In this document: positions 1 to 64,000 of the stretch, piece after piece
Layout of the letters: every line of letters begins with the position of its first letter
Numbering within the stretch: the stretch's first letter is position 1
Made by a program: the position numbers and the translations under genes
The notes under the pieces: model-generated
Told to the model about the DNA's origin: nothing
The model's database searches: none
The model's input: the letters and a program-made list of their open reading frames with translations, nothing else
Source: Propylenella binzhouense
GTDB taxonomy: Bacteria > Pseudomonadota > Alphaproteobacteria > Rhizobiales > Afifellaceae
Direction of reading: 5' to 3'
Length of the DNA: 64,000 nt
Assembly: GCF_009866965.1 (NCBI RefSeq)
Contig: NZ_SPKJ01000006.1
Location: forward strand, 1-64,000

Positions 1-727
1 CGTCCGCCGCGCCGGCCGGCGCGGCAGCCTGCCGCGCCGGCGGGCCGGGCGCCGGCATGAGACCTTCGGCCGCCCGTCCGAGCAGCCCCTCCGTGGTGAC
101 GCGTACGATCTCGTCGACCGCCGCGTCGGCGTCGCCGCCATCCGCCTCGCCGCGCGAGAGCCGGGTCACGCGCTCGGGATTGATGAGCGTGTAGTAGAGG
201 CTGCCGAGCAGGAAGTGCGAGCGCCAGACGACGTCGCCGCGGCTGAGATGCGGCGCCGCCTCGTGGAGCGCGTCGATGAAGGCGTGGCTCGTGGCGTCGA
301 ACGCCTCCGCGATGGTGGCGCGGGCGTCGGCATTGTTCTCGGCCGAGAGCGCGGCCCGGAGCCGGGTGAAGCGCGCGCCGCCGCCTGCCTGGTCGCGGAG
401 CGAGGAGAAGGCCGGCACGACATAGGCGCGGACGATCGCCTGCACGCGTTCGACCGGATCGTGGATGCGCCGCGCCTCCCCGAGAAGCTCCAGCCGCCGG
501 GCGTTCATCGGCCCGCAATGGCGCCGGTAGATCTCCCGCAGCAGCCCGGCCTTGGTCCCGAAATGATAGGCGACGCTGCCGAGATGGGCGTCGGCCGCGC
601 GCGCGATGTCCCGCACCGAGACGGAGCTGAAGCCGTTCTCCGCGAACAGCGCCTCGGCCGCCTCGAGGAGCGCCTCGCGGACATTGGCGTGGCGCCTTCC
701 TCCCTGTCTTTCGGCTTGGTTGTTCAT
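1..727 (-). CDS. TetR/AcrR-family transcriptional repressor (partial, runs off the left edge)
   Basis: The reading frame starts at the ATG at 727-725 and stays open to the window edge, so the C-terminus is missing; 242 codons are visible. The N-terminal 60 residues form a TetR-type helix-turn-helix: an 'EALLEAAEALFAENGF' first helix, then 'SVRDIARAADAHLGSVAYHFGTK', the usual recognition helix followed by the Y-H-F signature and 'LLREIYRR'. The rest is a helical ligand domain of the kind that binds small hydrophobic effectors. The start is supported by the HTH spacing and by a perfect inverted repeat directly next to the start codon, which suggests autorepression. No target gene is visible on this side. 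The ligand cannot be predicted. Confidence 0.88.
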   Translation of the reverse strand, partial: MNNQAERQGGRRHANVREALLEAAEALFAENGFSSVSVRDIARAADAHLGSVAYHFGTKAGLLREIYRRHCGPMNARRLELLGEARRIHDPVERVQAIVRAYVVPAFSSLRDQAGGGARFTRLRAALSAENNADARATIAEAFDATSHAFIDALHEAAPHLSRGDVVWRSHFLLGSLYYTLINPERVTRLSRGEADGGDADAAVDEIVRVTTEGLLGRAAEGLMPAPGPPARQAAAPAGAAD

Positions 728-753
728 ATTCCTTGTACACTCGACCAAGGAAT
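728..753. promoter_or_regulatory. Inverted repeat, probable TetR operator
   Basis: Perfect 8-bp arms ATTCCTTG (728-735) and CAAGGAAT (746-753) with a 10-bp spacer. The element abuts the start codon of the TetR gene (725-727), the normal position for an autoregulatory TetR operator. Binding is inferred, not shown. Confidence 0.65.
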
Positions 754-1181
754 TCGTCGTGTCAATCGGGGTGGGTGGGCATTTTCAGAATGTGGGATTG
801 CGAAACGGCGCACCGGGGTCGGACTTCTGCATCCGCGCGCGAAGTCGCTTCGCCGCAGCCGTGAGCCGGCCGCGTTGCGGAATGCCTGCCGGCGCGGCGA
901 AGCGTCCGGGCGCGCGGCGGGCGCCGTCCCTTTGCCCCAAGTTCCGCCCGGCCCGGAGGCGCTCTGCCGGAGGGCGCGGTGGGCGGCAGAGCGGACTGGG
1001 GCCATGTCCCGGCCGGGATCCGCTCCGCCGCGACGCCGGCTAACGCCATGCGCGTCCGGCGGCGTTCTCACGCCGGCGGTGAAATTCGCCCCTCCGCACC
1101 CCGGTAGCGCCGGAGGTCCTTGCCGGATCGCGGAGCAGCGTTTAGATAGCGCCTGCCTCGTGCCACGCACGCTCTTTACGC
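754..1181. other. Intergenic stretch with no supported gene
   Basis: About 430 bp between the TetR operator and tRNA-Ser. Several open frames cross it on both strands, but they are rich in Arg, Ala and Pro, resemble no family I recognise, and are typical of chance frames in GC-rich DNA. It probably holds the promoters of the TetR gene and the tRNA. Confidence 0.5.
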
Positions 1182-2870
1182 GGAGGGGTGCCGGAGTGGT
1201 CGATCGGGGCGGTCTCGAAAACCGTTGTGCGGGCAACCGTACCGGGGGTTCGAATCCCTCCCCCTCCGCCACTTCAGTCCCTGAGTGGGCACTGAGTTTA
1301 CGCCGTTTTTTCCGATAAGCGCCTGTAGCAGCCGGGACTTCGATCCCATAATACGAACCTCGCCGTCCGCGACCTCTACCCGCTGCGCCAGTGCGCGCAG
1401 GTGGTCGCGGCGGTAACCACCGCCTTCGAGACGGATGCGCTGGCGGGCGGTCTTGGCGAAGGTGCGGACCAACTGCGGGGTAATGGCCTTGGCGCCAGAG
1501 TTGTCGAGCATGGCTTGGGCGCGCTCGGCGTCGGCCTTCGCTTGGTCCCTGATGGCCTTGAGGCCGTCGATGCGGTCTTTCAGCGCCGGGTCGTCGATGT
1601 CGGCCACGCCTGCCTCGATGGCGTCATAGAGCCGCTTGAGGCGCAGTTCCGATTCAACGGCGCGCTTGTTCAGTTCCGCGATGTGCTCGCGGCGGCGCTC
1701 GGATTGTTCCTGCCTGCGGTCGAGAACGCTGGCGAGGATCGTTTCCAGCCGCTCGGGCTGGAGAAGCTGATCTTCCAGATGGCTGGCGACAAGATCGTCC
1801 AACTTGTCCATAGGCACGGCCATGCCCTCACAGGCGGTCGGACCCTGCCGGGCTTTCATCGAGCAAGCATAGTAGCGGTAACGCCCGCCCTTGCCGGTGC
1901 GGATGGTCATGGCCCCGCCGCACTTGGCGCAGTGGATCAGGCCGGTCAGCATGGTCGGGCCGCTAATGACGGCGGATGGCATGACCTTGGGGTTGCGGGC
2001 CTTGAGCAATGCCTGCACCGCGTCGAACGTCTCGCGGTCGATGATCGGCGGGACCGGAACCGTCACGATCTCGCTGACGGGTTTCAGCTCCTTGGTCTTG
2101 CTGCGCTTGTTGAACTCATGCTCGCCCATATAGGTGCGGCGCGTCAGGATGCGATGAACCTGCCCGATGCCCCAGCGCCCGCCGTCGCGGGTGAAGATGC
2201 GGCGGCTGTTGAGATAGGAGACGATGTTCTTGACGCCCATCTGGCCGGTCGTGCCGTCGCCTTCCAGCGCCAGGCGATAGATCAGCCGCACCGTGTCGGC
2301 GTGGAGCGGGTCGATTTCCAACTTCTTCTTGGTCTTGGCTCCGCGCTGCTCGGCCGCGACGACACGGTATCCGATAGGAGGAAGCGAGCCGTTCCAGAAG
2401 CCTTGGCGGGCGTTCTCCTTCAAGGCCCGCATGACGTGCTTGGCGTTTTCCTTGGACTGGTATTCGTCAAACAGCGCCATGATCTGCCGCATCATCTGAT
2501 GCACCGGATCGTCACCGATCTCCTGCGTGATCGACAGCAGCTTGACGCCGTTCTTCGCCAGCTTCCTGACGTAGAACTCCATATCAAAGGCGTCGCGGAA
2601 GAAGCGGCTGAACGAGTGGACGATCACCACGTCGAACGGCGCGGGCTTGGACGTGCCCGCCTCGATCATGCGCTGGAACTCTGGCCGGCGGTCGTTGGTC
2701 GCCGAAGCGCCCGGCTCCACGTAGGTTTCGACAAGCTGATAGCCGCGCGAGGCGCAATAGGCTTCGCCCTGGCGCTTCTGGTCAGGGATCGAGACATCAT
2801 GCTCGGCCTGTCGCGCCGTCGAGACGCGCAGGTAGAGGGCGGCGCGCAGGGGGATTGTGGAAGCGGTCAT
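1176..2870 (-). CDS. Large serine recombinase (site-specific integrase of the island)
   Basis: 564 residues. The N-terminal resolvase domain has the catalytic serine in 'YLRVST' (Ser17), then 'SFSRFFRD' and the E-helix 'MMRQIMALFDEYQSKENAKHV'. A recombinase domain follows ('GYRVV', 'GIGQVHRILTRRTYMGEHEFNKR'), then a zinc ribbon with CAKC and 'YYACSMKARQGPTACEG', and a C-terminal coiled coil. It cuts and rejoins DNA at attP/attB. The ATG overlaps the upstream toxin stop codon (ATGA), so it is translationally coupled to the toxin-antitoxin pair. Its last 30 or so residues ('GRDSNPRYGCPHNG') are only the antisense translation of tRNA-Ser, so this C-terminus is a product of integration; the excised circle must encode a different end. 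Family assignment is secure. Confidence 0.95.
   Translation of the reverse strand: MTASTIPLRAALYLRVSTARQAEHDVSIPDQKRQGEAYCASRGYQLVETYVEPGASATNDRRPEFQRMIEAGTSKPAPFDVVIVHSFSRFFRDAFDMEFYVRKLAKNGVKLLSITQEIGDDPVHQMMRQIMALFDEYQSKENAKHVMRALKENARQGFWNGSLPPIGYRVVAAEQRGAKTKKKLEIDPLHADTVRLIYRLALEGDGTTGQMGVKNIVSYLNSRRIFTRDGGRWGIGQVHRILTRRTYMGEHEFNKRSKTKELKPVSEIVTVPVPPIIDRETFDAVQALLKARNPKVMPSAVISGPTMLTGLIHCAKCGGAMTIRTGKGGRYRYYACSMKARQGPTACEGMAVPMDKLDDLVASHLEDQLLQPERLETILASVLDRRQEQSERRREHIAELNKRAVESELRLKRLYDAIEAGVADIDDPALKDRIDGLKAIRDQAKADAERAQAMLDNSGAKAITPQLVRTFAKTARQRIRLEGGGYRRDHLRALAQRVEVADGEVRIMGSKSRLLQALIGKNGVNSVPTQGLKWRRGRDSNPRYGCPHNGFRDRPDRPLRHPSA
1182..1271 (+). tRNA. tRNA-Ser (anticodon CGA)
   Basis: A 90-nt class II tRNA. 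The acceptor arms GGAGGGG (1182-1188) and CCCCTCC (1261-1267) pair fully, followed by discriminator G and an encoded CCA at 1269-1271. The D arm has GCCGGAGTGG, the anticodon loop reads CTCGAAA with anticodon CGA (serine UCG codons), there is a long variable arm, and the T arm contains GGTTCGAATCC. The tRNA is intact and is the insertion target of the downstream island: the serine recombinase frame on the opposite strand runs through it. Confidence 0.97.
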
Positions 2871-3328
2871 GCCTGGTCTCCTTCGGCAGCCGCCTCGTCA
2901 GGCAACAACACGGCGACACCGAATGGCAGGAAATGCTTCGTGTTGCGGGTGACAACGATGAGTTCATGCGCCGCGGCGATGCCGGCGATCACGGCATCGG
3001 CCATGCCGGGGTCGTGACCGGCCGCAAGCGCCTTCGCTTCCAGCCGCCCGCCGATTGCGGCGGCCTGCGCGTCGAAGCCAATGATCTTGTCATCGTATGT
3101 GGATACAAGGCCACTGAGCCATGCTTTCAGGCTCGCGGCCTTCGCCGTTGCCCCCTTGTGATCAAGGAGCGCGATTCCCTTCTCGATCTCATGAATGGAG
3201 ACAACCGACAGGAATAACCGGCCGTCGCCGTCCATGCGATCCAGCCAGGTGAGGAAGTCAGCGGATGCTTCCGACTTCGACGGCGCCAGCATGGAGACGA
3301 CGTTGGTGTCGAGAAGAAAACCGCTCAA
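2867..3328 (-). CDS. vapC: PIN-domain toxin (VapC-type ribonuclease)
   Basis: 153 residues, a normal PIN toxin size. It begins 'MSGFLLDTNVVSML', containing the first catalytic Asp; 'SVVSIHEIEKGIALL' supplies the conserved Glu and 'PGMADAVIAGIAAAHELIVVTRNTKHF' the later acidic residue and the C-terminal signature. VapC proteins cleave RNA and are neutralised by the cognate antitoxin. The start codon overlaps the antitoxin stop by 4 bp, and its own stop overlaps the recombinase start by 4 bp, giving a tight antitoxin-toxin-integrase operon. The pair probably stabilises the island. The exact RNA target cannot be read. Confidence 0.9.
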   Translation of the reverse strand: MSGFLLDTNVVSMLAPSKSEASADFLTWLDRMDGDGRLFLSVVSIHEIEKGIALLDHKGATAKAASLKAWLSGLVSTYDDKIIGFDAQAAAIGGRLEAKALAAGHDPGMADAVIAGIAAAHELIVVTRNTKHFLPFGVAVLLPDEAAAEGDQA

Positions 3329-3573
3329 AGCTCGACATCTCGCGATGGCTTGCGGTTGCGCGTGAATTCTCCGCCTGGGAACGTCCTGAGATAGCTGACA
3401 AGGCCCGCCCGTTTGCGTTCGAGCGCCTTGCGCGCGATCTCCGCCGCCTCGACCGAAACCAAAGCCGCGACGGGTTTGCCATGACGGGTGATGGTCACGA
3501 TCTCTCCTTTGACAGCCTCATCAACAAGGCTGGAAAATCCAGCCTTGGCGTCTCTGAGGTTGATGGTCAGCAT
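3325..3573 (-). CDS. Phd/YefM-family antitoxin of the VapC toxin
   Basis: The start is taken at the second in-frame ATG (3573-3571), because GGAGGA lies just upstream of it; the ATG at 3597 would put eight extra residues in front and sits inside the operator. The protein begins 'MLTINLRDAKAGFSSLVDEA', the Phd/YefM dimerisation and DNA-binding fold, continues 'GEIVTITRHGKPVAALVSVE', and has a basic, flexible tail expected to wrap the toxin. It should bind VapC and repress the operon through the palindrome immediately upstream. Confidence 0.88.
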   Translation of the reverse strand: MLTINLRDAKAGFSSLVDEAVKGEIVTITRHGKPVAALVSVEAAEIARKALERKRAGLVSYLRTFPGGEFTRNRKPSRDVEL

Positions 3574-3585
3574 GTTGCGTCCTCC

Positions 3586-3611
3586 ATATGTAGCCATATG
3601 TGACTACATAT
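3586..3611. promoter_or_regulatory. Operator palindrome of the toxin-antitoxin-integrase operon
   Basis: Perfect inverted repeat ATATGTAG (3586-3593) and CTACATAT (3604-3611) with a 10-bp spacer, lying 13 bp upstream of the antitoxin start. This is the expected position for Phd/YefM conditional cooperativity. The AT-rich arms stand out in GC-rich surroundings and could overlap the promoter -10. Confidence 0.7.
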
Positions 3612-3659
3612 AATCTATTGAAGGGCGGATTTCAACGCCGATTTCAAATCTCCGAGGTG

Positions 3660-3905
3660 TCAGCCCTCGGGGCCGAACAGGTCATCGAACAGGTCTCCGA
3701 ACCATTGCTCGAACACCTCGATCTCGGCCTCTGTGACCGGAACGGGATGGGGCCAGTCGTCGGTGACGGTCCAGGTGGACAGGTCATGTTTGGGCGGTCT
3801 GCCGGGGAACGGCCACGGATAGCCCAACAGCGTCTCAAGCTGCTCCGTTGCCGTGGGCGGCCTGACGCGCCGGGAGCGGGACCGCGCGCCGCGATCAGAC
3901 GCCAT
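3660..3905 (-). CDS. Hypothetical island protein downstream of the AlpA-like regulator
   Basis: 81 residues. The N-terminus is basic (Arg/Ser-rich) and the C-terminus strongly acidic ('VTEAEIEVFEQWFGDLFDDLF'). It overlaps the end of the AlpA-like gene by 11 bp in the same direction, so the two are probably co-transcribed. I do not recognise a family. The charge layout would suit a small DNA-associated or protein-partner accessory factor, but this is only an impression. Confidence 0.55.
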   Translation of the reverse strand: MASDRGARSRSRRVRPPTATEQLETLLGYPWPFPGRPPKHDLSTWTVTDDWPHPVPVTEAEIEVFEQWFGDLFDDLFGPEG

Positions 3906-4113
3906 CGAGGTCGCGCCCGCTTCCGGGCCGCCAGGCTACGGGATTGGCGACCCATCGGTTAATGTCGGATTCCTTCCAGCCCGCGCCGTTGACGCTGATC
4001 TTGATCTGGGGCGGGAACGTGCCCTCGGCGATCTTGCGATAGATGGTGGACCGGGATAGGCCGGTCCGGGCGAGGACGGTGTTCAGGCGGACGATACGGT
4101 CTGATGCGAGCAT
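3895..4113 (-). CDS. AlpA-family transcriptional regulator / excisionase-like protein
   Basis: 72 residues with a MerR-like winged HTH: 'DRIVRLNTVLARTGLSRSTIYRKIAEGTFPPQIKIS' followed by 'GWKESDINRWVANPVAWR', the hallmark layout of AlpA/phage excisionase-type regulators (HTH, then the W-x-x-x-D-I-x-x-W wing). In integrated elements such proteins activate or direct excision. Its position between relaxase and integrase genes fits a recombination directionality or regulatory role. Confidence 0.88.
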   Translation of the reverse strand: MLASDRIVRLNTVLARTGLSRSTIYRKIAEGTFPPQIKISVNGAGWKESDINRWVANPVAWRPGSGRDLDGV

Positions 4114-4243
4114 GGCTGCGCTGCCTCCTGCTGGCTATTTCTGACGATTGCAGAGACCAGACAGAGGAGCGATTTGTTGTTGTGCAATAGATATTTGGGC
4201 TTCGTAGTAGTGTGGCGAAGAGACGGCGGAAAATAGGATGGTT

Positions 4244-7150
4244 CTACAGTCCGAGACCCCGCCCCCGACCAAGCCCGAAAGTGAGGGTGAGGTCGCGACC
4301 GATGCCCATCCCCGAATCGAATGAGATGCCGAGTTCCCGCTTGCGGCCCGCCAGAAGGGATTCCATCTGCGGGTCGCGTTCGAGGCTGTGGGCCATGTTC
4401 CCCATCTCCGCCCGCGCGGCCCTGTGACCGGCATAGTCGCCCGCCGCATACCGTTCGTCGCTGGCCCTGTGGAGATTTTGCCAGCGTTCCACGAAGCGGT
4501 CGGCGCGCAGGCTGGGATCGGTGCGCAACTCGGTTTCCAGTTGCAGGGCGCGGATTGCGCGCCGGGCGTCGCCGGACGCTGCCTCCGCCGCAAGCTCCGG
4601 GTTTTTCTTGTAGGCGGCTTCGGCGTCGTGCGAGCCGTAGGGGCGCACCTCCTCGAACCGCTGGCGCGCCTCCTGCAATTCCCTGATCTGATCGGGGCTG
4701 GCCTTGTAGCCCTGTTCCTGCGCCGCGAAGATCGCATCCACGGCGCGCGCATGACGGACGAGCGCCCGGCCACGGGCGCGGCGCAACGCCGCCTCCGGGT
4801 CTTCCTCCACCTTCCTTTCCGGCCCCTGTCCGCCCTCGGCGGGCAGGCGCAGCCCGTCGAAGATGCCGCGCACCTTTTCGGGAACTTGGCGGACGATCTC
4901 GACAACCCGTTCCACGCGCTCGCGGAAGGTGATCCCGCGCCGTTCGGCGTAGTCGCGGGCGGGTTCAAAGTCGGTCGCCATGTCCTTGGCGCGCTCGCGC
5001 GACATTGCGCCGACAAGCCGGTCCCGATTGGCGAAGTCGTCATGGCCGTAATGCAGGTCCATGCCGTCCCGGTGCCGCGACAGGGCGACATAGCTGCCGT
5101 GGGCGTCCATGCCCGGGGTCGCCAACACATGGGCGCGGTCCACGGTCATGCCCTGCGCCTTGTGGATCGTCGCGGCATAGCCGTGGTCGATCTTGTTGTA
5201 GTCCTTCAGGTCGAACGCGACATCGCGGCCGTCATCGGTGCGGACGGTCATGCTCTGGGCGCCGACCTGCTCGATGGTGCCGAGCGTGCCGTTCTTCACG
5301 CCAAGGCCGCGCTCGTTTTGCAGGAACATCACGCGGTCGCCGGGTGCGAAATTCCGGGCGCCGCGTTCGGCAGCGACAAGCACGTCCGCGCCAAGTTCAC
5401 CTGCGTCACGCATTTTCTGGCGGGCGGCCTCATTGAGCGCGCGCACCTCCGCATTGGTGTGGGTCAGGATGATGCGGGTTGCGTCGGGGTTCACCTGCCG
5501 CTCGCGATCCCAACGGTCGATCAACTCGCCGCGCGCCTGCTCGCGTGATGCGGCCTCATGCACCATGCCATGTGTCTCGTAGGCATGGATCGCATTGCCG
5601 GTTTTGCCGGTCGCCAGATCGCGCGTCGCGTCGCGTTGCCAACCTTCCCGCTGGCGGCGCACCTCGCCGATCTCCGCCCCGCCGTGGCGCTCGTGGATCG
5701 AACGGAACGCCGCGCCCGCCTCGATGGACTGCAACTGCTGCGGATCGCCGACCAGCACCACCTTGGCCCCGGCCTCGGCGGCATGGGATAGCACGCGCTC
5801 CAACTGCCGCGTGCCGACCATGCCCGCCTCGTCGATGACAAGCACATCGCGCGCGGTAAGCACATCGCGGCCCTGCGCCCAACCATGTTCCATGCTGGCG
5901 ATGGTGCGGGACGTTATGCCCGATCCGCCTTCGAGATTTTGCGCGGCGATGCCGGAAAGGGCGACGCCCCTGACCTCGTAGCCCGCCGCCTCCCAAGCCT
6001 CGCGCGCCACGCCGAGCATCGCGCTCTTCCCCGTCCCGGCATAGCCGACGACGACGCCCAGACCGCGCCCGTCCGTGACGTGCGCCAGCGCGTCAGCCTG
6101 CTCGCCGGACAGGACAAGGCCGCGCGCTTCCGCGCGCGCCAACGCGGTTTCGCGATTCCTGTCATTCACCTCATGGCGCTCCCGCTCGGCCATCATCTCG
6201 GCGGCGCGGTGCAGGTGCCGTTCGGCCTCGATCATGTCGCGGGTGGTGAACCGATCTTCGCCGCGTCCGTCCTTGCCGAGTTCGACCAGATCGGGCGCGT
6301 TGCGCATCGCGGCCATCACTTCGTTGAACTGGTCGATCCCGTCGCTGTGCCGGTGCGCGAACATCGCCATGTCGCGCCGCGTGAAGGTCGATTGCTGGTG
6401 CGTGATCGCGTCCAGCGCGGCGGAAGGATCGGCGATGATCCGCGCGCCGTTCTCGCGGGCAATGCGGCGATGATCCTGGGCGCGGTCGGCATCAAGTCCG
6501 GCGGCTTCCATGCGCTGCGCGGTCGCGCCGATCTGGCTTTGCGGCTCCAGCCCGATGCCCTGCACCTCAAGGCTGCGGTGGTCGATCCGCGCGTCTATGT
6601 CGAGTTCCGCCAGCCGCTCGTTGACGTGATCGGCCCAGCGTTCGCGCCAACGCTCGACCAGCTCCGTGCGGTTCCAGTCCCGCACCTTCGGGCCAAAACC
6701 GTTTTCGTCCACCGAGCGCATGGTGAGCATGACATGGGCGTGGGGCTTGGGCTGGCCGTCCGCGCCCACATCCCAATGCACATTGAGGTCGGCAATCATG
6801 CCCCGATCCACAAACTCGGACTGCACGAAGTCGTGGGCCAGTTCGATGCCCTGGGCCTGTGTCATCTCGCGCGGAAGGGCGAACTCCACCTCGCGGCAAA
6901 GCTGGGCGTCCTTCCTCTTCTCGAACGCCTCGACATCATTCCATAGCCGCTCGCGGTCGGACCATGCCTCCGGCGCGTTCTCCGGCAACATGACCTCGGA
7001 ATGGACGACGCCCGGCTTGTTGGAGAAATCGTGGTCACGGTCCAGCCGGTCATCGCGCAGCCGCGAGGCCGAGCGATAGGCGGCGGCAGCGACCGCGCTG
7101 CGGCCCGCCGCGCGTCCGATGACCTGAACGGAGAAATGGTAGATCGCCAT
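4244..7150 (-). CDS. traA: TraA conjugative relaxase with helicase domain
   Basis: 968 residues. The N-terminal MobA/MobL relaxase domain (about 1-230) shows 'SAVAAAAYRSASRLRDD' with a candidate nicking Tyr25, and the metal-binding histidines H125 ('NVHWD') and H137/H139 ('KPHAHVML'). A RecD/TraI-like helicase follows with Walker A 'GYAGTGKSAML' (369-379), Walker B 'VLVIDEAGMV', 'VGDPQQLQSIEAG' and the C-terminal 'ATIHKAQGMTVDRA...SYVALSRHRDG'. It nicks oriT, stays attached to the 5' end and unwinds the transferred strand. The oriT lies directly upstream of its start. Length and organisation match the Ti-plasmid TraA group. No coupling protein or type IV secretion genes accompany it. Confidence 0.95.
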   Translation of the reverse strand: MAIYHFSVQVIGRAAGRSAVAAAAYRSASRLRDDRLDRDHDFSNKPGVVHSEVMLPENAPEAWSDRERLWNDVEAFEKRKDAQLCREVEFALPREMTQAQGIELAHDFVQSEFVDRGMIADLNVHWDVGADGQPKPHAHVMLTMRSVDENGFGPKVRDWNRTELVERWRERWADHVNERLAELDIDARIDHRSLEVQGIGLEPQSQIGATAQRMEAAGLDADRAQDHRRIARENGARIIADPSAALDAITHQQSTFTRRDMAMFAHRHSDGIDQFNEVMAAMRNAPDLVELGKDGRGEDRFTTRDMIEAERHLHRAAEMMAERERHEVNDRNRETALARAEARGLVLSGEQADALAHVTDGRGLGVVVGYAGTGKSAMLGVAREAWEAAGYEVRGVALSGIAAQNLEGGSGITSRTIASMEHGWAQGRDVLTARDVLVIDEAGMVGTRQLERVLSHAAEAGAKVVLVGDPQQLQSIEAGAAFRSIHERHGGAEIGEVRRQREGWQRDATRDLATGKTGNAIHAYETHGMVHEAASREQARGELIDRWDRERQVNPDATRIILTHTNAEVRALNEAARQKMRDAGELGADVLVAAERGARNFAPGDRVMFLQNERGLGVKNGTLGTIEQVGAQSMTVRTDDGRDVAFDLKDYNKIDHGYAATIHKAQGMTVDRAHVLATPGMDAHGSYVALSRHRDGMDLHYGHDDFANRDRLVGAMSRERAKDMATDFEPARDYAERRGITFRERVERVVEIVRQVPEKVRGIFDGLRLPAEGGQGPERKVEEDPEAALRRARGRALVRHARAVDAIFAAQEQGYKASPDQIRELQEARQRFEEVRPYGSHDAEAAYKKNPELAAEAASGDARRAIRALQLETELRTDPSLRADRFVERWQNLHRASDERYAAGDYAGHRAARAEMGNMAHSLERDPQMESLLAGRKRELGISFDSGMGIGRDLTLTFGLGRGRGLGL

Positions 7151-7181
7151 GGCGACCTACCAGATACTGCCCTCAAGCGCA

Positions 7182-7210
7182 CGTCGGAACGACGTATAAG
7201 CGCGCCCTCG
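7182..7210. other. oriT: oriT with nic site (Ti/IncQ type)
   Basis: Inverted repeat ACGTC-GGAAC-GACGT (7182-7196) followed at once by TAAGCGCGCCCT (7198-7209). From general knowledge, IncQ and Ti-type oriTs have an inverted repeat beside a nic core of the form TAAGTGCGCCCT or TATAATTGCGCCCT. It lies between the divergent traA and traC genes, the standard place. Nicking would fall within or beside the TAAG/GCGCCC core. Confidence 0.85.
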
Positions 7211-7321
7211 AAATGAATTTCTCGGGATGATCCGCGCCGTTCCAGACCGTCCCGGTAACACAGAAGCATTCCGGCCAGTGCGAAACTATCATCGCTCCAT
7301 CGACAGCTTATGGAGGACATG

Positions 7322-7648
7322 ATGCGCAGGCCACGGGACTACGACGCGGAACTGAAGGCGCTGGAGGACAAGGCGCAAGACCTGAAGAATCGCAAGGTGC
7401 AGCAGCTTGGCGAGCTGGTCATCTCGACCGGAGCCGACGCGCTCACCGCCGACGAACTGGCGGGCGCGCTGATCGTGCTGGCCGAAACCAAGGATGCCGG
7501 AAAGAGGGAGGCATGGGCGAAGCGCGGGGCCGCGTTCTTTCGAGGCCGGTCGCGGCGAACTGCATCGGCACCTGACCGCAACGGCGGCGGCGCTCCGGCG
7601 CAACCGGGCGGCGCGCAACCGGCATCAGGTGGCACGGGCGCGACGTGA
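7322..7648 (+). CDS. traC: TraC-family conjugal transfer protein
   Basis: 108 residues starting at an ATG 5 nt after a GGAGG; two other ATGs lie just upstream at 7310 and 7319. The N-terminal half ('RPRDYDAELKALEDKAQDL' and 'VQQLGELVISTGADALTADELAGALI') is a helical region like the small oriT-binding accessory proteins TraC/TraD of Ti-type systems; the C-terminal 35 residues are Gly/Pro/Ala-rich and probably disordered. It should help the relaxase assemble at oriT. It is divergent from traA across the oriT and is followed after 1 bp by traD. Confidence 0.78.
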   Translation: MRRPRDYDAELKALEDKAQDLKNRKVQQLGELVISTGADALTADELAGALIVLAETKDAGKREAWAKRGAAFFRGRSRRTASAPDRNGGGAPAQPGGAQPASGGTGAT

Positions 7649-7649
7649 C

Positions 7650-7919
7650 ATGCGCACATGGCAGGTCGAGCGCCGCAAGCGCACGCGGCATCTGATCGAA
7701 CTCGGCGGCCTCGTCGTCAAGGCCGGGATTGTGGACCTGACCGGCGATGATCGGTCCATGATTTACGGCGCGCTGCTCTGGATGGTCGACAAGCTCAAAA
7801 GCAATCAGGGCGAACATGCACGGGAACTGTGGGCCGCAAAGGGAAGGCAGATGTTCGAGGTGGAACGCAAAGGAGATGCAACCGCCACGTTGCAGCAGTA
7901 CCGGCAGGATGGTGCCTGA
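7650..7919 (+). CDS. traD: TraD-family conjugal transfer accessory protein
   Basis: 89 residues from the ATG at 7650, one base after the traC stop. The sequence 'MRTWQVERRKRTRHLIELGG' followed by 'LVVKAGIVDLTGDDRSMIYGALL' is the characteristic conserved block of Ti-type TraD, a small protein whose role is accessory to DNA processing (it is not the F-type TraD coupling ATPase). An upstream in-frame extension to 7494 exists but overlaps traC and has no family similarity, so the short form is preferred. The last residues ('MFEVERKGDATATLQQYRQ') extend beyond the usual core. Confidence 0.82.
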   Translation: MRTWQVERRKRTRHLIELGGLVVKAGIVDLTGDDRSMIYGALLWMVDKLKSNQGEHARELWAAKGRQMFEVERKGDATATLQQYRQDGA

Positions 7920-7978
7920 TGTCAGGGGGAGGCCATACCACGCTCCACCGTATCGGAGAATCGCAGATGACCTATCGT

Positions 7979-8494
7979 TCAAGGCCGGCTCGCGTCAGGA
8001 AAAATGAGACGGACGAGCGCGCCGCCGCCCGGCGCATCCTCAAGGCGAATCTCACCCCCATGCAATTCCATGATGGTCGAGGCGATGGCTAGGCCAAGGC
8101 CCGCCCCCTCGGTGCGGCTCTTGTCCAGCCGGTAGAAGCGCTCCAGCACGGCTCTACGTTGAGCGGCCGGAATGCCTGGGCCGTGATCGCGTACCGAGCA
8201 TTGCCGGTCCGGTCCTGCGACAACCTCAACCACTGTCCGCGGCGGGGTATGGGACACGGCGTTCTCGACGACGTTCCTGAGGGCTCGGCCAATCGCATCC
8301 GCGTCTCCGTGCACTTCGGTTGCACCGGCATCCTTGAACATGTTCGAGCGGCCGCGGGAAACTGCGAGGGGCGTCAAATCGGCTGCTACATCGGAAGCAA
8401 TCGCACGAAGGTCCGCGCGTGTGTTCGCGTCGATCTCAAGCGCCGTGGCGTGAGACAAATCGAGCATCTGGTCCACCAGGCGCTTCCTTAACAT
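7979..8494 (-). pseudogene. Truncated sensor histidine kinase (ATPase domain only)
   Basis: 171 residues holding only the C-terminal half of a histidine kinase: the end of the dimerisation helix ('LVDQMLDLSHA'), N box 'NVVENAVSHTPP', G1 'RDHGPGIPAAQRR', F box 'ERFYRLD' and G2 'GAGLGLAIASTIMELHGG'. The sensor, HAMP and phosphoacceptor His box are missing; the frame begins abruptly near 8494, where a remnant of an unrelated gene starts on the other strand. It is a relic of a different kinase from the intact one at 8979-10361. Confidence 0.8.
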
Positions 8495-8582
8495 CCGCGA
8501 CCTGCACGCGATTCATATTGTAGGCGAGATTGGCGAAGCATGATCTTGGCCTCGGCGCACTTGCGACCGATGGTGCGGACGA

Positions 8583-8799
8583 ACAGACCCATCTTGTCCT
8601 TCCGATGGGCGAGCACGTCTCGCCGCCTATGTCGACAGCATCGTGCAGGTGGTCGTCAACGTGGCGGTGCCGACCGAAGGCTGGAACCATCCGCCGACCT
8701 GCTGTGCCGTGCTGCTGCGGCCAAGCTCCTACAAGGCCACCATGATCCAGATGGTCGGTCGCGACCTGTGCACGGTGAGTCCCGAGGAGCATTCCCCCG
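8583..8799 (+). pseudogene. Remnant of a superfamily II DEAD/DEAH helicase
   Basis: One frame reads 'RARLAAYVDSIVQVVVNVAV', then 'PTEGWNHPPTCCAVLLRPSS' and 'YKATMIQMVGRDLCTVSPEEH'. This matches the helicase C-terminal domain pattern (V-N-V-A-V-L-T-E-G-W-D-H-P-P, then L-R-P-S-S-Y-K, then Q-M-V-G-R-G-L-R). Key residues are altered (W-N for W-D, G-R-D-L-C for G-R-G-L-R) and both ends are missing. The downstream 180 bp up to the kinase gene shows no gene I can support. Confidence 0.65.
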
Positions 8800-8978
8800 G
8801 CCACTCACATTGCCTTCGGGTACACCAAGAAAGCCTTAGGTGAAGCGTCCACCTTGACCGAGAGATATTCGCGCTGCGTTTCGCGGGCAGTCTCCCTCCA
8901 GATGGCGCCGAATGCAGAGCGCTTTTAGCATCTGAACAACCTGCTGATGTAAGGCGATGACCCGCGCGGCGGGGTGTT

Positions 8979-10361
8979 TCACCCCGATCCGCAGCCGTCA
9001 CAGACGTCGCCCGAGCCTACGAAAATCCTCGACCCGAAAGTCGGGATCCTGACACTCGCCTCAAAGCCCGACTCCTGGCCTGAACGCGGGGATCTTAGTA
9101 CCAGCGGACTTCCGATGCGATCAGCGATGGTGGCGACAATCGTCAGGCCTAACCCGCTGCCGTCGGAATGTGCGCCGGCGCGTTCGAAGCGGTCGGTCAG
9201 GCGGGATAACGTCTCAGGCGGCACGATCGGCCCTTCGTTTGCGACGATCAGTTCCCCGTCCGTCGCGAGCGTCACCTCGACGGGAGAGGTGGCGCTGCCA
9301 TGGCGCAGGGCGTTTTCGATGAGATTGCGGCATAGGATTCCTACAGCGTCCGGGTCGATGTCCGAGACCACTGGTTGATCAGGAAGTTTTAGAGCGATGC
9401 GATCAACCGTCGCGTTTCTCTTGATGTCCTCCACGACAATACGCATCACGTCACGCAGATCCGACATCCGATCCAGGCGCAGCCGTGCTCCCTCGGCCCT
9501 GGCCAGCTGCATCAGACGCTCGGCGCGGCGCGTCAGCCGCTTGAGCGTCGCCTCGATGTCGGCGGCTCGTTTCTTGGCCGCGGGATCGCCGGTTTCCGTC
9601 TGGAGGCGCTGCGCCTGTGCGATGGCAGCCGCCAGAGGGTTTCGCAGTTCGTGGGCGGCGTTGGCAGCGAAGCTGCGCTCGGCATCAAACGCCGCTTTGA
9701 GGTGGTCGAGGAGAGCATTGAGCGTCGTCGCCACCGGGGCGATTTCCGACGGGAGACCATCGGATGGCACAGGCGATAGGTCCCGTTCGTTGCGGGCCTT
9801 GAGCCTTTCGCGGAAACGCCGCAGAGGCGCGATGCTTGCCCGAACCGCGAAGACGATCACGATGAATGCGGCCGGGATGACGACGAGGATTGGCAGTCCA
9901 AGGCCCATCTGGATTTCTCGCGCGACCGCTGCGCGGTGCTCCAGGGGCTCGGCTACGGTGATCCGCACGCTGCCCTGCAGCGCTTCATCGTTGTAGAGCC
10001 TGTGGGTCGCGGTCTGGCGAAAGCCCGGTCCATCATAGGTCGGGAAGATTTTGGGGGCCGCCGCGTGCGATTGCAGCAGGATTCGCCCGTCCGCGTCTCT
10101 GACAACGTAGGTGAAGAACTCGTCGTGTTCGCGGATTGTCCCGAGCCGCTGGGTAACGCCATCTTCCTCGCGTCCAACGATATCCACGACGGCAAGCGGC
10201 AAGAGGCGCTGCGCGGTTTCCTGAAGCGCGGAGTCAAAGACCTCGTCCATTTCGTGCCGAAGGATCACGGCCGTCATGGAGGCAGCACCTATCCACAAAA
10301 GCGTCAGCAGAATCCCGATGGACAGCCCAAGCCGGGCCTGAAGGCTGTGCGGCGTTCTCAT
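8979..10361 (-). CDS. QseC/PmrB-like sensor histidine kinase of the metal/redox cargo
   Basis: 460 residues. TM1 is at about 11-34, then a periplasmic sensor (35-150, 2CSK_N type), TM2 at about 153-174, a HAMP-like linker, the H box 'FAANAAHELRNPLAA' with phosphoacceptor His237, N box 'NLIENALRHG' and G2 'GSGLGLTIVATIAD'. It overlaps the response-regulator gene upstream by 4 bp (ATGA), forming a two-gene operon divergent from the PepSY gene. A hairpin without a T run (8971-8985) overlaps the stop codon. The kinase should sense a periplasmic signal; the neighbouring genes suggest metal or redox stress. The ligand is not visible. Confidence 0.93.
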   Translation of the reverse strand: MRTPHSLQARLGLSIGILLTLLWIGAASMTAVILRHEMDEVFDSALQETAQRLLPLAVVDIVGREEDGVTQRLGTIREHDEFFTYVVRDADGRILLQSHAAAPKIFPTYDGPGFRQTATHRLYNDEALQGSVRITVAEPLEHRAAVAREIQMGLGLPILVVIPAAFIVIVFAVRASIAPLRRFRERLKARNERDLSPVPSDGLPSEIAPVATTLNALLDHLKAAFDAERSFAANAAHELRNPLAAAIAQAQRLQTETGDPAAKKRAADIEATLKRLTRRAERLMQLARAEGARLRLDRMSDLRDVMRIVVEDIKRNATVDRIALKLPDQPVVSDIDPDAVGILCRNLIENALRHGSATSPVEVTLATDGELIVANEGPIVPPETLSRLTDRFERAGAHSDGSGLGLTIVATIADRIGSPLVLRSPRSGQESGFEASVRIPTFGSRIFVGSGDVCDGCGSG

Positions 10362-11017
10362 GAGGAGCCCAACCGATAGCCAAGACCGCGTTCGGTCTCG
10401 ATCACTCCCGATCCGAGCTTCTTGCGCAGCCGGCTGACATGGACCTCGATGGTGTTGCTCTCCACCTCTGCGTCAAAGGCGTAGAGCTTTTCCTCGAGTT
10501 GCGCCTTGGACAGAAGTTGACCGGGGCGCGCGAGAAATGCTTCGAACAGCGCCCATTCGCGGGCGGTCAGTTGGACAGGCTTGCCGTCCCGACGGATGCT
10601 GCGGGACGCGAGATCGATGTCGAGCGCGCCGTGTGTGATGATCGGGTTCGGATTGCCCGTGTAGCGCCGTGCGACCGAGCCGATCCGCGCCGACAACTCG
10701 GCGAGATCGAACGGCTTCACGAGGTAGTCGTCGGCGCCGGCGTTCAGTCCCTCAATACGGTCGGAAACCTGGTCGAGCGCGGTCAGGATGATCACCGGCG
10801 TCACGTCGCCTCGGGCGCGTAGCGCCTTAAGGAACCCGATCCCCCGGCCGTCCGGCAGCATGAGATCGAGCAGGACCAGATCGTAGGCCGTCCCCGTCAT
10901 CGCATCACCCGCCGCATCGAGGCGGGTGGCCCAGTCCACGGACTGGCCGTCCCCGGCGATCTGGTCGCGCACGGCGGCGCCCAGAACAGAGTCGTCCTCG
11001 ATCAGCAGGATGCGCAT
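10358..11017 (-). CDS. OmpR-family response regulator (QseB/PmrA-like)
   Basis: 219 residues. Receiver domain 'MRILLIEDDSVLGAAVRDQI' with acidic pair D8/D9, phosphoacceptor Asp51 in 'LVLLDLMLPDG', 'ILTALDQ' and the 'VKPF' lysine. The C-terminal winged helix contains 'LTAREWALFEAFLARPGQLLS', 'NTIEVHVSRLRKKLG' and 'ETERGLGYRL', typical of the QseB/PmrA/TctD branch. It is transcribed away from the PepSY gene and shares that intergenic region, where a tandem TCAGG element lies. I infer that it activates the three cargo promoters carrying this element. Confidence 0.93.
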   Translation of the reverse strand: MRILLIEDDSVLGAAVRDQIAGDGQSVDWATRLDAAGDAMTGTAYDLVLLDLMLPDGRGIGFLKALRARGDVTPVIILTALDQVSDRIEGLNAGADDYLVKPFDLAELSARIGSVARRYTGNPNPIITHGALDIDLASRSIRRDGKPVQLTAREWALFEAFLARPGQLLSKAQLEEKLYAFDAEVESNTIEVHVSRLRKKLGSGVIETERGLGYRLGSS

Positions 11018-11072
11018 GGCTTTCCGTTTCCCTTCGTCTTCGTGACACCCCTTGTCCGCTCAGGCTGACGCA

Positions 11073-11114
11073 AAGCTGACGGTCTCGGGTCCAACGCTTC
11101 AGGATCCCGTCAGC
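11073..11114. promoter_or_regulatory. Bipartite regulator box upstream of the PepSY-b561 genes
   Basis: AAGCTGA starts at 11073 and TCAGGATCCCGTCAGC spans 11099-11114. The half-sites TCAGG and TCAGC are 11 bp apart, the tandem spacing used by OmpR-family regulators. The 26-bp offset between the two parts is identical at 12215/12241 and 13016/13042. It lies 48 bp before the PepSY start and in the divergent region shared with the regulator gene. Confidence 0.65.
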
Positions 11115-11162
11115 TTGGTCGCGCATGGTTCTGCCGAGTTGGCTGCACGATGGAGTTTGCCC

Positions 11163-11477
11163 ATGAAGAAGACACTGACAATTCTGGGCTTTCTCGCGTT
11201 GCTCCCGGCGGGGACCGCGTTCGCTGACGACGGCTGTTTCGCTCCCATGGCCAACTGGCAGCCGCGCGAGGCCGTGGCCCGGCTGGCCGAACAGAAAGGC
11301 TGGACCGTACGGCGGATCAAGATCGACGACGGGTGCTATGAGATCGACGGCAACGATGCAGAGGGGCGCCGGATCGAGGTGACGGTTCACCCCGCGACGC
11401 TTCAGGTGATCGAGATCGAATACGAGGACGACCGCGGCCGCCCGCGCCGCAATCGGGAGGAACAGAGCAATGACTGA
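11163..11477 (+). CDS. Secreted small PepSY-domain protein
   Basis: 104 residues from the ATG at 11163; longer in-frame starts exist upstream but would overlap the promoter element and hide the signal peptide. 'MKKTLTILGFLALLPAGTAFA' is a Sec signal peptide. The mature part reads 'DDGCFAPMANWQPREAVARL' and ends in a PepSY beta strand pair ('GCYEIDGNDAEGRRIEVTVH', 'ATLQVIEIEYEDD'), with two cysteines and an acidic tail. Such proteins sit next to cytochrome b561 and QseBC-like systems in many proteobacteria; their exact role is unsettled, perhaps metal or signal binding in the periplasm. It overlaps the next gene by 8 bp. Confidence 0.88.
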   Translation: MKKTLTILGFLALLPAGTAFADDGCFAPMANWQPREAVARLAEQKGWTVRRIKIDDGCYEIDGNDAEGRRIEVTVHPATLQVIEIEYEDDRGRPRRNREEQSND

Positions 11478-12132
11478 TACGGTTGTCGAGCAGGCCGCGC
11501 CGCAAGGCGGCGATGCAAGCGGCAAGGTTCGGGTCTGGGATCCACTCATCCGCATCTTCCACTGGGGCCTCGTCGTCGCCTTCACGATCGCGTGGCTGAC
11601 TGCGGACGAGCTGCAGCCGGCCCATGAAATCGCCGGCTACGCGGTTGCGGGCCTCATCGCCTTCCGGTTGATCTGGGGCCTTGTCGGCAGCCGCTATGCG
11701 CGCTTCGCGCAATTCCTGCGCGGCCCGGCCACCACTCTGGCCTATCTTGGCGACATGGCGAGGGGGCGGGAGCGCCGCTATCTCGGCCATAACCCCGCAG
11801 GCGCGACAATGATCGTGGCACTTCTGCTCACCCTATCCGGCACAGTCCTTACCGGCTGGTTGATGGAAGAGCCGAGCCGTGTCGCGATGCTGCCCGATCT
11901 GCCACAGATCGTTGCTCCGGCCCAAGCCGATGACGATGGCAACGAAGGTGAATATGGCGAAGTAGAAAGTCCGTTGAAGGAGGTGCACGAGACATTCGCC
12001 AACCTGATGCTCCTCCTCGTGGCGCTGCACGTGGGGGGCGTGGTGCTTGCCTCATTCCGCCATCACGAAAACCTCGCTCGCGCCATGGTTACCGGCGACA
12101 AGCGCGCCCCGGATCGCGGCGACATCGCCTGA
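11470..12132 (+). CDS. Cytochrome b561-type membrane protein
   Basis: 220 residues. 'VRVWDPLIRIFHWGLVVAF' is the usual first helix with the heme-ligand His; later helices contain 'PAHEIAGYAVAGLIAFRLIWG', 'GATMIVALLLTLSGTVLTGW' and 'ETFANLMLLLVALHVGGVVL', giving four membrane segments and about four candidate heme-ligating histidines. The loop before the last helix is acidic ('ADDDGNEGEYGEVESP'). It should carry electrons within the inner membrane. It overlaps the PepSY gene by 8 bp and ends just before a terminator, so the two form a transcription unit. Confidence 0.9.
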   Translation: MTDTVVEQAAPQGGDASGKVRVWDPLIRIFHWGLVVAFTIAWLTADELQPAHEIAGYAVAGLIAFRLIWGLVGSRYARFAQFLRGPATTLAYLGDMARGRERRYLGHNPAGATMIVALLLTLSGTVLTGWLMEEPSRVAMLPDLPQIVAPAQADDDGNEGEYGEVESPLKEVHETFANLMLLLVALHVGGVVLASFRHHENLARAMVTGDKRAPDRGDIA

Positions 12133-12177
12133 TCTTTTCCTCCAGCGCTGTTTGTTCCGCAGCCCGGACTGAGCCCT

Positions 12178-12198
12178 GCCCCGTTGGTGGGGCTTTTT
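12178..12198 (+). terminator. Rho-independent terminator after the b561 gene
   Basis: Stem GCCCC (12178-12182), loop GTTGGT, stem GGGGC (12189-12193), then five T residues. It lies 46 bp after the cytochrome stop codon and separates this unit from the hemerythrin-like gene. Confidence 0.75.
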
Positions 12199-12214
12199 CT
12201 TGGTTCCTTACAGA

Positions 12215-12256
12215 AAGCTGAAGCGATAGCCGCTGCCTCGTCAGGAAGCCCTCAGG
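12215..12256. promoter_or_regulatory. Bipartite regulator box upstream of the hemerythrin-like gene
   Basis: AAGCTGA starts at 12215 and TCAGGAAGCCCTCAGG spans 12241-12256, with the same 26-bp offset as the boxes at 11073 and 13016. The two TCAGG half-sites are 11 bp apart. The start codon follows 42 bp downstream. Confidence 0.7.
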
Positions 12257-12298
12257 TGACATCTCCATGTTGGTTGCATCAGCAGAAAGGAGAATATC

Positions 12299-12832
12299 AT
12301 GCGCACTACACTCATCGTCACCGCTGTCCTGTCCGTTTTCGCCACCACAGCTTCGGCGGGGTCCTTCGACACCCCATACGCGCTGAGCGCGATCCATCAG
12401 GACTTCCTCACGCAACTCAAGGGCACCGCCGACGAAGCAGGCGAAGTCGGAAACGCGGCCCGCGCAGCGGTCAGCGTTTTAGAGCCGCATGTCGAATTGG
12501 AGGAAAGTGTCGTCCTGCCATTCCTGAGCTTCTCGGAGGCCGTCAGGGGCGGGAACGCCTCCGTCGTCCCTGAGATTCCGGAGAGGTTGGAAAGGCTGAA
12601 AGCGGAGTTACCCCAGCTTCTCGACGCCAAAACGAACGGGATCGGCACGTTGGTCGATCTGTACGCCGTCGCGGACTCGGAAGGCCGCCCCGAGATTGTC
12701 CAGCTTGCCGAAAGAATGATCTGGCACGAGACCATCGATGCCGAAATCCTGTATCCGGCCGCGGTTCTCGTCGGACAGGCCGCCCAAGCGAGCATGGTCG
12801 GGACAACTTCGGGGGCCACGCCGGGGCCGTGA
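12299..12832 (+). CDS. Exported hemerythrin-like (HHE-type) protein
   Basis: 177 residues with AAAGGAG 7 nt before the ATG. 'MRTTLIVTAVLSVFATTASA' is a signal peptide. The mature protein is helical with candidate diiron ligands: His33 ('SAIHQDF'), His64 and Glu68 ('EPHVELEE'), His143 ('MIWHETIDAEIL') and Glu149. Hemerythrin-like proteins bind oxygen, nitric oxide or iron at a diiron site; an exported form next to metal transporters suggests iron sensing, storage or detoxification in the periplasm. It has its own promoter box and is followed by a strong hairpin, so it is probably monocistronic. The site is incomplete compared with classic hemerythrins, so cofactor binding needs proof. Confidence 0.75.
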   Translation: MRTTLIVTAVLSVFATTASAGSFDTPYALSAIHQDFLTQLKGTADEAGEVGNAARAAVSVLEPHVELEESVVLPFLSFSEAVRGGNASVVPEIPERLERLKAELPQLLDAKTNGIGTLVDLYAVADSEGRPEIVQLAERMIWHETIDAEILYPAAVLVGQAAQASMVGTTSGATPGP

Positions 12833-12885
12833 TCCGGTCCCGATTTTCAATATGGGCAATCCTCATGCGCGCTGCCCACCGTGGC

Positions 12886-12912
12886 GGCCGGCTGTTGCAG
12901 CCGGCCGTTTCG
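12886..12912 (+). terminator. Strong hairpin after the hemerythrin-like gene
   Basis: Perfect 9-bp stem GGCCGGCTG / CAGCCGGCC (12886-12906) with a TTG loop, followed by GTTTCG. The stem is very stable but the T run is weak, so it is a probable rather than certain terminator. Confidence 0.5.
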
Positions 12913-13015
12913 TAAGAGCCAGTCACGCAGCAAGGGCCAGTTCCCTCTCGCCTCTCGCGGTCAAATCGCGGCGCTGACGTAAGCCATAATAAGCGTTCTG
13001 TTCGTTCCTGACGCC

Positions 13016-13057
13016 AAGCTGAAGCGGAAACCTCGTCCCTGTCAGGAAGCCCTCAGG
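13016..13057. promoter_or_regulatory. Bipartite regulator box upstream of the poly-Asp gene
   Basis: AAGCTGAAGCGG starts at 13016 and TCAGGAAGCCCTCAGG spans 13042-13057. The second part is identical to that at 12241 and the offset is again 26 bp. It lies 45 bp before the next start codon and probably drives the large redox/efflux operon. Confidence 0.7.
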
Positions 13058-13102
13058 TGGCGTCTCCAGACTGGCCTCATTGGTTCAAAGGAGACCCACA
13101 CC

Positions 13103-13477
13103 ATGAAAAAGACCCTCGCCCTTCTCGTTGCTTCGACGGCCCTGACAGTGGCCATCGGCGTACCCGCATGGAGCGCCATGCGCGTCCCGCAGGATGACGC
13201 GAAACCCCAACCAATCGCCGCGCTCTTCGACGACGGACAGGAGGCGCTGCCACTCATCTTCGTCAGCGACGATGATGATGACGATGACGACGATCGCGAA
13301 GACCGCCGCTCGTCCCGCTACGGCGACGACGATGATGACGATGATGACGATCGCGAAGACGACGACGATGACGACGCATCTGGCGGCGCGCTCAATCCGG
13401 CGCCGGCCGGCACCGTCGCGCCGCCCCAGAACGGGCTCTTCGGAAACGGCGCGCCGCCGCAGATTCAGGTGAAGTGA
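13103..13477 (+). CDS. Secreted poly-aspartate protein
   Basis: 124 residues; AAAGGAG lies 9 nt before the ATG. 'MKKTLALLVASTALTVAIGV' begins a Sec signal peptide cleaved near 'PAWSA'. The mature chain holds two runs of nine Asp (56-64 and 75-83) and one of six (86-91), separated by short Arg-containing linkers, then a Pro/Gly-rich tail. No family is recognised. Clusters of Asp of this density bind divalent or trivalent cations with low affinity, so a periplasmic metal buffer or surface for metal capture is a reasonable inference. It is the first gene after the third regulator box and precedes the DUF2271-flavoreductase-ApbE genes. Confidence 0.75.
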   Translation: MKKTLALLVASTALTVAIGVPAWSAMRVPQDDAKPQPIAALFDDGQEALPLIFVSDDDDDDDDDREDRRSSRYGDDDDDDDDDREDDDDDDASGGALNPAPAGTVAPPQNGLFGNGAPPQIQVK

Positions 13478-13487
13478 ACCCGACTGT

Positions 13488-13531
13488 CACGTCCCATCTC
13501 CGAAGAAAGCACGTCCCATCTCCGAAGAAAG
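13488..13531. repeat. 22-bp perfect tandem duplication
   Basis: CACGTCCCATCTCCGAAGAA plus AG occurs at 13488-13509 and again at 13510-13531, ending just before the DUF2271 start. It fills almost the whole gap between two genes. The AGAAAG at the end of each copy could serve as a weak ribosome binding site. Confidence 0.85.
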
Positions 13532-13541
13532 AATGATTCCC

Positions 13542-14012
13542 ATGAAATCCGTTCTCGCAGCACTCGCGTTGACCACGGCGCTGACGCTTCCCGGGCTCGC
13601 CATGGCGCGGCCCGTGACGCTGACCACGACGCTCAACAACTACGGTGGCGATGGCGCCTACCTCGCCGTTTACGTCACCGATCCGCAAGGCGCCTATGCC
13701 GGCAGTCTCTGGATGGCCGGCGGCAAGTCGAAATACTACGAGCACCTCCCCGACTGGTACCGTGCCACCGGTGGTGACCCGGCCCAGATCAACGGCATCA
13801 CCGGCGCCAGCGTCGGGGCGGGCCGGACGCTCGAGATCACGCTCGATCTGGCCGATGCGCTGTTCGATGCCGGCTACACGCTGCACATCGACGCGGCCGT
13901 CGAGAACATGCGCGACAGCCCGAACGAGGTCGCCGTGCCGTTGACGACCGATGGCGCGGGCAGGCCGGCGCGCGGGCGCCGCTACATCGCCAGCTTCACC
14001 TATGCCATGTGA
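13542..14012 (+). CDS. Periplasmic DUF2271 protein, probable ApbE flavinylation substrate
   Basis: 156 residues from the ATG at 13542; an ATG at 13533 would add three residues. 'MKSVLAALALTTALTLPGLA' is a signal peptide. The mature fold is mostly beta strand ('TTTLNNYGGDGAYLAVYVTD', 'LWMAGGKSKYYEHLPDWYR'). The segment N-G-I-T-G-A-S (residues 84-90) resembles the D-x-x-[ST]-[GA]-A-[TS] motif where ApbE attaches FMN to Thr or Ser, with Asn in place of Asp. An ApbE gene and a flavoreductase follow in the same operon. It is therefore a likely periplasmic flavoprotein that accepts electrons from the membrane reductase. Covalent FMN is inferred. Confidence 0.82.
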   Translation: MKSVLAALALTTALTLPGLAMARPVTLTTTLNNYGGDGAYLAVYVTDPQGAYAGSLWMAGGKSKYYEHLPDWYRATGGDPAQINGITGASVGAGRTLEITLDLADALFDAGYTLHIDAAVENMRDSPNEVAVPLTTDGAGRPARGRRYIASFTYAM

Positions 14013-14024
14013 GGAGACACGGTC

Positions 14025-16232
14025 ATGATCCGCGCCCTCCATCGTTGGCCGGGTCTGCTGGCTCTGGCTCTCGTCACCGTTCTGGCGCTCAGCGGGGCGA
14101 CGCTGTCGGTCTTTCCTGCGGCGGAACGACTCGGCTCTCCGCAAGCCGAGGCCAGGCTCACAGTGGCCGACCTCGCCTCGCGTATCCAGGCCGTCTATCC
14201 GGGCGTCGAACAGATCCGGCGCGCGCCGTCGGGCCGGATCACCGCTTACTGGTTCAACGACGGCGCGCCGGGGGCCGCCGTCATCGACCCTGCAACAGGG
14301 CAAGGGGTCGCGTCGGCTGATCCCAATCAGGCCGAACGCTGGCTGACCAACCTGCACCGGTCCCTGTTCCTCGGCGACGGTGGCCGCGTCGCCATGGCAG
14401 CGGGCGCGGCCGCGATGCTTGTCCTGTCGCTCTCCGGCGCGGCTCTGGTCGCACGGCGGGCTGGTGGCTGGCGGCGCTGGTTTGCCCCGCTTCGCGGCCC
14501 GCTCTCGGGGCGGCTGCATGTCGAGATTGCCCGCGTCGCGGTTGCGGGTCTTGTCCTGTCCTCTGCCACCGCGCTGTGGATGACGGCCTCCACCTTCGAC
14601 CTTCTGCCCGATGGGAGCGCTGCGCCGGCAATTCCGGCTAAGGTGAGCGACAAGACCAGCGTGGCGACCGGCGCCATGGACCTGCTCGGCGCCACGCCAG
14701 TCGCCGAGCTGCGCGAGCTGAGCTTTCCCTATCCCGGCGACGCGAGCGACGTCTTCACACTGAAGACCGATCGGGGCACCGGATACCTCGATCAGGGGAC
14801 CGGCGCGCTGCTCGCCTGGGCCGATCTCACGGCATGGCAGCGTATCTCGGAAACGATCTACATGCTGCACACCGGTCAGGGCGCGTCCGTACTCAGCCTG
14901 GTGTTGGGACTGATGGCGCTGGGCGTGCCGGTGATGGGCGGGACGGGTGTCGTGGTCTGGCTCGCCGGGCAGCGGGGACGGGCGAGGATCAAGGGCAACG
15001 TCACAGCGAACCGTGCAGAGACGATCCTTCTGGTCGGCAGTGAGGGCGGCAGCACCTGGGGGTTTGCAGCGACGCTGCATCAGGCGCTGACCGAGGCGGG
15101 TCAGAGCGTTCACGCCGCTCCGATGTCGGCCTTCGATCCGGCCTGCTACGGAAAGGCACAGCGAATCCTGGTCCTGGCCGCCACATACGGCGACGGCGAC
15201 GCGCCTGCTTCGGCCAAAGGTTTTCTTGACCGCTTGGCGCGACTCGACGCACCGCCTGCCGCGCCCCTCGCCGTGCTGGGCTTCGGCGACCGGAGCTTCC
15301 CGGCCTTCTGCGCCTTCGCGAAGGCGGTGTCGGCCGTGGCGGAGGCGAAAGGCTGGCAGAAGCTTCTCCCCTTCGACACCGTGGACCGGCAGTCGCCGCA
15401 GGATTTCGCCCGCTGGGGCCGGATGCTCGGCACAGCCATGGAGATTTCGCTCGAGCTCTCCCATCAGCCCGTACGTCCTGCCGCGCATCCGCTGACGCTG
15501 GTCTCGCGCCGTGATTACGGGGCCGAGGTGCAGGCGCCGACCGCGATCCTGCGCTTCGCCCTGCCGAAGATTCCGCTGTGGCGGCGACTGACGGGACGCG
15601 GCTTCGGGCGCTTCCGGGCGGGCGACTTGCTCGGCATCGTGCCTGAAGGCTCTGCCGTGCCCCGCTTCTATTCGCTCGCTTCGGAAAGCCGCGACGGTTT
15701 CGTCGAGATCGTGGTGAAGAAGCACCCCGGTGGCCTTTCTTCCGGACAACTCATGGCGCTTGAACCGGGCGATGGCGTTTCCGCATTCCTCCGCCGCAAC
15801 TCCGACTTCCATGCGGGCCGGGGCCGCACGCCCCTGATCCTGGTCGGAGCGGGGACGGGCATCGGCCCGCTGGCGGGCTTCATCCGGGCGAACACGGCGC
15901 GGCGTCCTGTCCATCTGTTTTTCGGCATGCGTCATCCTGACAGCGACTTCCTCTATGGCGAGGAGCTCTCTGCCTGGCAGGACGAAGGTCGCCTCGCACG
16001 GCTCGTCACCGCGGTCTCGCGCGGGGCACGACCTCATTACGTGCAGGACGCGCTCCGCGCCGAAGCCGCAGACGTTGCCCGGCTGATCGGGGATGGGGCC
16101 CGCGTGATGGTCTGCGGTGGGCGCGACATGGCGGCCGGAGTCGCCGACGCGCTCGCCGACATACTCGCGCCCATCGGGCTGACGCCGGTCGCGCTCAAGG
16201 CGGAAGGACGGTATGTCGAAGATGTCTACTGA
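14025..16232 (+). CDS. PepSY membrane domain fused to flavodoxin and FNR-type reductase
   Basis: 735 residues. The N-terminal 320 are a PepSY-TM region with four membrane segments (about 10-30, 122-143, 168-188, 287-314), two periplasmic PepSY-like stretches, and candidate heme-ligating histidines H6, H111, H165 and H282. A flavodoxin domain follows (about 332-475, 'ILVLAATYGDGDAPASAKGF'), then an FAD domain with 'RFYSLAS' (547-553) and an NAD(P) domain with 'LVGAGTGIGPLAGFI' and a C-terminal 'ALKAEGRYVEDVY'. It resembles the reductase half of sulfite reductase or cytochrome P450 reductase joined to a heme membrane anchor. It should pass electrons from cytosolic NADPH across the membrane. It starts 12 bp after the DUF2271 gene and overlaps apbE by 20 bp. 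Confidence 0.9.
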   Translation: MIRALHRWPGLLALALVTVLALSGATLSVFPAAERLGSPQAEARLTVADLASRIQAVYPGVEQIRRAPSGRITAYWFNDGAPGAAVIDPATGQGVASADPNQAERWLTNLHRSLFLGDGGRVAMAAGAAAMLVLSLSGAALVARRAGGWRRWFAPLRGPLSGRLHVEIARVAVAGLVLSSATALWMTASTFDLLPDGSAAPAIPAKVSDKTSVATGAMDLLGATPVAELRELSFPYPGDASDVFTLKTDRGTGYLDQGTGALLAWADLTAWQRISETIYMLHTGQGASVLSLVLGLMALGVPVMGGTGVVVWLAGQRGRARIKGNVTANRAETILLVGSEGGSTWGFAATLHQALTEAGQSVHAAPMSAFDPACYGKAQRILVLAATYGDGDAPASAKGFLDRLARLDAPPAAPLAVLGFGDRSFPAFCAFAKAVSAVAEAKGWQKLLPFDTVDRQSPQDFARWGRMLGTAMEISLELSHQPVRPAAHPLTLVSRRDYGAEVQAPTAILRFALPKIPLWRRLTGRGFGRFRAGDLLGIVPEGSAVPRFYSLASESRDGFVEIVVKKHPGGLSSGQLMALEPGDGVSAFLRRNSDFHAGRGRTPLILVGAGTGIGPLAGFIRANTARRPVHLFFGMRHPDSDFLYGEELSAWQDEGRLARLVTAVSRGARPHYVQDALRAEAADVARLIGDGARVMVCGGRDMAAGVADALADILAPIGLTPVALKAEGRYVEDVY

Positions 16233-17199
16233 CTTTACGCGCCACGTGCTGAATGGCCCCACGATGGGCACGCGATGGTCGGCTCTGTTCCATGCGGTGG
16301 GGCAGCTCGACCCGGCTCCGATCCAGGCCGCGCTTCAGGCAGCAGTAGACGAGGTGGACGGGCAGATGTCCACGTGGAAACCCGACAGCGACCTGATGCT
16401 TCTGAATACGGCTCCGGTTGGGAAATGGTTGGCGGTGCCCGCACGGCTAATGGACGTTCTTCACCTCGGGCTCGGGATCGGGCGTGCGTCGGGCGGAGCC
16501 TTCGACATTGGCATGGGAGATGCGGTGAGGGCCTGGGGTTTTGGTCCGGAGGCCGCGTCGCCCGCGCGCATCCGTGCCGCGATGACTGCTCCGCGAGAGC
16601 CCGCACATGATGTGCTCGAACTCGACAAGGCGGCCGGTCGGGTGCGCAAGCTTGCCCCGATGACGCTCGATCTGAACGGAGTTGCCAAGGGCTACGGCGT
16701 CGACCGTCTGGCCGAGACGCTTATGGGGCTCGGGATCAACTCCGGCCTGGTCGGCATCGACGGCGAGATGCGCGCGCTCGGACTGAGGCCGGACGGTGAA
16801 CCCTGGACGATCGCGGTCGAGGCGCCCGACCCCCATCGGCGCACCCCGCACTCGATCCTCACCCTCGAGGGCGCCGCCGTCGCGACCTCCGGAGACTATC
16901 GTCACTGGGTCGAGGTGCGGGGACGGCGCCTGTCGCACACGATGAACCCGCGCCGTGGAGCGCCACTCGTGGACGCACCCGCCTCCGTCACGGTCGTTGC
17001 GCGAAGCTGCGCGGAGGCCGATGCATGGGCGACCGCGCTCATGGTTCTCGGCGCCGAGGCAGGCACGAAGCTCGCGCGGCAGCATCGGCTCGACGCGCTC
17101 TTTCTGGTGCGCGATGCTGAGGCAAGGACCCGCGGTCTGCGAGTCGGACGCCTGTTTTCCGAAGAGCCAGCGGCGATCGCCTCGGCCGAGGGGAGTTGA
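16213..17199 (+). CDS. apbE: ApbE-type FAD:protein FMN transferase
   Basis: 328 residues. ApbE motifs are in order: 'GPTMGTRWS' near the start, 'GAFDIGMGDAVRAWGFGP', 'LDLNGVAKGYGVDRLAETL', 'GIDGEMRALG', 'VATSGDYRHWV', 'SHTMNPRRGAPL' and the metal-site 'CAEADAWATALMVLG'. It transfers FMN from FAD to Thr/Ser of target proteins; the DUF2271 protein two genes upstream is the obvious target. Unlike most ApbE proteins it shows no signal peptide or lipobox, so either it works in the cytosol or a different start is used. It overlaps both neighbours (20 bp and 4 bp), so it is tightly coupled in the operon. Confidence 0.93.
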   Translation: MSKMSTDFTRHVLNGPTMGTRWSALFHAVGQLDPAPIQAALQAAVDEVDGQMSTWKPDSDLMLLNTAPVGKWLAVPARLMDVLHLGLGIGRASGGAFDIGMGDAVRAWGFGPEAASPARIRAAMTAPREPAHDVLELDKAAGRVRKLAPMTLDLNGVAKGYGVDRLAETLMGLGINSGLVGIDGEMRALGLRPDGEPWTIAVEAPDPHRRTPHSILTLEGAAVATSGDYRHWVEVRGRRLSHTMNPRRGAPLVDAPASVTVVARSCAEADAWATALMVLGAEAGTKLARQHRLDALFLVRDAEARTRGLRVGRLFSEEPAAIASAEGS

Positions 17200-19112
17200 G
17201 CCGCATGGAACACACAAGTACTGACCGCTTGAAGACCGTCCTCTTGCTGGTCGCACTGGCAGGCCTCGTGACGGGACTTGCCCCTTACTTCGCCGGCAGG
17301 ACTGATGCGGCCGGCATCGCCTGGTTCGTCGGTGTTATTCCGGTTCTGGCCGCTCTTCTGATCGAGATTCTGCGCAGCCTATGGCGGGGCGAGGTCGGGC
17401 TCGACATCGTCGCGGCTTTGTCCATGTCTACGGCTCTTGCCTTTGGCGAGACGCTGGCGGCGGCCGTCGTCGCCGTGATGTATTCCGGTGGCACCTTTCT
17501 CGAGAGTTTCGCCGAAGGCCGTGCGCGGCGCGAGATGCGCGACCTCTTGTCGCGCGTTCCTCGAACCGCGACCCGGCATCGGAACGGTGGTCTCGAGGAC
17601 GTGCCCCTCGATGAGATCGAGCCGGGCGACCGGCTGCTGATCCGGCAGGGCGACGTGGTGCCGGTCGACGGCACGCTGGCGTCGGATGCGGCCTACCTCG
17701 ACACCTCTGCCCTGACGGGTGAATCGCTGCCCGCGCGCCTGTCACGCGGGGCGGACGCCATGAGCGGATCGACCAACGCGGGCGAGGCCTTCGACCTGAC
17801 TGCCACTCGCCCTGCGAAGGAAAGCACCTATGCCGGAATCGTCCGGCTGGTCGAGGAGGCGCAGCGGTCCAAGGCGCCGATGTCGCGACTGGCGGACCGC
17901 TGGTCGCTGGGCTTTCTGGCCGTTACCGTCGCGATCGCCTTTGCCGCCTGGTGGTTCACGGGCGATCCGATTAGGGCCGTCGCCGTATTGGTCGTGGCGA
18001 CCCCCTGTCCGCTGATCCTGGCGGTTCCGGTCGCACTGGTGGCCGGCCTGTCGCGGGCGGCGCATTTCGGCGTCCTCATCAAGGGGGCCGGCCCGCTCGA
18101 AACAATGGCGCGCATCCGCACGCTGATCCTCGACAAGACCGGCACGCTGACCGACGGGCGCCCGCAGATCGTCGCGATCGACAGCCACGACGGCATGGCC
18201 GAACAGGATATCCTCCGCCTCGCTGCCGGGCTGGAGCAGGCGTCGAAACATCCCGTCGCGCAGGCCATCGTGGTGGCGGCCAAAGCGCTGGGTCTTTCGT
18301 TGTCCGTGCCCTCGGAGGTCGCCGAGGTCCCGGGCGAAGGCGTCGTCGGAAGCGTCGACGGGCACAAGGTCATTGTGGGCGGCGATGACTTCGTGGCGAA
18401 GCGTGTGGGGCGAAGAGTGGGCGACCATCCGGCCCTTGCGGCGGGGTCGGTCCTCGTCGCCGTCGCGGTGGACGGTCATATGGTAGGGCATCTCGTCATG
18501 GCCGATCCCCTTCGAGAAGATGCCGCAGCCATGCTCGACGGGCTTCGCCGCGAAGGTATCGGGCGCATCCTTCTGGCGACGGGCGACCGGGTCCAGGTGG
18601 CCGAACGCGTGACGGAAGGTCTTGGCTTCGACGGGCTCCGGGCCGGACTAACCCCCGATCAGAAGGTTCTTCTCGTCCTGACCGAGCGGAAGAACGGCCC
18701 CGTGATGATGGTCGGCGATGGCGTGAACGACGCACCCGCGCTCGCCGCGGCGGACGTGGGCGTGGCCATGGGCGCCCGCGGCGCCGCTGCCTCGGCCGAA
18801 GCCGCCGACGTCGTGCTGCTGGTCGACCGGATCGACCGGCTCGGACCGGGGATCGAGATTGCCCGGCGCTCCCGGCGCATCGCGGTCGAAAGCGTCGTGG
18901 CAGGTATCGGCCTCTCCGTCCTCGGCATGGTGGCCGCCGCGTTGGGTTACCTGACCCCCGTGCAGGGAGCGCTCATTCAGGAGGCCATCGATGTCGCCGT
19001 CATCCTGAATGCGCTGCGCGCGCTGCGCATCGAACCCCACGAAGCCTCAGTGTCAGAACGCATTGCCGAGATGCCTGTTCGCGACGCCATTTTGAAAGGA
19101 ACGGTGTCATGA
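17196..19112 (+). CDS. P1B-type heavy-metal-transporting ATPase with TPC motif
   Basis: 638 residues, short because the N-terminal metal-binding domain is absent. P-type motifs: 'SALTGESLPARL', 'VVATPCPLILAVPVALVAG' in the membrane, phosphorylation site 'DKTGTLTDGRP', 'EQASKHPVAQAI' (HP motif) and 'MVGDGVNDAPALAAADVGVAMG'. The intramembrane motif is T-P-C-P rather than C-P-C. From family knowledge, TPC belongs to the P1B-5 group, where characterised members export Fe(II) and Ni(II) and often carry a hemerythrin domain at the C-terminus. Here the hemerythrin-like part is a separate exported protein in the same island. It overlaps the next gene by 4 bp. Metal specificity is inferred. Confidence 0.92.
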   Translation: MSRMEHTSTDRLKTVLLLVALAGLVTGLAPYFAGRTDAAGIAWFVGVIPVLAALLIEILRSLWRGEVGLDIVAALSMSTALAFGETLAAAVVAVMYSGGTFLESFAEGRARREMRDLLSRVPRTATRHRNGGLEDVPLDEIEPGDRLLIRQGDVVPVDGTLASDAAYLDTSALTGESLPARLSRGADAMSGSTNAGEAFDLTATRPAKESTYAGIVRLVEEAQRSKAPMSRLADRWSLGFLAVTVAIAFAAWWFTGDPIRAVAVLVVATPCPLILAVPVALVAGLSRAAHFGVLIKGAGPLETMARIRTLILDKTGTLTDGRPQIVAIDSHDGMAEQDILRLAAGLEQASKHPVAQAIVVAAKALGLSLSVPSEVAEVPGEGVVGSVDGHKVIVGGDDFVAKRVGRRVGDHPALAAGSVLVAVAVDGHMVGHLVMADPLREDAAAMLDGLRREGIGRILLATGDRVQVAERVTEGLGFDGLRAGLTPDQKVLLVLTERKNGPVMMVGDGVNDAPALAAADVGVAMGARGAAASAEAADVVLLVDRIDRLGPGIEIARRSRRIAVESVVAGIGLSVLGMVAAALGYLTPVQGALIQEAIDVAVILNALRALRIEPHEASVSERIAEMPVRDAILKGTVS

Positions 19113-19810
19113 GCCGGCTCTCGCATTCCGAAATCCACATGGTTCACCGCATCGGCTGGCTTCGCGCCGCGGTGCTTGGGGCCAATGACGGCCTCGTGTC
19201 GACCTCGAGCCTTGTCGTGGGCGTTGCCGCGGCTGGGTCTGGACGGACCGAGGTGCTGATCGCCGGATTGGCGGGGCTTGTGGCCGGCGCGATGTCCATG
19301 GCGGCGGGCGAGTATGTGTCGGTCAGTTCCCAGACCGACGCCGAGAAGGCCGATGTCGCGCGCGAAACCCGCGAACTCGCGGAAACGCCGGAAGCCGAAC
19401 TTGAAGAACTCACGCGGATCTATGTCGGACGCGGGCTTGATCGTGATCTCGCCGAAAGGGTGGCGGTTCAGCTGACCGAACGGGACGCCCTCGGCACACA
19501 CGCCCGCGACGAACTCGGCATATCCGAGACCGTGACGGCGCATCCGATCCAGGCCGCGGTCGTGTCCGCTCTGACCTTCGCGGTCGGCGCCGTCGTTCCT
19601 CTGATCGTCGCGCTCTTGTCTCCGCCGGCGCAAATCACTCTGGTGGTCGCCGCTTCCACCATTGTCGGCCTGGCGGTGCTGGGAGGGTTGGGAGCGTCCG
19701 CAGGCGGCGCCGGCATTGTTCGGGGCGCCGCACGGGTGACCGTCTGGGGTGCCCTTGCGATGGCCGCCACGGCAGTGGTCGGAATGATTTTTGGGGTCAA
19801 TGCAGGATAG
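19109..19810 (+). CDS. VIT1/CCC1-family iron/manganese transporter
   Basis: 233 residues. 'GWLRAAVLGANDGLVSTSSLVVGVAAAG' is the signature first helix of the family, followed by 'LAGLVAGAMSMAAGEYVSVSSQTDAEKADV', a cytosolic acidic helical region (about 70-140, 'EETRELAETPEAELEELTRIY'-like) that binds metal in homologues, and three more membrane helices at the C-terminus. VIT/CCC1 proteins move Fe(II) or Mn(II) out of the cytosol. It is the last gene of the operon and overlaps the ATPase gene by 4 bp, giving two different metal exporters side by side. Confidence 0.92.
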   Translation: MSRLSHSEIHMVHRIGWLRAAVLGANDGLVSTSSLVVGVAAAGSGRTEVLIAGLAGLVAGAMSMAAGEYVSVSSQTDAEKADVARETRELAETPEAELEELTRIYVGRGLDRDLAERVAVQLTERDALGTHARDELGISETVTAHPIQAAVVSALTFAVGAVVPLIVALLSPPAQITLVVAASTIVGLAVLGGLGASAGGAGIVRGAARVTVWGALAMAATAVVGMIFGVNAG

Positions 19811-20486
19811 AAGATGGCAACGGAGGTGGAGAAGATTAGGTTGTCATGGACAAAGCTTGACGCTGGACTCGGCGCGTGGGCGAACGGACTCTTCAAGAGC
19901 CGCTCTTTAGAGCTACGCTGAATCGGCAGGCGCTCACTATGATCGACGGTGGCACCGTTTCGGCCTAATCGGCTCGGACCTGATAAGTCGCAAAGCCTAC
20001 CTCTCTGGAGGCAGATCTCGCCGACGTCATAGTGCTATGGCGTAAACGTAGTGCTCATTACTATCGGTCGCGGCCCGCCATCAACTCGCTCACGGCAGTT
20101 TCGCTTCGCTCAACGCCTCCGCGGGGGCGGCCTTTCGGCCGGTCGCGCAGTCGCGCTCCTGCCGGAGAGTTCGAACTGTCGCCCGAACTCTCCGCCACTT
20201 CGCGGCCGGTTGCCCTCTATGGCGCGCTGTTGCCGCCGATCACCGCACGCTGCAGAGCGATGTGGTAAATCGCCGTCTGCATGCGGTCGACAATCCGCCT
20301 GCACCGGGACCGAAGCTCTCGGCCCTGATGCGCCGGGTTCCCGCACCGGTTCGCCGCAATCAAACCCCGAGAGGTCATGATCGGGCGTCAGCGCAACGGG
20401 AGCAGAGAGGGCCAGTTCTGACGGTTCCGGCGTTTCGCCTATTTCTGCCTCGCGGCCGCCGATGTTCCACGACAGGATGATGCTTC
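19811..20486. other. Intergenic stretch without supported genes
   Basis: About 680 bp after the VIT gene. Short frames on both strands are Arg/Pro-rich and match nothing I recognise. A weak hairpin (AAGAG-CCG-CTCTT, 19895-19907) follows the operon and may aid termination. The run 'TTTCGCTTCGCTCAACGCC' near 20099 resembles the low-information DNA often seen at the ends of integrated elements. Confidence 0.45.
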
Positions 20487-21059
20487 TTGAAGAATGGTCT
20501 TGTCGTGATTTCGGGCTGCTCAGGCGGCGGGAAATCGACCCTGTTGGCCGAGTTGAGCGCGCGCGGCCACACGGTCGTCGAGGAACCTGGCCGTCGCATT
20601 ATCAGCGAGGAACTGGCCTCCGGCGGCAGCGCGCTGCCTTGGGTCGATCTGGCGGCGTTCCTGCGCCGCGCCATCGACATGGCGCTGGCTGACCGGACGA
20701 CCGCCGCGCGCCATGAAGGCTGGGTGTTCTTCGATCGTGGTCTGGTGGACGCAGCGTCCGCGTTGGAGGCGCTGACCGGCGATTCGGCCCTGCGCGCGCT
20801 CTGCATGACGCATCGTTACCATTCCCGCATGTTCATGGCCCCGCCTTGGCCGGAAATCTATGTGACGGACGCGGATCGCAAGCATGACTTCGACGCAGCG
20901 GTGGCGGAGTATGATCGCCTGATGGCGGCGTTCCCGGCCCTCGGCTATGAGGTGATCGCGTTGCCGAAAACGGCGACCGCGCAGCGCGCCGACTTCGTGC
21001 TGGCTTCTCTCGATGCGCCTGTCGCGACGCCGGTTTCCCGTCGCCGCTCAGCCTTGTAG
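20487..21059 (+). CDS. AAA-family ATPase / P-loop nucleotide kinase-like protein
   Basis: 190 residues, probably from a TTG at 20487. Walker A is 'VVISGCSGGGKSTLLAEL' at the N-terminus, then 'GHTVVEEPGRRIISEEL', 'WVFFDRGLVDAASALEAL' (Walker B-like) and 'YHSRMFMAPPWPEIYVTDAD'. This layout fits the AAA_28 group of small P-loop ATPases related to nucleotide kinases. Substrate unknown. It stands alone near the likely right end of the island and may be island cargo or flanking chromosome. No ATG is available in frame near the start. Confidence 0.8.
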   Translation: MKNGLVVISGCSGGGKSTLLAELSARGHTVVEEPGRRIISEELASGGSALPWVDLAAFLRRAIDMALADRTTAARHEGWVFFDRGLVDAASALEALTGDSALRALCMTHRYHSRMFMAPPWPEIYVTDADRKHDFDAAVAEYDRLMAAFPALGYEVIALPKTATAQRADFVLASLDAPVATPVSRRRSAL

Positions 21060-21289
21060 AGCGCGTGCCGGGTCAAGCCGGTTTCCTCGGTACGTCGAGA
21101 CATGCCGCGCGCCCGGGCGACCGCACCCAGCGCGTCGGCGATCCCGCCGGCATCGCCGTCTGCAAAGGCGCCGCCGGGATGGCGGCCCGGTACGGCCTGC
21201 TGGCGCTCCCCCGGGGCATCGGACATCCCGCGCGAACGGCCGCCTCCCCGCGCGGGAGAGGCGGCGCGCTCAGCGGCCCTTGCGCCGGC

Positions 21290-22567
21290 TCACCAGGCCG
21301 GCTTCGGATAGACGAGGTCGGACACGCCCGCGAACTCGTCGGTCGGATAGACGAATTTCAGCGCGCCGTCCTGCCATTGCGCGAGGAGCACCGTGCGGTC
21401 GACCGGCAGGCCGCGATCGTCCCAGGAGAACGGGCCGAGCACCGTGCGCACCGGATCCTCCTTGGTGCGGGCGTGCAGCCATTCCTTCAGCTTGGCGTTG
21501 TCGGTGGTCCCGGCGCCGCGGATCGCCTGCTCGACGCCCTCGCAGACGGCGAAGGGGATCGCCGAATCCTCGTCGGCGTCGCTGCCGAACTTCGCCTTGA
21601 ACGCCTGCTGGAAGGCCTGGTTCGTGATCTTCTCGCCGGCGATCGCGCCCTCCCAGGGCGCATCGGCATGCCAGGAGGTGTGCACGATGACCCCGTTGGC
21701 GGCCTTGCCGAGCCCCTCCTTGTACTCGTTCTGCGTGCCCTGGCTGAGATAGAGCATCTTCGGCTCGGCCCTGACCGTCTGCAGCGCCCGCGTGAGCTGG
21801 ACCGCCTCCTCGGCGGATGCCGTCAGCCCGATCACCAGATCGGCGTCGGCCCGCTTGATGGAATTGGCGAGGTTCAGCCAGTCGGAGAAGCCCTCCTCGG
21901 GCCAGCGCTCTTCCATGACCACCTCCAGCCCGGCCTCCTTGAGGTAGCCCGGCGCGAGATCCGCCACTACGCCGCCGCCCGGATTCTCCACCTTGCGGCC
22001 GAGCAGGCCGGCGGCGATGGCGTTCGCGAAGAAGTCGTCGGAATGGACGATCGCCACCGTCTTCGGCCGCTCGCCCTCGGGAACCCGCTCCTGGATCAGC
22101 TTCACCGGCGCGTCGCCGAAGAGCTCGGCCGCGTTCTGCTGGAAGTAGAACATGTTGTCGAAGCCCTGCGTCCAGATCCGCAGCGCGCCGCCCGACGGGA
22201 CCGGGTAGACCATGCCGTATTTGTGCGCGACGGCCGAGGTCGGGAAGGTGAGCTTCGAGGAGAAGGTCCCGAACAGCACGTCGACCTTGTCGACATTGAT
22301 GAGCCGCTCGTACTGGCTGAGCGCGGTCTCCGTGTCGGAGCGGTTGTCGCTGACGACGAGCTCGACCTTCTTGCCGAGAAGCCCGCCCTTGTCGTTGATC
22401 ATGTCGACGCAGAGCTGGAAGCCCTGCCGGTGCTTGTCGCCGGTGACGGCGAAGCCGCCCGTCAGCGGCAGCGACGAGCCGATCTTGATGACGCCCTGCG
22501 AAAAGGCTGGCGGCGCGAGCAGGGCGAGCCCCGCCGCGGCAATCATCGCCGATTTCATGTGATGCAT
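21290..22567 (-). CDS. ABC transporter substrate-binding protein (branched-chain amino acid/urea type)
   Basis: 425 residues from the ATG at 22567, which has GGAGG 8 nt upstream. A signal peptide 'MHHMKSAMIAAAGLALLAPP' precedes 'VIKIGSSLPLTGGFAVTGDKHRQGFQLCV', the opening of type I periplasmic-binding proteins (LivK/UrtA/AmiC group). Later blocks 'VDVLFGTFSSKLTFPTSAVA' and 'YLSQGTQNEYKEGLGKAANG' fit the family. No permease or ATPase genes are adjacent, so it must pair with components elsewhere. A GCAAACGATTGC element lies just upstream of the start, linking it to the LacI regulator next door. Confidence 0.88.
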   Translation of the reverse strand: MHHMKSAMIAAAGLALLAPPAFSQGVIKIGSSLPLTGGFAVTGDKHRQGFQLCVDMINDKGGLLGKKVELVVSDNRSDTETALSQYERLINVDKVDVLFGTFSSKLTFPTSAVAHKYGMVYPVPSGGALRIWTQGFDNMFYFQQNAAELFGDAPVKLIQERVPEGERPKTVAIVHSDDFFANAIAAGLLGRKVENPGGGVVADLAPGYLKEAGLEVVMEERWPEEGFSDWLNLANSIKRADADLVIGLTASAEEAVQLTRALQTVRAEPKMLYLSQGTQNEYKEGLGKAANGVIVHTSWHADAPWEGAIAGEKITNQAFQQAFKAKFGSDADEDSAIPFAVCEGVEQAIRGAGTTDNAKLKEWLHARTKEDPVRTVLGPFSWDDRGLPVDRTVLLAQWQDGALKFVYPTDEFAGVSDLVYPKPAW

Positions 22568-22593
22568 GCTTTTCCTCCCCGGTCTGCTCTCCG

Positions 22594-22605
22594 GCAAACG
22601 ATTGC
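22594..22605. promoter_or_regulatory. LacI-type operator (imperfect), upstream of the ABC binding protein
   Basis: GCAAACGATTGC at 22594-22605, one mismatch from the perfect palindromes at 23771 and 25911. It lies 27 bp upstream of the start codon of the substrate-binding protein. Confidence 0.65.
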
Positions 22606-22681
22606 ACTGTGCGCGCGAACCGGGCCGCGGTCAACGCGGTCATGAAGGCGCGGTCCTGAAGGCGCGGTCCGGGAGGAAAGG

Positions 22682-23710
22682 TCAGGGCGGCGGCGGCCGG
22701 GTCGAGCCGCGGACGACGAGCGAGGCCGGAAGGACGACGTGCCGCGCCTCCCGCTCCGGCTCGGGCCGGTCGAGGAGGTCGAGGAGCAGGCGCGCGGATT
22801 CCGAGCCGATCTCGACGAGCGGCACGTGGACGGTGGTGAGGCCGGGCGAGAGCAGGTCGACCATCGGCATGTCGTTGTAGCCCGTCACCGAGAGGTCGCG
22901 CGGGCATTCGAGGCCGAGCTCGCGGAGCGCGGCGATCGCCCCGACGGCGAGGCGGTCGTTGGCGCAGACGACCGCGGTCGTGCCGGTCGCGCGGGCGACG
23001 AGCTCGCGCGCGCAGCGCCGCCCCTCGTCGATGCTGTAGGCATCCGCCGCCACGATCGCCCGTTCCGAGACGCCGAGGCCGAGCGCGGCGCTCGCGCCGC
23101 GGAAGGCCTTCAGGCGGTCGGCGCCGGTGGAGAGCTTCTGCGGCCCGGCGATATGGGCGATCGCGCGATGCCCGAGCGCCCTCAGATGCGCGAGCGCCTG
23201 CCGGATGCCTTCGACATGGTCGCTCGTCACCGAGGACACGCTCTCGTTCTCGACCCGGCGGCCGACGGTCACGAGCGGAACGCCCTGGGAGAGCAGCTTC
23301 GTGGCGACGACATCCTCCCGCTCGACGCTTCCGAGGATGAGCCCGTCGACGTTCCGCGACCGCATGAGGGCCGTGACGTCCGCCTCCCGGCTCATGTCGC
23401 CGTCGAGGCTCGCCACGATGGAGACGAAGCGCCGCGGCAGCAGCGCGTTCTCGAGCCCGCGCAGGATGAGCGGGTAGACGGGATCGGTGATGTCCGGGAT
23501 CACGACGCCGACGAGCCGGGTCCGGCGCGTGCGCAGGGAATAGGCCTCCGCGTTCAGCTCGTAGCCGAGTTCGGCGCTCACGCGGCGGATGTGGAGGGCG
23601 AGTTCGTCCCGGATCGGGTGGGAGGTGTTGGGGTCGAGCGCGCGCGATGCCGTCGAGACGTGCACGTTCGCGGCACGGGCCACGTCCTTGAGCGTGATCC
23701 TCTTCTTCAT
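22682..23710 (-). CDS. LacI-family transcriptional regulator
   Basis: 342 residues. The N-terminal HTH is 'ITLKDVARAANVHVSTASRAL', followed by the hinge region ('RVSAELGYELNAEAYSLRTRRTRLVGVVIP') and a periplasmic-binding-like sugar/effector domain ('VICANDRLAVGA'-type block 'AVVCANDRLAVGAIAALREL', 'SVTGYNDMPMVDLLSPGLTTV'). It should repress by binding GCAAAC-GTTTGC half-sites and release on effector binding. It lies between two of the three matching operators and is divergent from the dehydrogenase operon. The effector is unknown but probably a metabolite of this pathway. Confidence 0.93.
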   Translation of the reverse strand: MKKRITLKDVARAANVHVSTASRALDPNTSHPIRDELALHIRRVSAELGYELNAEAYSLRTRRTRLVGVVIPDITDPVYPLILRGLENALLPRRFVSIVASLDGDMSREADVTALMRSRNVDGLILGSVEREDVVATKLLSQGVPLVTVGRRVENESVSSVTSDHVEGIRQALAHLRALGHRAIAHIAGPQKLSTGADRLKAFRGASAALGLGVSERAIVAADAYSIDEGRRCARELVARATGTTAVVCANDRLAVGAIAALRELGLECPRDLSVTGYNDMPMVDLLSPGLTTVHVPLVEIGSESARLLLDLLDRPEPEREARHVVLPASLVVRGSTRPPPP

Positions 23711-23769
23711 CCGCCGATCCGCCTCCGCCTGCGCCCGCGCGTCAAGCCGGGCGAGCCCTCCACCGCTCA

Positions 23770-23783
23770 GGCAAACGTTTGCC
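23770..23783. promoter_or_regulatory. LacI-type operator, divergent promoter region
   Basis: Perfect 14-bp palindrome GGCAAACGTTTGCC between the LacI gene and the dehydrogenase operon. It is placed to control both and matches the central-CG operators typical of LacI-family repressors. Confidence 0.8.
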
Positions 23784-23821
23784 AGCGCGCGATGCGGGTG
23801 TTATAGGCGGACGGAAGGGGC

Positions 23822-24721
23822 ATGGGGAGGATGCGCGTGAAGATCGGGTTCATCGGCTTCGGCGACATGGGGATCCGCATCGTCCCCCGCCTGCTTGCCG
23901 CCGGCTATTCCGTCACCGGATGGAACCGGACCAGGGCGAAGGCCGAAGGGCTGATCGCGGCCGGGCTGAACTGGGCGGAAAGCCCGCGCGCCGTCGCCGA
24001 GTCCTCCGACGTCGTCTTCACCATCGTGACCGACGCCGCGGCCGTGCGGGCGGTGGCGCTCGGGCCGGACGGCGTCATGGCCGGCCTCCGGCCCGGCGGG
24101 ATCTTCGTCGACATGAGCACGATCGCGCCGGAGGCGAGCCTCGACATTTCGGGCCAGTTCGCGGCGGCGGGGCTCACCATGCTCGACGCGCCGCTGTCGG
24201 GGAGCCCGCCCGTCGTCGAGGCGGGCAACGCCTCGGTGATGGTCGGCGGCGACAGGGCCGCCTTCGACCGCGTCGAGCCCGTCCTCCTCGCGATCGGCCG
24301 GAAGGCGCTCTATATCGGCGAGCGCGGCCTCGCCGTCCGCATGAAGGTCGCGCTCAACATGTGCCTCGTGGTCGAGATGGTCTCGTTCTGCGAGGCCGTC
24401 GCGCTTGCGGAGAAGGGCGGCGTAGAGCGCGAGATCGCGGTCGAGGCAATGCTGAACAGCGTCGTCGCCTCGCCGGTCATGGCCTATCGCGGGCCGTTCA
24501 TCCTCGACGGCCGGATGCCCGAGAAGCCGCTCGCCGACGTCACGCTCCAGCAGAAGGACATGCTGCTCGCGCTCGACCTCGGCCGGAAGAGCGGCGTTCC
24601 GGTGCCGCTCGGCGCGGCCGCCAACGAGATGCTGAACGCCTGCCGGGGCCTCGGCATCGACCACCGCGATTTCGTGACCGTCTACGAAGTGTACCGCCGT
24701 CTCGGAGGAATGCTGAAATGA
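23822..24721 (+). CDS. NAD(P)-dependent 3-hydroxyisobutyrate dehydrogenase-family oxidoreductase
   Basis: 299 residues from the ATG at 23822; a GTG at 23837 preceded by GGAGG is an alternative start. The Rossmann motif is 'KIGFIGFGDMGIRIVPRLLAAGYSVTGWNRT', then 'DVVFTIVTDAAAVRAVALG' and 'DMSTIAPEASLDIS', the substrate-binding 'DAPLSGSPPVVEAGNASVMVGG' and the catalytic Lys region 'RMKVALNMCLVVEMVSFCEA' of the beta-hydroxyacid dehydrogenase family. It should oxidise a short beta-hydroxy acid or reduce the matching semialdehyde. It overlaps the cupin gene by 4 bp and is the first gene of a LacI-controlled operon. Confidence 0.88.
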   Translation: MGRMRVKIGFIGFGDMGIRIVPRLLAAGYSVTGWNRTRAKAEGLIAAGLNWAESPRAVAESSDVVFTIVTDAAAVRAVALGPDGVMAGLRPGGIFVDMSTIAPEASLDISGQFAAAGLTMLDAPLSGSPPVVEAGNASVMVGGDRAAFDRVEPVLLAIGRKALYIGERGLAVRMKVALNMCLVVEMVSFCEAVALAEKGGVEREIAVEAMLNSVVASPVMAYRGPFILDGRMPEKPLADVTLQQKDMLLALDLGRKSGVPVPLGAAANEMLNACRGLGIDHRDFVTVYEVYRRLGGMLK

Positions 24722-25146
24722 GTGCGCCGAAGCCCTATCGGACCCGGGTCGAGGACGTGCCGCTGGTGGAGGGCCTCACCCGCGAGGACGGCTGGATCGA
24801 CATGCAGGTCCGCTTCCTGATCGACCAGAAGAGCGCGGGCTCGGACAAGCTCGTCTTCGGCCATACCCTGATGCCGCCGGGCGCGAGCCACGAGAAGCAC
24901 CGCCACTTCCACTGCGACGAGTTTCTCCTCGTGATGACGGGGAGCGGCATCATCTTCACGGATGACGGCGAGGAGCCGGCGAAGGCGGGCGACGTGGTCT
25001 TCACGCCCCGCGGCCATTGGCACGGCTTCCGCAACACCGGGAAGGTCGATTCCCTCCTCATCTGGGGCTGGAGCGGCGCGGGATCCCTCGAGACGGCGGG
25101 CTACGAGGTGCCGGCCGGCGCCGATCACGCCGCGAAAGTCGGGTGA
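24718..25146 (+). CDS. Cupin-domain protein
   Basis: 142 residues starting at the ATG that overlaps the dehydrogenase stop codon (ATGA). It is a single cupin barrel: 'LMPPGASHEKHRHFHCDEFLLVMTG' supplies the first metal-binding His/Glu motif and 'GDVVFTPRGHWHGFRNTGK' the second. Metal-binding cupins include isomerases, decarboxylases and dioxygenases; nothing here fixes the reaction. Its stop overlaps the next start (GTGA), so the three genes are translationally coupled and very likely work in one pathway. Confidence 0.85.
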   Translation: MSAPKPYRTRVEDVPLVEGLTREDGWIDMQVRFLIDQKSAGSDKLVFGHTLMPPGASHEKHRHFHCDEFLLVMTGSGIIFTDDGEEPAKAGDVVFTPRGHWHGFRNTGKVDSLLIWGWSGAGSLETAGYEVPAGADHAAKVG

Positions 25147-25856
25147 CCGTGGCGGCCGTCCTCCTCGACGATCCGCGCATCGCCCGCGGCATGGCCGCCC
25201 AGCTCGAGGCGCGGGAGACGCGCATGCGCGCGGGCGAGCGCCCGATCGGCTGGAAGGCGGGGTTCGGGGCGCCCGCCGCGCTCGAGAGGCTCGCTCTGGC
25301 GGGTCCTCTCATCGGCTTCATGACGGACCGCAGCCTCGTCCCCTCCGGGGCGGCCGTATCGATCGGAGGCTGGTCGAAGCCGGTCGCCGAGCCGGAGATC
25401 GCAATCGTCATGGGCGCGGATCTCGAGGGCGGGGCCGGCGAGGATGCCGCCCGCGCCGCGATCGCCGGAATCGGGCCCGCGATCGAGCTTGCCGATCTCG
25501 ACCGCCCGCCCGACGACGTCGAGGCGATCCTTTCGGGCAACATCTATCATCGCCACGTCGTCCTTGCCGATCCGCCTGTCGCGCGCAGCGGGGCGGATCT
25601 CGCGGGGCTGACGGGACGGGTCGGGCGGAACGGAAGCGAGATCGCGTCGACGACCGAGCTCGAGGCGAATACCGGCACGCTCGTCGCGATCGTGCGCCGC
25701 GCCGCCGAAACGCTCGCCGGCTTCGGCATGCGCCTGCGCAAGGGCGACGTGCTCATCGCGGGCTCCATCGTCCCGCCGCTCTTCCTGGACGCGGGCGACC
25801 GCGAGGTCGCCTGCATCCTTGATCCGATCGGCGGGGTGGCGGTGAGGCTCGGGTGA
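25143..25856 (+). CDS. 2-keto-4-pentenoate hydratase/fumarylacetoacetase-family protein
   Basis: 237 residues from a GTG that overlaps the cupin stop. 'IGWKAGFGAPAALERLALAG' and 'PEIAIVMGADLEG' with 'GIGPAIELADLDRPPDDVEAI' match the MhpD/FAH fold, where the acidic residues of the 'E-x-E / E-x-A-D' pattern bind Mg or Mn; 'LRKGDVLIAGSIVPPLFLDAG' is the C-terminal block. Members hydrate 2-hydroxypenta-2,4-dienoates or decarboxylate/hydrolyse 2-keto acids. It closes the operon with the dehydrogenase and cupin. Confidence 0.85.
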   Translation: MTVAAVLLDDPRIARGMAAQLEARETRMRAGERPIGWKAGFGAPAALERLALAGPLIGFMTDRSLVPSGAAVSIGGWSKPVAEPEIAIVMGADLEGGAGEDAARAAIAGIGPAIELADLDRPPDDVEAILSGNIYHRHVVLADPPVARSGADLAGLTGRVGRNGSEIASTTELEANTGTLVAIVRRAAETLAGFGMRLRKGDVLIAGSIVPPLFLDAGDREVACILDPIGGVAVRLG

Positions 25857-25910
25857 AGAAATAAGGTAGCTCGCGGCGGCGATCCGGAGGCACGGGCCGG
25901 GACTCCCGCA

Positions 25911-25922
25911 GCAAACGTTTGC
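25911..25922. promoter_or_regulatory. LacI-type operator upstream of the TRAP transporter operon
   Basis: Perfect GCAAACGTTTGC palindrome, identical in its 12-bp core to the one at 23771. It lies 86 bp before the TRAP binding-protein start, tying the second operon to the same regulator. Confidence 0.8.
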
Positions 25923-26007
25923 ATGATTCAGCGCCCCGGGTTCGGGCGCCAAGAAACGAGCGGGCCGGAACCAACCGCTCCTCGGGACGCCAGTGGGAGG
26001 AATGCAA

Positions 26008-27090
26008 ATGCTGCTCATTTCCAGACGCGCGGTTCTCGCCGGCACCGCGGCCATCGCCGCCGGGCCGGTCAAGGGCGCCTTCGCCCAGACGAAGACGATC
26101 CCGCTCACGATCTCGTCGAGCCACCCGCTCACCATTCCGTGGGTCGAGCCGCTGAAGACGGTGATCGTCGAACAGTCGAACAGGAAGCTCGAGGCGATGG
26201 GATCGCCGAACCGGATCGAGTGGACCGAAGCCTTCGGAGGATCGCTCTACGGCTTCAACGACACGCTCGAATCGGTGACGCAGCAGCTCACCGACATGGG
26301 CTGGATCGGCGCCCTCTGGGAGCCCTCGGCACTGCCTCTGCAGAACATCATGTACTCGACCCCGTTTGCGACCAGCACGGTGCGGCAGGCGGTCGACGTG
26401 ATGAACGAGCTCAACCAGAAGAACGCTGCCATGAAGGCCGAGTGGGACAGGCAGAACATCGTCTTCTTCGGCTGCTGCGTTTCCGACGGCTATCACCTCT
26501 TCACGAAGAAGCCGATCGAGAGCCTCGCCGATCTGAAGGGCCTGAAGATCCTGGGCGCCCCCGTCTGCGCGCCCTGGATCGAGCCGCTCGGGGCGACCCT
26601 CGTCGGCACCGGCCTCCCGGCGCAGTATTCGCAGCTCCAGACCGGGGTCGGCGACGGCTCCATCCTGATCGCGACCGGCGCCTATCCGCTCAAGATCCAC
26701 GAGGTCGCGCCCTACGTGACGCTGGTCGACACCGGCCCGCTCACCTTCGGCGGCTTCGGCGTGAACAAGGACACGTTCGAGGGCCTGCCCGACGACGTGA
26801 AGACGGTGCTCACCGAGCTCGGCTACGCGTACAGTGCCGAGAACGCCCGCCTCATCGAGGAGAAGCAGAAGGCGGCTCTGGAAAAGATGGAGGCGGAGGG
26901 CGCCAAGCTGCACAAGATGCCGCAGGATCAGCGGGTCGCCTGGGTGAAGGCGATGCCGGATCTCGGCAAGATCTGGGTCGAGGGGAACGAGGCGAAGGGC
27001 GTGCCGGCCCGCGAGATCATGAAGGCTTTCATGGCGGCGGTGAAGGCGCATGGCGGCGAGCCGCTGCGCGATTGGTCCGAGAACGTCTGA
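26008..27090 (+). CDS. dctP: TRAP transporter substrate-binding protein (DctP family)
   Basis: 360 residues from the ATG at 26008, 7 nt after GGGAGG; a GTG at 25993 is the far alternative. The signal 'MLLISRRAVLAGTAAIAAGP' has twin arginines and may be Tat-dependent. The mature part follows DctP organisation ('ISSSHPLTIPWVEPLKTVIV', 'LADLKGLKILGAPVCAPWIEPLGATLV', 'LQTGVGDGSILIATGAYPLKIHEVAPYV', 'FGGFGVNKDTFEGLPDDVKTVL'). It captures an organic acid-like solute in the periplasm for the fused permease downstream. The ligand cannot be read. Confidence 0.9.
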   Translation: MLLISRRAVLAGTAAIAAGPVKGAFAQTKTIPLTISSSHPLTIPWVEPLKTVIVEQSNRKLEAMGSPNRIEWTEAFGGSLYGFNDTLESVTQQLTDMGWIGALWEPSALPLQNIMYSTPFATSTVRQAVDVMNELNQKNAAMKAEWDRQNIVFFGCCVSDGYHLFTKKPIESLADLKGLKILGAPVCAPWIEPLGATLVGTGLPAQYSQLQTGVGDGSILIATGAYPLKIHEVAPYVTLVDTGPLTFGGFGVNKDTFEGLPDDVKTVLTELGYAYSAENARLIEEKQKAALEKMEAEGAKLHKMPQDQRVAWVKAMPDLGKIWVEGNEAKGVPAREIMKAFMAAVKAHGGEPLRDWSENV

Positions 27091-27148
27091 ACCTCATCCG
27101 GAGCCTGCGGTCCGCCCGTCGGGGCGGACCGGCGCGGAGGCGGACGTG

Positions 27149-29089
27149 ATGGCGAGCGAGACGACGACTGCGATCGGGAGGGGGACGGCGGCCGGGGCCC
27201 GGTGGTCGGCGCTCTATGGCTGGGTTCCGTTCTCGCTCTCGGTCGTCGCCTCGTCGGGCATCGTCTTCATCATGCTCATGATCTGCGCGGACATCGTCCT
27301 GCGCTTCTTCTTCAGCGCGCCGATCAACGGCGTGACCGACATCGTCTCCTACGTGATCGTGGCCTGCGTCTTCCTGCAGATCGGGAGCACGATCCGCGAC
27401 AACCGCCTGATCCGCGCCGATTTCCTGTTCGGAACCTGGGCGGCGGAGCGGCCCGGCTTCGCGCGCGTCCTCGACCTCGCCTTCTTCGGCGTGGCGAGCC
27501 TCCTCCTCTGGCGGGCGCTCGGCTGGCTCTGGCGCGACTTTCTCGGCTCCTATGCCACCGGCGAGTTCACGGGCGCGGTCGGCGCCTATCAGATCACGAT
27601 CTGGCCCTTCAAGCTCGCCGTCGTCGTCGGCTGCGCCGTCGCGCTGGTCGAGACGGTGTGGAAGGCGGCCGCGGCGGCGTTCGACCTTGCGAGGAGGGAA
27701 CGGCTCCGGAGCGCCGACGCCTTTCCGGTCTTCGCGTTCCTGACCGGGGTCGCGGTCTTCCTCTACCTCAATTTCGAGGTGGCGAGCTCGCCCGTCTCGG
27801 TCGGGCTCCTCTCGCTTGCCGGCCTCCTCGTCGCCGTCGCGATCGGCATGCCGATCGCCTTCGCCCTGCTCGTGCTCTCCTTCGTCGGCGTCTGGCTCAC
27901 GCGGCACAATCCGGTGGTCGCCGACAATGCGCTCGGCATCGCCGCGAGCGGCGCCATCCGGTCCTACGAGTTCGGCGTCGTGCCGCTCTTCGTGATGATG
28001 GGCCTCCTCCTCGACAAGGCGGATGTCGGCCGAGACGCCTTCCAGGTCGCGGTGTCGCTGCTCCGCCGGATCCGGGGCGGCCTCGGCATCGCGACGGTCG
28101 CGGCCAACGCCGTCTTCGCCTCGATCACGGGCAGCTCGATCGCATCCGCGGCCGTGTTCAGCCGTATCGCGGTGCCGCCCATGATCGAGGGCGGCTACAC
28201 GGCGCGCTTCGCCGTCGGCGTGGTCGCCGGCAGCTCCGTGCTGGGGATGCTGATCCCGCCGAGCCTGCTCCTCATCATCTACGGCTTGGTCGCGGAGGCC
28301 TCGATCGGCAAGCTCTTCGTCGCCGCGATCATTCCGGGCCTTCTGCTCGCGGGCGCCTTCGCGCTCCTCAACGTGCTGATGGCGAGCTTCTTTCCCCGCT
28401 TCGTCGGCCGGCCGCACGAGATCGAGGGCGACGGCATGACGCCCGGGCAGGTCGTGCTGAGGCTCGCGCCGGTCGTCGGAATCGTCGCCCTGGTGATGGG
28501 CGGCATCTATGCCGGCATGTTCACGCCGACCGAGGCGGGCGCGGTCGGCGCCCTCGGCGCCTTCCTGGTCGGCGCCCTGCGGCGCAAGCTGACGCTGCCG
28601 ACGATCCGCCGCATCGTGCTGGAGACCGGCTACATCTCGGCGGCGATCCTGTTCCTGATCGTCGCCGCCAACCTCTACGGCCGCATGCTGACGCTCTCCA
28701 CCATCCCGATGAAGATGACCGCCTTCGTCGCGGAGCTCGGGCTCGGCATGCCGCTCTTCCTCGCCTTCTATTTCGCCGTGGTGCTCCTCCTCGGCATGAT
28801 CCTCGATTCCACCTCGATCATGCTCATCATGCTGCCGATCGTGCTGCCGATCGTGACGAGCTTCGGCGGCGATCCGGTCTGGTTCGGGATCGTGACGGTG
28901 ATCGCCGTGGAGGTGGGGCTGCTGACGCCGCCCTTCGGGCTCTCCGTCTTCGTGGTGAAATCCTCCCTTCCGCCGGGCTTCGTGACGCTCGGCGACATCT
29001 TCGCCGGGTCGGCCCCCTTCGTGGTGACGATGATCCTCGTCACGGTCCTCGTCATGGCCTTCCCGCAGATCAGCCTCGTCCTCCTCTGA
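27149..29089 (+). CDS. TRAP transporter fused permease (DctQ-DctM)
   Basis: 646 residues from the ATG at 27149, preceded by GGAGG. The N-terminal 190 residues form the small DctQ-type subunit with four membrane helices; the rest is the large DctM subunit with about 12 helices ('GIAASGAIRSYEFGVVPLFVMMGLLLDKADVG', 'LLIIYGLVAEASIGKLFVAAIIPGLL', 'DSTSIMLIMLPIVLPIV', 'VGLLTPPFGLSVFVVKSSLP'). It imports the solute captured by the upstream binding protein using an ion gradient. Fusion of the two permease subunits is a known arrangement. Confidence 0.93.
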   Translation: MASETTTAIGRGTAAGARWSALYGWVPFSLSVVASSGIVFIMLMICADIVLRFFFSAPINGVTDIVSYVIVACVFLQIGSTIRDNRLIRADFLFGTWAAERPGFARVLDLAFFGVASLLLWRALGWLWRDFLGSYATGEFTGAVGAYQITIWPFKLAVVVGCAVALVETVWKAAAAAFDLARRERLRSADAFPVFAFLTGVAVFLYLNFEVASSPVSVGLLSLAGLLVAVAIGMPIAFALLVLSFVGVWLTRHNPVVADNALGIAASGAIRSYEFGVVPLFVMMGLLLDKADVGRDAFQVAVSLLRRIRGGLGIATVAANAVFASITGSSIASAAVFSRIAVPPMIEGGYTARFAVGVVAGSSVLGMLIPPSLLLIIYGLVAEASIGKLFVAAIIPGLLLAGAFALLNVLMASFFPRFVGRPHEIEGDGMTPGQVVLRLAPVVGIVALVMGGIYAGMFTPTEAGAVGALGAFLVGALRRKLTLPTIRRIVLETGYISAAILFLIVAANLYGRMLTLSTIPMKMTAFVAELGLGMPLFLAFYFAVVLLLGMILDSTSIMLIMLPIVLPIVTSFGGDPVWFGIVTVIAVEVGLLTPPFGLSVFVVKSSLPPGFVTLGDIFAGSAPFVVTMILVTVLVMAFPQISLVLL

Positions 29090-29121
29090 GGCGGCGCAAG
29101 AGACGACGGAGGTTTGTTCCC

Positions 29122-30489
29122 GTGTCCCATCTCCTCCTGAAGGGCGGCACCATCGTCAGCATGGATCCCGGCATCGGCACGCTGCCGCAAGGCGACGTGC
29201 TGATCGAGGGCCAGCGGATCGCCGCGATCGCGCCCGCGCTCGAGGCGCCGCCGGGCGCGGAGGTGGTCGACGCCGCCGGCCGGATCGTGATGCCGGGCTT
29301 CGTCAACGCCCACATGCACACCTGGCAGACGGCGCTCAAGGGGATCGCCGCGGACTGGACGATCCAGGAATATCTGCGCGCCATGCATGCCGGGCTCGCG
29401 ACCCATTTCCGGGCCGAGGACGTCTACATCGCCAATCTCGTCGGCGCCCTCGGCCAGATCGACTGCGGGACCACCACCCTCGTCGACTGGTGCCATAACA
29501 ATCCGACACCGTGCTGCACCGACGCTGCCATCGACGCGCTCGAGGAATCCGGCCTGCGCGCGCTCTTCCTGCACGGCTCCCCCAAGCCTGACCCGAAGGA
29601 GGGGCAGAAGCATTTCAGCGAAGTGCCGCTGCCGCGCTCCGAAATCGAGCGCATCCGCCGCGACCGCTTCACCAGCGACGACCGGCTCGTGACCTGCGGA
29701 CTGGCGATTCTCGGCCCCGGAATGTCGGTCTTCGACGTCTCGAAGGCCGACCTCCTGCTCGCGCGCGAGCTCGACCTCGTCGCCTCCATGCATGTGAGCG
29801 GCCCGATGCTCGTCCCGGACGGCTTCGAGCGGCTCTGCGCGCTCGGCGGACTGATCGGGCCGAAGACGAACATCGTGCACGGCAACACGATCGCACCCGA
29901 CTGCCTCTCGCTCCTCGTCGATCACGGCGCGACCTTCTCCGTCACCGCCGAGGTAGAAATGCAGATGGGCTTCGGCCGGCCGCTGACGAACCGGCTGCGC
30001 GCGCTCGGAGGCGCGATCTCGATCGGCTCCGACATCGAATCCGGGATGGCAAGCGACATGTTCGCGGTCACGCGCTTCGCGCTGCAATGCGCGCGCTTCC
30101 TCGACAGCCTCGACGCCATCGAGGCGACGGGGCGCGGACCTGCCGCCATCACGGTACGCGCGGAGGAGGCGCTGCACTGGGCAACGCTCGGCGGGGCGCG
30201 GATGGCCGGGCTCGAGCACAAGGTCGGCTCGCTCGCGCCGCGCAAGCAGGCCGATCTCATCCTCCTCCGGACCGACGATCTGAACCTCTTTCCGGTCGCC
30301 GATCCGATCGCCTCGATCGTGCTCCAGGCCGGCCCGAAGAACGTCGAGAGCGTGCTCGTGGCGGGACGGTTCCTGAAGCGCTCGGGCAGCCTGCTCTACG
30401 GTACGCTCGAGGCGAAGCGGGAGGCGCTCGCGGCCTCCGGCGCCCGCATCCTGCGCGCCTTCGCGCAACCCGCGCATCTCGTCGCCTGA
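29122..30489 (+). CDS. Amidohydrolase (cytosine deaminase/chlorohydrolase family)
   Basis: 455 residues from a GTG at 29122 with GGAGG 9 nt upstream. 'NAHMHTWQTALKGIAADWTIQEYL' carries the metal-binding HxH; later 'SMHVSGPM', 'NIVHGNTIAPDCLSLLVDHGATFSVTAEVEMQMG' and 'ISIGSDIESGMASDMF' supply further His and the conserved Asp of the ATZ/TRZ/deaminase group, and 'GSLAPRKQADLILL' is the C-terminal beta cap. It should hydrolyse a C-N or C-Cl bond in a ring or amidine compound. It is the last gene of the TRAP operon and likely acts on the imported solute. Confidence 0.88.
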   Translation: MSHLLLKGGTIVSMDPGIGTLPQGDVLIEGQRIAAIAPALEAPPGAEVVDAAGRIVMPGFVNAHMHTWQTALKGIAADWTIQEYLRAMHAGLATHFRAEDVYIANLVGALGQIDCGTTTLVDWCHNNPTPCCTDAAIDALEESGLRALFLHGSPKPDPKEGQKHFSEVPLPRSEIERIRRDRFTSDDRLVTCGLAILGPGMSVFDVSKADLLLARELDLVASMHVSGPMLVPDGFERLCALGGLIGPKTNIVHGNTIAPDCLSLLVDHGATFSVTAEVEMQMGFGRPLTNRLRALGGAISIGSDIESGMASDMFAVTRFALQCARFLDSLDAIEATGRGPAAITVRAEEALHWATLGGARMAGLEHKVGSLAPRKQADLILLRTDDLNLFPVADPIASIVLQAGPKNVESVLVAGRFLKRSGSLLYGTLEAKREALAASGARILRAFAQPAHLVA

Positions 30490-30532
30490 CCTGGCGCAGT
30501 GGGCGGCCCGCTTCCGAGCCGCCGTCCGCGCC

Positions 30533-31207
30533 TCAGTGCGGCCCGCCGGCCGACCCGGGATTGTAGGACGGCGCGTCGCTCGCCGGGAAGGATTCCCGCC
30601 CCGCCTCGTCGATCGCCTCCGCCATCCTCGCCTGCATGTCGGCGCCCGCTTCCGCGGCGCTCGAGAGATCGTGCACATGCACGTCCTCGCCGCCCGCGCG
30701 CTTCAGGATCTCCGTCGCGCGGCTCGCATGCTCCGCGTCCCGCGTGCGGACCCAGAGCAGAAGGCCGCCGCGGGCGAGCTGCTCCTCCAGGCGGCGCAGG
30801 TGGTCGCGCTCGATCAGCCGGTCGAGCAGGATGCCGAGCGCGCCGCCGCCCCCTCCGGCAATCGTCGCCGCGGCGATCGCCGCCGCCAGCGTTCCGCCGG
30901 AGGCGACCAGCGCGCCTGCGGTCGCGACCGCGCCCACATAGAGGAGGCAGGCGGCAAGCGCGCCTTCGCCCTCGGTCCGCTCGTCGGGCGAGACATAGGC
31001 GACCGTCGGAACCGAAGTGTCGTCCTCGAGCTCGCGCACGGAGACGAAGGCGTGCCCCAGGCAGGTGTCGACCGCGCTGGCGCTCGCCACCAGGCTGAGA
31101 TCGGCCCGGTCGAATCCGGAGGTGAGGAGCGCGTCGACGGCGGCCTGGAACCGGACCGGATCCCGGAATATGCCGACGGCTTCGCGGTTCTGAAGGTGCT
31201 CGATCAT
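30533..31207 (-). CDS. Hypothetical protein with central glycine-rich hydrophobic segment
   Basis: 224 residues from the ATG at 31207, which has GGAGG just upstream; ten further residues are possible. The first half contains 'AVGIFRDPVRFQAAVDALLTSGFDRADLSLVAS', a ferredoxin-like fold often seen in stress proteins of the YflT/general stress 17M type. A glycine/alanine-rich hydrophobic stretch ('LAAAIAAATIAGGGGGALGILLDRLIE', about 105-135) could form a glycine zipper. The last part is 'GGLLLWVRTRDAEHASRATEILKRAGGEDVHVHDL'. It is transcribed convergently with the amidohydrolase. Function unknown; envelope or stress association is a guess. Confidence 0.7.
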   Translation of the reverse strand: MIEHLQNREAVGIFRDPVRFQAAVDALLTSGFDRADLSLVASASAVDTCLGHAFVSVRELEDDTSVPTVAYVSPDERTEGEGALAACLLYVGAVATAGALVASGGTLAAAIAAATIAGGGGGALGILLDRLIERDHLRRLEEQLARGGLLLWVRTRDAEHASRATEILKRAGGEDVHVHDLSSAAEAGADMQARMAEAIDEAGRESFPASDAPSYNPGSAGGPH

Positions 31208-31320
31208 CCGGGCCTCCGCGTCTTGGAGACCGCACATTCGGCGCCTCGCCCCGGCCGCGCCTTGCGCTCGATCAATTCGCCGGCCAGGACCGACGCCCTC
31301 CTCTTCCGGTTCGCCGCGGA

Positions 31321-32184
31321 TCAGACGGGAGGCGCGGCGGCCGCGACACGCAGCGCCGCCGAAGCGGCCGCCGGCAGCACGGTGATGTGATCCAGGCCCG
31401 CCAGCTCCTCGTAGTCGAGCCTGACATGCGCCGTGCCGCCGGAACGGATGAGGCGCGCGAGGTCACGGGCATTCCCGATCATGCGGTTGCCCTCCACCCA
31501 GGCGCGGCGCACCTCCCGGTCCATCCCGCGTCGGACGTCCCGTTCCATCACCGTCTCCTCCTCGCTGCCAACCGTGAGCCGCAGCGGCACCGGCTCGGCA
31601 GGCGGCCTCGCCTCGCGCAGGAAGCGTGCGAAGGCAGCGACCAGGCTGCCGCCGTCGAACCAGAGCGACGGACTGCTGGCGACATAGGCCCGGAAGGCGT
31701 CCGGGCGCGACAGCAGTGCATGGAGGGTCAGAAGGCCGCCGAGGGAATGGCCGAACAACGTGTCGCGCCCCTGGGCGATAGGACGACGCGCTGCGACGAG
31801 CGGCTTCACGTCCCGTTCGATCGTGTCGAGCAGTTCGTCGCCGCCGCCGAGCGGCGGCCAGGGCTCGCCGTTCGGCCGATCGGGAAGGCGATAGACCGCG
31901 CGCGGCGGGGTCAGGTCGTAGATGCGGCGGTCGAGGCGGCGCGCGCCGTCGGGATAGCCGACCGCCACCACCAGGGGCAGGACCGTACCGGCACCGCCGG
32001 CGCCGGCGATCCGGGCCGCATGTCCGACCAGAAGATCGAAGCATTCCGCCGCGTCGAAGGCGTAGAGCGCCGGCCGTCCGGTCGCAGGCGCGTCGCCCGG
32101 CGGCGACCAGATCCGGATCCGGAACACCGCGCCGCTTACGGAGGACCTGATGTCGAGCGCCTCGGCGCAGCCGAACTCCGCCAT
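31321..32184 (-). CDS. Alpha/beta-hydrolase esterase (probable ferric-siderophore esterase)
   Basis: 287 residues from the ATG at 32184; an overlapping TTG at 32211 is a possible start. The nucleophile elbow is 'DTLFGHSLGGLLTLHALLSRP', followed by 'AYVASSPSLWFDGGSLVAAF' and a C-terminal 'EELAGLDHITVLPAA' that supplies the catalytic His. This matches the IroE/Fes-like putative-esterase family that cleaves ester siderophores to free iron. It lies downstream of a DUF2218 gene and a TonB-dependent siderophore receptor, which supports that role. The siderophore is unknown. No signal peptide is visible, so the enzyme is probably cytosolic. Confidence 0.85.
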   Translation of the reverse strand: MAEFGCAEALDIRSSVSGAVFRIRIWSPPGDAPATGRPALYAFDAAECFDLLVGHAARIAGAGGAGTVLPLVVAVGYPDGARRLDRRIYDLTPPRAVYRLPDRPNGEPWPPLGGGDELLDTIERDVKPLVAARRPIAQGRDTLFGHSLGGLLTLHALLSRPDAFRAYVASSPSLWFDGGSLVAAFARFLREARPPAEPVPLRLTVGSEEETVMERDVRRGMDREVRRAWVEGNRMIGNARDLARLIRSGGTAHVRLDYEELAGLDHITVLPAAASAALRVAAAAPPV

Positions 32185-32207
32185 GCGGGCGGCCTGACCC
32201 GGCAAGG

Positions 32208-32501
32208 TCAACCCTCGTCGCCGCTCCGCCAGACGATCTCCGGCCGCTCGCGCCAGGCGAAGCGGACGAGATGGTCGTCGATCACCTGCTGGCTGCGCGC
32301 CAGCGCTTCGGCGTTCGGCGCCTCGCACGCGATCTCGAGCGCGCGCTCGTCCGCCCGCATCCGGCAGCTTCCGAACGGAAATCCGATGCGGGCGCTATGC
32401 GGATCGTACTCGACGGCCACCTTGTGCGCGAAGTGCTTGGAGAGCTGCTGCAGATATTTCGAGGCGTTCGCGGTCGCGACGCGGGTGCATGAGTTCGGCA
32501 T
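32208..32501 (-). CDS. DUF2218-family protein
   Basis: 97 residues starting 'MPNSCTRVATANASKYLQQL', with 'HFAHKVAVEYDPHSARIGFPFGSCRM' and 'ALARSQQVIDDHLVRFAWRERPEIVW'. This pattern is the DUF2218 signature, a small protein found beside siderophore receptors and siderophore-interacting proteins. Function unsettled; iron-siderophore handling in the cytosol is inferred from context. The gene lies 7 bp after the receptor stop and 23 bp before the esterase start, so the three probably form one operon. Confidence 0.85.
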   Translation of the reverse strand: MPNSCTRVATANASKYLQQLSKHFAHKVAVEYDPHSARIGFPFGSCRMRADERALEIACEAPNAEALARSQQVIDDHLVRFAWRERPEIVWRSGDEG

Positions 32502-32508
32502 GGGCGCC

Positions 32509-34665
32509 TCAGAATCTCGCGGATACCTTGAGGGTCGCGCTGCGCGGCTCGCCGTAGAAGTTGAAGACGGAGGTGCCGCCGACCCGGGCATAGTACTTCT
32601 CGTCGAAGACGTTGTTCACGACCAGCTTGGCATCGAAGCGGTCGTTGAAGGAATAGCCGGCGAGGAGATCGACCACGGTGTAGCCCGGCGCCTCGATGTC
32701 GCCGGAGGAGAACTCGCTGAAGACCTTCAGTCCGCCGCCGACATAGGCGCCCGACAGCATGCCGAAGCGGTCGTCGAACGTGTACTTGGTCCAGAGCTGA
32801 AGCATGTGCTCCGGCGTGTAGGTGCTGAACGGCTCGCCTGCTGCCTCGGTGTTGAGGTATTCGGTGTGCGTGTAGGTGTAGCCGGCGGTGACCTCCCAGC
32901 CCGGGAGCACCGTTCCGCTCGCCTCGATTTCGATGCCGTCCGCCTCGACCTCGCCCTGCGCGATCTGGAAGCCCGGATTGTCCGGGTCGGCGACGGCGCG
33001 GTTCGTGTCGCGGAGATTGAAATAAGCGAGGGTCGCGTTGAGCCCGTCGAGGAGCTCCGCCTTCACGCCCGTTTCGTACTGCCTGCCTTCGCGCGGATCG
33101 AGCAGGTTCCCGCTCACGTCGACGACCGCCTGCGGCTGGAAGATCTCCGTGTAGCTCGCATAGAGCGACGCCCAGTCGGTCACGTCGAGCACGACGCCGG
33201 CATAGGGCGTGATCTGGCCGTCGACCTCGACCGTGCTCGTCGTCTCTCCCTTCACGAGATCCTTCGTGGAGGCCTGATACCAGGACAGCCGGCCGCCGCC
33301 GATCAGGGTGAGGCGGTCGATCGGCTTGACGCGAAGCTGGCCGTAAAGCCCGAACTGCTCCGGATCGGTCTTGGTCTTCTGCGTGTACGCGACCGTCGGC
33401 TCCGGGACCTCGGCATCCCAGTCGAGAAGATCGAACGGGCCCGCGATGCTTCCGGTCGCCTGCCGGGTCGTGGTCTCGACGTTGCGATAGTCGGCGCCGA
33501 GGATGATGTTGTGCTCCTGGCCGAACAGCTCGAACGGCTTGCTCACATGTGCGTCGAGCGCGAGCGAGGTCTCCGAGAGATCGCGCGCGAGCCAGCGCAT
33601 GCTGTCGACCGTCAGGTCTTCGGAGGCTGCCGTCCCGGCATAGCCGTAGAGGAAGTCGACCGCGCGGTCGGAATAGCGGGCGGAGAGCTTGGCGTGACCG
33701 CCATCGTCGAAGCGGTGCTCGAGCTCGACGATGTAGTCCGTCACGCTGTTGTCGAAGCGGTTCCAGTCCGCGCCCGTGAAGGTGGAGCGGGGGAGGTCGA
33801 GCAGCGTCCCGTCGGACAGCGTCGGCAGGCCGTTGAAGGGCGCTATGTCCCGTTCCATGTGGCTGATGGTGAAGGTCGCCGTCGTGCTGTCGGTAAGGTC
33901 GGCCTGCAGGGTTCCGTAGGCGAGCCCGACATCGTTGCTGACCCAGTCCACCCAGCTGTCCTGGGTCTGGAAGGCGCCGATGATGCGGCCGCGGATCGTG
34001 CCCGCCTTGTTGAGCGGACCGCCGAGATCGAGCTCGGTCCTGCGGTTGTCCCACGAGCCGGCCATCCCGGTCAGGCTCGCCTGGAACTCATCGTTCGCCT
34101 GCTTCAGGCGCATGTTGATCGCGCCGGCGGGCTCCCCCGCGCCGCCGTAGAGGCCGGCGGGGCCGCGCAGGATCTCGATATGGTCGACGATGGCCATGTC
34201 CGGCTGCGTGCCGTAGATGCTCGAAAGCGGCGCCGGCAGGCCGTTGAAGTAGAGGGTGTCGAACTCGAATCCGCGCGAGAAGATGCTGGAGCGGCCGTCA
34301 TCGTTGTTGAGAACGACGATCCCCGGCGTCTCCCGCAGGGCCGTGTCGAGCGACGTGAAACTGCCGTCGTCCAGGCGCTCGCGGGTCACCACGGTGGTCG
34401 ACTGGGGGATCTCCCGGACCGAGCGCACGTCCTTCTCGCCCACGCTGACGAGATCCGTGGTGTAGCTGCCCGTGCCTTCCGTCTCGTAGCTCGATCCCTC
34501 GACGAGGACCTCCGGCAGGAGCGTGCCGTTCGGGTCCGCCTGCCCCTCCTGCGCCCGGGCCTGAACGATTCCGAGGCCCGTCAGGATCGTGGAGGCGGCG
34601 AGAAGCGTCCGCAGCGGGATTGCGTCCGCCCTCAATGGCCGCCCCAGATTTTCCGTGCCGAACAT
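32509..34665 (-). CDS. TonB-dependent siderophore receptor
   Basis: 718 residues from the ATG at 34665, preceded by GGGGG. It has a signal peptide cleaved near 'VQARAQ', then a plug domain ('SVREIPQSTTVVTRERLDDG', 'LDTALRETPGIVVLNNDDGRSSIFSRGF', 'VDHIEILRGPAGLYGGAGEPAGAINM') and a 22-strand barrel ending in aromatic Phe ('LKVSARF'). The plug matches the FpvA/FhuE-type siderophore receptor family. It takes ferric siderophore across the outer membrane with TonB energy. It is divergent from an AraC regulator, and the ABC transporter genes beyond it would complete the uptake path. Confidence 0.94.
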   Translation of the reverse strand: MFGTENLGRPLRADAIPLRTLLAASTILTGLGIVQARAQEGQADPNGTLLPEVLVEGSSYETEGTGSYTTDLVSVGEKDVRSVREIPQSTTVVTRERLDDGSFTSLDTALRETPGIVVLNNDDGRSSIFSRGFEFDTLYFNGLPAPLSSIYGTQPDMAIVDHIEILRGPAGLYGGAGEPAGAINMRLKQANDEFQASLTGMAGSWDNRRTELDLGGPLNKAGTIRGRIIGAFQTQDSWVDWVSNDVGLAYGTLQADLTDSTTATFTISHMERDIAPFNGLPTLSDGTLLDLPRSTFTGADWNRFDNSVTDYIVELEHRFDDGGHAKLSARYSDRAVDFLYGYAGTAASEDLTVDSMRWLARDLSETSLALDAHVSKPFELFGQEHNIILGADYRNVETTTRQATGSIAGPFDLLDWDAEVPEPTVAYTQKTKTDPEQFGLYGQLRVKPIDRLTLIGGGRLSWYQASTKDLVKGETTSTVEVDGQITPYAGVVLDVTDWASLYASYTEIFQPQAVVDVSGNLLDPREGRQYETGVKAELLDGLNATLAYFNLRDTNRAVADPDNPGFQIAQGEVEADGIEIEASGTVLPGWEVTAGYTYTHTEYLNTEAAGEPFSTYTPEHMLQLWTKYTFDDRFGMLSGAYVGGGLKVFSEFSSGDIEAPGYTVVDLLAGYSFNDRFDAKLVVNNVFDEKYYARVGGTSVFNFYGEPRSATLKVSARF

Positions 34666-34763
34666 CCGAACCCCCAAACGCCTACGCGACCCGCAACTGG
34701 TCATAAGTTGAACACTATCGTCATGTTTGGTAGTGGATCGGGATCGGCGCGGCTAGACGCGAG

Positions 34764-34793
34764 GCGTTTGCGCAATCGCCAAAAGCGTTTGCG
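34764..34793. promoter_or_regulatory. Direct repeats in the receptor/AraC divergent region
   Basis: GCGTTTGCG occurs at 34764-34772 and again at 34785-34793, exactly 21 bp apart, which is two helical turns. AraC-type activators bind such direct repeats. The elements lie about 90-118 bp upstream of the AraC start and 100-128 bp from the receptor start, so they could act on either promoter. Confidence 0.5.
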
Positions 34794-34881
34794 GGATGGG
34801 CAAGCGGCTCGGCCTGCGCGCCGGGCACGTTGACCTGGCCGGCTTCGGCCGGCGACAGGCCGGGGTCGAGAGGAAGAAGTC

Positions 34882-35874
34882 TTGGTTGCTGCCAATGTCG
34901 AGGCGGAGCCGGTCGTGCGGCTCGCGGAGATCGCAGACACGTCGCGCTTCGTCGGCACCCGCTTCGCCGTCTCCGGCTCGGGAGCCGATGGCGGCGAGGC
35001 CGCGCTCGCCGGAACCTTCCGCATGCTCCGCCTGCGCCCGGGCATCGTTTTCCACAGTTCCGATGCGCGGGACCTCAGCGACATGGTGACGAGCGTCGTG
35101 CAGCAGCCCGGCCTCACGCTCCACTTCTTCCTCTCGGGAGCGGTCGACGCGCGGCTCGGGGGAAGGCCGCTCGGCCTCGGCCGACGTGCCGATGCCCCGG
35201 TGCGCGGCGTGATCACCGCCCGGGCGGAACCGGAACTCTTCGAGCGGCGCTCGCGCCGGGGCGAGCATGTACGCAAGGTCAACGTGACGATGACGAACGA
35301 GTGGCTCGAGGCCTGCGGCTCCGAGATGGCCGAGGACCATGCCGCGCTCCGCCGCTTCGCCGGGAGCCATCTCGCCCAGTTCGCCTGGACGCCTTCCCCG
35401 ACGACGCTCTCGGTGGCGGAGCAGCTTCTGCGGCCGCCCTGCTCCCCATGCCTGCTCCAGAGCCTCTATCTGGAGAGCCGATCGCTCGACCTGGTCGCCG
35501 AGGGCTTCGCCGCGCTCACGTGCCGGACCGAAGAGCCGGGGGTCCGGCTGCGGCCGAACGACCACCGCCGGCTGCGCATGATCGAGGACTACATCGAAAC
35601 GCGCGGCCGGGAGATCACCTCGCTCGAGGAGATCGCGCGGAGCGGCAATGTGAGCGTGAGCACATTGCGGCGCCTGTTCCGGGCCGCCCACGGCATGAGC
35701 GTCTTCGAATATCTCCGGCGCAGGGGCCTGGAGCGTGCGCGCGCCGCGCTCGAGCGCCAGGGCGTCGCCGTCGCCGAGGCCGCGTACATCGCCGGATATT
35801 CGAGCGCCGCCAACTTCGCCACCGCCTTCAAACGGCGGTTCGGTCTGACCCCTACCGAAGTCCGCCGCCATTAG
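34882..35874 (+). CDS. AraC-family regulator (PchR-like, siderophore-responsive)
   Basis: 330 residues from a TTG at 34882 with AGAGGAAG upstream. The C-terminal 100 residues carry two AraC helix-turn-helix motifs: 'SLEEIARSGNVSVSTLRRLFRAAHGMSVFEYLRRRGLERARAAL' and 'VAVAEAAYIAGYSSAANFATAFKRRFGLTPTEVRR'. The N-terminal domain resembles PchR/effector-binding domains rather than the sugar type. Position beside a siderophore receptor suggests activation of uptake when ferric siderophore is bound. The FatB-type binding protein follows at 35911 in the same direction. Confidence 0.88.
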   Translation: MVAANVEAEPVVRLAEIADTSRFVGTRFAVSGSGADGGEAALAGTFRMLRLRPGIVFHSSDARDLSDMVTSVVQQPGLTLHFFLSGAVDARLGGRPLGLGRRADAPVRGVITARAEPELFERRSRRGEHVRKVNVTMTNEWLEACGSEMAEDHAALRRFAGSHLAQFAWTPSPTTLSVAEQLLRPPCSPCLLQSLYLESRSLDLVAEGFAALTCRTEEPGVRLRPNDHRRLRMIEDYIETRGREITSLEEIARSGNVSVSTLRRLFRAAHGMSVFEYLRRRGLERARAALERQGVAVAEAAYIAGYSSAANFATAFKRRFGLTPTEVRRH

Positions 35875-35910
35875 CGCCCCGCGCATGACGGACGTCCCCA
35901 GGAGACAGCA

Positions 35911-36834
35911 ATGCCGCTTGCCCCCTTGAAGCTCGTCGCCGCCATGGCGCTCGCCCTCGCCTGCCTGGCCCTTCCCGCCGCGGCACGGGCCGAGATCGCG
36001 GTCCGCCACGTCCAGGGCGAGACCGTGCTGCCGGAACGGCCGAAGACCGTGCTGGTCTTCGACCTCGCCGCCCTCGACACGCTCGACAGGCTCGGCGTTC
36101 CGGTCGCCGGGGTGCCGGGATCCAATCTTCCCGAATATCTCGCCAAGTACCGCGACAAGCAGTACCTCAAGATCGGGACGCTGTTCGAGCCGGACTTCGA
36201 GGCGGTCCACGCCGCCGCGCCGGACCTCATCATCGTGGGCGGACGCTCCGCGCCGAAATATGCCGAGCTCGCGCGCATCGCGCCGACCATCGACCTCACG
36301 GTCGACCCGAGCCGCTACGTCGAGAGCGTCCGCCGGAACACCGAGACGCTCGGGCGGATCTTCGGAAGGGAGAAGGAGGCGGGCGCGCTCGAGGCGAAGC
36401 TCGACGGCGCGATGGCGCGTGTGCGCGCCCTCGCCCCGGAGGCCGGGCGTTCGCTGGTCATCCTCACCACGGGCGGAAAGGTCTCCGCCTACGGCAAGGG
36501 AACGCGGTTCGGCTGGGTCCACAGCGATCTCGGCTTCGCGCAGGCGGCGGAGGGCCTGACGATCGCCACGCATGGCGAGCCGGTCTCCTTCGAGTTCATC
36601 CTGAAGACCAATCCCGACACGCTCTTCGTCATCGACCGGGACGCGGCGATCGGCCGGGCCGGCAGCTCGGCGAAGAAGACCCTCGACAACGACCTCGTCG
36701 CGGCGACGAAGGCGGCCCGGAACAACAGGATCGTCTATGTCGACCCCGCCCTCTGGTACATCGTCGGCGGCGGCGTCGGCGCCCTCACGACGGCCGTGGA
36801 GGAGATCGGCGACGCGCTCCGCCGCGCTTCGTAG
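35911..36834 (+). CDS. fatB: Siderophore ABC transporter substrate-binding protein (FatB/CeuE/YclQ type)
   Basis: 307 residues. A signal peptide 'MPLAPLKLVAAMALALACLA' leads to a type III binding protein with 'RPKTVLVFDLAALDTLDRLG', 'APDLIIVGGRSAPKYAELARIAPTIDL', 'KVSAYGKGTRFGWVHSDLG' and 'NNRIVYVDPALWYIVGGGVGALTTAVEEIGDAL'. It has no lipobox cysteine at the end of the signal, as expected for a Gram-negative periplasmic protein. This subgroup carries catecholate or hydroxycarboxylate ferric siderophores. Two permeases and an ATPase follow. Confidence 0.92.
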   Translation: MPLAPLKLVAAMALALACLALPAAARAEIAVRHVQGETVLPERPKTVLVFDLAALDTLDRLGVPVAGVPGSNLPEYLAKYRDKQYLKIGTLFEPDFEAVHAAAPDLIIVGGRSAPKYAELARIAPTIDLTVDPSRYVESVRRNTETLGRIFGREKEAGALEAKLDGAMARVRALAPEAGRSLVILTTGGKVSAYGKGTRFGWVHSDLGFAQAAEGLTIATHGEPVSFEFILKTNPDTLFVIDRDAAIGRAGSSAKKTLDNDLVAATKAARNNRIVYVDPALWYIVGGGVGALTTAVEEIGDALRRAS

Positions 36835-36876
36835 CGGCTCCGGCCGCCGGCACCGGACGCTCCGCATGATCCCGCA

Positions 36877-37842
36877 GTGATCGGGCGGCTCGCGCTCGCC
36901 CTTGTCGGCCTGGCGGTGCTCGCCTCGGCAAGCCTCGTCGTCGGCGTCGGCGATCTCGACCTGAGGGGCCTCGTGACAGGCGGGGCGGACGCCGAAACGC
37001 TCCGCCTGCTCGCGGTCAGCCGGATTCCGCGGACCGTGGCCGTCATCCTCGCCGGTGCGTCGATGGGGATAGCGGCGGTCATCATGCAGATGCTCTTCCG
37101 CAACCGCTTCGTGGAGCCGACGACCTCGGGCGGCGCCGAAGCGGCGAGCCTCGGGCTGCTCGCGGTCGCGCTCCTCGCCCCCGACCTGCCGGTGATGGGA
37201 AAGATGCTCGTGGCAGCGCTCTTCTCGCTTGCCGGCACGGCGCTCTTCCTGCTGCTGGTGGACAGGCTGCCGGTGCGCTCGACCCTGATCGTGCCGCTCC
37301 TCGGCATCATGCTCGGCAAGGTCATCGAGGCCGTGACGACCTTCTTCGCGTACCGCTACGACCTCCTGCAATCCCTCGCGGCCTGGACCAACGGCGACTT
37401 CTCGGGCGTGCTGCGCGGCCGGTACGAGCTGCTCTGGGTCGCCGCCGCCCTGACGGCGCTCGCCTATCTCGCGGCCGACCGCTTCACCGTGGCGGGGCTC
37501 GGCGAGAGCTTCACCACCAATCTCGGGCTGAACTACAGGCGCATCGTCACGCTCGGGCTCGCCGTCGTCTCGCTCGTCACCGCCGCCACGGTGGTGACGG
37601 TCGGAACGGTGCCCTTCCTCGGCCTGATCGTCGCCAATCTCGTCAGCATGCTGGCAGGCGACAATCTGCGCCGCTCGATGCCATGGATCGCGCTCGCCGG
37701 CGCGGCCTTCCTGCTCGCCTCGGACATTCTCGGCCGGCTCGTCCGGTTTCCGTACGAAGTCCCGGTCGGAACTGTGGTCGGTGTCGTCGGAAGCGGTATC
37801 TTCCTGGTGCTTCTCCTTGGCCGACGGGCGCGCTTTGGCTGA
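36877..37842 (+). CDS. fatD: Siderophore ABC transporter permease (FatD/CeuB/YclN type)
   Basis: 321 residues from a GTG at 36877. FecCD-type permease with about nine membrane helices; 'RIPRTVAVILAGASMGIAAVIMQMLFRNRFVEPTTSGGAEAASLGLLAV' is the conserved N-terminal block and 'VVTVGTVPFLGLIVANLVSMLAGDNLRRSMPWIALAGAAFLLASDILGR' the C-terminal one with the ATPase-contacting loop. It forms half of the permease with the next gene, which it overlaps slightly. It imports ferric siderophore from the binding protein. Confidence 0.92.
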   Translation: MIGRLALALVGLAVLASASLVVGVGDLDLRGLVTGGADAETLRLLAVSRIPRTVAVILAGASMGIAAVIMQMLFRNRFVEPTTSGGAEAASLGLLAVALLAPDLPVMGKMLVAALFSLAGTALFLLLVDRLPVRSTLIVPLLGIMLGKVIEAVTTFFAYRYDLLQSLAAWTNGDFSGVLRGRYELLWVAAALTALAYLAADRFTVAGLGESFTTNLGLNYRRIVTLGLAVVSLVTAATVVTVGTVPFLGLIVANLVSMLAGDNLRRSMPWIALAGAAFLLASDILGRLVRFPYEVPVGTVVGVVGSGIFLVLLLGRRARFG

Positions 37843-38803
37843 CGAGCGGACGCCGCGGCGGACCCGGATCGTCCTCGGCACGCTCGGCGCGGCGGCGGCG
37901 CTTTCGGCCGCCGCCTTCATGACCGTCGGGGCGCGCGGCGACTGGGCCTTCGTGCTGGCGTTCCGGGCCGAGAAGCTCGCCGGCCTCGTCCTCGTCGCCG
38001 CCGCGGTGGCGATCGCGACGGTGCTCTTCCAGACGATCGCCGAGAACCGGATCCTGACCCCGGCGGTGATGGGCTTCGATTCCCTCTATCTCGCGATCCA
38101 GACCGGTGCCGTCCACTTCCTCGGCTCGCGCGCGCTGGTCGCGCTCGACCCCCGCCTTCGCTTCGTCGTCGAGACCGCCGCCATGGTCGCGCTTTCCGGC
38201 CTGCTCTTCCGATGGCTCTTTCTCGGCCGGCGCCGCAGCATCCATCTCGTGGTCCTCGCCGGGCTCGTCTTCGGCCTCTTCTTCCGGAGCCTGTCGAGCA
38301 TGGTGCAGCGGATGCTGGATCCGAACGAGTTCGCCGTGGTGCAGGACATGATGTTCGCGAGCTTCAACAAGGTCGATACGGACCTCCTGGCGGTCGCCGC
38401 CGCGGCGGTCGCGGGTTCGGGCATCGTCTGCCTCCGTCTCGTCCACGCGCTCGACGTGCTCGCGCTCGGCCGCGACCTCTCCGTCAATCTGGGCGTCGAC
38501 CATCGCCGGCTGGTGACGGCCCTCTTCGCCGTGGTCGCGATCCTCGTTTCCGTCTCCACGGCGCTCGTGGGCCCGATCACGTTCTTCGGCCTGCTCGTCG
38601 CGAGCCTTGCCTATCAGGTCGCCGGCAGCGACCGGCACCGCGAGACGCTCCCTGCGGCAATCCTGATCGCGATCGTCGCGCTCGTCGGCGGGCAGACGGT
38701 GCTCGAGCGCGTGTTCGGTCTCGATACCGCCCTCAGCGTCATCGTCGACTTCGCCGGCGGGCTCGCCTTCCTCGTCCTCCTCCTGCGGAGCGCCCGCGCA
38801 TGA
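37835..38803 (+). CDS. fatC: Siderophore ABC transporter permease (FatC/CeuC/YclO type)
   Basis: 322 residues from a TTG at 37835; the open frame extends upstream to a GTG at 37781, and no ATG is available before the first helix, so the start is uncertain. FecCD-type permease with about nine helices: 'VAIATVLFQTIAENRILTPAVMGFDSLYLAIQTG' and 'VSTALVGPITFFGLLVASLAYQVAGSDRHRETLPAAILIAIVALVGGQTVLERVF' match the second subunit. It pairs with the previous permease and overlaps the ATPase gene by 4 bp (ATGA). Confidence 0.9.
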   Translation: MADERTPRRTRIVLGTLGAAAALSAAAFMTVGARGDWAFVLAFRAEKLAGLVLVAAAVAIATVLFQTIAENRILTPAVMGFDSLYLAIQTGAVHFLGSRALVALDPRLRFVVETAAMVALSGLLFRWLFLGRRRSIHLVVLAGLVFGLFFRSLSSMVQRMLDPNEFAVVQDMMFASFNKVDTDLLAVAAAAVAGSGIVCLRLVHALDVLALGRDLSVNLGVDHRRLVTALFAVVAILVSVSTALVGPITFFGLLVASLAYQVAGSDRHRETLPAAILIAIVALVGGQTVLERVFGLDTALSVIVDFAGGLAFLVLLLRSARA

Positions 38804-39558
38804 TCGAGATCGACAGCGTCACCAAGCGCTACGGCGAAACCGCGGTGGTCGACGACGTGAGCCTTGCATTGCCAGCGGGCGGGATCACCGCGATCGTCGG
38901 TCCGAACGGCGCGGGCAAGTCGACGCTTCTCTCGATCGTTGCGCGGCTCGCGCCAGCGGATGCCGGACGGGTGCGGGTCGACGGCCTCGACGTGGCGTCG
39001 ACGCCGGGCGCGGTCCTCGCCAAGCGGCTCGCCATGCTCCGGCAGGAGAACCAGGTGCTGGCGCGGCTGACCGTCCGGGAGCTGGTGGCGTTCGGCCGCT
39101 ACCCGCATTCGAGGGGCAGGCCGACGGCCGAGGACGAACGGCACGTGGCGAATTCGATCGCCTATCTCGGCCTCGAGCCGCTCCAGGAGCGATTCCTCGA
39201 CGAGCTGTCGGGCGGCCAGCGCCAGCGCGCCTTCGTGGCGATGGTGCTCTGCCAGGACACGGACTACGTCCTCCTCGACGAGCCGCTCAACAGCCTCGAC
39301 ATGAAGCACGCCGCGGCGATGATGCGGCTCCTGCGCCGTGCCGCGGACGAGCTCGGAAAATCCATCGTCCTGGTCCTGCACGACATCAATTTCGCGGCCG
39401 CCTATGCCGACCGGATCGTGGCGATGCGGGACGGCCGCGTGGTGTTCGACGGTCCGCCCGAAGGCCTGATGCGGGAGGACGTGCTCGAAAGCGTCTACGA
39501 CATGCGCATCCGCGTCGAGGCGATCGGGGACTGGCGCCTCGCCGTCTATTACCGCTGA
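38800..39558 (+). CDS. fatE: Siderophore ABC transporter ATPase (FatE/CeuD/YclP type)
   Basis: 252 residues from the ATG at 38800, overlapping the permease stop by 4 bp. Walker A '[15 protein letters not shown]', Q loop '[10 protein letters not shown]', signature '[17 protein letters not shown]', Walker B '[13 protein letters not shown]' and H loop '[17 protein letters not shown]' are all present. It belongs to the iron-chelate importer group (COG4604). It energises the two permeases to deliver iron from siderophore into the cytosol, completing the path of receptor, binding protein and transporter in this locus. Confidence 0.93.
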
Positions 39559-39694
39559 CCCTCGGCGCGGCCACACGGCTTGCGGGCGCGCCGACTTGGC
39601 CTATTCTCAGCGGCCAGATCGATCGGCCTGCGCGAGGCTTCCTCCCCCGAGGGAGGAGGTGGCAAGCGAGGGTCCTGTCAGCGCGGAGCGCCCG

Positions 39695-40654
39695 ATGTCC
39701 TACCAGCCTGCGGAAGATCCGGTCCCCGGCGATCCCCATTCGTGCTCCGCGATCGAAACGGTGATCGTGCCGCGCGCGAGCGACCTCGGCGGCTTCGAGG
39801 TCAGGCGCGCGCTGCCCTCCAGGGGCCGCAAGATGATCGGACCGTTCATCTTCTTCGACCAGATGGGGCCGGCCGAGTTCTTCCTGGGCAACGGCATCGA
39901 CGTGCGTCCGCACCCCCATATCGGTCTTGCGACCGTCACGTACCTCTTCACCGGCGCGATCACGCACCGGGATTCCCTCGGCACCGAGATCGACATCGAG
40001 CCGGGCGCCGTGAACCTGATGGCGGCGGGGCGCGGCATCGCGCATTCGGAGCGGACCCCGGCGCGGCTGCGGACCGGCGGCACGAGTCTCTTCGGCATCC
40101 AGACCTGGGTCGCACTGCCGCTCGGTCTGGAGGAAGCGGCTCCGAGCTTCCGCCATCATCCCGCCGCGGAGCTGCCGGTGATCGAGGATGGCGGCGCGCG
40201 CGTTCGCCTCGTCGCGGGTTCGCTCTACGGCGCGAGCTCGCCCGTCGAAGCCTTCTCGGAAACCGTCTACGCCGATGTCCAGCTCGCCGCCGGCGCGGCC
40301 ATCCCGCTCGATCCGAGCTTCGAGGAGCGCGGCCTCTATGTCGTTTCCGGCGAGATCGAGATCGCCGGGGACCGCTTCGAGGGCCCGCAGCTCCTCGTCT
40401 TCCGGCCGGGCGACACGATCACGGTGCGCGCCGTCTCCGCAAGCCGGCTGATGGTCCTCGGCGGCGCGGCCATGGACGGCGACCGCTACATCTGGTGGAA
40501 CTTCGTGTCGTCCCGCCGCGAGCGGATCGAGGCGGCGCGGAACGACTGGGAGGCGGGCCGCTTCGACCGCGTCCAGGGCGAGGCGCCCGACGAGTTCATC
40601 CCGGCCCCGCCGCAGGTCCGGCTCGCCGAGAAGCGTCGCGTCGATTATCCCTGA
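39695..40654 (+). CDS. Pirin-family protein
   Basis: 319 residues from the ATG at 39695; an upstream ATG at 39596 would add 33 residues of unlikely sequence. The N-terminal cupin carries the pirin signature '[14 protein letters not shown]' and '[26 protein letters not shown]' with metal-binding His and Glu; '[15 protein letters not shown]' follows, and a C-terminal cupin-like half completes the bicupin. Pirins bind iron and act as redox-sensitive cofactors or quercetinases; no specific substrate can be read. It stands alone between the iron transporter and dxs. Confidence 0.9.
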
Positions 40655-40743
40655 CAGACCTCCGGCGGCTCACTCCAAGCCGGCCTTGGCCCGCCCTATG
40701 TATGTGGTGTAACCGTCCACCCCTTCGTTCGCGCCCCGGATCC

Positions 40744-42675
40744 ATGGCACCACCTTCCACTCCGCTCCTTGACCGCGTCCGCACGCCGGACGACCTGCGG
40801 AAGCTCCGGGAAGAGGATCTCGGGCAGCTCGCGGCCGAGCTCCGCGCGGAGATGGTCGACGCGGTCTCCGTCACCGGCGGCCACCTCGGGGCCGGGCTCG
40901 GGGTGATCGAGCTGACGGTCGCGCTCCACTATATCTTCGACACCCCGCGCGACCGGCTGATCTGGGACGTCGGCCACCAGGCCTATCCGCACAAGATCCT
41001 GACCGGGCGGCGCGACCGCATCCGGACGCTGCGCCAGGGCGGCGGGCTTTCCGGATTCACGCGCCGGAGCGAGAGCGCGTACGACCCATTCGGAGCGGCC
41101 CACTCCTCGACCTCCATCTCGGCCGGCCTCGGCATGGCGGTCGCGCGCGACCTCTCCGGCGGCGACAACAAGGTCGTCGCCGTGATCGGCGACGGCGCGA
41201 TGTCGGCCGGGATGGCCTATGAGGCGATGAACAATGCGGGCGCGCTGAAATCGCGCCTCATCGTGATCCTCAACGACAACGACATGTCGATCGCGCCGCC
41301 GACGGGCGCGATGCGGGCCCATCTTGCGCGCCTCGTCTCCGGGCGCACCTATCTGACCATCCGCGAGGCGGCGAAGAGCTTCACGAGCCGGCTGCCCCGC
41401 TTCATCCGCGAGAAGGCGCGCCAGACGGAGGAATATGCCCGCGGCTTCTGGACGGGCGGCACCCTCTTCGAGGAGCTCGGCTTCTACTATGTCGGGCCGA
41501 TCGACGGCCACAATCTCGACCATCTCCTTCCGGTTCTGAAGAACGTGCGCGACGCCGACGAGGGCCCGATCCTCGTCCACGTGGTGACGCAGAAGGGCAA
41601 GGGCTACGCCCCAGCCGAGGCCTCCGACGACAAGTATCACGGCGTCGGCAAGTTCAACGTCGTGACCGGCGAGCAGGCCAAGGCCAAGGCGAACGCGCCG
41701 TCCTACACCCGGGTCTTCGCCACCTCCCTCGTCCAGGAGGCGGAGCGGGACGACAAGATCGTCGCCGTCACGGCCGCGATGCCGGCGGGCACCGGGCTCG
41801 ATCTCTTCGGCGAGGCGTTTCCGGCGCGCATGTTCGACGTCGGCATCGCGGAACAGCATGCCGTCACCTTTTCCGCCGGAATGGCGGCGGAGGGCCTGAA
41901 GCCGTTCTGCGCGATCTATTCGACCTTCCTGCAGCGCGCCTACGACCAGGTCGTGCACGACGTCGCGATCCAGAACCTGCCGGTGCGGTTCCCGATCGAT
42001 CGCGCGGGCCTGGTCGGAGCCGACGGCGCCACGCATGCCGGCAGCTTCGACGTCGCCTATCTCGGCTGCGTGCCGAACATGGTCGTCATGGCGGCCGCCG
42101 ACGAGGCGGAGCTCCGCCACATGGTCCGCACCGCCGCCGCCTATGACGAGGGACCGATCGCCTTCCGCTATCCCCGCGGGGAAGGTGTCGGGATCGATCT
42201 TCCGGAGCGCGGCGAGATCCTGACGATCGGCCGCGGCCGGATCCTCCGGGAGGGCACGAAGATCGCCCTCGTCACGCTCGGCGGCCGGCTCCAGGAGGCC
42301 CTCAAGGCGGCGGAGATCCTGGAGACGCACGGCCTTTCGACCACCGTCGCGGACGCCCGCTTCGCCAAGCCGCTCGACACCGACCTCGTGCTCCGGCTCG
42401 CCGCCGAGCACGAGGCGCTGATCACGGTGGAGGAAGGGTCGATCGGCGGCTTCGGAAGCTACGTTCTGGGCACGCTCGCCGAGGCCGGACGGCTCGACGA
42501 CGGACTGACGGTGCGGACGCTCGTACTTCCCGACCGCTTCATCGACCATGACAGGCCGGATGCCATGTACGCCGGGGCCGGGCTCGACGCGCCGGCCATC
42601 GTCGCGAAGGTATTCGAAGCGCTCGGCCGCCGCCCGGTAGAGAAGCGGCCGCGCCTCGGCCAGGCGGGAAGCTGA
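40744..42675 (+). CDS. dxs: 1-deoxy-D-xylulose-5-phosphate synthase
   Basis: 643 residues from the ATG at 40744. The thiamine-diphosphate motif is '[20 protein letters not shown]', preceded by '[20 protein letters not shown]' and '[18 protein letters not shown]'. The transketolase pyrimidine-binding half has '[40 protein letters not shown]'. The C-terminal domain reads '[19 protein letters not shown]'. It condenses pyruvate and glyceraldehyde-3-phosphate in the MEP isoprenoid pathway. Length is normal. Orientation and neighbourhood (SCO1, TlyA, RNA methyltransferase downstream) look chromosomal. Confidence 0.97.
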
Positions 42676-42769
42676 GGCGCTCCCGGCCGGCCATGCGTGA
42701 CGAATGGGCGCGGGTGCCGCGTCCAAACGCGCCGTCGGCGGGTGCCGCGCGACCTGCCATATTGAGCGC

Positions 42770-42943
42770 ATGCCGAACCTGCTCCTTCGCCTCTGGCTTC
42801 CGCTTGCCGTCGCGATTCTCCTGACGATCGCCGCCGCGGTGACCTTGACGCGCGCCGAGGAACCGGCTTTCCCCGGCGGGATCCGCTCGGCCGCGGGCAC
42901 GCGAGCCGATCCGCCCGGCGGCTCAATCGGGTTCCGGTCCTGA
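42770..42943 (+). CDS. Small hypothetical membrane or exported protein
   Basis: 57 residues from the ATG at 42770: a basic-hydrophobic N-terminus 'MPNLLLRLWLPLAVAILLTI' that could be a signal anchor, then a short Pro/Gly/Arg-rich tail. The ribosome binding site is weak. It lies between dxs and the SCO1 gene in the same direction. No family recognised; it could be a chance frame. Confidence 0.4.
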   Translation: MPNLLLRLWLPLAVAILLTIAAAVTLTRAEEPAFPGGIRSAAGTRADPPGGSIGFRS

Positions 42944-42961
42944 CCGGCAAGAGGGGACGGC

Positions 42962-43570
42962 ATGAACGCATTGCGTGCGCTGAGGCTCTTTCTCTGGCTG
43001 CTCGTCCCGGTGGCGGCCTTCGTGGCGGCCGGCTACTACTTCACCGTCATCCGGGCGCCTGCCGACAGCGGCGGCGTGGCGGTGAACGCGCCGCTCGGCG
43101 GTCCCTTCCAGCTCGTCGACGGCGACGGCAAGCCGGTCACGGAATCAATCTTCCGCGACGAGCCGAGCGCGGTCTTCTTCGGCTTCACGCATTGCCCCGA
43201 CGTGTGCCCGACGGCTCTCTCCGACATGGCGCAATGGATCGATGCCCTCGGGGCTGACGCCGACCGCATGCGCTTCGTCTTCGTGACCGTCGATCCGGAG
43301 CGCGACACGCCCGAGGTCATGAAGGAATATGTCGGCGCCTTCTCGCCGAAGATCATGGGCGTCACGGGCGAGCCGGCGAAGGTGACGTCGATGCTCGACG
43401 ACTATCACATCTACTACAGGAAGGTGCCGACGGAGGGCGGCGACTACAGCATGGACCATTCCGCCTCGATCTTCCTCCTGAACGAGCGCGGCGAGCTCAC
43501 GGGCACGATCAGCCCGGACGAATCCGGCGACAGCGCCGTGGCGAAACTGAAGCGACTTGTGGCAGGATAG
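42962..43570 (+). CDS. SCO1/SenC-family copper chaperone / thiol protein
   Basis: 202 residues. An N-terminal membrane anchor (about 8-27) precedes a thioredoxin-like domain with the copper-binding motif 'FGFTHCPDVCPTALSDM' and the distal His in 'MDHSASIFLLNE'. 'MRFVFVTVDPERDTPEVMKEYVGAF' is the SCO1 signature. Such proteins deliver copper to the CuA centre of cytochrome c oxidase and face the periplasm. Length is typical. Confidence 0.95.
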   Translation: MNALRALRLFLWLLVPVAAFVAAGYYFTVIRAPADSGGVAVNAPLGGPFQLVDGDGKPVTESIFRDEPSAVFFGFTHCPDVCPTALSDMAQWIDALGADADRMRFVFVTVDPERDTPEVMKEYVGAFSPKIMGVTGEPAKVTSMLDDYHIYYRKVPTEGGDYSMDHSASIFLLNERGELTGTISPDESGDSAVAKLKRLVAG

Positions 43571-43596
43571 GTCCGGAACCTGATCGGGCCAGCACC

Positions 43597-43737
43597 ATGG
43601 ACCTCACCTCTTCCGGCCTGCGCGTCGTCGTCCTCGCCTTCGGCGTGGTCGCCCTCCTTGCCGGTGCCGGCTGGGCCGTCTACGGCGACGAGATCTTTCT
43701 TTCCATCCTCATGGCCGGGATCGCCGGCTGCCTCTGA
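43597..43737 (+). CDS. Small membrane protein (46 residues)
   Basis: From the ATG at 43597 to TGA at 43735-43737. The chain has two hydrophobic runs ('GLRVVVLAFGVVALLAGAGW' and 'IFLSILMAGIAGCL') with a short polar turn, so it probably spans the membrane once or twice. It starts 26 bp after the SCO1 stop in the same direction. No family recognised. Confidence 0.45.
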   Translation: MDLTSSGLRVVVLAFGVVALLAGAGWAVYGDEIFLSILMAGIAGCL

Positions 43738-43777
43738 ACGATTGCGCGGCCGGACGATCCGGCCCATCTAGCGCGCG

Positions 43778-44521
43778 ATGAACACGCGGCAGCGTCTCGA
43801 CGAGGCTCTGGTTGCGGCCGGCCTCGCGCCGAGCCGCTCGCGCGCACGCGACATGGTCCTGCGCGGCACGGTCTCCATCGACGGCGTGCGAGGAGAGCGG
43901 CCCGGCCAGCGCGTTTCGCCGGACGCGGTCCTCGCGGTCGCCGATCCCGCCGCCAGCTATGTGTCGCGCGCCGCGCTGAAGCTCGTCGCCGCCCTCGATT
44001 CCTTCGGCTACGACCCGTCCGGGCGGGTCTGCCTCGATCTCGGGTCCTCGACCGGCGGCTTCACGCAGGTCCTGCTCCGGCGCGACGCCCGCCGCGTGCA
44101 CGCGGTCGATGTCGGCCGGGACCAGCTCGATCCCGTCCTTGCCGGCGATCCGCGCGTGCGGAGCCGGGAAGGCCTCAACGCCCGCGAGCTGACCGCCGCT
44201 CATCTTGACGGCGACCCGATCGAAGCCGTCGTGTCGGATCTGAGCTTCATCAGCCTGACGGTCGCGCTGCCGCCGGCGCTCGCGCTGGCCGCCTCGGGCG
44301 CCTGGGGCGTGTTTCTGGTGAAGCCGCAATTCGAGGTCGGCCGCGAGGGCATCGGCCGGGGCGGGATCGTCCGGGATCCGGGTCTCGCCGAGGCCGCCGC
44401 CGAGCGGGTCGCCGGCTGGCTCGCGGCCCGGTCCGGATGGACCGTCGACGCGCTGATCCCGTCCCCGATCGCAGGCGGAGACGGCAACCGGGAGTTCCTG
44501 CTCGGGGGCCGCCATGGCTGA
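43778..44521 (+). CDS. tlyA: TlyA-family rRNA 2'-O-methyltransferase / hemolysin
   Basis: 247 residues. An N-terminal S4 RNA-binding domain ('RLDEALVAAGLAPSRSRARDMVLRGTVSIDG') is followed by an FtsJ-like SAM domain: 'CLDLGSSTGGFTQVLLRRDARRVHAVDVGRDQL', 'VVSDLSFISLTVALPPALAL', 'FLVKPQFEVGREGIGRGGIVRD'. Members methylate 16S and 23S rRNA. Its stop overlaps the next start by 8 bp, so the two RNA methyltransferases are translationally coupled. The dxs-SCO1-TlyA order is consistent with a core alphaproteobacterial locus. Confidence 0.93.
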   Translation: MNTRQRLDEALVAAGLAPSRSRARDMVLRGTVSIDGVRGERPGQRVSPDAVLAVADPAASYVSRAALKLVAALDSFGYDPSGRVCLDLGSSTGGFTQVLLRRDARRVHAVDVGRDQLDPVLAGDPRVRSREGLNARELTAAHLDGDPIEAVVSDLSFISLTVALPPALALAASGAWGVFLVKPQFEVGREGIGRGGIVRDPGLAEAAAERVAGWLAARSGWTVDALIPSPIAGGDGNREFLLGGRHG

Positions 44522-45743
44522 GACGGTGCGGGTCGCCGCGCTCGGCCATCGCGGCGACGGCGTGGCGGCGGGCCCGGAGGGAGCGCTCTACGTTCCCTTC
44601 ACGCTTCCCGGCGAAGAGGTGCGGATCGAGCGTGCCGGCACGCGCGCGCGGCTTCTCGAAATCATGGCGCCGAGCCCCGAACGCGTCGCCCCCGCCTGCC
44701 CGCATTTCGGGCTCTGCGGCGGCTGCCAGCTCCAGATGATGTCGCTCGATGCGGCCCGTTCCCTGAAGCGGCGCTTCGTCGCGGATGCGCTCGCGCGGGA
44801 AGGGATCGGAGCCGAACCGGCGGAGACGATCGGCGTCGATCCGGCCAGCCGGCGGCGCGCGGCGCTCACCGCCGTGAAGGCCGGCGACCGCGTGCTCCTC
44901 GGCTTCAACGAGCGAAACTCCAACCGCCTCGTCGACCTTGAACGCTGCGTGGTCCTCGTGCCCGGGATCGCCGGACGGCTGCCGGCGATCCGCCGTCTGC
45001 TTGCGCCGCTGCTCGCGCCGAGAAAGCCGGCGCGGGTGACCGTCCTTGCGACCGGCACCGGCCTCGACATCGCCGTCGAAGGAACGGCGCGGCGCGGCCC
45101 GGGGCGGCTTCCGCATCTTCTCGAGCTCGCGGAAGCGGCCGGCATCGCCCGCCTCAGCCTCGACGGCGAGGTGCTGCTCGGGCTCGCCGAGCCGCGGCTC
45201 GCGGTCGGCGGCCTGGACATCGTCCCGCCGCCCGGCGCCTTCGTGCAGGCCTCCGCCGAAGCGGAGGCGGCGATGACCCGCCTCGTCGTCCGGCATCTCG
45301 CCGGCGCCGGGAACGTGGTCGACCTCTTCGCCGGGCTCGGCACGTTCAGCCTGGCGCTCGCCCGCACGGCACGCGTGACCGCCGTGGAATCGGCCGGTCC
45401 CGCTCTCGACGCCCTTGCGGCGGCCGCACGCCGCGCGACCGGCCTCAAGCCGATCCGGACCGAGCGCCGGGACCTCTTCGCCTTCCCGCTCGCGGAGGGC
45501 GAGCTCGCCCGCTTCGACGGCGCCGTGTTCGACCCGCCGCGGGCAGGCGCGAAAGCGCAGGCCGCCCTGCTCGCGCGGTCCACGATCGGCCGCATTGCTG
45601 CGGTCTCCTGCAATCCGGCGAGCTTCGCCCGGGACGCCCGCCTGCTCGTCGACGGCGGCTATCGGCTGGAGACGGTGGTCCCGGTCGATCAGTTCGTCCA
45701 TTCCGCCGAAGTGGAGGTCGTCGGGCTCTTCGTCCGGACCTGA
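44514..45743 (+). CDS. Class I SAM-dependent RNA methyltransferase (TrmA/RlmD type)
   Basis: 409 residues. Fe-S cluster cysteines appear in 'CPHFGLCGGCQLQMM' plus Cys in 'LERCVVLVPG'; the methyltransferase domain has 'VVDLFAGLGTFSLALARTARVTAVESAGPALDAL', 'FDGAVFDPPRAGAKAQ' and the catalytic Cys region 'IAAVSCNPASFARDARLLVDGG'. It methylates C5 of uridine in tRNA or 23S rRNA; which position cannot be read. Overlap with tlyA supports a shared operon. Confidence 0.92.
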   Translation: MAETVRVAALGHRGDGVAAGPEGALYVPFTLPGEEVRIERAGTRARLLEIMAPSPERVAPACPHFGLCGGCQLQMMSLDAARSLKRRFVADALAREGIGAEPAETIGVDPASRRRAALTAVKAGDRVLLGFNERNSNRLVDLERCVVLVPGIAGRLPAIRRLLAPLLAPRKPARVTVLATGTGLDIAVEGTARRGPGRLPHLLELAEAAGIARLSLDGEVLLGLAEPRLAVGGLDIVPPPGAFVQASAEAEAAMTRLVVRHLAGAGNVVDLFAGLGTFSLALARTARVTAVESAGPALDALAAAARRATGLKPIRTERRDLFAFPLAEGELARFDGAVFDPPRAGAKAQAALLARSTIGRIAAVSCNPASFARDARLLVDGGYRLETVVPVDQFVHSAEVEVVGLFVRT

Positions 45744-45813
45744 CCCCGCACTGCGGCAAGAGGAAGCTGGACGGCGCGTGGCGCCGCACCATCTCCCCTG
45801 CGGAGAGATCGGA

Positions 45814-46899
45814 ATGGCTGAGACAGGCTTCGAACGTTGGACCAACAGGCTGACCTTCGCCGCGCGGCAGGGCGCCCGGGTGGCCTGGTACGCGGGGCAC
45901 GGCGCGGCGCTGCGCCGGATGGTGCGCCGCATCGAAGCCGAGAACCCGCACTGGCGGAAGCGGATCGAGCGGCCCTCCGTCCCGGTGCCGGGCATGCGCG
46001 ATCTGCTCGGCGGCGTGCGCGCGCTCCTCGCCCGCGACCTGGCCAATGTCGAAGCCGGCTTCTATCCGCTGCCCGACGACGAGGACGGCGATCTCGGCGC
46101 GCTCCTCGAGCGGAGCCGCGCCTTCTTCCGCGACGCGCCGGAGGTCGTGCGGCGGCGGCACGCGCAAGGCGGCCATGCCGAGGTGCTCGAGCGGGCCGGC
46201 GCGGAAGGCAGCCGCCGCCCGGACTATTACATGCAGAACTTCCACTTCCAGAGCGGCGGCTGGATGACCGAGGAATCCGCGCAGCTCTACGACATGCAGG
46301 TGGAAGTGCTGTTCTCCGGCGCGGCGAACGCCATGCGCCGGCAGGCGCTGCCGCCGATCGCGCGCGAGATCGCCGGCCGCGACCAGCGCGACATACGCAA
46401 CGCCGACCTCGCCTGCGGTCCGGGCACCTTCATCACCCAGCTCCGGCGCGCCTTCCCGCGGCTGCCCACGATCGCGCTCGACCTGTCCGAGGCCTATCTC
46501 CAGGAGGCGCGCCGGCGGGTCGGGCGCGCGCCCGGCATCTATCCCGTGGTGGCCAAGGCCGAAGCGATTCCGCTCGCCGACGGCGCGCTCGAGCTCGCCA
46601 CCTCGATCTACCTCTTTCACGAGCTGCCCGAAGAGGTGCGACGGGCGGTCGCCGCCGAGATGGCGCGCGTGGTTCGGCCGGGCGGCCTGCTGGTCGTGGT
46701 CGATTCGCTCCAGGCCGGCGACGAGCCGCGCTATGACGGGCTCCTGGAGATCTTTCCGCAGCTCTTTCACGAGCCCTACTTCAAGACCTATCTCCGGGAT
46801 CCGCTCGAGGCCGTGTTCGAAGGCGCGGGTTTCGCGGTCGAGGAGCGGACGAACGCGTTCCTCTCGAAGGTCCTGCAGTTGCGGAGACGGCCGGCATGA
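45814..46899 (+). CDS. Class I SAM-dependent methyltransferase
   Basis: 361 residues from the ATG at 45814, preceded by GGAGAGA. The SAM-binding motif I is 'NADLACGPGTFITQLRRAFP', followed by 'TIALDLSEAYLQEARRR', 'VVAKAEAIPLADGALELATSIYLFHELPEEVRRAVAAEMARVVRPGG' (motifs II and post-motif) and 'VDSLQAG'. The N-terminal 190 residues are helical and not familiar. Substrate unknown. It overlaps the next small gene by 4 bp. Confidence 0.85.
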   Translation: MAETGFERWTNRLTFAARQGARVAWYAGHGAALRRMVRRIEAENPHWRKRIERPSVPVPGMRDLLGGVRALLARDLANVEAGFYPLPDDEDGDLGALLERSRAFFRDAPEVVRRRHAQGGHAEVLERAGAEGSRRPDYYMQNFHFQSGGWMTEESAQLYDMQVEVLFSGAANAMRRQALPPIAREIAGRDQRDIRNADLACGPGTFITQLRRAFPRLPTIALDLSEAYLQEARRRVGRAPGIYPVVAKAEAIPLADGALELATSIYLFHELPEEVRRAVAAEMARVVRPGGLLVVVDSLQAGDEPRYDGLLEIFPQLFHEPYFKTYLRDPLEAVFEGAGFAVEERTNAFLSKVLQLRRRPA

Positions 46900-47201
46900 T
46901 CCGCAGGCTGCTGATCTATCTCCTCGCCGCGCTCTGCCTGCTGCTGGGGCTCGCCTTCATGGTGACGCCCATCCCGCTCGGCCTGCCGCTTCTTGCTACC
47001 GGATTGATCCTCGTCACGGCGACGAGCCGGCGGGCGGCCGGGCTCGTGCTCGCCAGCCGTCGCGGCGTCCCGCTCGTCGACCGCTCGATCGGATTTCTCG
47101 AGGCGCATTCCGGGCCGCGCCTTCGCCGCGCGCTGCGGCGCACCCGCCCGGGGCGGCTGCCGAGGCGGATCCCGCCGATCGCCGGGGCGGGCCCCGCCTG
47201 A
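46896..47201 (+). CDS. Small membrane protein, hypothetical
   Basis: 101 residues from the ATG that overlaps the methyltransferase stop by 4 bp. Two close hydrophobic segments ('LLIYLLAALCLLLGLAFMVT' and 'LGLPLLATGLILVTATSRRA') form a hairpin; the rest is Arg-rich and likely cytosolic ('LRRALRRTRPGRLPRR'). The 'TPIPLGLPLL' centre resembles the PGPGW-type small membrane proteins. Function unknown. It is convergent with ribB, whose stop lies 6 bp away. Confidence 0.65.
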   Translation: MIRRLLIYLLAALCLLLGLAFMVTPIPLGLPLLATGLILVTATSRRAAGLVLASRRGVPLVDRSIGFLEAHSGPRLRRALRRTRPGRLPRRIPPIAGAGPA

Positions 47202-47207
47202 CCGGCG

Positions 47208-48317
47208 TCAACCCTCGAGGAGGTCGGTGTCCTCGATCTCGATGCCGAAGCCGCCGAGCCCGACATAGCGGCGCTCGCGCGAGGCGATGAGCCGGATCGA
47301 GCGGACGCCGAGATCCTTCAGGATCTGGGCGCCGAGGCCGATCTCGCGCCATTCGAGCTCGCGCGCCTGCGCGGAGCCGTGCTCCTCGTCGGAGCGCGAG
47401 GCGTCGCGCGTGCGGATCCCCGAGCGGGCGACGCCGACCGCGCCCTCGCGCAGATAGATGATGACCCCGCGCTGTTCGCGGGCGAGCCGCTCGATGATGG
47501 CGTCGAGCCGGCCGGGGCGGCCGAAGACGTGCTCCGCCACGTCTTCCATCTGAAGGCGCACCGGAATTCCCTTTCCGTCGCCGATCTCGCCGAACGTCAC
47601 CGCGAGGTGGTGCATCGGATCGAAGGGCGTGCGGAACACGGTGACGGTGGCCGGCCCGTGCGCGGTCTCCATTCCGAAGCTGTTGAGCCGCTCGATCAGC
47701 CGCTCGGAACGCTGGCGGTACGTGATGAGGTCCGCCACCGAGACCGAGAGCAGGCCGTGCGTCGCCGCGAAGGCGGCGACCTGCGCGCCGCGCATGACGG
47801 TGCCGTCGTCGTTCACCAGCTCGGCGAGCACGCCGACCGGCGTGAGCCCGGCGAGCTTGCAGAGGTCGACGCAGGCCTCGGTATGGCCGGACCGCATCAG
47901 AACGCCGCCGTCGCGCGCAATCAGCGGGAAGACGTGGCCGGGCCTGACGAAGTCCGAGGGGCCGGCATTGTCGTTCGCCAGGCCGCGCACCGTCGCCGTA
48001 CGCTCTTCGGCCGAGATGCCGGTCGTCAGATTGTGGCGGAAGTCGACCGAGACCGTGAAGGCGGTGCCGAGCGGCGCGTCGTTGGAGGCGACCATCGGGT
48101 CGAGCCGGAGGCGGCGGGCATGGTCTCCGGTCAGCGGCGCGCAGACGATGCCGCTCGTATGGCGGACGATGAACGCCATCTTCTCGGCGGTGCAGTGCTG
48201 GGCGGCGACGAAGAGGTCGCCCTCGTTCTCGCGGTCGTCGTCGTCCGTGACGACGACGAGTTCCCCGCGCTTGAAAGCTTCGATCGCCGCAGCGACCCGT
48301 TCGATGGGATCGGTCAT
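47208..48317 (-). CDS. ribB: 3,4-dihydroxy-2-butanone-4-phosphate synthase with degenerate GTP cyclohydrolase II half
   Basis: 369 residues from the ATG at 48317. The N-terminal 200 residues are RibB: '[36 protein letters not shown]' with the catalytic D-R-E-N-E-G-D, and '[26 protein letters not shown]'. The C-terminal half aligns with RibA, but the zinc-binding cysteines (C-x-T-G-D-x-F-x-S-x-R-C-D-C pattern) are missing; instead it reads '[19 protein letters not shown]'. Thus only the RibB step (ribulose-5-phosphate to the four-carbon riboflavin precursor) should work, as in the RibBX group described in Alphaproteobacteria. It overlaps aroC by 4 bp. Confidence 0.92.
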
Positions 48318-49423
48318 GTTCTTGAAGTGCTCTCGGATCCGGTCTGTGCGCGATGGCGCAGATAGTGGTCGGCAAGGACGATGGCGAGCATCGCCTCGCC
48401 GACGGGAACGGCGCGGATGCCCACGCAGGGGTCGTGCCGGCCCTTGGTGACGATGTCGACGTTCTCGCCCCGGCGCGTGATGCCCTGCACCGGCACGAGC
48501 AGGGACGAGGTCGGCTTGACGGCGAAGCGGACCACGATCGGCTGTCCCGTCGAGATGCCGCCGAGGATGCCGCCCGCTCTGTTGGAGAGGAAGACGGGCC
48601 TTCCGTCCGGACCGGCGCGCATGGCGTCGGCGTTCTCCTCGCCCCGGAGCCGCGCCGCCTCGAAGCCGGCCCCGATCTCCACGCCCTTGACGGCGTTGAT
48701 CGACATCATCGCGGCCGCGAGGTCCTGGTCGAGCTTGCCGTAGACCGGCGCGCCGAGGCCGACGGGCACCCCCTCGGCCACGACCTCGACGACGGCGCCG
48801 ACGGAGGATCCCGCCTTCCTGATGCCGTCGAGATAGGTCGCCCAGCGTTCGGCGGTCTGCGGATCGGGACAGAAGAAGGGGTTCTTCTCCACCACGTCCC
48901 AGTCCCAGGCGGCACGGTCGATGTCGATCTCGCCGATCGAGACGAGCGCGCCCCGGATCGAAACCCCGGGCAGGAGCTTGCGGGCGATCGCGCCGGCCGC
49001 CACCCGCATCGCGGTCTCGCGCGCCGAGGACCGTCCTCCGCCGCGATAGTCGCGCAGCCCGTACTTGGCGTCGTAGGTGTAGTCGGCGTGGCCGGGCCGG
49101 TAGCGGTCGCGGATCTCGGAATAGTCCTTCGAGCGCTGGTCGACATTGTCGATCTGCAGCGCGATCGGCGTCCCCGTGGTCACGAGCCCGCCGGTCTCGT
49201 CGTCCTCGAAAACGCCCGAGAGGATGCGGACCTCGTCGGGCTCGCGCCGCTGCGTCGTATAGCGCGATTGTCCCGGCCGCCGCCGGTCGAGCTCGGCCTG
49301 GATCTCGGCCGCCGAGATCGGCAGCCCCGGCGGGCACCCGTCCACCACGCAGCCGATCGCGGGCCCGTGGCTTTCGCCCCAGGTGGTCACGCGGAAAAGA
49401 TGGCCGAAGGTGTTGTGGGACAT
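48314..49423 (-). CDS. aroC: Chorismate synthase
   Basis: 369 residues from the ATG at 49423. '[26 protein letters not shown]' is the family signature near the N-terminus, followed by '[26 protein letters not shown]' and '[27 protein letters not shown]'. It converts EPSP to chorismate and needs reduced FMN. Its stop overlaps ribB by 4 bp, pairing an FMN-requiring enzyme with a riboflavin-synthesis gene. The aroC-ribB coupling is consistent with a core locus. Confidence 0.97.
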
Positions 49424-49473
49424 CGAAGGGAGCCGAGATCGTGTTGATCTCATAGAAAGCCCGGTGCCGGGGG

Positions 49474-50775
49474 TCAAACGGCGATCGGCGTTCTTACGGG
49501 CGCCGAGGCGCGCCTCAGCCGCCGCGGGCGGTGCGCGCGCGTACGGCCCGCTCGTCGAAGAGCGCGACCAGCCAGATCGCGAAGCCGGCGGCCGCGAGCG
49601 CGGCACCCACCCAGCCGGTCGAGGCCCAGCCCCAGCCCGGCAGCGATGGCGAGACCGCCGAGCCAGGGTCCGATCGCGTTCGCGACGTTGAAGGCGCTGT
49701 GGTTGAGCGCCGCCGCGAGCGTCTGCGCGTCCTCGGCGACGTCCATCAGGCGCGTCTGCAGAACGGGCGCAAGCCCTCCGCCCATGCCGATCAGGAAGGC
49801 GAACACGGCGACGGCGACCGCGTCCTGCACCGCGAAGGGATAGAGCGCGAGCACGGCCGCGCTCCAGACGAGCATGCCTCCGGCCGTCCGCATCAGCCCG
49901 CGATCCGCGAACCACGAGGCGATGAGCGTTCCCGCGGTCATCCCGAAGCCGAAGACGCAGAGAACGACCGGCACGAAAGCCGGCGATACGCCGGTGACCT
50001 CGATCAGCGTCGAAGCCGCGTAGGAATAGACGGCGAACAGGCCGCCGAAGCCGATCGCACCGATGGCGAGCGTCAGCCAGACCTGCCTGCGCCGCAGTGC
50101 GCCGAGCTCCCGGAGCGGGCTTGCGCCGCCGGCGGGCCGGTCGTGCGGCACGAGGAGCCAGACGAGCGCGGCCGTCAGGATCGCGAGCACGCCGACAACG
50201 CCGAAACCCCAGCGCCAGCCGAGCGCCTGGCCGAGCCAGTTGGCGAGCGGCACGCCGGCTATGGTGGCGATGGTGAGGCCGAGCATCATCCGCGCCACCG
50301 CCTGCGTCCGCCGGTGCAGCGGCACGAGCGATGCCGCGACAAGGGCCGCCACGCCGAAATAGGCGCCGTGCGGGAGCCCGCTCAGGAACCGGAAGACCAG
50401 CATCCAGCCGTAGGACGGGGCGAGCGCGGCAAGCACGTTGGCGGCCGCGAACAACGCCATCAGGCCGATGAGCAGCGTGCGGCGGGCGACCTTCGCCGCC
50501 AGCACGGCGATCACGGGGGCGCCGACCACGACGCCGAGCGCATAGGCGCTGATGACGTGTCCCGCCGTCGGCTCGTCGATCCCGAGCCCGCGCGCGAAAT
50601 AGGGAAGCAGGCTCATTGCCGCGAACTCGGTCGTGCCGATCGCGAACCCGCCCATGGAGAGCGCGAAGAGGACCGCACCCGGGCGGACGGTCCGCTCCGC
50701 CTCCGCCGCCCGGGAGCCAATGAGCGGATCGGCCGGCAGGCACAACCCGCCGGCTTGCGAGCTGGTGGAAGTCAT
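49474..50775 (-). CDS. MFS transporter (DHA1, AraJ-like), C-terminus apparently frameshifted
   Basis: 433 residues as read, with 11 to 12 membrane helices. N-terminal '[31 protein letters not shown]' contains the T-T-E-F motif of DHA1 efflux pumps, and '[50 protein letters not shown]' follows. After about residue 378 ('[10 protein letters not shown]') the frame turns Arg-rich and non-membrane. The neighbouring frame continues with '[31 protein letters not shown]' and stops at 49515, which is the expected last helix. A one-base shift near 49628-49640 is the simplest explanation: either a real mutation or a sequence error. It probably exports a small drug, sugar or metabolite. Confidence 0.85.
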
Positions 50776-50869
50776 CTCGAAGCGTGTCCCTGGGAAGAGC
50801 CGGTTCCGGCCCTTGGCGGAGGAGAGAATAGGGTCCGCCGGAAGGGGGCGCCACCGCCGCGAACGCCCG

Positions 50870-50887
50870 ATCTCGCATATGCGAGAT
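50870..50887. promoter_or_regulatory. Perfect 18-bp palindrome upstream of the MFS gene
   Basis: ATCTCGCATATGCGAGAT is identical to its reverse complement. It lies 95 bp upstream of the MFS start in a gap of about 250 bp between the MFS and AAA ATPase genes. No regulator gene is adjacent, so the binding protein is unknown. Confidence 0.6.
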
Positions 50888-51023
50888 GTCCGGGACGCAT
50901 AGCTCCTGCTGGGCCCTTCGGCCGATTGCGGGAAGGGGCCGCCTCCGCCCGGGGCGATGACGAAGATCCCGCTTCCGCGCCGTCCGTACCGCGCCGGGAC
51001 CCGTTCTCCGGCGCGGAATCCGG

Positions 51024-52178
51024 TCAGCGTTTGGGCCAGCGCCAGGCCGGCGGGTCATCGACGTCGGAGACGGTCTCGCCAAGCTCCTTGCGGAGGGTGA
51101 CGATGCGCGCGCCCGCAATCCTTTCGAGCGCCGCCGCGAGTGCGGCGGCATGGGTCACGACGACGACCTGGGTGGCGGCAGATGCCCGGGCGATCAGCCG
51201 GGCGAGCGGCGCCAGGAGGTCGGGATGCAGGCTCGTCTCCGGCTCGTTGAGCACGAGGAGCGAAGGGGGACGCGGCGAAAGCAGCGCCGCGGCGAGCAGC
51301 AGATAGCGCAACGTCCCGTCGGAGAGCTCGGCGGCGCGGAGCGGCCGCAGCAGCCCTTTCTGGCGCATGGTCGCCTCGAACAGGCCGTCGGCGATCCGTA
51401 TCTCGATCGCAGCGCCGGAAAACGCGTCGGCAATCGCCGAATCGAGGGCTTCCGCATCGCCGATCTCGCGGATCGTCTCCAGCGCCGCGGCGAGGTCGGC
51501 ACCGTCGGATGCGAGCACCGGCGTGCGCGTGCCGACCTGCGGGCGGCGGGCGGGAGCCGCGGGATCGGCGCGGAAATGATCGTAGAAGCGCCAGCTCCGC
51601 ATGCGCTCGCGAAGCGCGAGGAGTTCCGGCGCGCCGCGCGGATCGGCGGCATGGGTCATCATGCTGTCGAAAGCCGCGAGATCGGAGAGCACGACCGCAC
51701 GCTCCGCCTTCTCGTCGAGGATGCGTACGACCGGCCCGCTGCGCAGGGCGAAGGCGTTGTGCCGCCCGAGCTTCTCGCCCGCCCACACCGCCTCCGCCTT
51801 GATCTCCGGGTCGCGGCCGAAGGCGGAGCCGCCGGTGACCGGCAGTCCGAGATCGACGGCATAGCCGTAGTCCTCGCTCGCAAAGCCGAGGCGGAGCCTC
51901 ACGCGGTCGCGGCGGGGTCCTCCCTGGACCGGGTCGTCGCCCGCCTTCATCCCCCGCGAGAACTGCTCCGGCCCGGCCCAGAGGGTGGATTGCAGGCCGC
52001 CTTCCGCGGCGAGCGAAGCGACGAGGCGCCCCTGGGCCGCATCGGCGAGGAGCCTGACGGCGCGGTAGAGGCTCGACTTGCCGCTCCCGTTCGCGCCCGT
52101 GACGATCGTCAGCGGCCCGAGCGGGAGCACGAGATCGCGGAGCGACCGGTAGCCCGAAATGGCGAGGGTTATGATCAT
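51024..52178 (-). CDS. AAA-family ATPase (AAA_21, OLD-like)
   Basis: 384 residues. Walker A '[24 protein letters not shown]' is near the N-terminus (28-36); the C-terminal part has the ABC-like '[17 protein letters not shown]' signature and Walker B '[23 protein letters not shown]', then '[15 protein letters not shown]'. The middle has little recognisable sequence. Such standalone SMC-like ATPases occur in DNA repair and defence; no partner nuclease is adjacent. Substrate unknown. Confidence 0.85.
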
Positions 52179-52323
52179 CGGGTCTCGTCCGCGACGGCCT
52201 GCCGCGCCGCTCCCTTACGAGCCGGAGAACGATCCTGCCATCCGGAGATCCATCGGTCCGACGGACGCCGTCGTGGGCGGCTGCGGCCGAGGACGATCGA
52301 AATCCGGGTTGCCGCCCGGCCGC

Positions 52324-52734
52324 TCAGGCCGGCGCGAACCGGAAGATCCGGCTCCAGAAGGAACCTTCCCGGCGCGCTTCCGCGACGCCGAGCCTCGCCT
52401 CCAGGACCTCGCACATGGCTTTCGCCTGCGCGGCTCTGATGCCGAGGTCGGTCGCACGGACGCGCGCTTCGTCCCGCTCCCGCAGAGCGGTCGCAAGTTC
52501 CCGCTCGAGGCGTTCCACCCTTTCGGCGAGCGCCGTGCCGGCGGGCGTGTCCGCGATGCCCGGGCGACCTCCATAGAGCGCGTCCACCGGCACATGGACG
52601 CGGGCGCGGCCGTCGCTCCCCTTGCTGCGGCTCCATCCCTTGCGGCCGACGAACTGGCGCGCGCTCCTGCGGGTGAGACCGAAGGCCGATGCCAGTTCAT
52701 CGTAGGTGAGCAGTCGCTCGTCAGCCAGGATCAT
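52324..52734 (-). CDS. Hypothetical protein with HTH and coiled coil (KfrA-like arrangement)
   Basis: 136 residues from the ATG at 52734; an upstream start at 52809 lies across the palindrome. The N-terminal region 'LTYDELASAFGLTRRSARQFVGRKGWSRSKGSDGRARVHVPVDAL' looks like a DNA-binding HTH with a beta wing, followed by a heptad-rich helix ('AERVERLERELATALRERDEARVRATDLGIRAAQAKAMCEVLEARL'). This layout (HTH plus long coiled coil) resembles KfrA-type proteins. Function is unknown. A perfect palindrome lies 56 bp upstream of its start. Confidence 0.65.
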   Translation of the reverse strand: MILADERLLTYDELASAFGLTRRSARQFVGRKGWSRSKGSDGRARVHVPVDALYGGRPGIADTPAGTALAERVERLERELATALRERDEARVRATDLGIRAAQAKAMCEVLEARLGVAEARREGSFWSRIFRFAPA

Positions 52735-52789
52735 GGTTCGCTCCAATGGCTTGGCCAGGAAGGTGCGCGGCGAGTCTGGCGGCTGCGGT

Positions 52790-52806
52790 CTTAACGGTCC
52801 GTTAAG
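52790..52806. promoter_or_regulatory. Palindrome CTTAACGG-T-CCGTTAAG
   Basis: Perfect 8-bp arms with a single central base (52790-52806), 56 bp upstream of the HTH/coiled-coil gene. It may be the self-binding site of that protein. No direct proof. Confidence 0.6.
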
Positions 52807-53009
52807 CATGGCTGACGGCGGACCCGCCCTCCGCCGCCGGGAGCGCGCGCGCCGCGCCGGGCGCCGACGGGCCGACGCCGCCGCGCTGTGCGCGACATTC
52901 CGGTCGTTCAGACCCTGCGGCAGGGGTTCGTGAAAGCTGCCGGAGCGACGCGCGGCCGGAGAAGAATGGGCGAATCAGGCAACATGCGCCCTCAGCCCGT
53001 CTCCATCAG

Positions 53010-53588
53010 CTAAAGCGTTGCTGCGGTTCGCGTCGCCTGATCATAATGGCCGGAAAGCACGCGCATGGTCGAAGCGACGGCGCCGATGGCCTTTGGATCG
53101 AGGCGCAATGCTGAGACCGCGTTAACAAGCAGACGCTCGCGTATCTGGCCGTAGCGCTGGCATGCTGCCTCGCCGGCCGGCGTGATCAGGACCAGCTTCT
53201 CCTTGCCCTGGCGCACGCGACCGATCAGCCCCTGCGATTCAAGCTTCTTCAGCGCATAGACGACGGTGTGCGTATCCTCGATGCCGAGGACGAGGCAGAT
53301 GTCCGACAGGCGCTTCGGCCGTTGGCGGTGCGTGACTGAGTGCAGCACCAGAACCTCCAGCGAGGTCAGGCCGGGCTGGCCGGCCGCAGCCATGCAGCGC
53401 ACTATCCAGCGGTCGAAGGCGTTGCTCGCAAGGATAAGGCCGAACTCGAACTCCGAAAGCTCCGGCAGACTGCTTGATGCAGCGAGATGCGCCGACGACA
53501 CGATGTGGCCGCTGCCAGCCGCATCGAGAGGATTTTCATGTTTGCTCAAGTCGACGACCTTCCAGATTGCAGGGGAGAGTGGAGCCAC
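53010..53588 (-). CDS. MarR-family winged-helix regulator
   Basis: 192 residues from a GTG at 53588; a TTG at 53549 with GGAAGG upstream is a credible alternative that removes 13 residues. The winged helix is 'LTSLEVLVLHSVTHRQRPKRLSDICLVLGIEDTHTVVYALKKLESQGLIGRVRQGKEKLVLITPAGEAACQRY'. It lies upstream of and divergent from the hydantoinase gene, the position of a dedicated regulator. Effector unknown but probably a substrate of that pathway. Confidence 0.85.
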   Translation of the reverse strand: MAPLSPAIWKVVDLSKHENPLDAAGSGHIVSSAHLAASSSLPELSEFEFGLILASNAFDRWIVRCMAAAGQPGLTSLEVLVLHSVTHRQRPKRLSDICLVLGIEDTHTVVYALKKLESQGLIGRVRQGKEKLVLITPAGEAACQRYGQIRERLLVNAVSALRLDPKAIGAVASTMRVLSGHYDQATRTAATL

Positions 53589-53667
53589 GCTCTCCAGAGT
53601 TTGTTCGCATGATAGCTATGTCTTATCGGTAACAGGCTCGTCGAATTCCGACTAGAGCATCGGGCGA

Positions 53668-53815
53668 TCAATGCGCAACATATCCTGCGGCCTTGAGATA
53701 GTTCCAGCATTCGTCGGGCGGGAACAGATCGCCGATGCTTCCGACGGCACGCCAGAGGGGCGTCGAGGGTGCGGGCGGCGGGCTTGCGCAGCAGCCTCTT
53801 GAGTTTTGACGCCAC
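53668..53815 (-). pseudogene. IS630-family transposase remnant
   Basis: The fragment 'ASKLKRLLRKPAARTLDAP' in one frame continues in the next frame as 'PLWRAVGSIGDLFPPDECWN' and 'YLKAAGYVAH', ending at a stop at 53668. This is the C-terminal end of IS630-type transposases (A-F-x-K-L-K-A-L-L-R-K-A-A-x-R-T then P-x-E-C-x-N-Y-x-x-A-A-G-Y). The frame switch near 53755 and the absence of the rest of the gene show it is dead. It lies between the MarR gene and the hydantoinase gene. Confidence 0.75.
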
Positions 53816-54090
53816 CGCCCGGCACGGCCGCCCCCCTTCACACGATCCGTTCCCGCAAGTCTGATGGACGTCGGCTTTCCCGTGCCGCGCATCTCCGCCC
53901 GCCACGGAATCAGATTCTTCGGCCCCCGCGGAATCCCGGGATCCGGCCTACTCGGCCGCTGCTCCAGTCCAACCTTCATCGGTGCGCCAGGCGGGACGAT
54001 TTCGCGCCTAAAGCCCGAATGACGCGATCATATCGTTGACATGTTATCGACAAAATGAAATCGTTCGGTGGTGGGATTGTAAGGCGGGCA
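53816..54090. other. Promoter region before the hydantoinase gene
   Basis: No gene is supported here. It holds TTGACA at 54036-54041 (a possible -35) and TTATCGACAAAA at 54044-54055. A similar TTATCGACTAAA is found at 57768-57779, so the pair may be a regulator site shared by the hydantoinase gene and the transporter downstream. Confidence 0.45.
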
Positions 54091-57000
54091 ATGAGCTGGG
54101 ACTTCTGGATCGACCGCGGCGGCACCTTTACCGACATCATCGCGCGGAAGCCCGACGGCACGCTGGAAGCGCGCAAGCTACTTTCGGAGAACCCCGGTGT
54201 GTATCGCGACTCCGCCACCGCAGGCATTCGCGCGTTTCTCGGGTTGAAGCCCGGCGACGCAATCCCGCCGGATGCGATCGGCACCATCAAGATGGGGACG
54301 ACCGTGGCAACCAATGCCCTGCTTGAACGCAAGGGCGAGCCGCTGGCGCTCTTCATCACCGCAGGCTTTCGCGATCAGCTGGAGATCGGCTACCAGTCGC
54401 GCAGCGATATCTTCGCCATGAAGATCGAAAAGCCGGAAACGCTCTACACCTGTGTTTCCGAGGTCGACGAACGCGTGCTTGCGGATGGCACGGTGGAGCG
54501 GCCACTTGATCTCGATGCCGCGCGTCGAAAGTTCGAGGAGGTGCAGGCGAGGGGCATAACTTCCGTCGCCATCGTCTTGATGCACGCTTATCGCCATCCT
54601 GCGCACGAACAGGCTCTTGCGCAGCTGGCGCGCGAGATGGGCTTTGCCCAAGTGTCGGTCAGTCATGAGATTTCGCCTCTCATCAAGATCGTGGGACGTG
54701 GCGACACGACCGTGGTGGACGCCTATCTGTCGCCGGTCCTGCAGCGCTATCTCGATGGCGTGATCGCCGATCTCGACCTCGATGCGACAGGTGCCCGGCT
54801 CTTGTGCATGACGTCGGGGGGCGGGCTGACGTCGGCCGATCTCTTCCGCGGTCGCGATGCGATCCTGTCCGGTCCCGCGGGCGGCGTGGTGGGCGCTGCG
54901 CGGACCTGCGAGGCAGCGGGCTACGACAAGATCATCGGCTTCGACATGGGCGGCACGTCGACCGACGTGATGCACTACGAGGGCGAGTACGAGCGGACCT
55001 TCGAGTCGGAAGTCGCCGGCGTGCGCATGCGTGCACCGATGATGATGATCCACACTGTTGCGGCCGGCGGCGGATCGATCCTCTCGTTCGACGGTGCGCG
55101 GTTCCAGGTTGGGCCGGAATCGGCCGGCGCAAATCCCGGACCAGCCTGCTATCGCCGGGGCGGCCCGCTCACCATCACCGATGCCAACGTGATGCTGGGC
55201 AAGCTGCGCAAGCAGAACTTTCCGAAAATTTTTGGTCCCGGTCAGGACCAGCCGCTCGACGATGCGGTCGTGCGCGAGCGTTTCGCTGATCTCGTGAAAA
55301 GCGCCGGAGCGGGCATCACGCCTGAAGAAGCGGCGGACGGCTTCATCACCATCGCCGTGCAGAACATGGCCAGCGCCATCAAGAAGATTTCGGTGGCGCG
55401 CGGGTATGACATCACGCGCTATGCGCTGGCCTGTTTCGGCGGCGCCGGCGGGCAGCATGCCTGCCGGGTGGCAGAAACGCTAGGGATGAAGACCATCGTC
55501 GTCCATCCCTTCTCCGGCCTGCTGTCGGCCTACGGCATCGGCCTCGGCGACCTGCGCGCCAGCCGCCAGCAGAGTGTCGAGAAAGTGCTGTCGCCCGAGG
55601 TCATGACGTCGATTTCAGCGCTTTCCGAAAGACTGCTGTCCGAGACGCGGTCGTCGCTGGAATCGCAGGGCGTGGCGGCAACCGAAATGGCCGATGAGGT
55701 CAGGGTTCATCTCCGCTACATGGGCACGGATTCCGCCGTCGAGGTGAAGGCGGACAGCATGGACGAGATGGTCGCAGCCTTCGAGCGCGAACATCGCCAG
55801 CGTTTCGGATTCATCCAGGAGGGGCGCGACCTGGTGGTTGAGACCATGTCGGTGGAATCGATCGGCGGGGGCGCCGCCGTGCCGGAAACCCGGCGAGCGA
55901 AACCGGTCGTCCCTTCCGCGCTTCCTGAGACCTTCACCGGGATCTACAGCCAGGGCGCATGGCGGGAGGCCCGCGTCGTGCTGCGCCATGAGTTGGACGT
56001 CGGGCAGGTACTGGACGGGCCGGCTCTGCTCATTGAGCCAAACCAGACAGTCGTGATCGAGGCCGGCTGGTCGGGCCGGATCACAGAGCGCGACGATCTG
56101 GTTCTCACATTTTCGGAGAGTCCGGCGCAGACCACTGCCATGCAGCGGGGAACTGAATCGAACCCGATCATGCTGGAAGTGTTCAACAATCTCTTCATGT
56201 CCATAGCCGAGCAGATGGGCGTCGTTCTTCAGAATACGGCGCGGTCGGTCAACATGAAGGAGCGGCTGGACTTCTCCTGTGCGCTGTTCGACAGCGAAGG
56301 CAATCTGGTGGCCAATGCGCCGCATGTGCCGGTGCATCTGGGCTCAATGGATTCCTCGGTGCGGACGGTGCTCGAGCGAAATCGGGGCAACATCCGTCCC
56401 GGTGACGTCTTCGTACTGAACGCTCCATACGAGGGCGGCACCCACCTGCCGGACATCACCGTCGTCACCCCGGTGTTTGATCGCGGCGGGCGCGAAATTC
56501 GCTTCATCGTCGCCAGTCGAGGCCACCACGCCGATATCGGCGGCGTTGCGCCGGGTTCGATGAGCCCTCAGGCCCGCTCGATCGAGGAAGAGGGCGTCTA
56601 TATCGACAACGTGAAGCTGGTCGACCGGGGCGTGTTCCGCGAAGCAGAGATGCGCGCCATTCTTGGCAACGCGCGCTATCCGGCCCGCAACCCCGACGAG
56701 AACATCGCCGATCTGAAGGCGCAGGTGGCTGCCAACGAACGCGGCGCCCGCGAAGTGCACAAGATGATCGAGCAGTTCGGCGAAGCGGTAGTGACCGCCT
56801 ATATGGGCCACGTCCAGGACAATGCCGAAGCTGCGGTCCGCCAGGTCATCGATAGTCTGGACGACGGACATTTCGAGCTTCCGATGGATGCCGGATGCAA
56901 GATCTCGGTCGACGTTGCGGTCGATCCCGAGCACCGCCGGGTGCGTATCGACTTCGCGGGCACCAGCGAGCAGCAGCCGAGCAACTTCAACGCACCGGAA

Positions 57001-57795
57001 TCGATCACCCGTGCCGCCGTGCTGTTCGTGTTCCGCATGCTCGTCGGCCGGAATATTCCCATGAATGCAGGTTGCCTGCGGCCGATCGACATTGTGGTGC
57101 CGGAAGGCAGCATGCTCTCGCCGCGCTATCCGGCCGCGGTGGTGGCAGGCAATGTCGAGGTCAGCCAGGCGGTGACGAACTGTCTGCTCGGCGCGGTCGG
57201 CAGGTTGGGATCATCGCAGGCGACGATGAACAACCTGACCTTCGGTAATGCGACGTCGCAGTACTACGAGACCATCTGCTCGGGCGCGCCGGCAGGCCCG
57301 GGTTTCGACGGCGTGTCCGGCGTGCATACGAACATGACCAACACGCGCCTGACCGATCCGGAGATTCTTGAAGCGCGCTTTCCCGTGGTCCTCGAAGAGT
57401 TCTCGATCCGCAGGGGATCCGGCGGGCGCGGGCAGTGGAATGCCGGCGATGGCGTGCGCCGGGTGATCCGCTTCCGCGAGAACGTCGATTGTTCGATCCT
57501 GAGCGGCAACCGCAAGGTGGCGCCGTTCGGTACAGCGGGGGGCGAAGCGGGCTCGCTCGGGCGCAATCTGCGCCGGCGCCTCGACGGCACGATCGAGGAA
57601 TTGGATTCCTGCGTCCAGATTGCGGTTGTCGCCGGAGAGGCGGTGATCATCGAGACGGCGACGGGCGGCGGGTACGGTCCGCCGTCGAAGCGGGCCGCTG
57701 TCAAGCCGGTGCCGGCAACCACATCGCCGGACGGCAGGGACGACGATGTCGGTAAGACATCGTCAAATTATCGACTAAACGTCAATCAACATTGA
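54091..57795 (+). CDS. Fused hydantoinase/oxoprolinase (HyuA-HyuB type)
   Basis: 1234 residues from the ATG at 54091 ('[23 protein letters not shown]'); the ATG at 54055 would add 12 unusual residues. The N-terminal half is HyuA-like: 'DRGGTFTDI' phosphate-type motif, '[21 protein letters not shown]', '[17 protein letters not shown]' and '[23 protein letters not shown]'. The second half from about residue 690 is HyuB-like ('[20 protein letters not shown]', '[23 protein letters not shown]', '[19 protein letters not shown]', '[18 protein letters not shown]'). Fusions of this kind hydrolyse 5-oxoproline or hydantoins using ATP. Substrate specificity is not readable. Confidence 0.92.
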
Positions 57796-57804
57796 CACAG
57801 TGTC
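57768..57804. promoter_or_regulatory. Clustered repeats upstream of the ABC importer operon
   Basis: TTATCGACTAAA (57768-57779) repeats the element near 54044. It is followed by GTCAAT-CAAC-ATTGAC (57781-57796), a perfect inverted repeat spanning the hydantoinase stop, and by GACAC-A-GTGTC (57794-57804). TTGACA at 57792 could serve as a -35. The site is well placed for the MarR regulator to act on the importer operon. Confidence 0.5.
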
Positions 57805-57985
57805 TCGGAGATGTGAGCAATTGGTGTGAAGGAGAGACACGGTCCGGAGCTTCGGGCTCAGGACGGGCAACCCTGGACGTGCATGTACTGCGGGCGACAG
57901 AGGGCTTGAACGTGTCCACTACGAAGAATTGCCGTTGAAGCAGGAACTGTCCGCTGAAAGCGCGGAGAAGAATGGGGTAGGCAGA

Positions 57986-59542
57986 ATGAGCAGGACCACC
58001 TTCATCATGCATCGCCGCGGTTTTCTGGCCGGCACGGCTGCTGCAACTGCCATGTTGAGCCTTGGCGCAAGAGTGGGGCCGGCCATAGCGCAGGGCGCTG
58101 GCGGCACGCTGGTCTTCGGCCTTTCCGCAAATGTCGGAAACCTGGTCTATGGCCCATCGCGCGGCGCCGCCCAGTTCATCGTCAACCAGCAGATCCACCG
58201 CGGCCTGGTCAAATTCGACGAGAACGGCACCATCGTGCCTGCTCTGGCGGAAAGCTTCGAAGCGGTCGATCCTTCCAACTACAGGTTCACGCTGCGCGAC
58301 GGCCTCAGCTTCCACGACGGTTCGCCCATCGACTCCGCAACAGTGAAGGCGAGCCTCGAATATCTCGCCGACAAGTCCACCGGCGCGGCGATCTACTCGG
58401 CCCTGTCGACGCTGGCCTCGATCGAGACGCCGGACGCGAAGACCGTTGTCGTCAAGCTGTCGAAGCCGAACGCCTCCTTCCTCGACTACATGGCCGATCC
58501 GAACGCCGGCATCGCGCCGGCGGCGGCGCTAGCACCGGGCGCGGCGAACTGGATAGGCGCAGGCCCGTTCAAGCTCCAGGCCAACGACAGCGGCGTCGGG
58601 CTGACGTTGGTCAAGGCGGACACCTATTACGACAAGGATTCGGTAGCGCTCGAAGGCGTCCGCTTCATCTTCTACCCGGATTCGTCTGCGCGCACGAATG
58701 CTCTGCTGGCAGGCGATGTCGACATGATCGATTTCGTCGGCTGGGAAGACTTCGAGCGTGTCGAAGCGGATTCGAACCTGGTTCTGGACGCAGTTCCGGG
58801 CCCGTTCGTCTACACGATGTTCAACGTGGAGAAGGCGCCGTTCGACAATCCGAAGGTGCGCCAGGCCATCGCCCACGCCATCAACCGCGACAACGTCGTC
58901 GCTGCCGCCTTCTATGGACATGGCGAGCCGCTCTATGGTGTTCCCATGTCGCCGGGGAACGGACGCTTCGATCCGAAGATGGGCGATCTGTGGGAATACA
59001 GCCCGGAGAAGGCGCGCGCCTTGCTGAAGGAAGCCGGCGTCGATGGCCTCAAGGTTTCGTTGCTGACCTCGTCGACCTATTCGTTCTTCCGCGACATGGC
59101 GCTGTCGATGCAGGCCGATCTCAAGGAGGTTGGGATCGAGGCGGAGCTGGATGCCCCGGATTGGGCGACCTACACGGCGTCGAAGAACGGAGGCAAGTAC
59201 GACCTGGCGGTCGCTGGAGGTGCGCCTTCTGTCACCGGTCCTGTCTACCTGCAGGCCTATTCGATCGGTGGCCCCGCGTCGTCGTTCGGCAGCTACGGGT
59301 ACGATGCATCCGAGATCGTTGCCCACATCCAGGCCGGCGAGGCGATTACCGACGATGCCGCCGCGCGGACGGAATATATGAAGGCGGTCGAGGTGATCCG
59401 CGACGAGGTGCCGTTCCTGCCGGTCGCGCAGCGTAGCCAAGCCTTCGCCTACAAGAACACGGTCAAGGGCTTCAAGAACGTGTCCGGTTTCCTCAGCATC
59501 ACCGGCACGGGCTACATGATCGAGAAGGCCAAGGTCGAGTAA
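57986..59542 (+). CDS. ABC transporter substrate-binding protein (family 5, peptide/dipeptide type)
   Basis: 518 residues from the ATG at 57986; an ATG at 58007 ('MHRRGFLAGT') is an alternative. The signal has twin arginines ('HRRGFLAGTAAATAM') and may be Tat-exported. The mature part follows the SBP_bac_5 pattern: 'VNQQIHRGLVKFDENGTIVPALAESFEAVDPSNYRFTLRDGLSFHDGSPIDSATVKASLEYL', 'FDNPKVRQAIAHAINRDNVVAAAFYGHGEPLYG' and 'FLPVAQRSQAFAYKNTVKGFKNV'. It should bind a peptide-like or amide solute. Two permeases and a double ATPase follow. Confidence 0.9.
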   Translation: MSRTTFIMHRRGFLAGTAAATAMLSLGARVGPAIAQGAGGTLVFGLSANVGNLVYGPSRGAAQFIVNQQIHRGLVKFDENGTIVPALAESFEAVDPSNYRFTLRDGLSFHDGSPIDSATVKASLEYLADKSTGAAIYSALSTLASIETPDAKTVVVKLSKPNASFLDYMADPNAGIAPAAALAPGAANWIGAGPFKLQANDSGVGLTLVKADTYYDKDSVALEGVRFIFYPDSSARTNALLAGDVDMIDFVGWEDFERVEADSNLVLDAVPGPFVYTMFNVEKAPFDNPKVRQAIAHAINRDNVVAAAFYGHGEPLYGVPMSPGNGRFDPKMGDLWEYSPEKARALLKEAGVDGLKVSLLTSSTYSFFRDMALSMQADLKEVGIEAELDAPDWATYTASKNGGKYDLAVAGGAPSVTGPVYLQAYSIGGPASSFGSYGYDASEIVAHIQAGEAITDDAAARTEYMKAVEVIRDEVPFLPVAQRSQAFAYKNTVKGFKNVSGFLSITGTGYMIEKAKVE

Positions 59543-59626
59543 TACTGGCCACCGACTTTCCTCGTAAGGTCACACACATCCGGCGGGACGCGCTGCGTTC
59601 CGTCATCACGAAAGAGATTCAACCTG

Positions 59627-60574
59627 ATGGAACTGACGACCTACAGCGCGAAACGGCTGGCGATCGGCCTCGTGATGGTCGTCTGTGTCCAGGTCATCAT
59701 CTTCCTGGCGGTTCAGGTGGTGCCCGGCGATCCAGTCGAGGCCATGATGAGCGAGACGGGCAATATCAGCCCGGAGATCGTCGCCGCCCTGCGTGAACAG
59801 TTCGGGCTCGATCAGCCGCTTCCGGTTCGGCTGCTGGAACATATGCGCGAGCTGTTCATGCTCGACTTCGGGACATCATTCCAATATTCGCAGCCCGCCG
59901 CAGCGATCATCGGCAGTCGTCTCCTCGTCAGCCTGGAACTGGTGGTTCTGTCGGCCTTTTTTGGCATCGCCGCAGGCATCTTCTTCGGCAGCTGGAGCGT
60001 CCAGACCCGCATCGGGAACTGGCTGGTGTCCGCATTGGGACCGATCATCCTGTCGGTGCCCGGCTATGTGGCGGGCTCGTTCTTCGTCCTGGCCCTGTCG
60101 CTGTGGCTAGGCTGGCTGCCGGCCGGCGGCATGGCTCCGATCTCCGATCCGGTCGAACATCTGCGGCGGCTCGTGCTCCCGGTGCTCACCCTGTCGCTGC
60201 CGATCGCGGCCACGATCGCCAAGGTGACGCGGTACTCGATCCTCGAAGTCCGCAACCAGGACTGGGTGCGAACCTCACGTGCCTATGGGTTTTCCGCCAG
60301 GCGAACCTTCAGGCGCGATATCCTGCGCAACGCGCTGACGCCCGTCCTGACGGTCTCGGCGCTCGAGCTCGGCGGGCTGATCGGCGCAACGGTGCTCGTC
60401 GAGCGCGTGTTCAATCTTCCGGGCCTCGGCTCGCTGCTCGTTTCGGCTGTGAGCGTGCGCGACTACCCGCTGATCCAGGGGGCGGTTTTCGTGATCTCCG
60501 CCTTCTACATCGCCATCAATATCGCGGCCGACATCGGCTACGGCTTCCTGGATCCAAGGGCGGCGCGGCGATGA
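59627..60574 (+). CDS. ABC transporter permease (DppB/GsiC type)
   Basis: 315 residues with six membrane helices. 'KRLAIGLVMVVCVQVIIFLAVQVVPGDPVEAMM' is the DppB N-terminal block, then 'LREQFGLDQPLPVRLLEHMRELFMLDFGTSFQYSQPA', and 'VRTSRAYGFSARRTFRRDILRNALTPVLTVSALELGGLIGATVLVERVFNLPGLGSLL' includes the EAA-type loop that contacts the ATPases. Its stop overlaps the next permease start by 4 bp. Confidence 0.93.
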   Translation: MELTTYSAKRLAIGLVMVVCVQVIIFLAVQVVPGDPVEAMMSETGNISPEIVAALREQFGLDQPLPVRLLEHMRELFMLDFGTSFQYSQPAAAIIGSRLLVSLELVVLSAFFGIAAGIFFGSWSVQTRIGNWLVSALGPIILSVPGYVAGSFFVLALSLWLGWLPAGGMAPISDPVEHLRRLVLPVLTLSLPIAATIAKVTRYSILEVRNQDWVRTSRAYGFSARRTFRRDILRNALTPVLTVSALELGGLIGATVLVERVFNLPGLGSLLVSAVSVRDYPLIQGAVFVISAFYIAINIAADIGYGFLDPRAARR

Positions 60575-61377
60575 GAAGGTATCTCCTGCCGGTGCTGGCC
60601 AGCGCCTTCGTTCTCTTCGCCATCGTCGGGCCTCTGCTCGTGCCGCACGATCCGCTGGCGCAGAACATCGTCAAGCGCTTCGCGCCCCTCGGCAGCCCCG
60701 AGCACCTGCTGGGTACCGACAATTTCGGCCGCGACGTGCTGGCGCGTATCGCGGCGGGTGCGCAGGTCGAACTGTTCACGGCGGTGAGCGCTACGCTGCT
60801 GGCGATGACGTTCGGCGTGCTGATCGGCATGACGGCGGCCTATTCGCGCGGCCCGACCGAAGGCGTCCTGATGCGCGGCGTCGACGTGATGCTGTCGATC
60901 CCGCCGCTGATCCTCGCGCTTCTGGTGGTCGCGGCGCTCGGGCCAAGCGTGCCGACACTGATCGGCGTGCTGGCGCTGCTGTTCATCCCCGGATTTGCCC
61001 GCGTCGCCTACGGCCAGACGCTGGAGGTCCGCAACCGCCAGTTCGTCGAGGCTGCCATCATCTTCGGCGCGCCGCGGCGGTCGATCATTCTCGGGCAGAT
61101 CCTGCCCAACATCATGGCGCCGGTGCTGGCGCAGGCCTCGCTGACCATAGCATCCGCGATCCTCGTCGGGTCCGGCCTTGGCTATCTCGGTCTCGGCATC
61201 CGCCCGCCCGCGCCCTCCTGGGGCGGCATGGTGGCCGACGGGCAGCGCTACATGAGCAGCCATCCCATGCTGATGATCGTGCCCGGCATCTTCGTCGTCT
61301 CCACCATCCTGATCTTCAGCGCGCTTGGCGACACGTTGCGCGCGCTATGGGATCCGCGCGAGCAGAGGAGCCGGTGA
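60571..61377 (+). CDS. ABC transporter permease (DppC/GsiD type)
   Basis: 268 residues from the ATG at 60571. 'GPLLVPHDPLAQNIVKRFAPLGSPEHLLGTDNFGRDVLARIAAGAQVEL' is the classic DppC opening; 'VDVMLSIPPLILALLVVAALGPS' and 'VRNRQFVEAAIIFGAPRRSIILGQILPNIMAPVLAQASLTIASAILVGSGLGYLGLGIRPPAPSWGGMV' complete the family pattern. It pairs with the previous permease and its stop shares one base with the ATPase start. Confidence 0.93.
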   Translation: MRRYLLPVLASAFVLFAIVGPLLVPHDPLAQNIVKRFAPLGSPEHLLGTDNFGRDVLARIAAGAQVELFTAVSATLLAMTFGVLIGMTAAYSRGPTEGVLMRGVDVMLSIPPLILALLVVAALGPSVPTLIGVLALLFIPGFARVAYGQTLEVRNRQFVEAAIIFGAPRRSIILGQILPNIMAPVLAQASLTIASAILVGSGLGYLGLGIRPPAPSWGGMVADGQRYMSSHPMLMIVPGIFVVSTILIFSALGDTLRALWDPREQRSR

Positions 61378-63017
61378 TGAGCGACGCCGCCCGCGAGACC
61401 GTCCTGTCCGTCCGGGACCTGTCGATCGATTTCCTCGCCGGCAGGACGCGCAAGAGCATCGTACGCACTCTGTCCTTCGACATTGCGCAGCGCGAGACGC
61501 TCGCCATCGTCGGAGAGTCCGGTTCCGGCAAATCGGTCACCGCACTCAGCCTGCTCGGGTTGCTCGGCCCGCGCGCGACCGTTTCCGGGGAAATCGACTT
61601 TCTCGGCCGGAACCTGCTTCCCTACGATTTCCATCATCTCACGAAGCTGCGCGGCAACGAGGTTTCCATCATCTTCCAGGAGCCGATGTCGGCGCTGAAC
61701 CCGGTCTACAAGGTCGGACAGCAGCTTACCGACGTTATCCGCAACCACACGCAACTCAGCGTCGACCAGGCGCGCGAACATGCGATGGAACTGCTGCGCA
61801 AGGTCCGGCTGCCGACGCCAAAGACCAAGTTCGCCCAGTATCCCTTCGAGCTTTCGGGCGGGCAGCTGCAGCGCGTCATGATCGCCATGGCAATCGCCTG
61901 TCGTCCGCGCCTGCTCATCGCCGACGAGCCCACGACTGCGCTCGATGTGACCGTACAGGCGCAGATTCTGGACCTGCTGCGCGAACTGCAGTCCGAGATG
62001 GGCATGTCGATCCTGTTCATCACGCATGATTTCGGCGTGGTGGCCGACATCGCCGACCGCGTGCTCGTCATGCGCAACGGCGAGAAGGTCGAGAGCGGAA
62101 CAGCGGTCGATCTCTTTACCGACCCCAAGGAAGACTACACCCGCGAGCTCCTTTCCGCCGTGCCCTCGCTCGACAGGCGCGTTGGGAATCGGGCCGTTCA
62201 GACCGGTACCGATACGGTCCTGCAATTCCGCAGTGTCGGCGTGACGTTCGCCGGACGGCGCGGCGACGGCATTCGCGCGCTGGACGGCATAGACCTGTCC
62301 ATCCACCGTGGCGAGGTGGTGGCGCTGGTCGGCGAATCCGGCAGCGGGAAAAGCACGGTGGGCAACGTCGCCGCCGGGCTCGTGCGCATCGACGGTGGCC
62401 AGGTGGTGCTCGACGGGACGGTGCGTCAGGGCAATGGTGCCGATGCCAGCCGCCACTCGCCGGGAGTGAGCATGGTGTTCCAGGATGCGAACGCCTCGCT
62501 CAACCCGCGCATGCGGATCGGCGCGACGCTGCGCGCGGCGCTGAAATGGGCGCGGAGGTCGAAGCCGGAGCTCGAGACCAGCGACGAGTACATAAAGCGG
62601 ATCATGGCAGAGGTCGGGCTGGGCGCGGACTTGTTCAACCGCTTCCCGCACGAGCTTTCGGGCGGTCAGAAACAGCGTGTTGGCATCGCCCGCGCCCTAT
62701 CGGTCAAGCCTTCGCTGGTCGTCGCCGACGAGCCGACGTCGGCGCTCGACGTGTCGGTCCAGAAGACCGTGCTCGACCTGTTCGGGAAACTCCAGCGCGA
62801 GCATGGCTTCGCCTGCATCTTCATCACCCACGACCTGTCGCTGGCCTCCAACATCTCATCGCGCGTCGTCGTCATGTACAGGGGGCGCATCGTCGAGCAG
62901 GGCCCGACCAGGCGGATTCTCACCGCACCCTCGGATCCCTACACACGCGCATTGCTCGATTCCATCCCGCAGCCGGACCCGGTGCTGCAGCGCGCGCGCC
63001 GCACCCAGCCGGCGTGA
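61377..63017 (+). CDS. Fused ABC transporter ATPase (DppD-DppF type)
   Basis: 546 residues from the ATG at 61377. There are two complete nucleotide-binding domains. The first has 'GESGSGKSVTALSLLGLLG', signature 'ELSGGQLQRVMIAMAIA' and 'LLIADEPTTALDVTVQAQILDLL'; the second has 'GESGSGKSTVGNVAAGLV', 'ELSGGQKQRVGIARALS' and 'LVVADEPTSALDVSVQKTVLDLF'. Both have H loops ('ILFITHDFGVVAD', 'CIFITHDLSLASN'). The fusion lets one protein drive the two permeases. It follows them immediately. Confidence 0.94.
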   Translation: MSDAARETVLSVRDLSIDFLAGRTRKSIVRTLSFDIAQRETLAIVGESGSGKSVTALSLLGLLGPRATVSGEIDFLGRNLLPYDFHHLTKLRGNEVSIIFQEPMSALNPVYKVGQQLTDVIRNHTQLSVDQAREHAMELLRKVRLPTPKTKFAQYPFELSGGQLQRVMIAMAIACRPRLLIADEPTTALDVTVQAQILDLLRELQSEMGMSILFITHDFGVVADIADRVLVMRNGEKVESGTAVDLFTDPKEDYTRELLSAVPSLDRRVGNRAVQTGTDTVLQFRSVGVTFAGRRGDGIRALDGIDLSIHRGEVVALVGESGSGKSTVGNVAAGLVRIDGGQVVLDGTVRQGNGADASRHSPGVSMVFQDANASLNPRMRIGATLRAALKWARRSKPELETSDEYIKRIMAEVGLGADLFNRFPHELSGGQKQRVGIARALSVKPSLVVADEPTSALDVSVQKTVLDLFGKLQREHGFACIFITHDLSLASNISSRVVVMYRGRIVEQGPTRRILTAPSDPYTRALLDSIPQPDPVLQRARRTQPA

Positions 63018-63060
63018 GGCGTCGAACGCCCGCGCCTGTCACTCTCGAAGGAAGAAGTCC

Positions 63061-64000
63061 ATGAAAGCGATCATCATCGGCGGCGGCATCGGCGGCATCA
63101 TCAGCGCGCTGGTGCTCAAGCATCAGGGGTTCGACGTCGAGCTGTACGAGCGGGCGGAAGGCAATCCCGAGATCGGCTCGGCGGTCCAGTTCACGGCCAA
63201 TGTGACCAACATCTTCAAGCGCATTGGCCTGCTGGAATTGGTCAAGGCCTGCGGCTCGCCGGTGGAAGTGCGCAACATGCGCGAGTGGAGCACCGGCAAT
63301 ATCATCAGCACAAACCGGCTTGGTGACACCATTGCCGAGCGCGAGCTGGGCTCGCCCTATCTCGTGTTCGGCCGCTCGGAATTGCTTGATCGATTGGGCG
63401 AGCAGCTGCCGGACGGCGTCGCGCATTACGGCATGAAGTGCGTCGGAGTGGAGCAGGACGAGGCAAGCGTGCGCGCCATCTTCGAGAATGGCCACGTAGC
63501 GGCCGGTGATGTGCTGATCGGCGCGGATGGCATCCGCTCCACCGTGCGACGTCTGGTCTTCGGCGAGGTCGAGCCGGTCTTCTCCGGCAAGGTCGCCTAT
63601 CGCGGCCTGATACCGGCAAGCGAGCTGCCCGACTTCGACAGCTACAAGTGGATCGCGAATGCCTGGCCCGCGCCGGGTCAGTTCCTGCTGCAGAACTTCG
63701 CCGGTCGCGAGACCATCAATCTCAGCCTTTACCGCTCCGGCCAGAAGCTTGAGGATTTCGACACGGGCAACAAGACCGCCGTCGTGACGACCGACGAGGT
63801 GCTGGGCTTCGTCGAGGCCTGGGAGCCGTCCGCGAAGGATTGGATCTCGAAGTCGGCCGAGTACCTGCGCTGGCCCCTGTTCGACATCGAGCCACTCAAG
63901 CAATGGGCCAAGGGGCGGGTTGCGCTGCTGGGCGACGCGGCACATGCCACGCTGCCGTTTATCGGACAGGGCGCCGGGCAGGGGGCTGAGGACGCGAGCG
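63061..64000 (+). CDS. FAD-dependent monooxygenase (salicylate hydroxylase-like), partial
   Basis: 313 codons are visible from the ATG at 63061 to the window edge; GGAAGAAG lies upstream. The N-terminal dinucleotide motif is 'KAIIIGGGIGGIISALVLKHQGFDVELYERA', then 'GADGIRSTVRRLVFGE' (the D-G motif) and 'RVALLGDAAHATLPFIGQGAGQGAEDAS' (the G-D motif). These define class A flavoprotein hydroxylases. It should insert one oxygen atom into an aromatic or related substrate. Its place after the importer suggests that it acts on a compound brought in by that transporter. Confidence 0.92.
   Translation, partial: MKAIIIGGGIGGIISALVLKHQGFDVELYERAEGNPEIGSAVQFTANVTNIFKRIGLLELVKACGSPVEVRNMREWSTGNIISTNRLGDTIAERELGSPYLVFGRSELLDRLGEQLPDGVAHYGMKCVGVEQDEASVRAIFENGHVAAGDVLIGADGIRSTVRRLVFGEVEPVFSGKVAYRGLIPASELPDFDSYKWIANAWPAPGQFLLQNFAGRETINLSLYRSGQKLEDFDTGNKTAVVTTDEVLGFVEAWEPSAKDWISKSAEYLRWPLFDIEPLKQWAKGRVALLGDAAHATLPFIGQGAGQGAEDAS

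Follow-up and report, generated by a model that had tools for sequence, protein, structure and literature searches.

The missing signal peptide of an ApbE enzyme, and not the Asn residue in the flavinylation motif of its predicted substrate, a DUF2271 protein, is the real finding in the DNA of Propylenella binzhouense analysed here (the window: 64,000 nt of contig NZ_SPKJ01000006.1). Judged from sequence comparisons, it is probable (about 0.7) that this ApbE flavinylates the DUF2271 precursor in the cytosol and that the precursor is exported by Sec afterwards, within a PepSY/DUF2271 operon for electron transfer and metal handling.

The DUF2271 operon and its gene products

The operon is compact, lies on the plus strand and comprises the genes for a poly-Asp protein, the DUF2271 protein, a PepSY_TM reductase, ApbE, a P1B-type ATPase and VIT1; apbE is thus co-operonic with DUF2271, as stated in the initial annotation. 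The interval considered there (13542-17199) ends with the ApbE ORF at 17199, but the first 9 bases of the DUF2271 ORF lie outside it, and the PepSY_TM-flavodoxin-reductase gene between both (14025-16232) was left out.

The DUF2271 protein (13533..14012, + strand; 159 amino acids; PF10029, E 8e-35) is predicted to be exported and to accept covalent FMN. Its domain is preceded by a clear Sec-type signal peptide of approximately 25 residues (13533..13607, +; MIPMKSVLAALALTTALTLPGLAMA, hydrophobicity heuristic), in agreement with the export claimed previously, and by the hydrophobic-stretch heuristic all 163 non-fusion loci showed such a signal. Export of the folded holo-protein by the Tat system was discarded, as the twin arginine is absent here and from nearly all relatives. 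The motif NGITGAS (residues 87-93; 13791..13811, +) is located at a column that was aligned in all loci and at which most DUF2271 proteins show Dxx[ST]GA[ST]; it contains TGAS in accordance with [ST]GA[ST]. Ser93 is the predicted FMN-linked residue. In a structure model (pLDDT 74.8) the motif falls in a low-confidence loop. Fold comparison with this model yielded no significant PDB match, and a sequence search for a solved DUF2271 structure found none. The window genome possesses only one DUF2271 gene.

The adjoining gene (14025..16232, +) encodes a PepSY_TM-flavodoxin-FAD/NAD(P)-binding reductase of 735 amino acids (PF03929, PF00258, PF00970, PF00175) with four predicted transmembrane helices and a CysJ-like C-terminus; the flavodoxin part is placed in the cytosol by the transmembrane and positive-inside check. 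It is adjacent to both DUF2271 and apbE, the feature by which a PepSY-like flavinylation cluster is recognised. In PepSY helix 1 of the window protein an SGAT sequence occurs, which was rejected as a second ApbE target because it is not conserved (SGAAL in 75 relatives). A 959-aa open frame on the opposite strand (13392-16271, -), antisense to the DUF2271 and reductase genes, looks like a GC-rich mirror ORF and not like a gene.

ApbE (16213..17199, +; 328 amino acids; PF02424, E 4e-77) reached 259.6 bits against a curated cut-off of 25.6 and is predicted to be an FAD:protein FMN transferase. In a full-length alignment to 6nxi/6nxj, 5mgy and 4xgw, with the V. cholerae and E. coli enzymes as reference, the catalytic Ser, His and Asp columns were kept (ATSGDYR, LSHTMNP, AEADAWATALM), which bears out the intact catalytic motifs described before. 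A signal peptide with lipobox, characteristic of periplasmic lipoprotein ApbEs, is absent. Reading on from the in-frame stop, the first possible start codon (ATG, GTG or TTG) is the ATG at 16213; it is situated a few codons before the end of the reductase gene, which apbE overlaps by 20 nt. The in-frame stop rules out alternative starts further upstream, and a signal peptide therefore cannot be regained by extending the N-terminus. Such an extension had been named in the initial annotation as the observation that would overturn the absence of a signal sequence; it was looked for and excluded, and this absence holds, there being no room upstream. The PGAP annotation of the Thioclava plasmid pLX01 gives the same overlapping start, and in 75/78 close loci the ApbE domain follows the upstream stop at a distance of no more than 25 codons. 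Apart from this cluster enzyme the window genome has no ApbE, and a search of it for the ApbE substrates FMN_bind, NqrB/RnfD and DUF3570 found none.

Upstream of DUF2271, an exported protein with long Asp runs (DDDDDDDDD) is encoded (13103..13477, +). It belongs to no Pfam family, has a homologue in 70/80 close loci, and may possibly bind metal as a partner of the DUF2271 system. Downstream, a P1B-type heavy-metal ATPase of the Zn/Cd family (17196..19112, +; TIGR01525/TIGR01512 over cut-off; 50/80 close loci) and a VIT1-family Fe/Mn transporter (19109..19810, +; PF01988, E 1e-66; 42/80 close loci) follow. A divergent two-component system (8979-11017, -) and a PepSY_2 protein (11052-11477, +), both kept in most close loci, likely constitute a metal-responsive regulator; a cytochrome b561 gene is also located upstream of the operon. 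Related operons were found on about 80 named contigs, mostly from Rhodobacterales and some from Rhizobiales. The whole operon including P1B-ATPase and VIT1 (window 13000-19900) occurs on Rhodobacterales plasmids (H1-H15), with coverage of 80% or more of this region in 50 plasmid records; the one plasmid checked, from Thioclava, is conjugative (MOBP/MPF_T). Horizontal acquisition of the operon is probable, since DUF2271 was not detected in any of the ten genomes sampled from the family to which the window belongs.

Distribution and phylogeny of the ApbE without signal peptide

A further 87 DUF2271 loci were drawn from proteobacterial genomes, and signal peptides were judged by a hydrophobic-stretch heuristic over every possible start instead of SignalP. 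The ApbE beside DUF2271 lacked a signal peptide in all 78 close loci, and so did the cluster ApbEs of the other fused-type loci (20/20); in the fused-type raw positives L029 and L151, what the heuristic picked up is the ApbE domain. Of the non-fused cluster ApbEs, 40/41 lack the signal on reading and 37/41 by the raw heuristic. Among the raw positives of this type (4/41), L189 alone was read as carrying a genuine lipoprotein signal, and L173, L174 and L187 were read as having none. The ApbEs encoded outside the clusters in these genomes served as a control; 47 of 54 showed a lipobox, Sec or Tat signal.

All 80 searched DUF2271 genomes contain an ApbE, and 50 of them exactly one. According to tallies counted by hand from the locus and genome tables, this sole enzyme is the cluster ApbE in 37/50 genomes (L174 and L187 among these), while in 13/50 the cluster lacks apbE and the sole ApbE is encoded at another locus and has an export signal, which in most cases is a clear lipobox. 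In Gammaproteobacteria, it is apparently a lipoprotein ApbE that serves the DUF2271 clusters. Single-chain fusions of ApbE and DUF2271 were also observed (L217, L218, L220, L221, L168); all five carry an N-terminal signal peptide, and the motifs of such fusions deviate (DGVTRPT, DAMSGPT, HGIARET).

In a quick tree (n=127), the cluster ApbEs of the fused and the non-fused type each formed one group and jointly one clade, with the lipoprotein ApbEs of NQR/RNF systems as sister group. A careful tree (n=87) supported the clade with 100/99 and recovered it in 200/200 bootstrap trees. Since the cluster ApbEs form a single clade, the simplest account is one loss of the signal and its return in L189, the lipoprotein ApbE inside the otherwise signal-less clade. 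As the loci share this ancestry, they do not count as separate tests, and the weight of the argument is the long-term maintenance of the signal-less state across the clade. Outside DUF2271 clusters, ApbE-like proteins without signal peptide also occur in distant proteobacterial relatives, where they form a small clade of their own (L277, L278, L290, L291).

A further observation concerns a single frame of 792 amino acids on contig 1 of genome G037 (L154:5570-7948), in which PepSY_TM, flavodoxin and ApbE are fused and the FAD/NAD-binding reductase part is missing. It adjoins a second DUF2271 gene with the motif DGITGAS. No transmembrane helix lies between flavodoxin and ApbE, and the ApbE part is predicted to be on the cytosolic side, because four transmembrane helices and positive-inside loops put the flavodoxin there. 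This fusion was found in one genome only; no more were detected in 14 family relatives or in plasmids.

Order of flavinylation and export

We infer the compartment, the order of events, the electron path and the metal substrate as follows. ApbE would act in the cytosol on cytosolic FAD and Mg2+, so that no FAD export would be needed, and would attach FMN to Ser93 of the still unfolded DUF2271 precursor. The FMN-bearing precursor would be exported by Sec and would fold in the periplasm. Electrons might then pass from NAD(P)H via the flavodoxin-reductase part and the PepSY membrane helices to the periplasmic DUF2271 flavin, and would probably serve the reduction of Fe(III) or of another metal handled by VIT1 and the P1B-ATPase. 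Metal reduction is consistent with the linkage to VIT1 and the ATPase and with the EDTA sensitivity of Caulobacter, in which disruption of the PepSY/DUF2271 locus (CCNA_03155-03159) lowers fitness under EDTA (PMC11870441).

Attachment before export is probable because ApbE has no export signal here and clade-wide. Of the two alternatives considered in the initial annotation, FMN addition before export or a different export of ApbE, the first is better supported: besides the signal-less clade, the sole ApbE in the window and in 37 genomes, the lack of another detected substrate in the window genome and the cytosolic fusion favour it. Seven residues suffice as a tag for ApbE (PMC12052999), and folding of DUF2271 is therefore not needed for flavinylation. 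According to PMC6028853, citing Bonardi 2011, SecYEG passes preproteins with rigid organic groups, and its lumen can reach approximately 2.4 nm. It appears fairly likely from the sequences that the whole ApbE clade moved to the cytosol while its substrate is still exported by Sec, and that the flavin crosses SecYEG on an unfolded chain without any export of FAD. Cytosolic loading is opposed by the fact that we know of no Sec substrate that carries covalent FMN, by the signal-bearing ApbE-DUF2271 fusions and by the gammaproteobacterial clusters, which apparently use a lipoprotein ApbE.

The main rival explanation, which we regard as unlikely, is that ApbE itself is carried into the periplasm, either by non-classical export or together with a partner, and that DUF2271 is flavinylated in that compartment. 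In PMC12052999 and in PMC8238504, signal-bearing substrates of ApbE are generally held to be flavinylated outside the cytosol, and the latter describes the ApbE of the only co-expressed DUF2271 pair as 'signal peptide-truncated'. As L189 in addition carries a lipobox, periplasmic action is possible for some clade members, and the signal peptides of the ApbE-DUF2271 fusions point in the same direction. However, Sec does not transport folded partners, which argues against ApbE riding with one, and the DUF2271 signals are of the Sec type with almost no twin arginine; moreover, the PepSY-flavodoxin-ApbE fusion sets ApbE at the cytosolic face, and the signal-less trait is maintained over the whole clade. 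It is quite improbable that the cytosolic ApbE instead serves another cytosolic or membrane substrate and leaves DUF2271 unmodified in these organisms. Klebsiella has an ApbE that acts in the cytosol on a substrate likewise located there (PMC12052999), and the SGAT in PepSY helix 1 could offer a target; but this SGAT is not conserved, the window genome contained none of the other substrates searched for, the fused-type loci have retained the DUF2271 motif, and homologous DUF2271 is flavinylated (PMC8238504).

A loss of function, in which Asn at motif position 1 blocks flavinylation and ApbE is vestigial, is very improbable. The canonical ApbE motif starts with Asp (PMC12052999), whereas the window protein has Asn; the DUF2271 motif is defined without this Asp, as [ST]GA[ST], in PMC8238504. 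In the close set, Asn occurs beside an intact ApbE with kept catalytic columns in 75/81 loci and Asp in 6/81, a count of N that is perhaps somewhat inflated because one of the peptide patterns with which this set was collected contained 'NGI'. Loci of the PepSY-reductase type keep the motif as [NDS]xx[ST]GAS, those outside the close set with D in 13, N in 6 and S in 2, and the type without fused reductase has D in 59/61. On a poorly resolved DUF2271 tree, calculated with the motif column blanked, Asn exchanged with Asp or Ser about nine times, and the consequences of an Asp-to-Ala exchange at this position were only minor in a related substrate (PMC12052999). Owing to the lineage rule, these switches and the minor Asp-to-Ala effect, Asn for Asp in NGITGAS is, as far as the alignments tell, natural variation and unremarkable; the resemblance to the ApbE target noted in the initial annotation was confirmed at the expected column, yet is ordinary. 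A further departure from [ST]GA[ST], in which Pro replaces Ala (DGVTGPT, DGVSAPT), was observed in L161, L162, L175, L177, L178, L180, L183 and L184, in clusters with signal-less ApbE.

Relation to known ApbE systems

In Meheust et al. 2021 (PMC8238504), PepSY-like flavinylation clusters resemble the window in containing PepSY_TM, DUF2271, ApbE and sometimes VIT1, and PepSY_TM with an NAD-binding domain is reported for 1077 clusters. There, DUF2271 was shown to be flavinylated on [ST]GA[ST]: the A. ursilacus protein is flavinylated by its cognate ApbE (WP_053936888.1), but no longer when the Thr is exchanged for Ala. The role of DUF2271 as an ApbE substrate in PepSY operons is therefore already established by mutagenesis. 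These clusters differ from the window lineage in its Asn at motif position 1; flavinylation is treated as extracytosolic, and the text consulted contains no remark on cluster ApbEs without signal peptide. The ApbE acting on a soluble fumarate reductase in Klebsiella (PMC12052999) likewise lacks a signal peptide and is cytosolic, but its substrate is cytosolic as well, whereas the DUF2271 substrate of the window has a signal peptide. The lipoprotein ApbEs of NQR/RNF in E. coli and V. cholerae share the family and the catalytic residues with the window enzyme, but carry a lipobox signal that the DUF2271-cluster clade does not have. Among open PMC papers, no report of a signal-less ApbE paired with an exported substrate was found.

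Extracytosolic flavoproteins are thought to gain their covalent flavin after export, which requires periplasmic FAD. Where the ApbEs of a clade have no signal peptide but their substrates are exported, the reverse order is implied: a cofactor-loaded protein would pass through the Sec channel. The order of flavinylation and export thereby becomes testable with one enzyme and one protein of 159 residues, and the finding suggests a possible practical route for the export of flavin-tagged proteins.
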